Below the pieces are notes generated by a model, which saw only the letters and a program-made list of their open reading frames with translations, did not search any database and had not been told where the DNA came from. Both the position numbers and the translations under genes were made by a program. DNA of 37,198 bases from Candidatus Omnitrophota bacterium (lineage in GTDB: Bacteria; Omnitrophota; Gorgyraeia; JABMRN01; RBG-13-46-9). The stretch covers positions 244,388-281,585 of the forward strand of contig CP070780.1 of the NCBI GenBank assembly GCA_020346285.1, in the 5' to 3' direction. The stretch's first letter is position 1. Each line of letters starts with the position of its first letter. Shown here one piece after another: positions 1 through 37,198 of the stretch.

Positions 1-1
1 A

Positions 2-547
2 TATGAAAAACTCATTTACGACGGCGAGGAACACGTTTCCATCGGTTCGTTAAATAAGGAGATTTCGAAATTAACCCTTACGGTAAACGGCGTTTCCAAA
101 ACATACTCTATGACCGGATGGAGGATTGGCTATGTAGCCGGCCCCCCGGATATTATCAAAAAGATCGGGGCGCTCCAGAGCCATTCTACGTCAAATCCGT
201 CTTCTATAAGCCAGATGGCGGCATTGGAGGCATTAAAGGGAAGCCAGGAGGCCCTCTTTAAAATGAAAGAGGAGTTTGTGGCAAGAAGGGATTATATGGT
301 AAAAAGGATAGATTCGTTCAAAAACGTCTCATGCGTAAAACCAAAAGGCGCTTTTTATCTTTTCTGCAATATATCCGGGACAGGGCTCGACTCAATTGCC
401 TTCTCTACGAGGCTACTGGAAGAGGCCAGGGTTGCATGCGTTCCCGGAGTTGCATTTGGCTCCAACAGACACGTAAGGTTGAGCTTTGCCACGAGCATGG
501 AGAATATTAAAACCGGGCTCGATAGAATCGAAAAATGGCTCAAATGA
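2..547 (+). CDS. Class I PLP-dependent aminotransferase, C-terminal part (5' truncated by window edge)
   Basis: The reading frame is already open at base 2, so the N-terminal half lies outside the window; about 181 residues are visible. The PLP Schiff-base lysine is in the SKTYSMTGWR motif (Lys codon at 98-100), and the arginine that holds the substrate carboxylate is in RLSFATS near the end. These motifs and the preceding LIYDGEEHVS stretch are typical of the aspartate/aromatic aminotransferase (AspB/AspC, subgroup Ib) family, which moves an amino group between glutamate and a 2-oxo acid such as oxaloacetate. Its stop codon overlaps the start of the leuC-like gene. The following isocitrate and malate dehydrogenase genes make 2-oxoglutarate and oxaloacetate plausible partners. 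The fold is certain; aspartate specificity is inferred. Confidence 0.9.
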   Translation, partial: YEKLIYDGEEHVSIGSLNKEISKLTLTVNGVSKTYSMTGWRIGYVAGPPDIIKKIGALQSHSTSNPSSISQMAALEALKGSQEALFKMKEEFVARRDYMVKRIDSFKNVSCVKPKGAFYLFCNISGTGLDSIAFSTRLLEEARVACVPGVAFGSNRHVRLSFATSMENIKTGLDRIEKWLK

Positions 548-1812
548 AGCAGACAATAGCCGAAAAGATATTGAGTAAACACGCAAATAAAAACTTAAAA
601 GCGGGGGAAATCGCTATCGCTAAAGTAGACTATTGCTTTGGCCAGGACGGAACGAGCTCGCTTATTATCGAAAGTTTCAAAAAACTCGGTACGGATAAGG
701 TTTTTGATAATGCCGCGTTTTCTATGTTTATCGACCACAGTTCCCCGAGCCCCAATATCGGTGTTTCGACTATACATAAGTTAATGAGGGAGTTCGCTAA
801 AAAGCATTCTGTAGCGCTATTCGACATAGGGTGCGGCATATGTCACCAGTTAATGGTAGAAACAGGAGCATTAACATGCGGCGACCTTGTCCTCGGCGCT
901 GATTCTCATACCTGCACCTACGGGGCATTAAATATATTTTCGACAGGCGTTGGTTCGACCGATTTAGCCATTACGCTTGCCAGCGGCAAGAATTGGTTTA
1001 AGGTCCCTGAAACGATAATGGTAAGGGTCAGCGGGAAATTGCCTGTCGGCGTATATTCAAAAGATGTCATCTTGTTTATTATAAAAGACATAACCTCTAA
1101 AGGCGCAAATTATAAAGCACTGGAGTTTTGCGGAGATACGATTAAGCGTTTAAGTATCGATGCCCGTTTTACAATGGCGAATATGTCTGTTGAAATGGGC
1201 GCGAAATGCGGGATTTTTGAGGCAGATAAAAAAGTCCTGGATTGGGTGAAGGCCCGTTCAAAAAGAAAACCCCATCCTGTTACAGCCGACGATGGCGCCG
1301 CATACCGGGACGTAAAGGAATACGATGTAGGGGCGCTTACGCCCCGGGTTTCCATACCGCATGAGGTAGATAATGCCGTGCCGGTTGAAGAAGTAGAGGG
1401 GACCCGTATCGACGAGGCCTTTATAGGCACTTGCACCAACGGCAGGATGGAAGACCTGGAGATAGCGGCAAAAATATTGAAAAATAATAAGGTTCACCCA
1501 GACGTCAAGCTTGTTATAGGCCCGGCATCGCGCCAGGTTCTTCTCGGCGCCATAAAAAAGGGTTATGTCGATACCTTTGTGGAGGCGGGGGCCGCAGTGC
1601 TGGGGCCGGGGTGCGGGCCTTGCGTCGGCACCCATAACGGCGTTCCTGCCGACGGCGATAATATTATTTCTACGGCAAATCGAAATTTCAAGGGGAGGAT
1701 GGGGAATCCTAATGCAAATATATTTTTGGCGAATCCCGCTACGGTTTCGGCTTCAGCGATAGAAGGGAAAATATCCGATCCGCGCATATTTTCCAGAAGG
1801 TTAAAAAAATGA
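535..1812 (+). CDS. leuC: Aconitase-superfamily large subunit, LeuC/HacA type (3-isopropylmalate, homoaconitate or aconitate hydratase)
   Basis: At 425 residues this has the length of the short, archaeal-type LeuC/homoaconitase large subunits, which pair with a separate small subunit. The three [4Fe-4S] ligands are visible: Cys300 in GTCTNG and Cys360/Cys363 in GPGCGPC, followed by the family region around NRNFKGRMGNP and LANPATVSASAIEG. The enzyme hydrates and dehydrates a tricarboxylic-type acid in the cytoplasm. The start at 535 overlaps the preceding aminotransferase by 13 bases; an in-frame ATG at 544 is an alternative. The next gene, the small subunit, overlaps by ATGA. Sequence alone does not separate leucine, lysine or TCA-type substrates. 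Because isocitrate and malate dehydrogenase genes follow and no leuA or leuB is visible, an aconitase role is a serious alternative to LeuC. Confidence 0.93.
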   Translation: MAQMKQTIAEKILSKHANKNLKAGEIAIAKVDYCFGQDGTSSLIIESFKKLGTDKVFDNAAFSMFIDHSSPSPNIGVSTIHKLMREFAKKHSVALFDIGCGICHQLMVETGALTCGDLVLGADSHTCTYGALNIFSTGVGSTDLAITLASGKNWFKVPETIMVRVSGKLPVGVYSKDVILFIIKDITSKGANYKALEFCGDTIKRLSIDARFTMANMSVEMGAKCGIFEADKKVLDWVKARSKRKPHPVTADDGAAYRDVKEYDVGALTPRVSIPHEVDNAVPVEEVEGTRIDEAFIGTCTNGRMEDLEIAAKILKNNKVHPDVKLVIGPASRQVLLGAIKKGYVDTFVEAGAAVLGPGCGPCVGTHNGVPADGDNIISTANRNFKGRMGNPNANIFLANPATVSASAIEGKISDPRIFSRRLKK

Positions 1813-2327
1813 AGAGTGGAATAAAAAATATGGCCCATCGCCTGTTAAAGGTACAAGACAATGTAAATACAGACTATATTATTTCCGGCCGTTATAAATT
1901 CAGCATACAGGACCAAAGAGAGCTGGCCAGGCACGTGTTTGAAGATATAGAAGAAAATTTTTATAAAAAAGTGCGCAAAGGCGATTTTTTAATTAGCGGC
2001 GAAAACTTTGGATGCGGTTCCTCGAGAGAACAGGCCCCTTTAGCGTTAAAGGCAGCGGGGATTAAGGTAGTTATCGCAAAGAGTTTCGCGAGAATTTTTT
2101 ATAGAAATGCGCTAAATTTAGGGCTATGCCTTTTGGAATGCAATACTAATTATATAGACGATGGCGACGAACTCGAATTGGAATTGGACAAAAATATTTT
2201 AAAAAATAAATCTAAAGGGCTAAACATTGCTTTTAAACCGATACCGCCCATGGCTAAGAAGATTCTTGCCGAAGGCGGTATGGTAGCGTATTTCAAAAAA
2301 CACGGAGGGCTTGAACTTGAGGCATAA
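1809..2327 (+). CDS. leuD: Aconitase-superfamily small (swivel) subunit, LeuD/HacB type
   Basis: A protein of 172 residues with the swivel-domain hallmarks: a [13 protein letters not shown] entry motif, the [10 protein letters not shown] substrate-binding loop, and the [18 protein letters not shown] segment. It completes the active site of the LeuC-type large subunit encoded immediately upstream, which it overlaps by ATGA. AGAAGG at 1795-1800 is well placed as ribosome-binding site for the 1809 start; a second in-frame ATG at 1830 would give a protein starting at the usual family position. The tetrapeptide after SGR is Y-K-F-S. In characterised relatives this loop contacts the variable part of the substrate, and as I recall it YKFS matches neither the standard isopropylmalate nor the homoaconitate version, so substrate stays open. 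Confidence 0.92.
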
Positions 2328-3399
2328 AATAACTTTAATTCCAGGCGACGGGATCGGCCCGGAAATAAGCCTCGCGATGAGGCGTTCGGTCGAGGCAACG
2401 GGCGTTGATATAAAATGGGAAGTTGCGGAAGCCGGCGGTGACGTAATTGAAAAATATAAAACGCCCCTTCCCGATTCTGTAATTGATTCCATAAAGAAAA
2501 ACGGCGTTGCGATAAAAGGGCCTGTTGTTACCCCTGTCGGTTCGGGTTTCCGAAGCGTGAACGTCAGGCTCAGGCAGGAGCTGGATCTCTTCGCGTGCGT
2601 GCGTCCCTGCAAACTCTATAAAGGCGTAAGGTCCAATTACAAAGATGTAGATATTGTTGTTATCAGGGAGAATACGGAAGACCTTTATGCCGGCATCGAA
2701 TTTGAAAAAGGCACGAAAGAAGTTAAAGAGCTTAGCCGCCTGATACAAAAAAGCTCCGGTGCGAAGCTAAAAAAAGATACCGCATTAAGCATTAAGCCCA
2801 TATCGGAAAGCGCGTCGCGAAGAATCGTAGAATTCGCCTTTACATATGCCCGAAAGAATAATCGCAAAAAGGTTACGGCTGTTCATAAAGCGAATATCAT
2901 GAAATATACCGACGGGCTTTTCCTCGAGGCCGCAAGAGATGTTGCAAAAAAACACTCTGACATAGAGTTTGAAGACAAAATCGTAGACAACATGTGTATG
3001 CAGCTTGTGCAGAAGCCGAACTTATACGACGTATTAGTGTTGCCCAATCTGTACGGAGACATAATATCCGATTTATGCGCCGGCCTGGTGGGAGGGCTGG
3101 GCGTTACCCCGGGCGCCAATATCGGAGACCATATAGCGTTATTTGAGCCGACCCACGGGAGCGCCCCGAAATATAAAGGGCAGAACAAAGTAAATCCGAC
3201 AGCTATGCTCTTTTCGGCCGTCCTGATGTTACGTTATATAGGAGAGGGCGCATCGGCAGAAAAATTAGAAAATGCCGTTGCGGCGGTGATAAAAGAGGGA
3301 AAGCATGTAACGTACGACTTAAAGAAAGACAGAAATGACCCAACCGCCGCGGGAACCAGGGAGATGACAGACGCGATTATCGCTAAGCTTAATCTCTAA
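2317..3399 (+). CDS. Isocitrate/isopropylmalate dehydrogenase family, isocitrate dehydrogenase-like
   Basis: This cytoplasmic beta-decarboxylating dehydrogenase (360 residues) probably oxidises isocitrate to 2-oxoglutarate. Family motifs in order are [10 protein letters not shown], a substrate segment [11 protein letters not shown] with the Ser-x-Asn pattern of isocitrate dehydrogenases, [10 protein letters not shown], the [10 protein letters not shown] metal-binding region and the HGSAPKY cofactor loop. IPMDH and HICDH lack the Ser-x-Asn pattern, so isocitrate is favoured. I chose the TTG at 2317 because GGAGGG at 2304-2309 sits 7 bases upstream; a TTG at 2311 is in frame but lies only one base from that site. 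The gene overlaps leuD by 11 bases, indicating translational coupling with the hydratase subunits. Lys-Tyr in the cofactor loop resembles NADP-dependent enzymes. Confidence 0.88.
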
Positions 3400-3416
3400 A
3401 GCTTAATTATTTAAAT

Positions 3417-4331
3417 ATGAAAATATCAATAATAGGGGCGGGTAATGTAGGTTCGGCGCTGGCGGAGCGTGTTTTGACACGCAACCTGGCTGATGTTGTA
3501 TTGCTGGATATCGTAGAGGATTTGGCAAAAGCAAAAGCCCTTGACCTGTCGGATGCGTCACCTCTCATGGGTTACAAAAAACGCGTACTCGGGACAAGCG
3601 ATTATAAAAAAACCGCTGATTCAAGGGCTGTTATCATAACAGCGGGTTTTCCCCGCCGGCAAGGCATGTCAAGGGATGACCTCATACATAAAAATGGCGA
3701 AATTATGAGGGCTGTTCTAAAAAATATAAAGGCATTTTCGCCTGACGCTATCCTTGTCGTGGTTACCAACCCCCTGGATATCATGACATATTTGGCCTAC
3801 AAAGAAATCGGGGGGGAGCGCCGGAAGATTCTTGGCATGGCCGGAAATTTAGATACAGCCAGGTTCAAGGCATTGCTGTCGCAGGAGCTCGGCGTGCCGC
3901 CTGAAAAAATAGAAACCTTTGTATTGGGTAGCCATGGCGATACAATGGTCCCTCTTGTCTCAAAAACGCTTATTAATGAAAAGCCGCTTGCAAGCATGTT
4001 AAGCAAAGAAAGAATCCGGGAACTTGTGAAAAGGACGAAAAAAAGGGGCGGCGAGATTGTCGCGCTTTTAAAATCCGGTAGCGCCTATTTTTCACCGAGC
4101 GCAGCCTGTTTCGAAATTCTGGAAGCCATTATAAATGACGCGAAAAAGGTAATTCCGTGCTCTTCGGTCTTAAAAGGAGAGTATGGAATAAATGACTGCG
4201 CTATAAGCGTCCCTGCCAAAATAGGGAAAGGCGGCGTTGAAGAAATTTTGGAATGGAAATTACCCGATACGGAGCTTATCGCTCTAAGAAATTCAGCCAA
4301 AGCGGTTAAGGATATTCTGGACAAACTATAA
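3417..4331 (+). CDS. mdh: Malate dehydrogenase (LDH-like type)
   Basis: A 304-residue NAD(H)-linked enzyme interconverting malate and oxaloacetate. The N-terminal Rossmann motif is GAGNVG (residues 7-12) with Asp31 at the end of strand beta2, which binds the NAD ribose. The active-site loop TAGFPRRQGMSRDDL carries the arginines that select a dicarboxylate (lactate dehydrogenases lack the first). VTNPLDIMTY and GSHGDTMVP supply the catalytic Asn/Asp/His set. Length and motifs match the tetrameric, LDH-like malate dehydrogenases of many anaerobes. It follows the isocitrate dehydrogenase gene after 17 bases. No good Shine-Dalgarno sequence is visible before the ATG, so it may depend on upstream translation. 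Function is secure. Confidence 0.95.
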   Translation: MKISIIGAGNVGSALAERVLTRNLADVVLLDIVEDLAKAKALDLSDASPLMGYKKRVLGTSDYKKTADSRAVIITAGFPRRQGMSRDDLIHKNGEIMRAVLKNIKAFSPDAILVVVTNPLDIMTYLAYKEIGGERRKILGMAGNLDTARFKALLSQELGVPPEKIETFVLGSHGDTMVPLVSKTLINEKPLASMLSKERIRELVKRTKKRGGEIVALLKSGSAYFSPSAACFEILEAIINDAKKVIPCSSVLKGEYGINDCAISVPAKIGKGGVEEILEWKLPDTELIALRNSAKAVKDILDKL

Positions 4332-4357
4332 GTTACAACAGAAAAGAGGAAAAAGTA

Positions 4358-5542
4358 ATGCAGGAAGCAAATAGACTGAAAAGATTACCGTTATATCTTT
4401 TTACGATTATCGACGAGTTAAAAGACGCTGCGCAAAAGAAAGGCGTCGACATAATAGACCTCGGGATGGGAAATCCCGACCAACCCACCGCAAAGCACAT
4501 TGTCGATGAATTATGCAGGAAAGCGGCTATAAAGGAAAACCATAGATATTCAAGGTCAATTGACGAATCTGAAAAAAAATTGAGGGAAGCAATTGCCAAA
4601 TGGTATCATACGAAATTTGGCGTTACACTGGATCCCCGGTCGGAAATTCTGCCCCTCATAGGCTCCAAAGAGGGAATAGCGCACCTTTCGCTGGCCTTTT
4701 TAAATAACGAAGATATAGCGCTGGTTCCCAACCCGGCATACCCGGTCCATTTTAACGGCGTGCTCATCGCCGGAGGAATATTGCATAACATTCCTATTTA
4801 TGAAAAAGATGGCTATTTGCCGAATTTAAAAAGTGTCCCTAAACGAATAACCGATAAAGCCAAACTGCTTTTCTTAAGCTATCCCCACAACCCGACAACA
4901 GCTGTTGCTAACACGAAATTTTTCGAAGATGTTGTAGATTGGGCCAGGGGGAAAAATATTATAATCGGCCACGACCTCGCTTATTCCGATATCGTGTTCG
5001 ATAATTATAAAGCGCCCAGCATATTCCAGATAAAAGGCGCGAAAGAGACGTGTATCGAATTTCACACTTGTTCCAAGTCATACAATATGGCCGGCTGGAG
5101 AATGGGCTTCGCTGTCGGCAACAGGGATATTTTAAAGGTTCTGATGAAAACAAAAAGCTACATTGACTTTGGCATATTCAAGCCGATACAATACGCTGCA
5201 ATTAAAGCCCTTTTGGGGCCTCAAGGCTGCGTAAAAAAAACCGTAGCGATTTATAAAAAGCGCCGGGATACGCTGGTAAAAGGACTAAGGGAAATCGGCT
5301 GGAATGTGCCTATGCCGAAGGCGACCTTCTACCTTTGGGCGCGCATACCCGATAAATATAGCGCTTTGACTTCAATGGAATTCGTTTCTCTTTTAATAAG
5401 AGAAACGGGCGTCGTTATCGCGCCCGGAACGGGTTTCGGAGAATACGGGGAAGGGTATGTAAGATTTGCCCTTGTCGAAGATACGGCGAGAATCAAGGAG
5501 GCGGTAAAGAGAATAAAGCGCATTTTAGAAATGGAGACATGA
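4358..5542 (+). CDS. Class I aminotransferase, AlaC / LL-diaminopimelate aminotransferase-like
   Basis: A 394-residue fold-type I PLP enzyme. The N-terminal motif DLGMGNPDQPT, the cofactor-pocket segment LLFLSYPHNPTTA, the Schiff-base lysine Lys240 in HTCSKSYNMAGWRMGF and the terminal arginine in GYVRFALV are all present. The sequence style (RLKRLPLYLF start, HRYSRSID, KATFYLWARIP) is that of the AlaC/YfdZ and DapL-like group, which makes alanine from pyruvate or LL-diaminopimelate from tetrahydrodipicolinate using glutamate. AGAGGA lies at a normal distance before the ATG. Its place after malate dehydrogenase suggests a shared amino-acid role. I cannot decide between alanine and diaminopimelate from sequence alone. 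Confidence 0.88.
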   Translation: MQEANRLKRLPLYLFTIIDELKDAAQKKGVDIIDLGMGNPDQPTAKHIVDELCRKAAIKENHRYSRSIDESEKKLREAIAKWYHTKFGVTLDPRSEILPLIGSKEGIAHLSLAFLNNEDIALVPNPAYPVHFNGVLIAGGILHNIPIYEKDGYLPNLKSVPKRITDKAKLLFLSYPHNPTTAVANTKFFEDVVDWARGKNIIIGHDLAYSDIVFDNYKAPSIFQIKGAKETCIEFHTCSKSYNMAGWRMGFAVGNRDILKVLMKTKSYIDFGIFKPIQYAAIKALLGPQGCVKKTVAIYKKRRDTLVKGLREIGWNVPMPKATFYLWARIPDKYSALTSMEFVSLLIRETGVVIAPGTGFGEYGEGYVRFALVEDTARIKEAVKRIKRILEMET

Positions 5543-5545
5543 TAG

Positions 5546-6664
5546 ATGAAGAAACGCGTCTTATTAATGTACATTTCGAACTATTCGGGGCATCACTCGG
5601 CAAGCCTCGCCATCGAAAACGCTCTTTATAAATTATCCGATAATATAGAAATATCCAACATGAACTCCTTCCAGTATACAAATCCAATCCTCGAAAAAGT
5701 TATAAACAGAACATATATGGGCGTTATAAACAGGACCCCTGAAATATGGGGGTATCTCTACGATAATCCGAAAGTCGTAAGGAAAACTCAAAAATTAAAG
5801 GAACTGATTCACAAGCACAATTCGCAAAAAATGAAAATTCTTCTGGATAGCTTCAAGCCGCACGCCGTTATCTGCACCCAGGCTTTTCCGTGCGGCATTA
5901 TAGCTGATTATAAAAAAACCTATAATATTGACGTGATGCTTGCCGCTGTCCTTACAGATTACGCCCCGCATTCTTACTGGCTTTATGACAGCGTTGACAT
6001 GTACTTTGTTCCTTCGGAGGAAACAAGAGAAAGGCTCATATCAAACGGCATCTCAAAAGACAGGATTAAACCTACAGGCATCCCCATCGATTCAAAGTTT
6101 AAAAAAGTCGGGGATAAAAGGAAAATAATAAATTCGCTAAATCTCTCGCCCGATATACCCATAATCCTGGTAATGGGCGGCAGCCAGGGTATCGGGCCCA
6201 TTAAAGATATTATTAAAACCCTTAATAATCTAAAGATAAATTTTCAAATTATCATTGCTACCGGGAGCAACAAAGGGCTCTGTCAATATCTGCAAAAGAA
6301 AAGCCCCCAATTTAAGAAAAAAACTATCGTCTTCGGATATGCAGACAATATCGACGAGCTTATGGAAATATCGTCTTTGATTATCTCAAAACCCGGCGGT
6401 ATAACAATAAGCGAAGCCCTCGCCAAGCACCTGCCCATACTGATTGTGAAGCCCATACCCGGCCATGAACAGATGAACACCGATTATCTTGTGAAGAATA
6501 AAGTAGCTATCAAAGTCAATACGCTGCAAGACATAGAAGTTTTCATAAAAGAATTATTATCAAATCCTTTGGCCTTGGAGAATATAAAAGCGCGCGCGGA
6601 GAAGCTTTCAAAACCTAATAGCGCCATAGATATAGCCCGGACGATATTAGAAAGGATTATGTAA
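5546..6664 (+). CDS. GT28 glycosyltransferase, MGDG synthase / diacylglycerol glucosyltransferase-like
   Basis: A 372-residue GT-B glycosyltransferase. The N-terminal MGDG-synthase-type acceptor domain begins with VLLMYISNYSGHHSA, with the Gly-His-His motif of the family. The C-terminal nucleotide-sugar domain contains VMGGSQGIGPI and SKPGGITISEALA followed by PIPGHEQMN. Relatives (plant MGD, Bacillus UgtP) move galactose or glucose from a UDP-sugar to diacylglycerol at the cytoplasmic face of the membrane. GGAG at 5533-5536 is a suitable ribosome-binding site. Its stop codon shares one base with the start of the acyltransferase gene (TAATG), so both products likely act on the same lipid. The exact sugar and acceptor are not readable from sequence. 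Confidence 0.85.
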   Translation: MKKRVLLMYISNYSGHHSASLAIENALYKLSDNIEISNMNSFQYTNPILEKVINRTYMGVINRTPEIWGYLYDNPKVVRKTQKLKELIHKHNSQKMKILLDSFKPHAVICTQAFPCGIIADYKKTYNIDVMLAAVLTDYAPHSYWLYDSVDMYFVPSEETRERLISNGISKDRIKPTGIPIDSKFKKVGDKRKIINSLNLSPDIPIILVMGGSQGIGPIKDIIKTLNNLKINFQIIIATGSNKGLCQYLQKKSPQFKKKTIVFGYADNIDELMEISSLIISKPGGITISEALAKHLPILIVKPIPGHEQMNTDYLVKNKVAIKVNTLQDIEVFIKELLSNPLALENIKARAEKLSKPNSAIDIARTILERIM

Positions 6665-7515
6665 TGCTTTATTTTCTTTATAGAGCGGGGAGGTCTTTAT
6701 GTTTAAAAGTACCGCTTAAAATATGTTATAAAGCAGCCGTAATTTGCGCCGATATTTATTATTTATTCGCGCGAGATGACAGGAGAAACCTGACAGATAA
6801 TCTGAAAGTTATCCTGGGAACAGACGATAAAAAATTAATAGAAAGACATATAAAAAGTATATTCAGGAATTTTGCTAAATATCTGGCTGATTTCTTTAGA
6901 TTCGGCAAATTAAACCGGGATTATATATCAAGCAATATAACCATCGAAGGCAGAGAAAATATAGATAGGGTATTAGCAAAGGGAAAAGGCGCAATTATGC
7001 TGGGAGCTCATATCGGGAACTGGGAAATGGGGGCTGCGGTTATAGCAAGTTTAGGATATCCCTTTTATGCTATCGTATTAAGCCACAAAGATAAACAGAT
7101 TAACGATTTCTTTGTCCACCAGCGCTCTATAGCCGATGTAAAGATAATAGCCGTCGGTAGCCAATTAAAAAATTGTTTCAGGGTATTAAAGAAAAATAGC
7201 CTCGTGGCCATTGTCGGTGACAGGGATTTCTCCGGTCACGGCGTAAAAGCGGATTTCTTCGGCCGCCCGGCCATCCTGCCAAAAGGGCCCGCATTTTTTA
7301 GTTTAAGGATAGGCTCTCCTATCATACCAAGTTTTTTATTAAGGATGAAAGATGATACCTTTAAATTGGTCTTTGAAAAACCGCTGGAAGGCAAAAGCAC
7401 GGGCAATGAAGAAGCGGACATAAAAAACCTCATGCAAAAATATCTTTCGGTAATCGAGAAATATATAAAAATTTTTCCCGACCAATGGTACGCATTTAAA
7501 AGGGTATGGACATGA
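6664..7515 (+). CDS. LpxL/HtrB/PatA-family lysophospholipid acyltransferase
   Basis: A 283-residue membrane-associated acyltransferase of the bacterial lipid A acyltransferase family (LpxL/LpxM, mycobacterial PatA). The catalytic HX4E motif is His116 to Glu121 in GAHIGNWEMG. Further family signatures are IVGDRDFSGHGV, DFFGRPAILPKGPAFFSLR and the terminal DQWYAFKRVW. Enzymes of this family transfer an acyl chain to a glycolipid hydroxyl on the inner membrane. Being wedged between a diacylglycerol glycosyltransferase-like gene and a GT2 gene, both in overlap, it may acylate the sugar of that glycolipid (as PatA does) instead of, or besides, serving lipid A. The family is clear, the substrate inferred. 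Confidence 0.88.
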   Translation: MLYFLYRAGRSLCLKVPLKICYKAAVICADIYYLFARDDRRNLTDNLKVILGTDDKKLIERHIKSIFRNFAKYLADFFRFGKLNRDYISSNITIEGRENIDRVLAKGKGAIMLGAHIGNWEMGAAVIASLGYPFYAIVLSHKDKQINDFFVHQRSIADVKIIAVGSQLKNCFRVLKKNSLVAIVGDRDFSGHGVKADFFGRPAILPKGPAFFSLRIGSPIIPSFLLRMKDDTFKLVFEKPLEGKSTGNEEADIKNLMQKYLSVIEKYIKIFPDQWYAFKRVWT

Positions 7516-8195
7516 AAGCGTGTGTTTTAATACCGTCTTATAACGTGGGACAGACCATCGGAGATGTCGTAAAAAAAATAAAAGGCATGGGCCTCGAGGT
7601 TATCGTAGTCGACGACGGCTCAACCGACGATACAGAAAGGGCTGCTTCCGAAAACGGCGCCATTGTTATGAAGCATATTAAAAATCTGGGCAAGGGCGCA
7701 TCCATCAAGGAAGGATTTGAATTCATGCTGAAAATGACGAATTTTGATACTGTCATAATCATGGACGGAGACGGCCAGCACGACCCGGATGACATTAAAA
7801 AGTTTATATCGCACGCCAGAGAGCGTGGCGATGACATTATAATCGGCAACAGGATGGCGCTTACAAAAAATATGCCTTTTGTGCGATTGGCGACAAATAA
7901 ATTCATGTCTTTTTTGCTTTCCGCGATGTGCGGGCAACGTATCCCGGATACGCAATGCGGATTCAGGCTTATTAAAAGAAAAATTTTGGAAAAAATAAAA
8001 TTTGAGTCAAATAAATATGATTTGGAATCGGAGATACTTATAAAGGTCTCCCGGATGAATTTTAGAATAGCCTCCGTGCCCATAGAAACCATTTATAGAA
8101 ATGAATTGAGCAGCATACATCCCGTGAAAGACACGATAAGGTTTGCCGGGCTTCTTGTAAAGTCGTATTTTAATAGATATAACGATAACAAATGA
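7512..8195 (+). CDS. GT2 glycosyltransferase, DPM1-like (polyprenyl-phosphate sugar synthase type)
   Basis: A 227-residue GT-A enzyme with no C-terminal membrane helices. The nucleotide-binding start is LIPSYNVGQTIG, VDDGSTDDT follows, and the DxD metal motif lies in MDGDGQHDP; the DTQCGFRL segment is characteristic of the DPM1/DPG-synthase group, which loads a sugar onto polyprenyl phosphate in the cytoplasm. The ATG at 7512 forms an ATGA overlap with the preceding stop and has AAAAGGG ending at 7504; an in-frame ATG at 7506 is less well placed. It may supply an activated lipid-linked sugar to the glycolipid made by its two upstream neighbours, or modify that lipid directly. Confidence 0.87.
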   Translation: MKACVLIPSYNVGQTIGDVVKKIKGMGLEVIVVDDGSTDDTERAASENGAIVMKHIKNLGKGASIKEGFEFMLKMTNFDTVIIMDGDGQHDPDDIKKFISHARERGDDIIIGNRMALTKNMPFVRLATNKFMSFLLSAMCGQRIPDTQCGFRLIKRKILEKIKFESNKYDLESEILIKVSRMNFRIASVPIETIYRNELSSIHPVKDTIRFAGLLVKSYFNRYNDNK

Positions 8196-8833
8196 ATTAT
8201 GCCGCCCTACGCAATAGGATGGTAGAGGAGCAGCTTATCCCGCGAGGCATATCCGATGAAAGGGTTTTAGAGGCCTTTCGCACCGTAGAGCGGCACATGT
8301 TTATCCCCGCGGAATCACGTGATAACGCTTACGAGGACCATCCATTACCCATCGGCGAAGGACAGACCATATCCCAACCCTATATGGTAGCGCTGATGAC
8401 GCAGTGCCTCGATTTAAAAGGCAACGAGAAAATACTCGAAATAGGCACGGGGAGCGGATACCAGGCCGCAATTCTTGCCGCCATTGTAAAAGAGGTCTAT
8501 TCCGTAGAGCGTGTCGAATTGCTTGCAAAAAGGGCGGAATCGGCTTTAAAAAAACTCGGATATAATAACGTAAAGATAAAAGTCGGCGACGGAACCCTGG
8601 GCTGGAAGGAACACGCGCCTTATGACGGGATTATAGTTACGGCAGCTGCCCCGAAAATACCCGATGCATACACCGAACAACTTAATATGGGGGGAAAACT
8701 GGTTATACCCATGGGAACGATGTTCAGCCAAATTCTAACCGTTGCGGAGAAAAAAACCGACGGAATCCAAACCAGAGACATGTGCGGCTGCGTTTTCGTG
8801 CCATTAGTAGGTAAGGATGGTTGGAAAGAATAG
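8192..8833 (+). CDS. pcm: Protein-L-isoaspartate O-methyltransferase
   Basis: A 213-residue SAM-dependent methyltransferase that repairs isoaspartyl residues in aged proteins in the cytoplasm. The N-terminal region has the family pattern RNRMVEEQLIPRGI and HMFIPAES, then YEDHPLPIGEGQTISQPYMVA, the SAM-binding LEIGTGSGYQAAILA motif, and the GWKEHAPYDGIIVTAAAP region. Length matches bacterial Pcm. It overlaps the GT2 gene by ATGA but has no evident functional link to the lipid genes. Confidence 0.95.
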   Translation: MNYAALRNRMVEEQLIPRGISDERVLEAFRTVERHMFIPAESRDNAYEDHPLPIGEGQTISQPYMVALMTQCLDLKGNEKILEIGTGSGYQAAILAAIVKEVYSVERVELLAKRAESALKKLGYNNVKIKVGDGTLGWKEHAPYDGIIVTAAAPKIPDAYTEQLNMGGKLVIPMGTMFSQILTVAEKKTDGIQTRDMCGCVFVPLVGKDGWKE

Positions 8834-8860
8834 AGACACCAAAGTTTCCACTTATTCCCT

Positions 8861-8875
8861 CTCCCCGCAGGGGAG
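8861..8875. repeat. Short GC-rich hairpin between pcm and the exporter-like gene
   Basis: Perfect 6-bp inverted repeat CTCCCC / GGGGAG around a GCA loop. No T-tract follows, so it is not a standard intrinsic terminator. It lies 27 bases after the pcm stop and before the preferred GTG start at 8902, in the only loosely packed gap of this stretch. Its CCCTCTCCCC...GGGGAGA look resembles dispersed palindromic elements of other genomes, but only one copy is visible here. Confidence 0.5.
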
Positions 8876-8901
8876 ATAAGATTAAAATTAACGGAGAAAT
8901 A

Positions 8902-9396
8902 GTGATATACAAGATTTTAATATTAGTGCTGGTAACGTTTATTCCGGGCCTTGAATTGAGGGCAAGTATCCCCCTGGGCATACTCGGCAGGAAAATAGAA
9001 CTTTTTAATTTAACGCTAAAAGGATTTGACCTTAATTGGGCCTTTGTATTTTTCATATGCGTAATAGCTAATATTATTTTGGGGCCTTTGGTTTATGCTT
9101 TTTTAGATAAATTCGTGCATCATCTTTTAAGGTTTGGGTTATTTGCTAAGTACTACCACAGAAAGGTTGAGAAAACACAGAATAAAATTAAACCTTACGT
9201 AGAGAAGTATGGGCTATTGGGGGTGGCCATTTTTATCGGAATGCCCCTCCCCGGAAGCGGAAGCTATACGGGGGCTTTAGGGGCGTATTTGCTGGGATTA
9301 GGGTATAAAAAATTTATAGTCGCAAATATAATAGGCGTCCTTATAGCGGGAACAATAGTAACTGTAATAACCTTAATAGGAAAGAGTATTTTTTAG
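8902..9396 (+). CDS. Small multidrug-export-like membrane protein (Sm_multidrug_ex / COG2426 family)
   Basis: A small polytopic inner-membrane protein of 164 residues. Family features are FIPGLELRASIPLG near the N terminus, the central EKYGLLGVAIFIGMPLPGSGSYTGALGAYLLGL block and a final hydrophobic helix. The family is called small multidrug export protein but is poorly characterised, so transport of any particular compound is unproven. I chose the GTG at 8902 because GGAG at 8893-8896 is just upstream and the protein then begins with its first membrane segment. An in-frame TTG at 8821, inside pcm, would add 27 residues encoded across a hairpin and looks artificial. The next gene, cobO, starts 4 bases after the stop. 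Confidence 0.8.
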   Translation: MIYKILILVLVTFIPGLELRASIPLGILGRKIELFNLTLKGFDLNWAFVFFICVIANIILGPLVYAFLDKFVHHLLRFGLFAKYYHRKVEKTQNKIKPYVEKYGLLGVAIFIGMPLPGSGSYTGALGAYLLGLGYKKFIVANIIGVLIAGTIVTVITLIGKSIF

Positions 9397-9399
9397 CAT

Positions 9400-9921
9400 A
9401 TGAAGATAAAAAAAGGCCTTGTGCAAATTTATACCGGTAACGGAAAAGGGAAGACCACCGCCGCCCTTGGCCTTGCGCTAAGAGCAGCCGGCGCCGGATT
9501 TAAGGTTTACATAGGCCAATTCATTAAAAGTAAGGCATACAGCGAGACAAAAGCGCTTAAAAAGATAAAAAACATTAAAATTGAGCAATACGGCAGGGGT
9601 TGTTTTATAAAGGGAAAACCCAAAAAAATAGATATAGAATGCGCCCGAAAAGGATTACGCAAAGCGCAAAAAAATATTATGTCGGGAAAATACGATATGA
9701 TTATACTGGATGAAGTAATTATTACTTTAAAACTTCGTATGATTAAAACGGAGGATATTATTAATATAATAAAAGGCAAGCCACGTTCTGCCGAACTTGT
9801 CTTAACAGGTAGATATTGCCCGCGAGGCCTCCTGAAACACGCTGACCTTATTACAAAAATGAAAGAGATAAGACATCCTTACAGAAAGGGCATAAAGGCA
9901 CGATTGGGCATTGAATATTAA
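9400..9921 (+). CDS. cobO: Cob(I)yrinic acid a,c-diamide / corrinoid adenosyltransferase, CobO/BtuR type
   Basis: A 173-residue cytoplasmic enzyme that attaches the 5'-deoxyadenosyl group of ATP to the cobalt of reduced corrinoids. It has the inverted-orientation P-loop GNGKGKTT near residues 11-18, the IILDEV strand, the LTGRYCPRGLLKHAD segment and the terminal GIKARLGIEY, all standard for CobO/CobA(BtuR). It sits directly upstream of the cobalamin riboswitch and is transcribed with the preceding genes, so it is functionally part of the B12 pathway but lies outside the riboswitch-controlled unit. No good ribosome-binding site is seen before the ATG. Confidence 0.93.
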   Translation: MKIKKGLVQIYTGNGKGKTTAALGLALRAAGAGFKVYIGQFIKSKAYSETKALKKIKNIKIEQYGRGCFIKGKPKKIDIECARKGLRKAQKNIMSGKYDMIILDEVIITLKLRMIKTEDIINIIKGKPRSAELVLTGRYCPRGLLKHADLITKMKEIRHPYRKGIKARLGIEY

Positions 9922-9954
9922 GAAAAAGCGGTTGAGCATGTTTATTCTTTTTAG

Positions 9955-9983
9955 TTGACAGGTACCGGCAAATTTGCTAACAT
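9955..9983 (+). promoter_or_regulatory. Sigma-70-type promoter of the B12 operon
   Basis: Perfect -35 TTGACA (9955-9960), a 17-base spacer and a -10 TAACAT (9978-9983; four of six consensus bases). Transcription would start near 9990, about 20-25 bases before the riboswitch aptamer begins. It lies in the 472-base gene-free stretch 9922-10393, which also holds the riboswitch, its terminator and an inverted repeat. Confidence 0.65.
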
Positions 9984-10012
9984 AATTTTGTTCTTTCAAA
10001 ATAAAGTATATA

Positions 10013-10197
10013 TAGGTGCCCGCGAGGGCTTAATAGGGAAGCCTGGAAACCCCGGCCTTGCATGCGCAAGGGCGGGATAAACAGGCACGGTCCCGCCGCT
10101 GTATCTACGGACGAAAGCCTCAAACTTATGCCACTGGTAAAAAGCCGGGAAGGTAGGGGTAAGTAGGATGAAGTAGGAGCCAGAAGACCTGCCTATG
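10013..10197 (+). promoter_or_regulatory. Cobalamin (adenosylcobalamin) riboswitch aptamer
   Basis: The aptamer shows the conserved blocks of the class in the right order: GGTGCC (10015-10020), GGGAAGCC, the CCCGCCGCTGTA segment, the GCCACTGG loop, CGGGAAGG, and the B12 box AGCCAGAAGACCTGCC (10178-10193). RNA of this class binds adenosylcobalamin or related corrinoids and shuts down downstream expression when ligand is abundant. Here it precedes the cobC-to-tonB gene run and is followed by a strong intrinsic terminator, so control by premature transcription termination is inferred. Aptamer borders are estimated to within several bases. Confidence 0.95.
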
Positions 10198-10262
10198 TAT
10201 TAAAAAGTCGAAAATCTCGAGGAAGATTAAGGCTGCAAAAAGGGTGAAGTAAATCAGGGTGC

Positions 10263-10305
10263 AACCCAGCACTAATTTTTGTAAAAATTAGTGCTGGGTT
10301 TTTTT
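10263..10305 (+). terminator. Riboswitch expression platform: rho-independent terminator
   Basis: An uninterrupted 18-bp inverted repeat, 5' arm 10263-10280 (AACCCAGCACTAATTTTT) and 3' arm 10283-10300, with only GT between the arms, runs into a T-tract at 10299-10305. This is the off-state of the cobalamin riboswitch. Immediately upstream GGGT (10257-10260) can pair with ACCC (10264-10267) of the terminator's 5' arm, giving a small competing hairpin that may help the on-state; that part is inference. Confidence 0.93.
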
Positions 10306-10315
10306 ATTTAAATGA

Positions 10316-10357
10316 GGCCACAACTTATGGAACGAAGTGAACATAAGTTGTATGGCC
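10316..10357. repeat. Imperfect inverted repeat in the cobC leader, possible dispersed element
   Basis: GGCCA+CAACTTATG (10316-10329) pairs with CATAAGTTG (10342-10350) and TGGCC (10353-10357), leaving a 2-base TA bulge and a 12-base loop. No T-run follows, so it should not terminate. It lies between the riboswitch terminator and cobC, and the sequence after it up to 10393 (GAGCAAGGCGACGAGGGATC) resembles the GC-rich dispersed repeats seen in many uncultured genomes. Only one copy is in this window. Confidence 0.6.
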
Positions 10358-10393
10358 GAATTTATCCCGGGGAGCAAGGCGACGAGGGATCTC

Positions 10394-10951
10394 ATGAAAA
10401 AATTAATTCTAATCAGACACGGGGAAACCGCTTATACATTAAAGAGAAAATATTGTGGCCATGAGAATATCGCATTGAACGCCACAGGCATGGAACAGGC
10501 GAAGTGCCTCAGGCCTAAATTAAAAGATATAAAAATCGATACGATTTACTCCAGCGATTTAAAGCGTGCTTTTCAGACCGCAAAAATCGCCTTTCCAAAA
10601 AGGGCTATATTAAAGAAAAAAGGGCTTCGTGAAATTAATTTTGGCCGGTTTTCCGGTTTGACGTTTGAAGAAGCTGATAAGTTATATCCCAAATTCTATG
10701 GCACCTGGCTGAATAATCCTATAAAGGCGAAAATACCGAATGGCGAGAATTTTTCTGATTTTGCGGAAAGGATTGAAAGATGTTTTAACGCGATTTCGCG
10801 CCAAAATTCAAAAAAAACCGTAGCCCTCTTTACCCACGGAGGTCCTATACGGATTATTATTTTAAAAATTTTACAAAAAGGCCTCGATAAATTCTGGGAC
10901 ATAGAAGTGGGCACCGGAGATATTAATATAATGGATTTCAAAAATGGATAA
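10394..10951 (+). CDS. cobC: Histidine phosphatase, probable alpha-ribazole phosphatase
   Basis: A 185-residue phosphoglycerate-mutase-like phosphatase with the catalytic LIRHGET motif at residues 5-11, the downstream TIYSSDLKRAFQTA arginine/serine block and the second catalytic histidine in THGGP. As first gene of the riboswitch unit, next to cobU, cobT and cobS, it is best assigned to removal of phosphate from alpha-ribazole phosphate or the adenosylcobalamin 5'-phosphate product. The ATG at 10394 is preferred: GAGGG (10384-10388) lies 5 bases upstream and the protein starts at the usual family position. An in-frame extension to 10337 would translate the inverted repeat. Overlaps cobU by 8 bases. 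Confidence 0.88.
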   Translation: MKKLILIRHGETAYTLKRKYCGHENIALNATGMEQAKCLRPKLKDIKIDTIYSSDLKRAFQTAKIAFPKRAILKKKGLREINFGRFSGLTFEEADKLYPKFYGTWLNNPIKAKIPNGENFSDFAERIERCFNAISRQNSKKTVALFTHGGPIRIIILKILQKGLDKFWDIEVGTGDINIMDFKNG

Positions 10952-11462
10952 ATTCATTTTTGTAATAGGCGGGGCGCGAAGCGGGAAAAGCCGCTATGCG
11001 CAAGAGCTTGCAAAACAAAAAGGGGGAAAAACCGTCTTTTTTGCTACCTGTGTTCCTTGCGATAAAGAGATGAAAAAAAGGATATCGCGGCACAGGAAGG
11101 CGAGGCCGCGCCACTGGAGGGTTATAGAAGAGCCGAAAGATATAAAATCCGTTTTGCTTAAGCTGAAACGCAGGTTCGATGTGGTAATTATCGATTGCCT
11201 GGGCTTACTCGTATCAAATTTTTTATCGGATGGCTGGAAAGAAAGCAGGATAGAAAAAGAAATCAAGGCAATCGCCGGAATCCTGTCAAAAGCGAAATTT
11301 ACCGCCATAGTCGTATCAAATGAAGTCGGTGGCGGCATAGTCCCGGAAAATCCCCTGGCAAGAAAATTTAGGGATTTATTAGGCATATCCAACCAGGCAA
11401 TGTCGCAATACGCCGATATCGTTTATATTATGCAGGCAGGGATACCGGTTAGAGTCAAATAA
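10944..11462 (+). CDS. cobU: Adenosylcobinamide kinase / adenosylcobinamide-phosphate guanylyltransferase
   Basis: A 172-residue bifunctional enzyme that phosphorylates adenosylcobinamide and then transfers GMP to make adenosylcobinamide-GDP. The P-loop is GGARSGKS at residues 9-16, the guanylylated-histidine region is HRKARPRHWRVIEEP, and SNEVGGGIVPENPLARKFRD and a glutamine-containing NQAMSQYAD segment complete the family pattern. Length equals characterised CobU. It overlaps cobC and is followed after 14 bases by cobT. Confidence 0.95.
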   Translation: MDKFIFVIGGARSGKSRYAQELAKQKGGKTVFFATCVPCDKEMKKRISRHRKARPRHWRVIEEPKDIKSVLLKLKRRFDVVIIDCLGLLVSNFLSDGWKESRIEKEIKAIAGILSKAKFTAIVVSNEVGGGIVPENPLARKFRDLLGISNQAMSQYADIVYIMQAGIPVRVK

Positions 11463-11476
11463 AAAAGGAGGAAACA

Positions 11477-12565
11477 ATGGATATCTTAAAGAAAACGCTG
11501 GAGAAAATAGAAAAAATTGATTACGCGCTTTCGGAAAAAACACAAAAAAGGCTGGATAATCTCACTAAACCGCAAGGAAGCCTCGGCCGCCTGGAAGAGC
11601 TTGCCGGGAAAATAGTGGATATTACAGGGAACGAAAATCCTTCGATTAAAAATAAGGTTGTATTTACTATGGCAGGAGACCATGGCATTACGGAAGAAGG
11701 CATAAGCGCGTATCCGAAAGAGGTGACGCCCCAGATGATTTACAATTTTATAAGAGGGGGCGCCGGAATTAATGTATTGGCCAGGCACGCAGGAGCCAGG
11801 ATTGTCGTGGTTGATATGGGAGTAGCGGAAGAGTTAAAAATTAAAAATGAAAAATTAAAAATTAAAAAGATAAATTACGGGACAAAAAACATGGCCAACG
11901 GGCCGGCGATGAGTAAGAGCGAAGCGATAAGGTCAATCGAAGCGGGGATAGAGGTATTCGAAGAAGAATTGCCAAATGGCATAGACATAGTGGGTACCGG
12001 TGACATGGGTATCGGAAACACTACTCCCTCAAGCGCTATATCCTCCATTATAACAGAAAGGCCTGTAACAGACATGACGGGCAGGGGAACCGGTATAGAC
12101 CAGCGGGCCTTGTCCAATAAGATTACGCTAATCGAAAAAGCTATCAGCGTGAATAAACCGGATGCCAAAGACGCGATAGACGTTTTATCCAAAGTCGGCG
12201 GATTTGAGATAGGGGGCCTGGCGGGCGTAGTTTTGGCGGCGGCCTCAAGAAGAATTCCTGTCGTAATTGATGGCTTTATTTCGGGAGCGGCGGCATTGAT
12301 AGCTTATCAATTAGAGCCAAAGGTAAAGGACTATATGATTGCCGCTCATTGTTCCGTAGAAAGGGGGCATAGAATCATTCTTAACTATTTAGGCCTTAAA
12401 CCCCTTCTGGATTTTGACCTGCGCCTCGGAGAAGGAACGGGCGCGGCTTTAGCAATGACTGTTATCGAGGCCGGCATTAAAATTTTGGCTGAAATGGCTA
12501 CATTTCAAAGCGCGGCTGTTTCCGAAAAGATCGATAAGCATAGCGATGAGCTTGTCAAAGGATGA
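11477..12565 (+). CDS. cobT: Nicotinate-nucleotide-dimethylbenzimidazole phosphoribosyltransferase
   Basis: A 362-residue cytoplasmic enzyme that makes alpha-ribazole phosphate, the lower-ligand nucleotide of cobalamin, from nicotinate mononucleotide and a benzimidazole-type base. Recognisable blocks are LDNLTKPQGSLGRLEELA, FTMAGDHGITEEG, GTGDMGIGNTTPSSA, the QALIAY-like substrate helix, and LRLGEGTGAALAM, which carries the catalytic glutamate. AAAGGAGGA gives a strong ribosome-binding site, the best in the operon. Residues about 120-131 are a lysine-rich stretch encoded by an A-rich direct repeat that looks inserted. No DMB synthesis gene is visible, so the base is presumably scavenged or made elsewhere. 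Confidence 0.96.
   Translation: MDILKKTLEKIEKIDYALSEKTQKRLDNLTKPQGSLGRLEELAGKIVDITGNENPSIKNKVVFTMAGDHGITEEGISAYPKEVTPQMIYNFIRGGAGINVLARHAGARIVVVDMGVAEELKIKNEKLKIKKINYGTKNMANGPAMSKSEAIRSIEAGIEVFEEELPNGIDIVGTGDMGIGNTTPSSAISSIITERPVTDMTGRGTGIDQRALSNKITLIEKAISVNKPDAKDAIDVLSKVGGFEIGGLAGVVLAAASRRIPVVIDGFISGAAALIAYQLEPKVKDYMIAAHCSVERGHRIILNYLGLKPLLDFDLRLGEGTGAALAMTVIEAGIKILAEMATFQSAAVSEKIDKHSDELVKG
11834..11869. repeat. A-rich direct repeat (TTAAAAA units) inside cobT
   Basis: Four TTAAAAA heptamers are interrupted by one TGAAAAA variant (11848-11854), and all are translated in frame as a Lys/Leu/Ile-rich stretch of cobT. This differs sharply in base composition from the gene on either side. It falls in a surface-loop position just after the VVDMGVA motif, where other CobT proteins vary, so the enzyme should tolerate it. 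Confidence 0.7.
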
Positions 12566-13308
12566 AGAGATTTTTTATCGCATTACAGTTTTTGACGATT
12601 CTGCCTATCAGGATTAAAGCGGAAATAAAAGAAAAGGATTTCGGCAGGTCTCTGGCATATTTTCCGATAGTCGGATTGCTGCTCGGCCTTGTCCTGGTAT
12701 CAGTTCTATTCGCTTTTAATTTCCTGCCAGGTTTTGTTACGGCGGCATTGATGTTAACGATTTCTGTTATTATAACAGGCGGAATTCATCTCGACGGTTT
12801 TGCTGACACCTGCGATGGCCTCTACGCAGGCAAATCCAAACAAGAGGCCTTAAAAGTTATGCGGGACCCGCATATCGGGGCAGTGGGCGCAATCAGCGTA
12901 GCATCCCTTCTCATATTAAAGTTTGCGCTTTTTTACGGCATCTCTCTTAATTTTTTGTGGAAGATACCGGTTATCATGGCTGTATGGGGGAGGTATTCGC
13001 AAGTTTTATCCTGTTATCTATCCGGTTATGCGAGGGAGAACGGCAAAGCTAAATACTTTATCGAATACGCGTCAAAAAGAGAATTATTTTTCAGCACCGT
13101 ATTTACCCTTGCGTTATCGGTATCACTTATGAAGGTAAAAGGCCTTATTGTATCCGTTTTAACCTTAGCGATGTTATTGTTGATTATAAACTATATAAAA
13201 AGGCGAATTGGCGGCATGACGGGGGATACCATCGGCGCAACAAGTGAAATCACAGAGATGGCCGTGCTCTTTCTTGCGTTAATTTGTGCGAATATACCGT
13301 GCTTTTAA
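12562..13308 (+). CDS. cobS: Adenosylcobinamide-GDP ribazoletransferase (cobalamin synthase)
   Basis: A 248-residue integral membrane protein that joins adenosylcobinamide-GDP and alpha-ribazole (phosphate) in the last assembly step. It starts with the family motif FFIALQFLTILPI and carries the conserved GGIHLDGFADTCDGLYAG region and MRDPHIGAVGA, with acidic residues that bind metal. Several hydrophobic segments follow, and GGMTGDTIGATSEITE near the C terminus is diagnostic. It overlaps cobT by ATGA, so the two are translationally coupled. Confidence 0.95.
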   Translation: MKRFFIALQFLTILPIRIKAEIKEKDFGRSLAYFPIVGLLLGLVLVSVLFAFNFLPGFVTAALMLTISVIITGGIHLDGFADTCDGLYAGKSKQEALKVMRDPHIGAVGAISVASLLILKFALFYGISLNFLWKIPVIMAVWGRYSQVLSCYLSGYARENGKAKYFIEYASKRELFFSTVFTLALSVSLMKVKGLIVSVLTLAMLLLIINYIKRRIGGMTGDTIGATSEITEMAVLFLALICANIPCF

Positions 13309-14237
13309 TAATTTCTTGTTATATTGCCGATTTAATCTTTGGCGACCCGGAATGGTTTCCGCATCCCGTGAGGGGCATGGGAAAATTAATAGGCCTATTG
13401 GATAAGCGGCTAAGAAGGGGTAGCCTCGCAGGGATTGAGCGAACAAAGGGGGCTATGCTGGCATTTATCGTAACGGGGATAAGCGCTTCTCTTGCATATT
13501 TGTTTATAGAATTCTCGAAGAAGCTAAACCCTTTTCTCGGAAGCCTGGCCTGGATTTATCTGGGCTACACTACTCTCTCGATAAAAGATTTACAGGTCAA
13601 GGCAAAAGCGATATTAAAAGAGATAGAAAGCGGTTCTATCATCGGAGCCCGCACAAGGCTTTCTGAAATAGTAGGCAGGGATACGCAAAATTTAAGCAAA
13701 GACAGGATAATCGTGGCTACGATAGAAAGCGTCGCCGAGAACATTAATGACGGTATTATAGCCCCTCTTTTTTACCTGATTTTAGGCGGGCCTGTTCTAG
13801 CCGTAGCTTATAAAAGCATAAACACCCTTGATTCCATGGTGGGATATAAAAATGAAAAGTATATCCATTTTGGCTGGTTTCCGGCAAGATTAGACGATGT
13901 CTTTAATTTTATTCCCGCGCGAATCTCCGGGTTCTTAATCTCTATATCCTCTTTTATCATCGGCAAGGGCTTTACGGGCTCCTTTAAAACGATGCTTCGG
14001 GATGGCAAAAAGCACCCTTCGCCGAACAGCGGAATATCGGAGGCGGCGATGGCCGGTGCCCTTGGAATAAGGTTAGGCGGTATATGGTCTTATCAAGGGA
14101 AGTTTTCCGCGAAACCCTATCTTGGAAAACGGAAAAGGGTTCCGCAGCCCTTTTTTATAAGTAACGCATTAACCATAAGCTTGATTAGCTCTATTTTAAT
14201 GGTTTTCACGGGGGTTGTTTTAAAATGGCTAATTTAA
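13299..14237 (+). CDS. cbiB: Adenosylcobinamide-phosphate synthase
   Basis: A membrane protein of about 312 residues that condenses adenosylcobyric acid with (R)-1-aminopropan-2-ol O-phosphate. It begins with the family motif LIFGDPEWFPHPVRGMG; later come LSEIVGRDTQNL, ESVAENINDGIIAPLFY, SMVGYKNEKYIHFGWFPARLDD and PSPNSGISEAAMAGALG, all standard for CbiB. The start is uncertain: GTG at 13299 gives the usual family N terminus and overlaps cobS by 10 bases, a TTG at 13284 would add five residues, and neither has a visible Shine-Dalgarno. Its presence means the pathway can start from cobyric acid, not only cobinamide. The name cobD is used for it in aerobic-pathway nomenclature. Confidence 0.92.
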   Translation: MLLIISCYIADLIFGDPEWFPHPVRGMGKLIGLLDKRLRRGSLAGIERTKGAMLAFIVTGISASLAYLFIEFSKKLNPFLGSLAWIYLGYTTLSIKDLQVKAKAILKEIESGSIIGARTRLSEIVGRDTQNLSKDRIIVATIESVAENINDGIIAPLFYLILGGPVLAVAYKSINTLDSMVGYKNEKYIHFGWFPARLDDVFNFIPARISGFLISISSFIIGKGFTGSFKTMLRDGKKHPSPNSGISEAAMAGALGIRLGGIWSYQGKFSAKPYLGKRKRVPQPFFISNALTISLISSILMVFTGVVLKWLI

Positions 14238-15271
14238 ACTTTTTACACGGCGGGAATATTCATGAGGCCAGGAGAAGGCATGGAAAAGAAATAATCGATT
14301 TCAGCGCAAATATCAATCCCCTGGGTTTGCCTGCGAACGTAAAGGCCTCTATTTATAGAAATTTCGACGCGGCTCTCAATTATCCTGACCCTGATGCAAG
14401 AGATATAACCAGAGAAATAGCCAAATACTGGAATATAAAAGAAGAAAATATTCTCGTTGGCAACGGTTCCGCCGAACTCATCTATCTTATTGTTTCTGCC
14501 TGCAGGCCAAAGACAGTACTTATGCCTGCGCCAAGCTTTTCCGAGTATGAGCGCGCGGCTCGGGGCGCGGGAAGCAAGCCCGGGTTTTTAAAACTCAGGG
14601 AAAAAGATGGCTTTAAACCCGATTTTCCCGGCGCCGGCAATGCCGATATCCTCTTTATTTGCAATCCCAACAACCCCACAGGAAATGTTATTGTAGATAG
14701 CTGCCGGGATCTTATAAAATTGCCCAATAAATTCGCTGTTATTGACGAGGCCTTTATGGACTTTTTGCCATGCGAGAAAGAACATACGCTGATTTGGGAA
14801 GCCCGAAAAAATAAAAAAATTATTGTATTAAGAAGTTTTACCAAATTTTTCGCGCTTCCCGGATTAAGAATAGGCTATCTGGTAGCGCATAAAGATTTCG
14901 TTAAATTTTTGCGGCGGCATCAAATACCCTGGAGCATAAATGCATTTGCCCAGTTAGCGGCAAAAAGAATATTGAGCAATAAAGTATACATTAAAAAAAC
15001 GCGGCTACTTATAGAAAGGGAAAGAAGCTTTCTTTTTGATGAAATCTCCGGGATTAAAGGATTAACCCCTTATCCCTCGGTAACAAATTTCATTTTGATA
15101 AAAATAACAAAACCGGGCGTAACTTCAAAATCCTTAAAAGAATCGCTTATTACGAAAGGCATTCTTATAAGGGACTGCAGTAATTTCCGGGCCTTAAATG
15201 ATAAATATATCCGTGTAGCCGTGCGTTCCCGTAAAGAAAACTTGAAATTGCTTAAAGCATTAAAGAGTTAG
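14225..15271 (+). CDS. cobD: L-threonine-O-3-phosphate decarboxylase (CobD, aminotransferase fold)
   Basis: A 348-residue PLP enzyme of the histidinol-phosphate aminotransferase family. The LHGGNIHEA start and DFSANINPLG are distinctive for CobD, which makes aminopropanol phosphate for CbiB. The Schiff-base lysine is Lys207 in SFTKFFALPGLRIGYL, and ICNPNNPTG is the cofactor loop. The gene overlaps cbiB, its pathway partner, by 13 bases. No cysteine-rich C-terminal extension of the kind seen in some archaeal versions is present. The kinase that would supply threonine phosphate (PduX type) is not in the window. Confidence 0.93.
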   Translation: MANLNFLHGGNIHEARRRHGKEIIDFSANINPLGLPANVKASIYRNFDAALNYPDPDARDITREIAKYWNIKEENILVGNGSAELIYLIVSACRPKTVLMPAPSFSEYERAARGAGSKPGFLKLREKDGFKPDFPGAGNADILFICNPNNPTGNVIVDSCRDLIKLPNKFAVIDEAFMDFLPCEKEHTLIWEARKNKKIIVLRSFTKFFALPGLRIGYLVAHKDFVKFLRRHQIPWSINAFAQLAAKRILSNKVYIKKTRLLIERERSFLFDEISGIKGLTPYPSVTNFILIKITKPGVTSKSLKESLITKGILIRDCSNFRALNDKYIRVAVRSRKENLKLLKALKS

Positions 15272-15292
15272 AGATAACAAAGCTTGGCCATA

Positions 15293-16159
15293 ATGAACGA
15301 GGGTTTACTTTTTTCCGGCGGTTTGGATAGCTCTATTTTAGCGGCATTTAACCCTAAAATCACAGCTATTACGGTAAATTTAGAATCTTCGGGGGAAGAT
15401 ATCCATTATTCTAAATCATTAACAAGGCATCTCAATATAAAACATCTCTGCAGGGAAGTGGCTATCGAAGAAGCCATAGAAGCCATTCCAAAAGTAATAA
15501 AAATACTTAAAACCTTTGACCCCGCCATTCCCAACGATTTAGTCGTTTATTTCGGGCTGAAATTGGCGAAGAAACTGGGTATAAGCGAGGTAACGACAGG
15601 GGATGGAAGCGATGAGCTTTTTGCGGGCTATTCTTTTATGCGGGAAATAGGGAATCTAAAAGATTATATTCATCATATATCGCAAAATATGAAATTTAGC
15701 TCTAATGAATTAGGGGAATTCTTTAACATTCGCATAAAGCAGCCTTTTATGGACAAAAAGATTATCAACATGGCTTTGGATATACCGGCAGGGCTCAAAA
15801 TAAGGGAAGAAAACGGAAGGGTTTGGGGTAAGTGGCTCTTGCGTAAGTCATTTGAAGGCATGTTACCAAAAGAGATTCTCTGGCAGGACAAAAGGCCCTT
15901 AGAGGTCGGTTCGGGCATGAACGGCCTTCGCCGGATTGTTTCCGGCAAAATATCAGACGAAGAATTCAGGGAGAGGCCTGCTTCCATAAAATTTATGAAT
16001 AAAGAACATTTTTATTATTATAAAATATATAGAAATATAATCGGAGAAATACCCGGGCCGATCGGGGAAGAGAAAGAATGCCCCGGTTGCGGCGCCGGGA
16101 TAAATCCTCTCCTTTTTCATTGTAAAGTGTGCGGGCATGTTAAAAAAAAGGAAATGTAG
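15293..16159 (+). CDS. Asparagine-synthetase-like PP-loop ATPase with C-terminal zinc ribbon (unassigned, B12 operon)
   Basis: About 288 residues. The ATP-pyrophosphatase P-loop is FSGGLDSS at the very start, and TTGDGSDELFAGYSFM is the second signature of the asparagine synthetase C-terminal domain. The glutaminase (Ntn) domain that normally precedes it is absent, so ammonia or another amine must be the nitrogen source, or a partner supplies it. The C terminus has a CX2C-X10-CX2C zinc ribbon (CPGC...CKVC). It lies between cobD and a second PP-loop gene in the riboswitch unit and abuts the latter without spacing, so a B12-related amidation is the natural guess. No such reaction has been assigned to this subfamily to my knowledge. 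ATG at 15293 is preferred over TTG at 15284; neither has a strong ribosome-binding site. Confidence 0.82.
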   Translation: MNEGLLFSGGLDSSILAAFNPKITAITVNLESSGEDIHYSKSLTRHLNIKHLCREVAIEEAIEAIPKVIKILKTFDPAIPNDLVVYFGLKLAKKLGISEVTTGDGSDELFAGYSFMREIGNLKDYIHHISQNMKFSSNELGEFFNIRIKQPFMDKKIINMALDIPAGLKIREENGRVWGKWLLRKSFEGMLPKEILWQDKRPLEVGSGMNGLRRIVSGKISDEEFRERPASIKFMNKEHFYYYKIYRNIIGEIPGPIGEEKECPGCGAGINPLLFHCKVCGHVKKKEM

Positions 16160-16831
16160 ATGAAAGCTTTTATTTCATGGAGCGGCGGCAAAGAGACTGC
16201 TCTTTCGTGCTATAAGGCAATACAAAATAGGCACATTCAGGTTAGTTATCTTTTAAATATGATTTCAGAGGATGGCAAGCATTCCCGTTCTCACGGAGTC
16301 AGCTCAAAATTATTGAAACTGCAGGCAGAAGCAATAGGAATTCCCATTATTCAAAGAAGGACTGCATGGAAAGGATATGAGGGGGAATTTAAAAAAGCTG
16401 TTTCACGCTTAAAAGAAAAAGGCGTAGATACAGGTATCTTTGGAGATATTGATCTTCAGGAACACCGGGATTGGATAGAAAGGGTCTGTAAAGATATAGG
16501 CATAAAACCCGTATTGCCCTTATGGAAGAAAAAAAGAGAAGAATTGCTTAAGGAGTTTATTCGGGTAGGTTTTGAAACAATTGTCATTTCGGTTCGAGCT
16601 GATATTCTGGGTAAAGAATGGCTGGGCCGGCATGTAAACGAAGATTTTATAAACGACCTGAAAAAAAAGGAGCATATCGACCTGTGCGGGGAAGCCGGCG
16701 AATATCACACCCTTGTCGTTTCCGGCCCTATATTCAAGAAAAACATCATGATATTGAACGCAAAGAAAATCAAGAATGGCAAACATTGGTTTTTGGATAT
16801 TTTAGATTATGAAATTACCGAAAAAGTTTAA
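16160..16831 (+). CDS. DUF71/COG2102 (Dph6-like) PP-loop ATPase, probable B12-salvage subgroup
   Basis: A 223-residue adenine nucleotide alpha hydrolase. The PP-loop is WSGGKET at residues 7-13, and the C-terminal GEAGEYHTLVVSGP block (about 177-190) corresponds to the GE-x-GE-[FY]-HT variant that, as I recall, comparative genomics associated with a B12-salvage subgroup, unlike the diphthamide ligase Dph6. Bacteria lack diphthamide, which supports the B12 reading. Members should adenylylate a carboxylate and form an amide, but the reaction of the B12 subgroup is not established. It starts directly after the asparagine-synthetase-like gene, with AAGGA at 16148-16152, and overlaps btuF by 23 bases. 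Confidence 0.85.
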   Translation: MKAFISWSGGKETALSCYKAIQNRHIQVSYLLNMISEDGKHSRSHGVSSKLLKLQAEAIGIPIIQRRTAWKGYEGEFKKAVSRLKEKGVDTGIFGDIDLQEHRDWIERVCKDIGIKPVLPLWKKKREELLKEFIRVGFETIVISVRADILGKEWLGRHVNEDFINDLKKKEHIDLCGEAGEYHTLVVSGPIFKKNIMILNAKKIKNGKHWFLDILDYEITEKV

Positions 16832-17669
16832 CAGATTTACTGTAATTTTTTTACTGTTACTACCTGTCGCAACCGCAACCGGCGAACAACCCAGAAGGAT
16901 AGTTTCTCTGGCGCCGTCAATAACGGAAAACCTGTACAGATTGGGCGCGGAACAGGCCCTGATAGCAGTAACTTCTTATTGTAATTATCCGCCGCAAACA
17001 AAAACAAAGGAGGTAATAGGGTCGTTGAGCAACCCAAATATCGAAAAGATTTATTCCCTTTCTCCCGATTTAGTACTTGCAATCAATGGAATAAATCCTC
17101 CGCAAACAGTAGAAAAGTTAAAAAATTTAGGCCTGAAGGTTAATATCCTTAACAAATGTCATGATTTCGACGATATCAAGAGAAATTTTACAGAGTTAGG
17201 CAGGATAGCAGGGAAACACGAAAGGGCGGACGAAATCATAAAAGAAATAGAAATCGAAATAAATTCTGTAACACAAAGAATGAAAGACCGGCGCCCCGTG
17301 AAGGTCTTTTGGGAAATAGGGGCACGGCCCCTGGTTACCGCCAGCGCTAAATCTTTTGCTAATGAGTTTATCAGGTATGCCGGTGGCATTAATATTTTTG
17401 CCAATGCGCCGGTTGAGTATCCCCAAATAAGCCGCGAAGACGTTCTTAATAAAAACCCTGAAGTAATTATGCTGGTTACGATGGGCAACGTGACAGGAGC
17501 GGAAAAATTACGTTGGCAGAAATTCAAAGATTTAGAAGCGGTTCAAAACGATAGAATTTGCATTATTAATGCCGATAAAGTCTGCCGGCCGACACCCATG
17601 GGTTTTTTAACGGGGCTAAAGGCGGTGGCAAACTTTCTGCATCCCGAAGCCTTCGAGGAGACAGAATAA
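16809..17669 (+). CDS. btuF: Periplasmic cobalamin-binding protein of ABC transporter
   Basis: A 286-residue substrate-binding protein with a cleavable signal peptide (roughly residues 1-24: charged KLPKKFNRF, then a hydrophobic core). The mature part begins with RRIVSLAPSITENLYRLGA and continues with SYCNYPPQTKTKEVIGSLSNPNIEKI, typical of the BtuF/FecB cluster with a two-lobed fold joined by a long helix. EIGARPLVTASAKSFANEFIRYAGG is the C-lobe signature. It delivers corrinoids to the BtuC permease encoded next. The start overlaps the DUF71 gene by 23 bases. The B12 assignment rests on the operon; haem or siderophore binding would be possible on sequence alone. Confidence 0.92.
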   Translation: MKLPKKFNRFTVIFLLLLPVATATGEQPRRIVSLAPSITENLYRLGAEQALIAVTSYCNYPPQTKTKEVIGSLSNPNIEKIYSLSPDLVLAINGINPPQTVEKLKNLGLKVNILNKCHDFDDIKRNFTELGRIAGKHERADEIIKEIEIEINSVTQRMKDRRPVKVFWEIGARPLVTASAKSFANEFIRYAGGINIFANAPVEYPQISREDVLNKNPEVIMLVTMGNVTGAEKLRWQKFKDLEAVQNDRICIINADKVCRPTPMGFLTGLKAVANFLHPEAFEETE

Positions 17670-17671
17670 TC

Positions 17672-18664
17672 TTGAACAAAAAGCGAGTTTTGATATTTGC
17701 TTCCCTAATCGGAATATTCGGTATCAGTTTTGTTGTCTCGAATCTGGTCGGGGGAAGCGAGTTAAAATTTACAAGGGCTCTATATTACCTTTTTCACCCG
17801 GGTTCAGCAGGGATAGAAAGAGACATTATCTGGCAAATCCGCTTTCCCAGAATTATTTTAGGATTGCTTGTGGGGGCGGGTTTGGCCTCCTGCGGAACGG
17901 TATTTCAGGGGCTTTTGCGCAATCCTTTAGCCGAGCCTTATACATTGGGTATTTCTGGCGGAGCTGCTTTAGGAGTAACGGTAGGGGTTCTTTTAGCCGC
18001 TTCCGGGGCGTATCTTCCTCTTTTTGCTTTCGCAGGCAGCGGCTCAAGCGTATTTTTAGTATATACTATTGCTTCAAAAAAACGTTTCTCCAATTCTGCC
18101 CTGATTTTGAGCGGAGTTATATTGAGCTTTCTATTTTCCTCGCTGGTTTTTTTAATCTTTTCCATTTCCGGGGCAGAAGATGTCCATGGAGTAATCCTTT
18201 GGCTGATAGGAAACCTTTCTTCAGCCCAGACGTACTTAATAAAAATCATTCCTTTTTTTATTCTTCCGGGCATCGGTCTGTTTCTAATCTTTTCCCGGGA
18301 TCTCAACATTCTCACTTTAGGGGAGGAAAAAGCGCTGCATTTAGGCGTTAATTCAAAACAGGTTAAAAAACTGCTTTTTATCGCGGCATCCTGCATTACC
18401 GGTGCCTGCGTAGCGGCATCGGGGATAATCGGTTTCGTGGGATTAATAATTCCCCATTTCATGCGAAAGATAGTCGGCGTTGACCATCGGCTGCTTTTGC
18501 CTGCCTCATGTATAGCGGGGGCAAGCTTTCTTATTCTCTGCGATGCCTTAGCCCGTGGCATTATCCGGCCCCTGGAATTACCGGTGGGGGTAATAACAGG
18601 GATATTCGGGGGGTTATTTTTCTTAAGTTTTTTATTTAAATCCAAACGCTGGGAAATTTTTTAG
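17672..18664 (+). CDS. btuC: Cobalamin ABC transporter permease (FecCD family)
   Basis: A 330-residue inner-membrane permease with about ten hydrophobic segments. Family motifs are RFPRIILGLLVGAGLASCGTVFQGLLRNPLAEPYTLGISGGAALG in the N-terminal half (positions about 53-97) and ASGIIGFVGLIIPHFMR, which contains the loop contacting the ATPase. It starts with TTG at 17672, with GAGGAG at 17655-17660 upstream, two bases after btuF, and is followed by btuD after three bases. The substrate assignment comes from the riboswitch and gene context. Confidence 0.94.
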   Translation: MNKKRVLIFASLIGIFGISFVVSNLVGGSELKFTRALYYLFHPGSAGIERDIIWQIRFPRIILGLLVGAGLASCGTVFQGLLRNPLAEPYTLGISGGAALGVTVGVLLAASGAYLPLFAFAGSGSSVFLVYTIASKKRFSNSALILSGVILSFLFSSLVFLIFSISGAEDVHGVILWLIGNLSSAQTYLIKIIPFFILPGIGLFLIFSRDLNILTLGEEKALHLGVNSKQVKKLLFIAASCITGACVAASGIIGFVGLIIPHFMRKIVGVDHRLLLPASCIAGASFLILCDALARGIIRPLELPVGVITGIFGGLFFLSFLFKSKRWEIF

Positions 18665-18667
18665 GAA

Positions 18668-19474
18668 ATGGGTATACTGAAGGTCGAAAATCTATCATGC
18701 GGGTATAACAGGAGAGATATTATTAGAGGTATATCTTTTTCGGTAAAAGAAGGGGGGTTCTTAGGTATAATCGGACCAAACGGAGCGGGAAAAACGACTC
18801 TTTTCCGCGCTATAACCGGTATATTAAGGCCGCGGAAAGGAAAGATTTTATATTGTGGTAATGATATTTCCGGGATTTCGCCACAGAATTTTGCGCGAGA
18901 AGTAGCCGTCATACCGCAAATTCTAGAGGTGCCGTTTGCTTTTTCGGTAGAAGAATTTGTATTAATGGGGCGTTTTCCCCATACGGGCCGATTTGAGGCG
19001 TTGAACAAGCGCGACTACAAAATATTGGAAGAAGCTTTAAATTTGACGGAGACTTCTTCCTTTCGTGGCCGGAAAATACTGGAGTTATCGGGCGGAGAAA
19101 GACAAAGAGCAGTTCTTGCTCAGGGTTTTGCCCAGGAGCCACGCCTTCTATTGCTGGATGAGCCGACATCGCACCTGGACATCGCCCACCAGGTCCAGGT
19201 TTTAGACTTACTTAAGAGGTTAAATAAAGAAAAAAACTTAACAGTAATTATAGTTTTACACGATTTGAACCTGGCAAGTAGTTATTGTGACCGCTTAATT
19301 TTGCTTAAGGAAGGAGATATCTTTAAGGATGGTTCGCCGCAAGATGTTCTCACATATCAAAATATCGAGCGCGTCTACAACACGGTAGTGGTAGTAAGAA
19401 AAAATCCCATCGATCTTAAGCCCTATATATTATTGGTTACCGAAAAAGAAAAATGTTCCAGAAAAGACGTGTAA
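18668..19474 (+). CDS. btuD: Cobalamin ABC transporter ATPase
   Basis: A 268-residue ATP-binding subunit with Walker A GPNGAGKTT, Q-loop IPQILEV, signature LSGGERQR, Walker B LLLLDEPTSHLD and switch histidine in VLHDLNLA. It powers BtuC. A C-terminal extension of some 30 residues after the usual domain end includes KPYILLVTEKE, common in this group. Only an A-rich AGGA immediately before the ATG is visible, so translation probably relies on coupling with btuC. The btuB start lies inside its 3' end. Confidence 0.94.
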   Translation: MGILKVENLSCGYNRRDIIRGISFSVKEGGFLGIIGPNGAGKTTLFRAITGILRPRKGKILYCGNDISGISPQNFAREVAVIPQILEVPFAFSVEEFVLMGRFPHTGRFEALNKRDYKILEEALNLTETSSFRGRKILELSGGERQRAVLAQGFAQEPRLLLLDEPTSHLDIAHQVQVLDLLKRLNKEKNLTVIIVLHDLNLASSYCDRLILLKEGDIFKDGSPQDVLTYQNIERVYNTVVVVRKNPIDLKPYILLVTEKEKCSRKDV

Positions 19475-21477
19475 TAATTTCCGTATTGATAATTAATGCG
19501 TTATCCTTAAACAACTTTTGCGGATTAGCCTTAGCGGAAGAGCCGAAAGGCGTTAAATCTGATATCATTGATTTAGAGCCGATATCAATAACGGCCTCCA
19601 GAATAGAAAGAAAATTATCGGAAGTCTCATCGAGTATAAACATTATTTCCGAAAAAGAGATTAAGGATTCAAGCGCAAAAAGCGTTCCTGATTTATTAAA
19701 AGACTCGGAAGGCGTTTATATGTATGACTCTTCCGGCGTAGGAACAGCCGGCAGAATAAATATGAGGGGATTCTGGGGCGGGATGTCGACGCATCAATTA
19801 ATACTCATAGATGGGATACCGCAGAACAAAGGCACCGATAAACTCGTAGATTGGGATTTAATTCCACTTGGCAATATCGAAAGAATTGAAATACTAAGGG
19901 GCCCCGCATCGGCCCTTTACGGCGACAATGCCATGTCCGGGGTAATTAATATTATTACCAAAAGGCCGAGTGTTATTCCGGAAATAAAGATTTCCGCTTC
20001 TGGTGGAAATTATAGCACCTGGAACTACAAGTGCTCAATTTCAGGCGCTTCTAAGAAAGTCGGCTGCTACCTTAATGCAAGCAGAAAAACAACCGATGGA
20101 TTCAGAAAACACAGCGATTATGAAGGTAACCATTTCGGCGGAAAACTGGATTTCTTAATTGATAAGGTACAAAATTTAAGACTCTCCTTAGATTACCACG
20201 AAAAAGAAAGAGGGGCCCACCCCTGGGCCATAAAAGACACCCAGATCGAGGAGGATAGGCGCCAGGCAAGACCGGGCTCGGAAAATGATAAGAGCGAGGC
20301 TGAAAAAATCAATATGGACATAACCTATCATAGAGATATAAGCGAGGCCTCAAGGTTTGAAACGACATTTTATTATAGATACGAGGATAGCGAATCCTTT
20401 TATACCAGCGGTTCTAAAACTACTTCCACAAAAGAGCAGCTTGAAGATGAAGATAGCTATGGCTTACTTCTACGGTTAAATACGAATCCGGAAGTTTTTG
20501 GCATGAAACATTCTCTTACCGCGGGGGTTGATTTAGAAAAAAATGATGTTGATTACCAAGAGTATGCCGCGCCTTATCAGGTAAGGGGCGATATTCGCAA
20601 AGATTATAATATTGAGAGATACAAAATTGGCCCTTATATTCAAGACGAAATTAAACTTTTTGATCCACTCAAGTTTATAGCAGGAATAAGATATGATTTG
20701 ATAACCTTCGACTTTACCAATTGTGAAGATGAAAATAATTCAAGCAAAAAACAGATGTCTGAAATAACCCCAAAATGCGCGCTAAGTTACGCTTATCAAA
20801 AAAAATCCAATATCTATACTAATTATGCCAAGGCATTCAGGACCCCTACGATAGGGCAGCTATTTACCTACGGAAGCTCCTCTGACTCTGATCTAAATCC
20901 CGAAGAAGCAACAAATTATGAAGTAGGGGTACACCATCGATTTAACGATAACTTAAAAACAAATGTTTGTTTATATTGGATGAGGCTCGATAACGAGATT
21001 TGGTATGATTCTGCTGACAAAAAATATAAAAATTACGGTAAAACCACCCATAAGGGAATAGAGGCCCGCTTAGATTACAAAATTATTGAAGAGTTGAGCG
21101 GTTTTGTTAATTACGCTTATACCGGAGCCAAAAACGAAAGCGATGAATATAAAGGTAATTATCTAACCAATATTCCCATACATAAGGGGAGCCTTGGTTT
21201 GAGGCTTGAGACAGATTTCGGGTTAAGGATAAACTTGATCGCAAGCAAGGTTGGCGCCTCCTATATAGATTCAGCAAACGACGATAAGCTTTCTGATTTT
21301 CTTACGATAGATACTAAAATTGATTATAAACATAAAAGGTGGTCAATTTTTTTAGCAATTGATAATCTTCTAAATGAAGAATATAATTCCTATGGTTATA
21401 AAACATCAGCTCAATTAAAATATTTTAATCCGGCTCCGAAAAGAACATTTACCTTTGGAATAGGGCTGGAATTTTAA
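19453..21477 (+). CDS. btuB: TonB-dependent outer-membrane receptor, probable corrinoid receptor
   Basis: A 674-residue outer-membrane protein. The signal peptide is residues 1-28 with a likely cut after LALA. A TonB box (ISITAS, residues 44-49) is followed by the plug domain with SVPDLLKDSEGVYM, INMRGF, LILIDGIP and IERIEILRGPASALYG. The remainder forms a 22-strand barrel of alternating hydrophobic residues that ends in the outer-membrane insertion signature FTFGIGLEF with terminal Phe. The start overlaps btuD by 22 bases, and exbB, exbD and tonB follow, so receptor and energising complex are co-expressed. Corrinoid substrate is inferred from the riboswitch operon. Confidence 0.92.
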   Translation: MFQKRRVIISVLIINALSLNNFCGLALAEEPKGVKSDIIDLEPISITASRIERKLSEVSSSINIISEKEIKDSSAKSVPDLLKDSEGVYMYDSSGVGTAGRINMRGFWGGMSTHQLILIDGIPQNKGTDKLVDWDLIPLGNIERIEILRGPASALYGDNAMSGVINIITKRPSVIPEIKISASGGNYSTWNYKCSISGASKKVGCYLNASRKTTDGFRKHSDYEGNHFGGKLDFLIDKVQNLRLSLDYHEKERGAHPWAIKDTQIEEDRRQARPGSENDKSEAEKINMDITYHRDISEASRFETTFYYRYEDSESFYTSGSKTTSTKEQLEDEDSYGLLLRLNTNPEVFGMKHSLTAGVDLEKNDVDYQEYAAPYQVRGDIRKDYNIERYKIGPYIQDEIKLFDPLKFIAGIRYDLITFDFTNCEDENNSSKKQMSEITPKCALSYAYQKKSNIYTNYAKAFRTPTIGQLFTYGSSSDSDLNPEEATNYEVGVHHRFNDNLKTNVCLYWMRLDNEIWYDSADKKYKNYGKTTHKGIEARLDYKIIEELSGFVNYAYTGAKNESDEYKGNYLTNIPIHKGSLGLRLETDFGLRINLIASKVGASYIDSANDDKLSDFLTIDTKIDYKHKRWSIFLAIDNLLNEEYNSYGYKTSAQLKYFNPAPKRTFTFGIGLEF

Positions 21478-21531
21478 TATTTTATGGAACAGGCGGATTT
21501 AAAAACAAAATAAAATTTTAAGGGGGTAATT

Positions 21532-22152
21532 ATGTTGGAAATTTTACAAAAAGGGGGACCTGTCATGTATCCCCTCGTTTTATGCTCGATAATTTCGCTG
21601 ACGATAATAATCGAGCGCCTTATTTTTTGGCTCAGATTAAAAATGGAACGAAATAGAAACGTTTTAAACATAATATTAAGACTGGGGGAGAAGGGTAAAT
21701 TAAACGAGGCCATAAAGGTATGTAAAGAAACGGACGATACCATAGCCAAGATTCTTCTCGAAGGCATAAAGAATTATAATTACAGTTTTGTCAGCGCGCT
21801 TGAAGCCGCGGCAACAAATGAAATAAATATAATGAAAAAATATATGGTGATACTGGATACCATCATATCCCTCGCGCCTCTTTTGGGCATATTCGGAACG
21901 GTAACCGGCATTATCATATCCTTCGGCATACTCGGAAAAGGGCCTTTGGTAGACCCGGGCGCCGTTACGGGCGGCATAGCTCAAGCGCTGATTACAACGG
22001 CTTCGGGGCTGGTTATAGCCATTTTTACCCTTATCCCGTTTAATTACTTCAACAGCCTTATCGAATCAAATGCGCAGGAAATCGAAAAATATGTCAACGC
22101 TTTAGAAATAGCACAGTGGAAATACAAAAAACAAAATGAAAATAAGCCTTAA
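21532..22152 (+). CDS. exbB: ExbB-type proton-channel subunit (MotA/TolQ/ExbB family)
   Basis: A 206-residue inner-membrane protein with three hydrophobic segments. The first is near residues 11-27 (MYPLVLCSIISLTIIIERL), and the conserved LDTIISLAPLLGIFGTVTGIIISFGIL and ITTASGLVIAIFTLIPFNYF pair line the proton path. Together with ExbD and TonB it converts the proton gradient into TonB movement. AAGGGGG precedes the ATG. It comes 54 bases after btuB and overlaps exbD by 17 bases. Confidence 0.93.
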   Translation: MLEILQKGGPVMYPLVLCSIISLTIIIERLIFWLRLKMERNRNVLNIILRLGEKGKLNEAIKVCKETDDTIAKILLEGIKNYNYSFVSALEAAATNEINIMKKYMVILDTIISLAPLLGIFGTVTGIIISFGILGKGPLVDPGAVTGGIAQALITTASGLVIAIFTLIPFNYFNSLIESNAQEIEKYVNALEIAQWKYKKQNENKP

Positions 22153-22543
22153 TATAAAAAAACCGAGGATAGAATTAATACCGCTCCTCGACATGATTTT
22201 TCTTGTCCTTGTATCTTTTGTATATACGTTTCTTTCGATGACTATTCAAAAAGGCATACCCGTGCGTTTACCTTTCGCGCAAAGCGCAATTGAGGATAAA
22301 AAAGAGTATCTTATCGTTACGATCACCGAAGAAAACATTATATATATAAATAAAAATCGGGTAGTTTCTCAGGATTTAATTACCGAGCTTAAAAAATATA
22401 AAAATATAAATCCCGAAATCAAGGTATTTCTAAATGCGGATAAAAATGTTATTTACGATAAAGTTATAGAGATTCTCGATTCAATCAGGCAATCCGGCAT
22501 AGAAAAGGTCTCTCTTGAGACATCCATTTATAATGAACAATAA
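22136..22543 (+). CDS. exbD: ExbD-type biopolymer transport protein
   Basis: A 135-residue protein with one N-terminal membrane helix and a periplasmic domain. Asp19 in ELIPLLDMIFLVLVSFVY is in the place of the essential proton-carrying aspartate of ExbD/TolR. The periplasmic part (LIVTITEENIIYINKNRV, then VFLNADKNVIYDKVIEILD) matches the family. It overlaps both exbB and tonB, as expected for a translationally coupled energising complex. Confidence 0.92.
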   Translation: MKISLNIKKPRIELIPLLDMIFLVLVSFVYTFLSMTIQKGIPVRLPFAQSAIEDKKEYLIVTITEENIIYINKNRVVSQDLITELKKYKNINPEIKVFLNADKNVIYDKVIEILDSIRQSGIEKVSLETSIYNEQ

Positions 22544-23072
22544 TTTCTTTATATCTTCTTTTTTATCGATTTTTATCCACGCTTTATTTCTCTTTTTTCC
22601 CGCTAATCTTTTTCCTGTAAAAATGGCGGATATCGACATTGATATAATAAAAGCCCCCACAAGTATCGAAATATCCATAGCCCGGCCAATATCGCAAATA
22701 AAAGTAGAGACAAAAAAAATAGAGGGCGTTTCGATAAAAGATGAAATCACGCCGCCTGAAGAGAAAGCTATCAACGCAATCCCGGCAATCGGGGCGTTAA
22801 CCAGGCAAATCTCTTCGCTCATGGTAAATAGGCCCCCTCGATATCCAAGGCTTGCCCGAATCAACGGGTGGGAGGGGGAAGTTACCCTGATCGCGAATAT
22901 AGATAACAAAGGAGAGGTTACAAGCGTGAGCATATTTTCAAGCTCCGGTTTTTATATTCTTGATGAAGCGGCAAAAAAAGCTATAACCGGGTGGCGCTTC
23001 AGAAACATCCCCAAATCCATTAAAGTCAAGATTCCCGTAAAATTCATTCTTGCCGGGGGCCCAGCCGAGTAA
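22533..23072 (+). CDS. tonB: TonB-family energy-transducing protein
   Basis: A 179-residue protein with an N-terminal membrane anchor (NNNFFISSFLSIFIHALFLFF, including the usual histidine) and a C-terminal TonB domain: PPRYPRLARINGWEGEVTLIANID and the terminal GWRFRNIPKSIKVKIPVKFIL. It would reach the TonB box of the BtuB-type receptor. The ATG at 22533 overlaps exbD by 11 bases; an in-frame TTG at 22515 is unlikely because it lies before the membrane anchor. The linker is short and lacks the Pro-Lys/Pro-Glu repeats of enterobacterial TonB. It is the last gene of the B12 unit; no intrinsic terminator is visible before the next promoter. Confidence 0.9.
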   Translation: MNNNFFISSFLSIFIHALFLFFPANLFPVKMADIDIDIIKAPTSIEISIARPISQIKVETKKIEGVSIKDEITPPEEKAINAIPAIGALTRQISSLMVNRPPRYPRLARINGWEGEVTLIANIDNKGEVTSVSIFSSSGFYILDEAAKKAITGWRFRNIPKSIKVKIPVKFILAGGPAE

Positions 23073-23087
23073 CGCCTGAAAAACGAC

Positions 23088-23116
23088 TTGACAAACCCCG
23101 AGATTCGTGATATACT
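23088..23116 (+). promoter_or_regulatory. Consensus sigma-70 promoter of the marR efflux operon
   Basis: Perfect -35 TTGACA (23088-23093), exactly 17 bases of spacer, and -10 TATACT (23111-23116; five of six consensus bases). Transcription should start near 23123, inside the inverted repeat described next, with the marR ATG about 53 bases downstream behind AAAAGGAG. Confidence 0.88.
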
Positions 23117-23136
23117 TAACTATGTGAATAGTTAAG
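23115..23136. promoter_or_regulatory. Operator: perfect inverted repeat overlapping -10 and start site
   Basis: CTTAACTAT (23115-23123) and ATAGTTAAG (23128-23136) form a perfect 9-bp inverted repeat with a GTGA centre. It overlaps the end of the -10 box and the expected transcription start of the marR operon, the usual position for autorepression by a MarR dimer. A weaker related pattern, AACT...AGTT, lies just downstream within 23142-23157. Confidence 0.82.
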
Positions 23137-23175
23137 AAACGAAACTATTTAGAAAGTTAACAAAAGGAGCTTAAC

Positions 23176-23628
23176 ATGCAGGTCAATGAATTCGCAAAAG
23201 AGGTGCTTAGCATCTTTCCGTCTATCCATGGCAAGGTACTCAAGGGGCAGCCGGCGGTACTCAAGGAAGGCAAAATAACCCTCTCGCAAATGCTGCTTTT
23301 GGAACTGGTGCACGCAAAAAGGGAATGCAAGATGAGCGACGTTTCAAAGATTCTTGGTGTAACAAAAAGCGCTATTACGGGCATTACGGACAGGTTGCTG
23401 AAAATGGGGTTTTTACGCAGGGCCCGGCTACAAACAGACAGGAGAATTGTTAAAATAAGGCTGACGCCGAAAGGCATTAATATAGCGAATAAGCTCAAAA
23501 ATTATAAACTTAAAATGATTCGCCGGCTTTTTGCGACTATCAGCCAAAAAGAAAGAGCGCAGTATCTCCATATTTTAAAAAAGATCCAGAAAAATATTCA
23601 GAAAAAAGGAAGCAGGCCCCATGGATAA
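23176..23628 (+). CDS. MarR-family transcriptional regulator
   Basis: A 150-residue winged-helix regulator. The helix-turn-helix lies around MSDVSKILGVTKSAITGITDRLLKMGFL (residues about 54-81), and the wing carries the basic DRRIVKIRLTPKGINIA motif of MarR proteins. It most likely represses itself and the two downstream efflux genes by binding the inverted repeat at 23115-23136, with release by a small ligand. A strong AAAAGGAG site precedes the ATG. It overlaps the TolC-like gene by 8 bases. Confidence 0.93.
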   Translation: MQVNEFAKEVLSIFPSIHGKVLKGQPAVLKEGKITLSQMLLLELVHAKRECKMSDVSKILGVTKSAITGITDRLLKMGFLRRARLQTDRRIVKIRLTPKGINIANKLKNYKLKMIRRLFATISQKERAQYLHILKKIQKNIQKKGSRPHG

Positions 23629-25081
23629 AATGCCTCGGTTAATAACCTTGAGTATTTTATTAATAGCTATTTTTTACAATACCGCTCTTTTCGGAGAAGA
23701 AGAGATGCGGCTTTCGCTTTCCGACTGCCTTGATATCGGCCTGGCGAATAATCTGGATATAAAAATCGCTAAAATAGAATCAAAAATAAAAAAATTTGAT
23801 ATCCCGATCGCCATATCTGTATTTGATACAATATTGGAAGGGGAAATAAGCTATACCGATGATGAGCGCGCTGCATCCAGCACCTTTGCCGGGACAGAAA
23901 ACCTTACGGCAAATTATGAAATAAGCGCTACAAAAAAAATGCCGACCGGTACCGAGCTTACCGTTGATTATTCAAATACGAGAAACTGGACGGATTCAAT
24001 CTATGTCACCGATAACCCGCTGCACACGGCGGAATTATCTTTAACATTGGAACAACCCGTGCTTAAAAATATTTTTGGATATATTGACAGGGGAGACGTA
24101 AAACTTTCAAAAATCGAGGCCGAGCAGGCCGGCCTGAAAGCATTAAGCCGGATAGAAGACAGCGTCGCGGACATCGAAAAATCATACTGGAATCTTGTAT
24201 TTACCTACCAGAACGTGGCATTGAGAGAACGTCTTTTAAAACAAGCCCGGAGGTTATATGGCATATTTAAAGAACATTTAAAAACAGGGTTTGTCGAAAT
24301 AAACGAACTTTATGAAACCGAAGCCAATGTGCGCATCAGAAAAACGGAACTGGCGATTGCCGAAAATAACCTGAAAGACGCGAGCAACCGGCTCAAGCTT
24401 TTGCTAAACATAGAAGGCGCGGCTTTGATATTACCGAAAAACAAGTTGGCTCACCTGGAAAAAAAAGCCGATTTCGGGCAGTCCCTGAATGACGCGTTTA
24501 TTGCAAATCGAGATTACCGGGTAGAGAAAAAAGCGCTTGCTTCTAAAAAAATAAAATTAAAAATGAAGAGAAACAGCCTCTGGCCCGAAGTCGACCTTGT
24601 CGGCACCTTTGCGCTCAACGGGATTGACAGAAAATTTGAAAAGGCGCAAAGAAGGCTTACCACCGACAAGCACACTTATTATTATGCCGGCGTGGAATTC
24701 AGCATACCGTTTGAAAACCGCGAAGCGCGCGGCGAATACAACAAGGCGAAACTCGAAAAAGAAAAAGCCATACTCAAGCTCCTGCAGGTTGAAAAAAATG
24801 TAATCAATGACATTGACGAAAAAGTAAGAAAAGTTAACCTCAACCTTGAAAACGCAAAGCGCTGGGCAAAGATCAGAGAAATACAAGCTTTAAAATTCGA
24901 GGAAGAAGAAAAGAAGCTGAAATACGGCCGCTCTAACAGTAAAACGCTTATCGATTACCAGAACGACCTCACGCTTGCGACAATTAACGAATATGATGCC
25001 TTATTGCAATATTATTCGTCTCTCATAGACCTGGAGAATGCAAAAGACATGCTATTAGAAAAGGCAGGTGTATTATTATGA
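23621..25081 (+). CDS. TolC-family outer-membrane efflux protein
   Basis: A 486-residue outer-membrane factor. A signal peptide spans about residues 1-26; the mature protein starts with LSLSDCLDIGLANNLDIKIA, the typical OEP first helix. Two repeats follow, each with long coiled-coil helices (for instance RLYGIFKEHLKTGFVEINELYETEANV, about 206-232, and LKYGRSNSKTLIDYQNDLTLA near the C terminus) and short beta segments. Such proteins form a trimeric channel that takes substrate from an inner-membrane RND pump. It overlaps marR and, by ATGA, the RND gene. Confidence 0.9.
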   Translation: MDKMPRLITLSILLIAIFYNTALFGEEEMRLSLSDCLDIGLANNLDIKIAKIESKIKKFDIPIAISVFDTILEGEISYTDDERAASSTFAGTENLTANYEISATKKMPTGTELTVDYSNTRNWTDSIYVTDNPLHTAELSLTLEQPVLKNIFGYIDRGDVKLSKIEAEQAGLKALSRIEDSVADIEKSYWNLVFTYQNVALRERLLKQARRLYGIFKEHLKTGFVEINELYETEANVRIRKTELAIAENNLKDASNRLKLLLNIEGAALILPKNKLAHLEKKADFGQSLNDAFIANRDYRVEKKALASKKIKLKMKRNSLWPEVDLVGTFALNGIDRKFEKAQRRLTTDKHTYYYAGVEFSIPFENREARGEYNKAKLEKEKAILKLLQVEKNVINDIDEKVRKVNLNLENAKRWAKIREIQALKFEEEEKKLKYGRSNSKTLIDYQNDLTLATINEYDALLQYYSSLIDLENAKDMLLEKAGVLL

Positions 25082-28000
25082 AAATTTCCGAATTTTCCGT
25101 AAAAAATTCTTTGTTCATAAACCTGCTTTCCATATTTTTTATCCTGGTAGGGTTCCTGGCTATTTTCAATCTCAATAAAGAGGTCTTCCCGAATGTTCCA
25201 TTTGATATTGCCCAGATAAGCATAATGTATCCCGGGGCCACGTCCGAAGACATTGAAAAATTAATCACTACCCCCATAGAGAAAGAATTGAAAGAAGTAG
25301 ATGATATTGAGGAAATAAGGTCTGTTTCGAGCAATAATATATCAACAATCTATATAAAAATGAACCCCGACGCAAAGGACAAGAATAAAATCGTCAACGA
25401 CGTGCAGAGGGCGGTGGATAAAGTCAGGGACTTGCCGGCTGATTCTGAAGACCCGGTTGTTGAAGAGATAAACATGAAACTTATACCCGTTATAGAAGTT
25501 GCCCTGAGCGGCGCCGAGAACGAGTTCGAGCTCCAGAACTATGCCGAGGGATTGGAAGGCCTGATCCTGAATCTACCGGAAGTTGCGCGAATACGGAGAA
25601 AAGGATGGCGTAATAGGGAGGTATGGGTAGAGGTGCACCCTGAAAAGTTAAGAGAGTATTACATATCGCTGGAAGAAATTATGCTTGCCCTAAAGACGAG
25701 AAACCTGAATCTTCCGGCCGGGACAATGAGGGGCAAGGAAAACGAATACATCATAAGGACAAGCGGCGAATTTTTAACAACCGGTGAGATAGAGGAAACT
25801 ATTATACGCGCCAGCGACATTGGAAACTGGCTTAAAATAAAGGATGTCGCGCGCGTTGTAGACCAGTTTGAGGATGAGAATGAAATGACGAAATCTTTCG
25901 GAAACCGCGCGATAAATCTGGTCATATCAAAGAAAGAGAAGGCCGATGCGATTAAGTTGGTGGATAAAGTAAAAAATATTATAGCAAGCTTCAAAAAAAC
26001 TATCCCGAAAAATGTGCGTATTTATACGCTTAATGACATGTCTTTTTACATAACAAGAAGATTGAATGTTCTTAAGAATAACGGGATTGTCGGCGTAATA
26101 CTGGTTATGGTTATTTTACGAATATTCCTGACAAGACGGGTAGCGTTTTTTACGGCCATTGGTATTCCGATAGCATTTTCGATAACGCTGGGATACATGC
26201 TTGCAAGCGGCATGAGCATAAACATGATGACAATGTTCGGGCTTATCATTGTGCTGGGCATGATAGTGGATGACGGCATAATTATAGCGGAGAACTCATA
26301 TAGATATATGGAGAGCGGCATGCCGCCGCGCGAAGCCGCAATAAGAGGGACCGAAGAAGTCATTCCGGCCGTAACCACGACTATAATTACAACTATCGTT
26401 GCCTTTTTACCACTGGCTTTCATGACAGGCATCATCGGCAGATTTATGAAATCCATACCTATAGTTGTCATAGTCGCGCTCTTGGCTTCGCTCCTGGAGG
26501 CCTTTATCATACTTCCTTCTCACTTAGCGGATTTTGTAAAACCGCGAAAAAAAGATTTAAAAGATAAGGAAGAAGCTCACTGGTTTCAAAGCGTAATCAC
26601 GTTTTACACAAAAACAATAAAGAAAGCTATAGCGCACCGATATAAGACAATAGCGGCTTTTATTATGACGGTAATAATATTATTCGTCTTTACGAAGATG
26701 TTTCTGAAGGTGGTTGCGTTCCCGCATAAAGGCATAGAAGAATTTTACATAAGAGCCGAAGCGCCTGTCGGAACGAGCCTCACCAAGACAGCCGCCCTTT
26801 CTCTGCAACTGGAAAAGATGGTCGAAACATTACCCGATAACGAGCTCGATAGTTATGTAACTACGGTGGGCAATATATTTGAAGGCAGGACCCTTGACCC
26901 GTATGCGCGAAGAGGCAGCCATCTTGTCCAGGTCAATGTATATCTTACCCCCGAAATAGAGCGCAAACGAGAGGCATCTGCGATTATTGATTCATTGCGG
27001 GATAAAGCAGGCGAGATTAAGGGCTTTGAAAAAATCGGTTTTGAACAGGTGAGAGGCGGCCCCCCGACAGGAAAGGCGATTGACATCAAAATAAAAGGCG
27101 ACGATTACGCAATGCTTAACGAGATAGCCCGGAAATACATAGGATACTTGAAATCCTTAAAAGGAGTAACGGATATCGATACCGATTATAAGTTCGGAAA
27201 AGAAGAAATTACCGTTGAAGTTAACAAAAACAAAGCGACAGCCGCATCGCTTACCACGCAGGATATAGCCGAAGGCGTAAGAAATGCGGTCGCAGGGGGG
27301 CTCGCCACTTCTATAAAACAGGTAAAGGCAGAGGAAGAAATAGATATCCTGGTGCGTTTTCCTAAAGGATATAGAGAAGATACATCGGTATTTGAAAAGA
27401 TAGTTATACCGAATAAATTCGGAAAGCTTATCAACCTGAAGGACGTAGCAGCGTTTAAAAAGCAGAAAAAATTAGAATCCTATAAACATCTGGACGGTAA
27501 GCGGGCGCTACGCGTAACGGCCCTGGTAGATGAAAAAAACATAACTTCGGTGAAGGCAAATGCGCTTATCCGCAAAAAATTCGAAAATATCGAAAATGAC
27601 TATCTTGGTTATACAATAATATACGGGGGCGAAGAGAAAGATACCCAGGAATCCTTCGGCAATCTTTTTAAGGCATTTATGGTGGCCTTTTTTATGATAT
27701 TCCTGATACTGGCTACTAAATTCAATTCCCTCGTTCAGCCAGTTATTATTATGCTCGCTATAGTATTCGGCATCTTCGGCGCTCTCCTCGCCTTGATTAT
27801 CCATAATATGGAATTTAGCTTTATGGCATTCCTGGGCATCGTTGGGCTCGTAGGTGTAGTTGTCAACGATTCTATCGTGTTGGTCGACTTTATAAACAGG
27901 CTACGCATGCAGGGCAAGGAAAGGAGAGAATCGATAATCGAAGCGGGAAGGTTAAGATTGCGGCCTGTAATACTTACCACCGTGACTACATTTTTCGCGC

Positions 28001-28203
28001 TTGCGCCCGTTGCCTACGGTATCGGGGGGCTCGACCCATTCCTGCAACCAGCGGCGCTGACATTAAGCTGGGGGCTTTTATTTGCCACTTTCCTTACGCT
28101 CATATTTATTCCCTGCGTTTATGCAACGGTAGACGATATTACCTTGCGCATCGCTCATCATGCGACCGTAATCAGAAACAAAAGAAACAACGCAAAGGAA
28201 TAA
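25078..28203 (+). CDS. RND-superfamily efflux transporter (AcrB/HAE-type)
   Basis: A 1041-residue inner-membrane proton antiporter with twelve predicted helices and two large periplasmic loops. The proton-relay pair is Asp398-Asp399 in GMIVDDGIIIAENSYRYME (helix 4). The second half repeats the pattern with FLGIVGLVGVVVNDSIVLVDF, where Asn-Asp replaces Asp-Asp, as usual in the family. The first helix and FPNVPFDIAQISIMYPGATSEDIE are typical of the hydrophobe/amphiphile group; heavy-metal pumps usually have different helix 4 motifs. It is the last gene of the marR operon. The periplasmic adaptor that AcrB-type pumps require is not encoded in this operon or elsewhere in the window. Confidence 0.93.
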   Translation: MKISEFSVKNSLFINLLSIFFILVGFLAIFNLNKEVFPNVPFDIAQISIMYPGATSEDIEKLITTPIEKELKEVDDIEEIRSVSSNNISTIYIKMNPDAKDKNKIVNDVQRAVDKVRDLPADSEDPVVEEINMKLIPVIEVALSGAENEFELQNYAEGLEGLILNLPEVARIRRKGWRNREVWVEVHPEKLREYYISLEEIMLALKTRNLNLPAGTMRGKENEYIIRTSGEFLTTGEIEETIIRASDIGNWLKIKDVARVVDQFEDENEMTKSFGNRAINLVISKKEKADAIKLVDKVKNIIASFKKTIPKNVRIYTLNDMSFYITRRLNVLKNNGIVGVILVMVILRIFLTRRVAFFTAIGIPIAFSITLGYMLASGMSINMMTMFGLIIVLGMIVDDGIIIAENSYRYMESGMPPREAAIRGTEEVIPAVTTTIITTIVAFLPLAFMTGIIGRFMKSIPIVVIVALLASLLEAFIILPSHLADFVKPRKKDLKDKEEAHWFQSVITFYTKTIKKAIAHRYKTIAAFIMTVIILFVFTKMFLKVVAFPHKGIEEFYIRAEAPVGTSLTKTAALSLQLEKMVETLPDNELDSYVTTVGNIFEGRTLDPYARRGSHLVQVNVYLTPEIERKREASAIIDSLRDKAGEIKGFEKIGFEQVRGGPPTGKAIDIKIKGDDYAMLNEIARKYIGYLKSLKGVTDIDTDYKFGKEEITVEVNKNKATAASLTTQDIAEGVRNAVAGGLATSIKQVKAEEEIDILVRFPKGYREDTSVFEKIVIPNKFGKLINLKDVAAFKKQKKLESYKHLDGKRALRVTALVDEKNITSVKANALIRKKFENIENDYLGYTIIYGGEEKDTQESFGNLFKAFMVAFFMIFLILATKFNSLVQPVIIMLAIVFGIFGALLALIIHNMEFSFMAFLGIVGLVGVVVNDSIVLVDFINRLRMQGKERRESIIEAGRLRLRPVILTTVTTFFALAPVAYGIGGLDPFLQPAALTLSWGLLFATFLTLIFIPCVYATVDDITLRIAHHATVIRNKRNNAKE

Positions 28204-28220
28204 AGTTGGTATTTGTTTTC

Positions 28221-28248
28221 TTGACTTAAGGATTGTTTCCGATATAAT
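28221..28248 (+). promoter_or_regulatory. Sigma-70 promoter directly abutting the GT39 start codon
   Basis: -35 TTGACT (28221-28226), a 16-base spacer and a perfect -10 TATAAT (28243-28248). The ATG of the next gene is at 28255, only 7 positions after the -10 box, so the expected transcription start coincides with the start codon and no Shine-Dalgarno is possible. A leaderless message is predicted. Confidence 0.8.
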
Positions 28249-28254
28249 TAAAGC

Positions 28255-29844
28255 ATGAAGACATCCGCAAAGGGGATTATTTTATTTTTAGTATTAGTTT
28301 TTTTTATACTCTCCTTATATAGCTGGAAGGCAAAGATTCTCTTCAACCCCGACGAATTATTTTATTATAAAAGCAGCCAGACTTTCTCCGAACTCAAAGA
28401 CCTGTATGCCCCGAAATATTACGGCGAACACCGGTTTCAGAAACCACCTCTTTTTTACCTATCCGTTTTTCTTTTCTTCAAACTTTTTGGCGTAAATTGG
28501 TTTTCGGCCAGGCTGGTTACGATATTTTCGAGCATTCTTGTTCTCGTCATGACTTATTTATTAGGGCTAAAGATGTTTGACCGGAAAAAAGCGTTCTTCG
28601 GTACAGCGGTTCTTGCTACATCAATACTATTTTTCAGGTTCGGGCGCATCGCTTTACCTGAAATGACTTTTGTTTTTTTTATGACCGCGGCTGTTTATTT
28701 TGCCTATAGCGCTTTTTTAGAAAATAAACGCAAATTTTTTTATCTGTCTTTTTTATTCATGGGCATAGGGTCGCTGGTAAAAGGGCCGGTTGCATTTTTA
28801 ATACCGGGGCTGACTATTCTTATCTTTCAGATTATAAATAGAAAAAAGGTTCCTTCGCTATCCATTCCGTGGATAGGGGGAGTTTTTATTATTTTGGGAT
28901 TAAATCTGTTGTGGCTTATCCCGACTTTTCTGATATACGGGAAGAGCTTTCTGCATATGGCAACTTTTGAATTAGGCAATAAATTAAGAGAGAATATTCA
29001 TTTTTACAATATCGGAGAGCAGGCTTGGCATTACTTTCAAAAATTTTCTTTTTATATACCCGTTATTTTCGCGCTATATTTGCCGTGGTCGATTTTGGAA
29101 CCGATTGCTCTTGTCATTGCGCGTAAAAGGCTTGAAAAAAAATTATATTTTACGCAACGCAGCTTTCTCCTTATCTGGTTTATGACGGGATTTTTGCTTT
29201 TTACGGCCGTCTCGACAAAAAGATACCATTATGTTTTATCACTTTTTCCCGCGCTTTCTCTATACCTTATATCATTTTTTAATTTTGAAAAAGGGTATAT
29301 AAAAAAGGTGTTCCAAGGCCTTCTGTCAATGCATATCGCGGGTTATCTCTTTACAGTGATACTTATATTTCCCTTGCTCTCTATCGATGGCGTAGATCGC
29401 CTGTCAACAAAGTTAGCAACGGTTTTAAAAACAAGAGATGCCCCGGTGGCTGTCTCCTGGAGATTGGACCCTCAAGAAATCGAGCTCTATATCAACCGGC
29501 GTGTATTTGTAATGTGGGAATCACATCTTGCCAATTGGCGGAGGGGCGGTGGACCCAAAATTGGCCATATTATTCCAAAATCAAAAAAAGACGCGGGCCC
29601 TTTTTATCTCATGTTGGCCAGGGAAGAATATGATCGATTTGTCAGCAAAACGCATCCTTCCGTAAAGGGAGCCGCGAAAAGCCCCGTTGATTACTCTAAA
29701 TTATCTGAAGATTGGCGCTGGAGAAAAACTATAAAATTTAAAAATTTCTTTGACGGCCTCTTAAAAAATCCTAAAATGGTAAAAAGCCATTTTAAAGACG
29801 GTTTTCAGGAGGAGGTATTGTTGCTTCTTGTATGGAGAAAATAA
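28255..29844 (+). CDS. GT39/ArnT-type membrane glycosyltransferase
   Basis: A 529-residue GT-C enzyme with about a dozen membrane helices. The first periplasmic loop holds the catalytic acidic pair Asp33-Glu34 (LFNPDELFYY) and the QKPPLFYL motif characteristic of the lipid A aminosugar transferases ArnT and FlmK. The GRIALPEM segment follows. Such proteins take a sugar from undecaprenyl phosphate and put it on lipid A at the periplasmic side of the inner membrane. The following GT2 gene could make the lipid-linked donor and the LAB_N protein supports a lipid A setting. The sugar is unknown, and protein mannosylation is an alternative use of GT39 enzymes. Confidence 0.88.
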   Translation: MKTSAKGIILFLVLVFFILSLYSWKAKILFNPDELFYYKSSQTFSELKDLYAPKYYGEHRFQKPPLFYLSVFLFFKLFGVNWFSARLVTIFSSILVLVMTYLLGLKMFDRKKAFFGTAVLATSILFFRFGRIALPEMTFVFFMTAAVYFAYSAFLENKRKFFYLSFLFMGIGSLVKGPVAFLIPGLTILIFQIINRKKVPSLSIPWIGGVFIILGLNLLWLIPTFLIYGKSFLHMATFELGNKLRENIHFYNIGEQAWHYFQKFSFYIPVIFALYLPWSILEPIALVIARKRLEKKLYFTQRSFLLIWFMTGFLLFTAVSTKRYHYVLSLFPALSLYLISFFNFEKGYIKKVFQGLLSMHIAGYLFTVILIFPLLSIDGVDRLSTKLATVLKTRDAPVAVSWRLDPQEIELYINRRVFVMWESHLANWRRGGGPKIGHIIPKSKKDAGPFYLMLAREEYDRFVSKTHPSVKGAAKSPVDYSKLSEDWRWRKTIKFKNFFDGLLKNPKMVKSHFKDGFQEEVLLLLVWRK

Positions 29845-29845
29845 T

Positions 29846-30538
29846 ATGAAAGGGAAGATTGCTTATTCCGTAATTATCCCCTTCTACAACGAAGATTCAT
29901 CTGTCGAAGAACTTCTGGGAATGGTTACAAAAATTCTGGACAATTTAAATGAGCCCTATGAAATTCTTGCAGTGAACGACGGCTCTACCGACGATACGCT
30001 GCGGAAGTTAGAAAAAATGCGGGGCGTGAATTCAGCTGTTATTCCCATCAATTTTTCTTCCAGGAAAGGACAGACATCATGTTTGCTTGAGGGCTTCCGC
30101 AGGGCAAGCGGCCACACTATAATTTCTATGGATGGGGACTTTCAGGATGACCCGGCGGAAATCCCGTCAATGCTCGAGGCATTCAGGAGGAGCCGGGCAG
30201 ACACCGTTTGCGGCTGGCGAAGGAACCGCAAAAATCCGATTTCCATTTTAATGATTTCAAAACTCGGTAATTTTTTCCAAAGAATATTCTTTAATGTGCC
30301 TGTTCACGATATCTCTTGCACCTTCCGGATTTATAAGAGCGCGGCTATTAAAAGCATTGATTTAAAAAGAGAAGGGCTTCATCGTTTTTTACCTTTCTTT
30401 TTGAAAAGAGCCGGTTTTTCCCTGGCTGAAAAACAAATTTGCCATAAACCCAGAAAATACGGGTGTTCGAAATATTCTTTTAGAAAAGCAGGACAAACTA
30501 TAAAAATATTTTTTGGATTACTGTTTAAAAAATATTAA
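29846..30538 (+). CDS. GT2 glycosyltransferase, ArnC/FlmF/DPM1-like
   Basis: A 230-residue GT-A protein with VIIPFYNEDSSVEEL at the start, VNDGSTDDTL, the DxD motif in MDGDFQDDPAEI and the DISCTFRIYK acceptor segment. These motifs fit polyprenyl-phosphate sugar synthases such as ArnC or FlmF, but the two C-terminal membrane helices of ArnC are absent. Start at ATG 29846, with GGAG at 29834-29837; an in-frame ATG at 29828 lies inside the GT39 gene. It presumably prepares the undecaprenyl-phosphate donor used by the adjacent GT39. Confidence 0.87.
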   Translation: MKGKIAYSVIIPFYNEDSSVEELLGMVTKILDNLNEPYEILAVNDGSTDDTLRKLEKMRGVNSAVIPINFSSRKGQTSCLLEGFRRASGHTIISMDGDFQDDPAEIPSMLEAFRRSRADTVCGWRRNRKNPISILMISKLGNFFQRIFFNVPVHDISCTFRIYKSAAIKSIDLKREGLHRFLPFFLKRAGFSLAEKQICHKPRKYGCSKYSFRKAGQTIKIFFGLLFKKY

Positions 30539-30550
30539 AGGAGAAAAGCT

Positions 30551-30802
30551 ATGAATGGATGGATGATTTTTGGATTTTTAGGGCAATTTTTCTTCGGATC
30601 GCGTTTTTTTATTCAATGGATTCTTTCTGAACTAAAAAAAACCAGTTATGTGCCTACGATATTCTGGTATTTAAGCATCTTGGGAGGATTGCTTCTCTTT
30701 GTATATGCCCTTCATATAAAAGATCCCGTCTTTATTGTCGGCCATGGTGCCGGGATATTCATTTATTCCCGGAATATAGCCTTAATCAGGAAAAAAAAGT
30801 GA
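30551..30802 (+). CDS. Stand-alone lipid-A-disaccharide synthase N-terminal (LAB_N) domain protein
   Basis: A small protein of 83 residues with three hydrophobic segments. WMIFGFLGQFFFGSRFFIQWILSE and the YWYLSI-like plus GHGAGIFIYSRNI blocks identify the LAB_N domain, first named from extensions of LpxB but often a separate gene in lipid A modification clusters. Its molecular function is not established; a flippase or accessory role for lipid-linked sugars has been suggested for related small membrane proteins. AAAGGAG precedes the ATG, and it follows the GT2 gene by 12 bases. Confidence 0.85.
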   Translation: MNGWMIFGFLGQFFFGSRFFIQWILSELKKTSYVPTIFWYLSILGGLLLFVYALHIKDPVFIVGHGAGIFIYSRNIALIRKKK

Positions 30803-30811
30803 TATTCAAAT

Positions 30812-31486
30812 ATGTCGGGAAAATCGTTTCTACGGGTAATTTTATCCGTTGATATTATTGTTATAATCGTTGCGCTGGCCCTCGGAAAAGCCCCTCATCA
30901 ATATTTCGAAGAGGGGGGATTTATAACTTATTTTTCTTTTTTTCAGCTTCTGGCTATCTCCGTGCTGTCGTGGCGGATTTTTACCGTGAGAAAGGGTGGG
31001 CTCCGAACGAAATTCTGGAATAAAACATTTTTTATATGGTTGATTATAGCTGTACTGTGTATATACTTATCGCTGGACGAAGTTTTCATGATTCATGAAA
31101 ATATCGACTTTCTTATCCATCGGGGCTTTAAGATCCGGGAGACAAGTATTACTGATAGGATTGACGATTTCATTGTCGGATGTTATGCCCTATTTGCTTT
31201 AATAATCCTTTATTTCTATAGAGAGGAATTCAAAAAACATAGGAAGGTTCTTCCGATTTTAAAAACCGCTTTTATCTTTATATTTTTTATGGTGGCTATG
31301 GATATGCTAACGAACAGGAATGACTATCTTAGTACGATGTTTGCGAATTCCGGTCTTGCCAAAAATATCTGGTCATGGTCAAGCGCTTTTGAGGACATGT
31401 TAAAGATAATCGCCGAAGGGATGCTTGTCGGGGTATTCTATTACTGTCTTGAAACCGCAAAACAAACAGGCCCTGAATCCCCGTAA
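30812..31486 (+). CDS. Unassigned polytopic membrane protein with SLDE(x4)HE motif
   Basis: A 224-residue protein with about six hydrophobic segments. I do not recognise a named family. The outstanding feature is Asp89-Glu90 and His95-Glu96 in YLSLDEVFMIHENID, close to a membrane boundary, and a second acidic patch in SSAFEDMLKIIAEGMLVG near the end. Similar LSxDExxxxHE patterns occur, as I recall, in uncharacterised bacterial membrane proteins. Clustered acids and a histidine suggest metal binding or a membrane-embedded enzyme, but this is inference. It starts 10 bases after the LAB_N gene, so it probably belongs to the same lipid A-type operon. Confidence 0.7.
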   Translation: MSGKSFLRVILSVDIIVIIVALALGKAPHQYFEEGGFITYFSFFQLLAISVLSWRIFTVRKGGLRTKFWNKTFFIWLIIAVLCIYLSLDEVFMIHENIDFLIHRGFKIRETSITDRIDDFIVGCYALFALIILYFYREEFKKHRKVLPILKTAFIFIFFMVAMDMLTNRNDYLSTMFANSGLAKNIWSWSSAFEDMLKIIAEGMLVGVFYYCLETAKQTGPESP

Positions 31487-31507
31487 AAATCAAAAAAACG
31501 GATATCT

Positions 31508-34090
31508 ATGCGGAAATACGCTAACTTTAGCTTTGTTCTTATCATTACTTTTTTACTGTTAATCGTACCTGCCTTAGCCAACTCACATGCAAAAATCACA
31601 AAAGAAGTTCTTGAAAACGGCCTGACGGTACTAATAAAAGAAGAGCGCTCTCATCCGTTGGTTACCATCCAGGTAACCGTAGATGCGGGGTTGTCTTCGG
31701 AAGGCGTTTACGGCGGCACCGGGATATCTCATTTTATCGAGCATATGATTTTCAAGGGAACTCCGACAAGGAAGCCGGGCGACATAGAAAAAGAAGTTAA
31801 GTCCTATGGCGGTGAAATTAATGGCTGGACAGGCTTAGATAGCGCCGGTTATTCCATAACGATACCGAAAGAATACGCCCGGGAAGCCCTTCTACTTATG
31901 GAGGATGTTATTTTCCGCCCTGCGTTTGACACCGCCGAACTGGAAAAGGAAAGGCAGGTTATATTAAAAGAGATAAAACTAAACCGGGATGATCCCACAA
32001 GGCGCGTTATGAAAGAGCTCTGGCAGGCCTCTTTCCTGGAGCATCCTTACAAATTGCCCCTGATAGGATATGAGACCCTCTTTAAAGAACTAAAAAGAGA
32101 CGACCTCATAAATTACCATTCGTTACATTATACCCCTAACAATATGATATTGGCTGTTGCCGGAGATATTGATAAAGATAAGATACTTAATAATATAAAA
32201 TCCGGATTCGGGAAATATAAAAGAAAAAGGGCCCTCCCCGCGGCAGTACCCCTTGAACCTCAACAAAATTCTTTACGTGAATCAAAGGGATTTGCCCAAA
32301 TAAACCTGGGATATATCGCCATGGCTTATCACACCGTAGAATTATCCTCTAATGACCTTTATGCCCTGGATGTGCTGGGCATAATACTCGGTGACTGGGA
32401 CGGCTCGCGTCTTAACAAAAGATTGGTTAAAGATAATCAGCTACTTTATACAGTAAGTTCTTTTAACTATACCCCGAAATACCCCGGGCTTTTTATTATC
32501 TACGGGGTAGGCGATTACGAGAAATTGGAAGGCGCTAAGGCGCAAATTTTAAGAGAGATTGCGAAAATAAGGGTTGACGGAATAGAAAAAAGCGAATTAG
32601 ACGCGGCCAAAAACATAGTTATTTCAAGCTATATAAATTCGTTAGAGACGACCGCGGGCATGGTGAAAGCCATATCGCAAAGCGAATTTCTGGCAGGCGA
32701 CCCCGCCTTTTTCGAGAAATATGTCGAGAATGTAAAGAAAATCGATGAGGAAGCCATAACCCGGGTGGCGAAAAAATATTTAGGCGAAAATAATTTGACT
32801 GTTTCCTATTTATGCCCGGCCGGGGATGCGGCTGTCGGAGAGAGACCCGTTCCCGTCGAACCCGCGAAAGGACCGCAGCGAGTGGAGCTATCCAACGGGA
32901 TACGCCTGATTCTAAAAGAAGACCGCAGGATCCCTAAGGTATCTTTGGTATACGCTTTTCTCGGAGGCGTAAGAGCGGAAACAGAAAAAAATAACGGTAT
33001 CTCAAATTTAACAAGCGCCATGCTTCTTAAAGGGACGAAAAAGCGAAAGGAAGGCCAGATTAAGGCCTTCATGGAAAGCCGGGGAGGCCAAATTTCGCAT
33101 TTCAGCGGAAAGAATTCCTTCGGTGTATCTTTGGATTTTTTAAGCGGGAATATATATGACGCGTTAGATATACTCGAAGATGTCATAGAAAATCCGTCCT
33201 TTCCCGAAGAAGAACTGAAAAAAGAAAAAGAAAAACTATATGCCGCCATAAAAGCCGAGGACGACGACGTATATAGCACGGGTTTTCTAAAATTAAAAAA
33301 AGCGCTCTTCGGAAGTTATCCGTATGGTTTAAGGCTTATCGGCCAGGTCGATTCATTAAAGGGGATAAGCAGAAAAGATATCAAAGATTTCTACAAGAAG
33401 TTTTCTGCCCCGAACAATATGGTAATTTCGGTCGTAGGCGACTTTGAACCGCAAAAAATGCGCCGCGAGATAGAAAAACGTTTTTCGGATATAGATAAAA
33501 TACCTTTTAAATTAAAAACAGTAAAGCTTCCCGCCCTTGTCGGCATTAACGAAGTAGAGCATGATATGCCGCGGGAACAGTCGCTTATATTGGTTGGATT
33601 TAGGGGCTCGACCCTTAAAAGCCGGGACAGATTCTATCTCGAGGTCTTAAGTTCCGTGCTCTCCGGAGAGAATGGCCGGCTCTATCAATCGATAAGGAAT
33701 GAATTGGGCCTGTCATACGCGTTAGGAACATTTTCCGCGCCGGGGGTGGATAGCGGTTTCTTCGCATCATACGTTGCGACGGACCAGGCCCACCTGCGCG
33801 AGGCAAGGAACATTTTGCTAAAAGAACTGCGAGAGGCAGGCGCAATCTCCGAAGAAGAAATCAAACTTGCCAAGAAAGCCCTTATCGGCAGGCACAAAAT
33901 AGCCCTGCAATCCTATAAAGCGCTTGCTTACAAAATGGCTCTCGATGAACTTTACGGCATAGGTTATAATGCCTATGAGGATTATGCTCAATCCGTCTCA
34001 GATGTAACAAGGGCTGAGGTCGTTAAGGCCTCGAAAAAATATATAGATTTAGAAAACTTTGCGCTCGTTGCCATCTCAGGCGAAGAATAG
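31508..34090 (+). CDS. M16 (pitrilysin/insulinase) family zinc protease, two-domain fusion, exported
   Basis: An 860-residue protein with a signal peptide (about residues 1-24, ending near ALA). The inverse zincin motif HFIEH occupies residues 75-79 (His75, Glu78, His79), with the third metal ligand expected in the KERQVILKEIKL helix some 76 residues later. A second M16 unit begins at about residue 455 (VELSNGIRLILKED) and lacks HxxEH, so one active and one inactive half are fused, as in pitrilysin-type clams. It probably degrades peptides or processes proteins in the periplasm. It follows the membrane-protein gene by 21 bases, with only a weak Shine-Dalgarno. Confidence 0.92.
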   Translation: MRKYANFSFVLIITFLLLIVPALANSHAKITKEVLENGLTVLIKEERSHPLVTIQVTVDAGLSSEGVYGGTGISHFIEHMIFKGTPTRKPGDIEKEVKSYGGEINGWTGLDSAGYSITIPKEYAREALLLMEDVIFRPAFDTAELEKERQVILKEIKLNRDDPTRRVMKELWQASFLEHPYKLPLIGYETLFKELKRDDLINYHSLHYTPNNMILAVAGDIDKDKILNNIKSGFGKYKRKRALPAAVPLEPQQNSLRESKGFAQINLGYIAMAYHTVELSSNDLYALDVLGIILGDWDGSRLNKRLVKDNQLLYTVSSFNYTPKYPGLFIIYGVGDYEKLEGAKAQILREIAKIRVDGIEKSELDAAKNIVISSYINSLETTAGMVKAISQSEFLAGDPAFFEKYVENVKKIDEEAITRVAKKYLGENNLTVSYLCPAGDAAVGERPVPVEPAKGPQRVELSNGIRLILKEDRRIPKVSLVYAFLGGVRAETEKNNGISNLTSAMLLKGTKKRKEGQIKAFMESRGGQISHFSGKNSFGVSLDFLSGNIYDALDILEDVIENPSFPEEELKKEKEKLYAAIKAEDDDVYSTGFLKLKKALFGSYPYGLRLIGQVDSLKGISRKDIKDFYKKFSAPNNMVISVVGDFEPQKMRREIEKRFSDIDKIPFKLKTVKLPALVGINEVEHDMPREQSLILVGFRGSTLKSRDRFYLEVLSSVLSGENGRLYQSIRNELGLSYALGTFSAPGVDSGFFASYVATDQAHLREARNILLKELREAGAISEEEIKLAKKALIGRHKIALQSYKALAYKMALDELYGIGYNAYEDYAQSVSDVTRAEVVKASKKYIDLENFALVAISGEE

Positions 34091-34119
34091 TTGCCCGGTG
34101 GAATTTTACGTGGTATAAT
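34091..34119 (+). promoter_or_regulatory. Promoter abutting the Memo-family gene
   Basis: -35 TTGCCC (34091-34096), a 17-base spacer and a perfect -10 TATAAT (34114-34119), starting right after the M16 stop. The ATG at 34128 lies 8 bases past the -10 box, so transcription would start at or within two bases of the start codon. This is the second candidate leaderless start in the window. Confidence 0.7.
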
Positions 34120-34127
34120 ATAAGCAA

Positions 34128-34931
34128 ATGATACGCAAACCCGTTGTTGCAGGCCAATTTTATACGGCAGACCAAGCCATGTTAACTAAAGAGGTAGAAG
34201 GGTTTGTTGCTCAAAAAAAAGAGACGCTCGATGCAAAGGGCGTTGTCTCTCCGCATGCCGGCTATATCTATTCCGGGCCCGTAGCGGGGGAGGTGCTTTC
34301 CTCCATAAAACCCAAACCTACCTATATAATTCTCGGCCCGAACCACAGCGGTTACGGAAAGCCCTTCGGGCTGGATTCGGAAAGAACCTGGAAAACGCCC
34401 CTGGGAGAGGTTGAAGTTAACAAAGAATTGGGGCAGGCTATTCTGAAACATTCTCAACATATAGAAAAGGACTCTTTATGCCACGATTACGAGCATTCCA
34501 TAGAGGTCCAGCTTCCTTTTTTGCAATATTTAAATAAAGATTTCGATTTTGTCCCGGTAGTAATTTCTTACGCGGATAGAAAAATTTATGCAGATATCGG
34601 AAAAGGGCTTGCCGCGGCGGTAAAGGATTTAAAAAAAGATATCACGATTATAGCCTCCAGCGATATGACTCATTACGAACCGCATGAGCAAGCGAAAAAA
34701 AAGGATATGATGGCGATAGAAAAAATATTGGCGCTGGATATAGATGGTTTTTTAGACACGATAGAGAAATATAGCATTAGCATGTGCGGCTTTGCCCCGG
34801 CGGCCATTATGATGCAGGCGGCTATTGAGCTGGGTGCTAAAAAGGCTAAGCTTATAAAATACAATACCAGCGGCGATGCATCCGGCGATTACTCCGCGGT
34901 TGTAGGGTATGCAGGTATAGCGGTATATTAA
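34128..34931 (+). CDS. amrB: Memo-family protein (AmmeMemoRadiSam system protein B)
   Basis: A 267-residue protein of the Memo family. The conserved metal/active-site positions are visible in order: VSPHAGYIYSGP, GPNHSGYG, HDYEHSIEVQLPFLQ, SSDMTHYEP and MCGFAPA, giving three histidines and a cysteine as in the human protein. The fold is related to ring-opening dioxygenases. In prokaryotes the gene is often next to amrA (AMMECR1) and a radical SAM gene, but neither is in this window. The biochemical role is unclear. The upstream region offers no ribosome-binding site. Confidence 0.93.
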   Translation: MIRKPVVAGQFYTADQAMLTKEVEGFVAQKKETLDAKGVVSPHAGYIYSGPVAGEVLSSIKPKPTYIILGPNHSGYGKPFGLDSERTWKTPLGEVEVNKELGQAILKHSQHIEKDSLCHDYEHSIEVQLPFLQYLNKDFDFVPVVISYADRKIYADIGKGLAAAVKDLKKDITIIASSDMTHYEPHEQAKKKDMMAIEKILALDIDGFLDTIEKYSISMCGFAPAAIMMQAAIELGAKKAKLIKYNTSGDASGDYSAVVGYAGIAVY

Positions 34932-34957
34932 AAAAGGCAACCTTAGAGGTTAAACTA

Positions 34958-35755
34958 ATGGCTATGTTCAAAAAACGAAAAATTGCATTAGCGCTCGGCG
35001 GCGGCGCCGCCAGGGGCATTGCCAACATCGGCGCTTTAAAAGTATTGGAACGCGAACGTATCCCTATAGACCTGATTATAGGTTCGAGTATCGGCGGCCT
35101 GATAGGGGCGAGCTACGCCCTGGGCGTGCCTACTTACCGGATGGAAGAGGCGGCCCTGAAATTTTCCGTGGATGAATTGACTGATTTTGCCATATCAAAA
35201 AACTCCTTAGTGAAAGGGGAGAAACTCAAAAAGATAATCGAGGAATTTACGGACAAAAAGGGCTTTAAGGACGCTCGTATACCCTTCGCCATAACTACGA
35301 CCGACATCGAAACAGGCGAAGAGCTTGTCTACACGAAGGGGCCTCTGCAAAAAATTATCCAGGCAAGTTGTTCGTGGCCGGGAATCTTCCCGCCCGTCAT
35401 AATAGAGGGAAGAAAACTCGGCGATGGCGGCATACGAAACAGCATACCCGTAAAGATGGCAAAACCCCTCGGCGCCACACACGTCATAGCCGTTGAAATC
35501 GGCTTCTGCGTCAAAAGCGGTAAAATCGATAATTTATTCCAGATGTTTATGCAATCTATCCAGATTCTCGGCGAAGAGCTGGATTCCTATCAGTCAATGC
35601 AGGCGGATGTTATCATCAAACCGAAACTGCACAACTTAGACCAGTTCGCCTTCGATCGCGCCAAAGAGGCGGTGCAAGACGGCGAACAAGCGGCAAAAAA
35701 AGCTATTCCCGAGATAAAAAGAAAGTTAAAATTAAATTTTAATTTATGGAAGTAA
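34958..35755 (+). CDS. Patatin-like phospholipase (RssA/NTE family)
   Basis: A 265-residue serine hydrolase. The oxyanion motif GGGAARG is at residues 14-20, the nucleophile Ser44 is in GSSIG (residues 42-46), and the catalytic Asp156 is in LGDGGIRNSIPV. This Ser-Asp dyad hydrolyses acyl esters of phospholipids. Length and layout match the single-domain RssA-like group, without membrane or cyclic-nucleotide domains. GAGG at 34945-34948 supports the 34958 start; ATG at 34964 is a second choice. It overlaps rmuC by 10 bases; a functional tie is not obvious. Confidence 0.93.
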   Translation: MAMFKKRKIALALGGGAARGIANIGALKVLERERIPIDLIIGSSIGGLIGASYALGVPTYRMEEAALKFSVDELTDFAISKNSLVKGEKLKKIIEEFTDKKGFKDARIPFAITTTDIETGEELVYTKGPLQKIIQASCSWPGIFPPVIIEGRKLGDGGIRNSIPVKMAKPLGATHVIAVEIGFCVKSGKIDNLFQMFMQSIQILGEELDSYQSMQADVIIKPKLHNLDQFAFDRAKEAVQDGEQAAKKAIPEIKRKLKLNFNLWK

Positions 35756-36705
35756 TAATAATTGTATTGCTCATAGCCCTTGCCGGTTTTGTTATTGCCG
35801 CATTATTTAGAATGCCGTCTATCATGTATAAAACTATCGAAAGCGCCCGCAGGGAAGTGGAAATGTCTAAAAATGTAATATCAGACCATGCCATAAAGAC
35901 CCTCGACACCATAAGGAGCATGGGAATCACATTGGAAAAGATGCTGCAGCAACAGAAGGAAGCGCAGGAGCTCGGAAATTCGCTCAAATATCTTCTTCAA
36001 ACCCCGAAGTTAAGGGGTAGCTACGGCGAGGAAGTGCTGGAAGAAATGCTCGACAGGATATTGCCCAAGGGCGTCTGGGAAAAACAGTTTTCCATAGAGG
36101 GGGGAGAAAGGGTTGACGCGGTTGTAAAATATAAGGACGTTGCCATTCCTATCGACGCAAAGTTTCCCAGGGAAATTTATGAAAAATACCTGAATGCCCA
36201 AGGAGACGAAGAGAAAACGCGCAACTGGAAATTATACGAGGACGGCATGAAGGTGCAGATAAACTCCATAAGGAATAAATATATAAAGCCCCACAAGGGC
36301 ACATCGGATTTTGCGCTTATGTTCATTCCCTCGGAATCCATCTACTACGAAACGATCGCGGAAAAAAACCATTTCGGCGAGCCCTGCCAAATTTATGAAT
36401 ACGCGCGCAATAATAAAGTTATGCCGGTAAGCCCCAATACCTTTTATGCATTTTTGCAGATTCTAATACTGGGCATCCGTAATCTCGATATTATAAAAAG
36501 CGCTAAAAAATTCCAGCAAGCGCTGATAAAAATAGAAAGAAATTTTAAGCATTTCTACAAAAACTACGGAGAAATAGGTTCTTGCCTTAATAAGGCCCAG
36601 AACGCCTTTAAGGTAGGGGATACCCATATAAAACGCTTCAAGAATAATATCGAATCCACGCTAAAACTCGACCTGCCGGAAACTTCCCAAATAGAGGAGA
36701 GATAA
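35746..36705 (+). CDS. rmuC: RmuC-family protein (putative recombination-limiting nuclease)
   Basis: A 319-residue protein with an N-terminal membrane anchor (residues about 2-22), a short coiled-coil and then the RmuC domain. LRGSYGEEVLEEMLD starts the domain, and the nuclease-like DAVVKYKDVAIPIDAKFP carries the Asp...Asp-x-Lys pattern of the PD-(D/E)XK fold. FALMFIPSESIYYE and MPVSPNTFYAFLQIL are further family blocks. The family limits inversions at short inverted repeats in E. coli, and homologues have been linked to phage defence. Length is shorter than E. coli RmuC because the coiled-coil is reduced. Confidence 0.92.
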   Translation: MEVIIIVLLIALAGFVIAALFRMPSIMYKTIESARREVEMSKNVISDHAIKTLDTIRSMGITLEKMLQQQKEAQELGNSLKYLLQTPKLRGSYGEEVLEEMLDRILPKGVWEKQFSIEGGERVDAVVKYKDVAIPIDAKFPREIYEKYLNAQGDEEKTRNWKLYEDGMKVQINSIRNKYIKPHKGTSDFALMFIPSESIYYETIAEKNHFGEPCQIYEYARNNKVMPVSPNTFYAFLQILILGIRNLDIIKSAKKFQQALIKIERNFKHFYKNYGEIGSCLNKAQNAFKVGDTHIKRFKNNIESTLKLDLPETSQIEER

Positions 36706-36730
36706 AAAGTGAGTTTCGAGTGACAAAAAT

Positions 36731-36762
36731 TTGACAATATATATATATATGAAAGATATACT
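36731..36762 (+). promoter_or_regulatory. Promoter-like element with (AT)7 spacer
   Basis: Perfect -35 TTGACA (36731-36736) and -10 TATACT (36757-36762) are separated by 20 bases composed of seven AT dinucleotides and GAAAGA. The spacer is longer than the 16-18 optimum, so activity in this exact form should be low. It is the only promoter-like sequence ahead of the NHL-repeat gene at 36925. Confidence 0.45.
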
Positions 36763-36835
36763 TTATATCGAAAATGAACTCTGTAAACCCCAAAAAATTA
36801 GCGTTAGCTATATTTTAAACAAAGGCAAAGTAACG

Positions 36836-36863
36836 AGTAGCGCACCCTTAAGGGTGCGCTACT
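36836..36863. repeat. 28-bp perfect palindrome
   Basis: The arm AGTAGCGCACCCTT (36836-36849) is followed at once by its exact reverse complement (36850-36863), centred on TTAA. No T-run follows. It lies in the untranslated stretch between rmuC and the NHL-repeat gene and is far more GC-rich than its surroundings, so a dispersed palindromic element or a cruciform-forming site is likely. Confidence 0.85.
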
Positions 36864-36924
36864 ACTCTGTCTATGATAAACATGATAAAGAAGACAGGAC
36901 TAGTATAGGGAGTTTTAAATTGGA

Positions 36925-37198
36925 ATGAAACGAATAATACTACTTACTATATCGATTCTATTTTGTTTTACACAAATTACCTACGCAGAACTTCACACCA
37001 ACATGTCTGCGGATGTGGTGGTAGGGCAAGCTGATTTTACATCTAATTCAATCAATCAGACAGGAAGCACAACTGTAGCAGGAGCGAATACACTTTATGC
37101 TTCACAAAGTGCCTTCTCAGACGGTAAACGTTTATTTATTGCTGATCAGTACAACAACCGCGTCCTCATCTATAACTCTATCCCTACCTCTAACAACG
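36925..37198 (+). CDS. Exported NHL-repeat-type protein, N-terminal part (truncated by window edge)
   Basis: The first 91 residues are visible. A signal peptide (MKRIILLTISILFCFTQ, cut after YA at about residue 21) is followed by ADVVVGQADFTSNSINQ and DGKRLFIADQYNNRVLIYNSIP, a repeat unit of the NHL beta-propeller type. Full proteins of this kind usually carry many such blocks and are secreted or surface-bound; their ligand is not predictable. GGGAG at 36908-36912 is a rather distant ribosome-binding site. The start forms an ATGA overlap with a doubtful 59-codon reading frame upstream. Confidence 0.82.
   Translation, partial: MKRIILLTISILFCFTQITYAELHTNMSADVVVGQADFTSNSINQTGSTTVAGANTLYASQSAFSDGKRLFIADQYNNRVLIYNSIPTSNN

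Follow-up and report, generated by a model that had tools for sequence, protein, structure and literature searches.

The genome of a Candidatus Omnitrophota bacterium (assembly GCA_020346285.1, contig CP070780.1; 1.43 Mb in one contig) raises the question of what an asparagine-synthetase-like protein does in an operon for B12 salvage. The window, that is, the whole stretch of 37,198 nucleotides analysed here, contains one such operon on its forward strand, from cobO through a BtuB-like receptor gene (Table 1). The protein encoded at 15293-16159 and its family are given the label AsnX here. The initial annotation suggested that AsnX and the adjacent DUF71 protein carry out together one step of corrinoid amide repair or remodelling.

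The operon and its host genome

The initial annotation described an asparagine-synthetase-like protein with a CX2C-X10-CX2C motif and no glutaminase domain, directly abutting a DUF71 protein in the interval between cobD and btuF. This description is correct. The two proteins match PF00733 and PF01902, respectively, and the DUF71 start codon abuts the AsnX stop codon. The genes CbiZ, CbiA and CbiP had been reported as absent from the window, and the absence extends to the entire genome. In the whole-genome search CbiZ was not found, CbiA and CbiP were not found (the sole match was a GATase at 1e-6), and CbiC was not found. Because it lacks CbiZ, CbiA, CbiP and CbiC, the organism is regarded as a corrinoid salvager. 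After the BtuB-like receptor gene, ExbB-, ExbD- and TonB-like genes were read from the sequence only (window 21532-23072), and they probably power corrinoid uptake.

Table 1. Features of the B12 salvage operon, in window coordinates
Feature	Position	Strand	Evidence
cobO/btuR, ATP:corrinoid adenosyltransferase	9400..9921	+	PF02572 E=3e-63; TIGR00708 above cut-off
Cobalamin riboswitch RF00174, ahead of operon	9997..10210	+	92.1 bits vs gathering score 31.5
cobC-like histidine phosphatase, start codon uncertain	10337..10951	+	PF00300 E=5e-55; ORF
cobU, cobinamide kinase/guanylyltransferase	10944..11462	+	PF02283; NF004469 above cut-off
cobT	11477..12565	+	PF02277 E=2e-138
cobS	12562..13308	+	PF02654 E=9e-56
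cbiB, adenosylcobinamide-phosphate synthase	13284..14237	+	PF03186; TIGR00380 above cut-off
cobD, threonine-phosphate decarboxylase	14225..15271	+	TIGR01140 311 bits, above cut-off
AsnX, AsnB-type synthetase domain without glutaminase	15293..16159	+	PF00733 E=5e-36; relatives 55-63% identity
AsnX zinc knuckle CPGC..CKVC, approximate coding region	16085..16144	+	four conserved Cys
DUF71-B12 subgroup protein, motif EAGEYH	16160..16831	+	PF01902 E=2e-59
btuF	16809..17669	+	PF01497; top NCBIfam match BtuF, under its cut-off
btuC	17672..18664	+	PF01032 E=2e-87
btuD	18668..19474	+	PF00005
btuB-like TonB-dependent receptor	19453..21477	+	PF00593 and PF07715

The AsnX protein

AsnX shares with the AsnB synthetase domain (PF00733; PDB 1CT9) the fold, the SGGxD PP-loop, the SDE(L/V)F(G/A)GY motif and the catalytic lysine. 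Unlike AsnB, it has no N-terminal glutaminase, carries an extra zinc knuckle and is set in a B12 operon. The GATase-2 glutaminase domain, with its Cys1, was found neither in the window AsnX nor in the family. The scores against curated AsnB models are below their cut-offs (TIGR01536, 98 bits with a cut-off of 267; NF006949, 134 bits with a cut-off of 499). The predicted structure of the full-length L008 homologue (mean pLDDT 94) is best matched by the AsnB synthetase domain, and the best solved-structure match of AsnX is E. coli AsnB.

The knuckle at the C-terminus of the window protein is CPGC-x10-CKVC. The four cysteines are kept in 74-76 of 75-77 AsnX homologues, and where the knuckle is missing, the protein is in most cases truncated or disrupted by a frameshift. 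Across 81 aligned AsnX proteins there is almost no variation in the PP-loop, the TGDxSDE motif, the lysine or the four cysteines, and the window AsnX retains all 51 of the columns with at least 95% conservation. According to the alignment, an almost invariant FDPAIPND replaces the AsnB segment YDVTTIRAS (TTIRAS), which we take to serve aspartate activation. In addition, TGD stands for SGE, and the catalytic Glu is replaced by Asp. Human ASNS requires Glu-364, and its Lys-466 is conserved and essential in bacterial AS-B (PMC6748925). In AsnX, the counterpart of Lys-466 is kept, and Asp occupies the position of the Glu.

The window protein differs from its relatives at the N-terminus. An N-terminal helix of about 20 residues has been lost (window 15272-15301) with the remainder of the gene intact, and in-frame stops are present at its expected place. 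An alternative TTG start is possible at 15284. In the relatives, the asnX start overlaps the cobD stop.

Relatives within the same phylum have 55-63% identity and are well separated from other Asn_synthase proteins. A FastTree analysis placed AsnX in one clade against a small outgroup sample of about a dozen other Asn_synthase-domain proteins; thus, where the initial annotation had allowed that AsnX might group with true asparagine synthetases, it stands apart from those compared. On one explanation of the locus, AsnX lies in B12 operons by chance, being either an asparagine synthetase that has diverged or an unrelated amide ligase. The structural match to E. coli AsnB is in its favour. However, the genome has a separate gene for full-length AsnB at C1:284214, AsnX forms its own clade, both TTIRAS and the catalytic Glu are replaced, and the B12 linkage recurs across phyla as described below. 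We give this explanation almost no credence.

The beta-lactam and carbapenam synthetases resemble AsnX: they have the AsnB fold, form amides by adenylylation and do so without ammonia from glutamine. They differ from it in forming an intramolecular lactam and in keeping a remnant glutaminase domain, and the identity is only about 20%. AsnX had no match to TIGR00313 or GATase_3. Judged from its sequence, AsnX is thus at most an analogue of CbiP/CobQ and not a homologue. CbiP/CobQ is a protein of about 500 residues that combines a dethiobiotin-synthetase-like ATPase with a class-I glutaminase and uses glutamine, whereas AsnX is an adenylylating enzyme of the PP-loop type, about 300 residues long and without a glutaminase.

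Distribution of AsnX and its exchange with CbiP

Bacterial and archaeal genomes were scanned, and 80 AsnX loci were kept. They are from Omnitrophota, Elusimicrobia, Nitrospirota, Desulfobacterota, Aerophobetes, Aminicenantes, Chloroflexota, Methanophagales and others. The initial annotation had made its proposal depend on the recurrence of the pair with B12 genes and cobalamin riboswitches in other genomes. On the fetched stretches, at least two B12 salvage or transport genes are near AsnX in 62 of the 80 loci, and DUF71 is on the same stretch in 58 (at most 400 bases from AsnX in 46), so that the pair does associate with B12 loci in many phyla. A cobalamin-class riboswitch was present in 13 of the 16 bacterial AsnX loci tested, and one in L016 ends some 200 bases ahead of asnX. 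The search gave no hit in seven distant loci from archaea or Chloroflexota. About ten AsnX loci have no B12 neighbours (archaea, Dehalococcoidia and one spirochaete MAG), and these count against a corrin-amidase function. Most AsnX genomes are those of salvagers without CbiA or CbiC, and CbiC is missing in 47 of 50.

Several neighbouring genes were also recorded. In the Methanophagales loci L071, L078 and L080, AsnX is divergent from a HemD-like uroporphyrinogen-III synthase gene (Pfam-confirmed in L071) and no DUF71 is nearby; this is a different tetrapyrrole link. A CbiE-like precorrin methyltransferase is in an AsnX salvage operon that has no other corrin-ring genes (L015:13967-14635). In several loci, two more radical SAM genes occupy the interval between DUF71 and btuF (L012:8953-10547, L021:4254-5859); one is NrdG-like and one starts with MGVYHITY.

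Directly after asnX in six loci (L008, L012, L015, L021, L028 and L072) is the gene for the cobopeptide CbpA, a conserved ribosomal peptide of 35-38 residues (TIGR04164, two of them checked by model) with the core RKKCKANGTGLSHY. It is followed by its radical SAM maturase CbpB (TIGR04163), which is also found beside CbiP in L101, L105, L108 and L122. AsnX might therefore modify CbpA and not a corrinoid, and asparagine-synthetase-like peptide cyclases exist elsewhere. Against this, CbpB is in just 10 of the 80 AsnX loci, it also accompanies CbiP in the four loci named above, where AsnX is lacking, and it is missing from the window genome (best score 41 bits, cut-off 375). This role was set aside and is considered very improbable.

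AsnX is in the same operon as CbiB and CobD in 34 of 77 searched loci. Such a position would suit an alternative linker ligase, which by adenylylation would join a non-ammonia amine to the cobyric acid f carboxylate as CbiB does, by comparison with beta-lactam synthetase. AsnB-fold synthetases without a working glutaminase do use amines, and two of them, the beta-lactam and carbapenam synthetases, are close to AsnX in fold. However, CbiB and CobD already cover this step in those same 34 operons.

The relation to CbiP was examined in 174 Omnitrophota genomes of at least 85% completeness. CbiB was found in 32 of them, CbiP in 32 (16 of these with CbiA), CbiZ in 2 and AsnX in 8. Among the 32 genomes with CbiB, 24 have CbiP, 6 have AsnX, none has both and 2 have neither ([[0,6],[24,2]]; Fisher p=3e-5, with kinship ignored). 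Among those with both CbiB and DUF71-B12, 6 have AsnX and 8 have CbiP, and none has both or neither (Fisher p=3e-4, with kinship again ignored). Counted by family, about five AsnX families are set against five CbiP families. The relation is meaningful only within CbiB genomes, since over all 174 it is not significant (p=0.35). In one of the two CbiB genomes with neither gene (G006), the contig stops right after cobD (L111), and in the other (G039) the CbiB is a 28% divergent homologue (L112). Over the wider survey, in which most genomes are incomplete MAGs, CbiP was found in none of the 34 genomes, from many phyla, where AsnX lies with CbiB. It is present in 4 of 77 AsnX genomes (G214, G237, G242 and G249), and these four count against a replacement. 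A linker ligase would leave the exclusion of CbiP unexplained, and we consider that alternative rather improbable.

AsnX and CbiP also exchange within one slot ahead of DUF71, as observed in four syntenic pairs. The order BtuB-TonB-AsnX-DUF71-BtuFCD (L103) corresponds to BtuB-x-TonB-CbiP-DUF71-BtuFCD (L114), and CobS-AsnX-DUF71 (L022/L031) to CobS-CbiP-DUF71 (L113). The window order CbiB-CobD-AsnX-DUF71-BtuFCD corresponds to CobD-CbiB-CbiP-DUF71-BtuFCD (L115), and CobD-AsnX-CbpB-DUF71 (L008) to CbiB-CbiP-CbpB-DUF71 (L101). Scores of about 530 bits against TIGR00313 identify the CbiP genes of L100 and L101 as true cobyric acid synthases. AsnX and CbiP/CobQ (TIGR00313) are thus alike in the slot before DUF71, in the vicinity of CbiB/CobD and in their mutually exclusive occurrence. 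If the prediction for AsnX holds, they would also be alike in making primary amides of corrin carboxylates.

A lone GATase_3 domain beside cobO in one AsnX operon (L033:5256-5882) has 38% identity to the CbiP C-terminal domain and is possibly a CbiP remnant. Its nucleophile motif is GISGG (GISGGFQML) in place of GICGG. The expected catalytic Cys reads Ser, so this domain is not claimed to be active as an ammonia source for AsnX.

Because AsnX excludes the known corrin amidase CbiP, a corrin-amide reaction is now the leading hypothesis. We propose, with a probability of roughly 55%, that AsnX is a corrin side-chain amide synthetase that has taken the place of CbiP (CobQ, cobyric acid synthase) without being homologous to it. 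The proposal starts from the observed family membership, conserved active site, operon context, CbiP exclusion and common slot. The substrate, the ammonia donor and the regiochemistry would follow from the exchange with CbiP, and the b, d, e and g carboxylates would be the targets by analogy.

The DUF71-B12 partner and the proposed pathway

The PP-loop ATPase domain of the window DUF71 protein (PF01902) covers residues 1-215. The DUF71-B12 subgroup, as defined by de Crecy-Lagard et al. (2012, PMC3541065), has the motif E-N-G-E-[FY]-H, in which His replaces the Glu of Dph6. The window protein is a member by its EAGEYH motif (E-x-GE[FY]H) and its position directly upstream of btuF, beside btuFCD and cbiB. 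The His motif is present in all 68 readable AsnX-linked DUF71 proteins. According to that paper, bacterial genomes with CbiB have either CbiZ or DUF71-B12 in strict anti-correlation, and a CbiZ-like role is predicted; in its available part, AsnB is noted only as a fusion in a few archaea, with a glutaminase domain. A literature search for asparagine synthetase with corrinoid or cobyric acid did not find the AsnX family or the AsnX/CbiP exchange. DUF71-B12 was thus already known, and the link to AsnX appears to be new.

The published prediction can be extended to the pair. AsnX and DUF71 would remodel cobamides at the f side chain in place of the amidohydrolase CbiZ, and CbiB would rebuild the released cobyric acid with a new lower ligand. 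The published anti-correlation points in this direction, and the window genome has CbiB and CobD without CbiZ. However, the operons of L021, L027, L031 and L050 hold CbiZ together with AsnX and DUF71, and in L050 a BtuF-CbiZ fusion protein is encoded directly upstream of the pair (L050:1677-3716). The initial annotation's absence of CbiZ is therefore not a general trait of the pair. Of the 38 Omnitrophota genomes with DUF71-B12 (B12-type, strong match, roughly at least 150 bits), 24 lack CbiB, and cobyric acid would be a dead end in them. A replacement for CbiZ would be absent where CbiZ is present and would always occur with CbiB, and the four loci with CbiZ and the 24 genomes without CbiB show neither behaviour. 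Remodelling would also be superfluous in de novo operons such as L049, and hydrolysis does not require ATP. We consider such remodelling unlikely. Because CbiZ and DUF71 share operons and many DUF71 genomes lack CbiB, the idea of DUF71-B12 as a stand-in for CbiZ is weakened as a general role.

DUF71-B12 is present without CbiB, CbiP and AsnX in 21 of the 38 genomes, typically in the operon BtuFCD-CobC-U-T-S-DUF71-BtuB, and it is absent from all 16 Omnitrophota genomes with CbiA. Thus, of the step proposed in the initial annotation, the corrin-amide chemistry is retained, but the two proteins do not necessarily act in one joint step. DUF71-B12 seems to act in the same pathway as AsnX, and is possibly a second ammonia-dependent corrin amide ligase.

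Some Desulfobacterota have AsnX among genes of the de novo pathway. In L049 and L061 the order is CbiC-L-D-ET-FG-H-AsnX; DUF71 is next in L049, and the contig of L061 ends. In L055/L142, CbiK, L, C, ET, F, G, H, CbiB and CobD are on one contig with AsnX-DUF71, and in L062/L143, CbiC, D, E, L, F and G occur with CbiB-CobD-AsnX-DUF71. No CbiP was found in the genomes of these four cases. One enzyme of the pathway thus seems to be missing, and AsnX, with or without DUF71, presumably fills the gap. The four are MAGs, and three look closely related; the number of independent lineages may be as low as two or three. Any CbiA homologue in the de novo AsnX genomes adjoins dsrAB (DsrN type). It could perform the a,c-amidation, and this is counted against the proposal for AsnX. 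CbiA-like genes in AsnX genomes had been considered as a sign that the de novo pathway was complete except for CbiP; this was dropped, since they are beside dsrAB (DsrN) or resemble the F430 enzyme (Methanophagales).

To our knowledge, CbiA/CobB and CbiP/CobQ are the only enzymes credited with forming the six primary amides of the corrin ring. Adenylylation by AsnX would follow from its family, whose fold and PP-loop it has. In the proposed reaction, AsnX would first activate the carboxylate (corrin-COOH + ATP → corrin-CO-AMP + PPi), and then ammonia would act on the adenylate (corrin-CO-AMP + NH3 → corrin-CONH2 + AMP). The target is probably a propionate or acetate carboxylate of a corrinoid at the cobyrinic acid level, and the product would go to CbiB and CobD. 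In the window genome, AsnX would act in salvage, completing or repairing imported corrinoids with free carboxylates, and its role in a few Desulfobacterota would be in de novo synthesis. Imported corrinoids should be fully amidated beforehand, which counts against a need for AsnX or CbiP in salvagers. The candidate uses there are the repair of corrinoids with hydrolysed propionamides and the use of incomplete corrinoids. CbiB does not strictly depend on CbiP or AsnX, because CbiZ-bearing CbiB salvagers without both exist in other bacteria. A wider proposal is that AsnX and DUF71-B12 form a second, non-homologous solution to corrin amidation, replacing CbiA and CbiP de novo in some Desulfobacterota and completing or repairing deamidated corrinoids in salvagers. 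This is tentative, and we regard it as doubtful.

If the proposal for AsnX is true, an unrelated amidase would fill a gap in the prediction of B12 pathways in Omnitrophota, Desulfobacterota, Aerophobota and others. Marker-gene calls on which organisms make or rebuild B12 would change. The DUF71-B12 question of 2012 would then become a testable two-enzyme assay.
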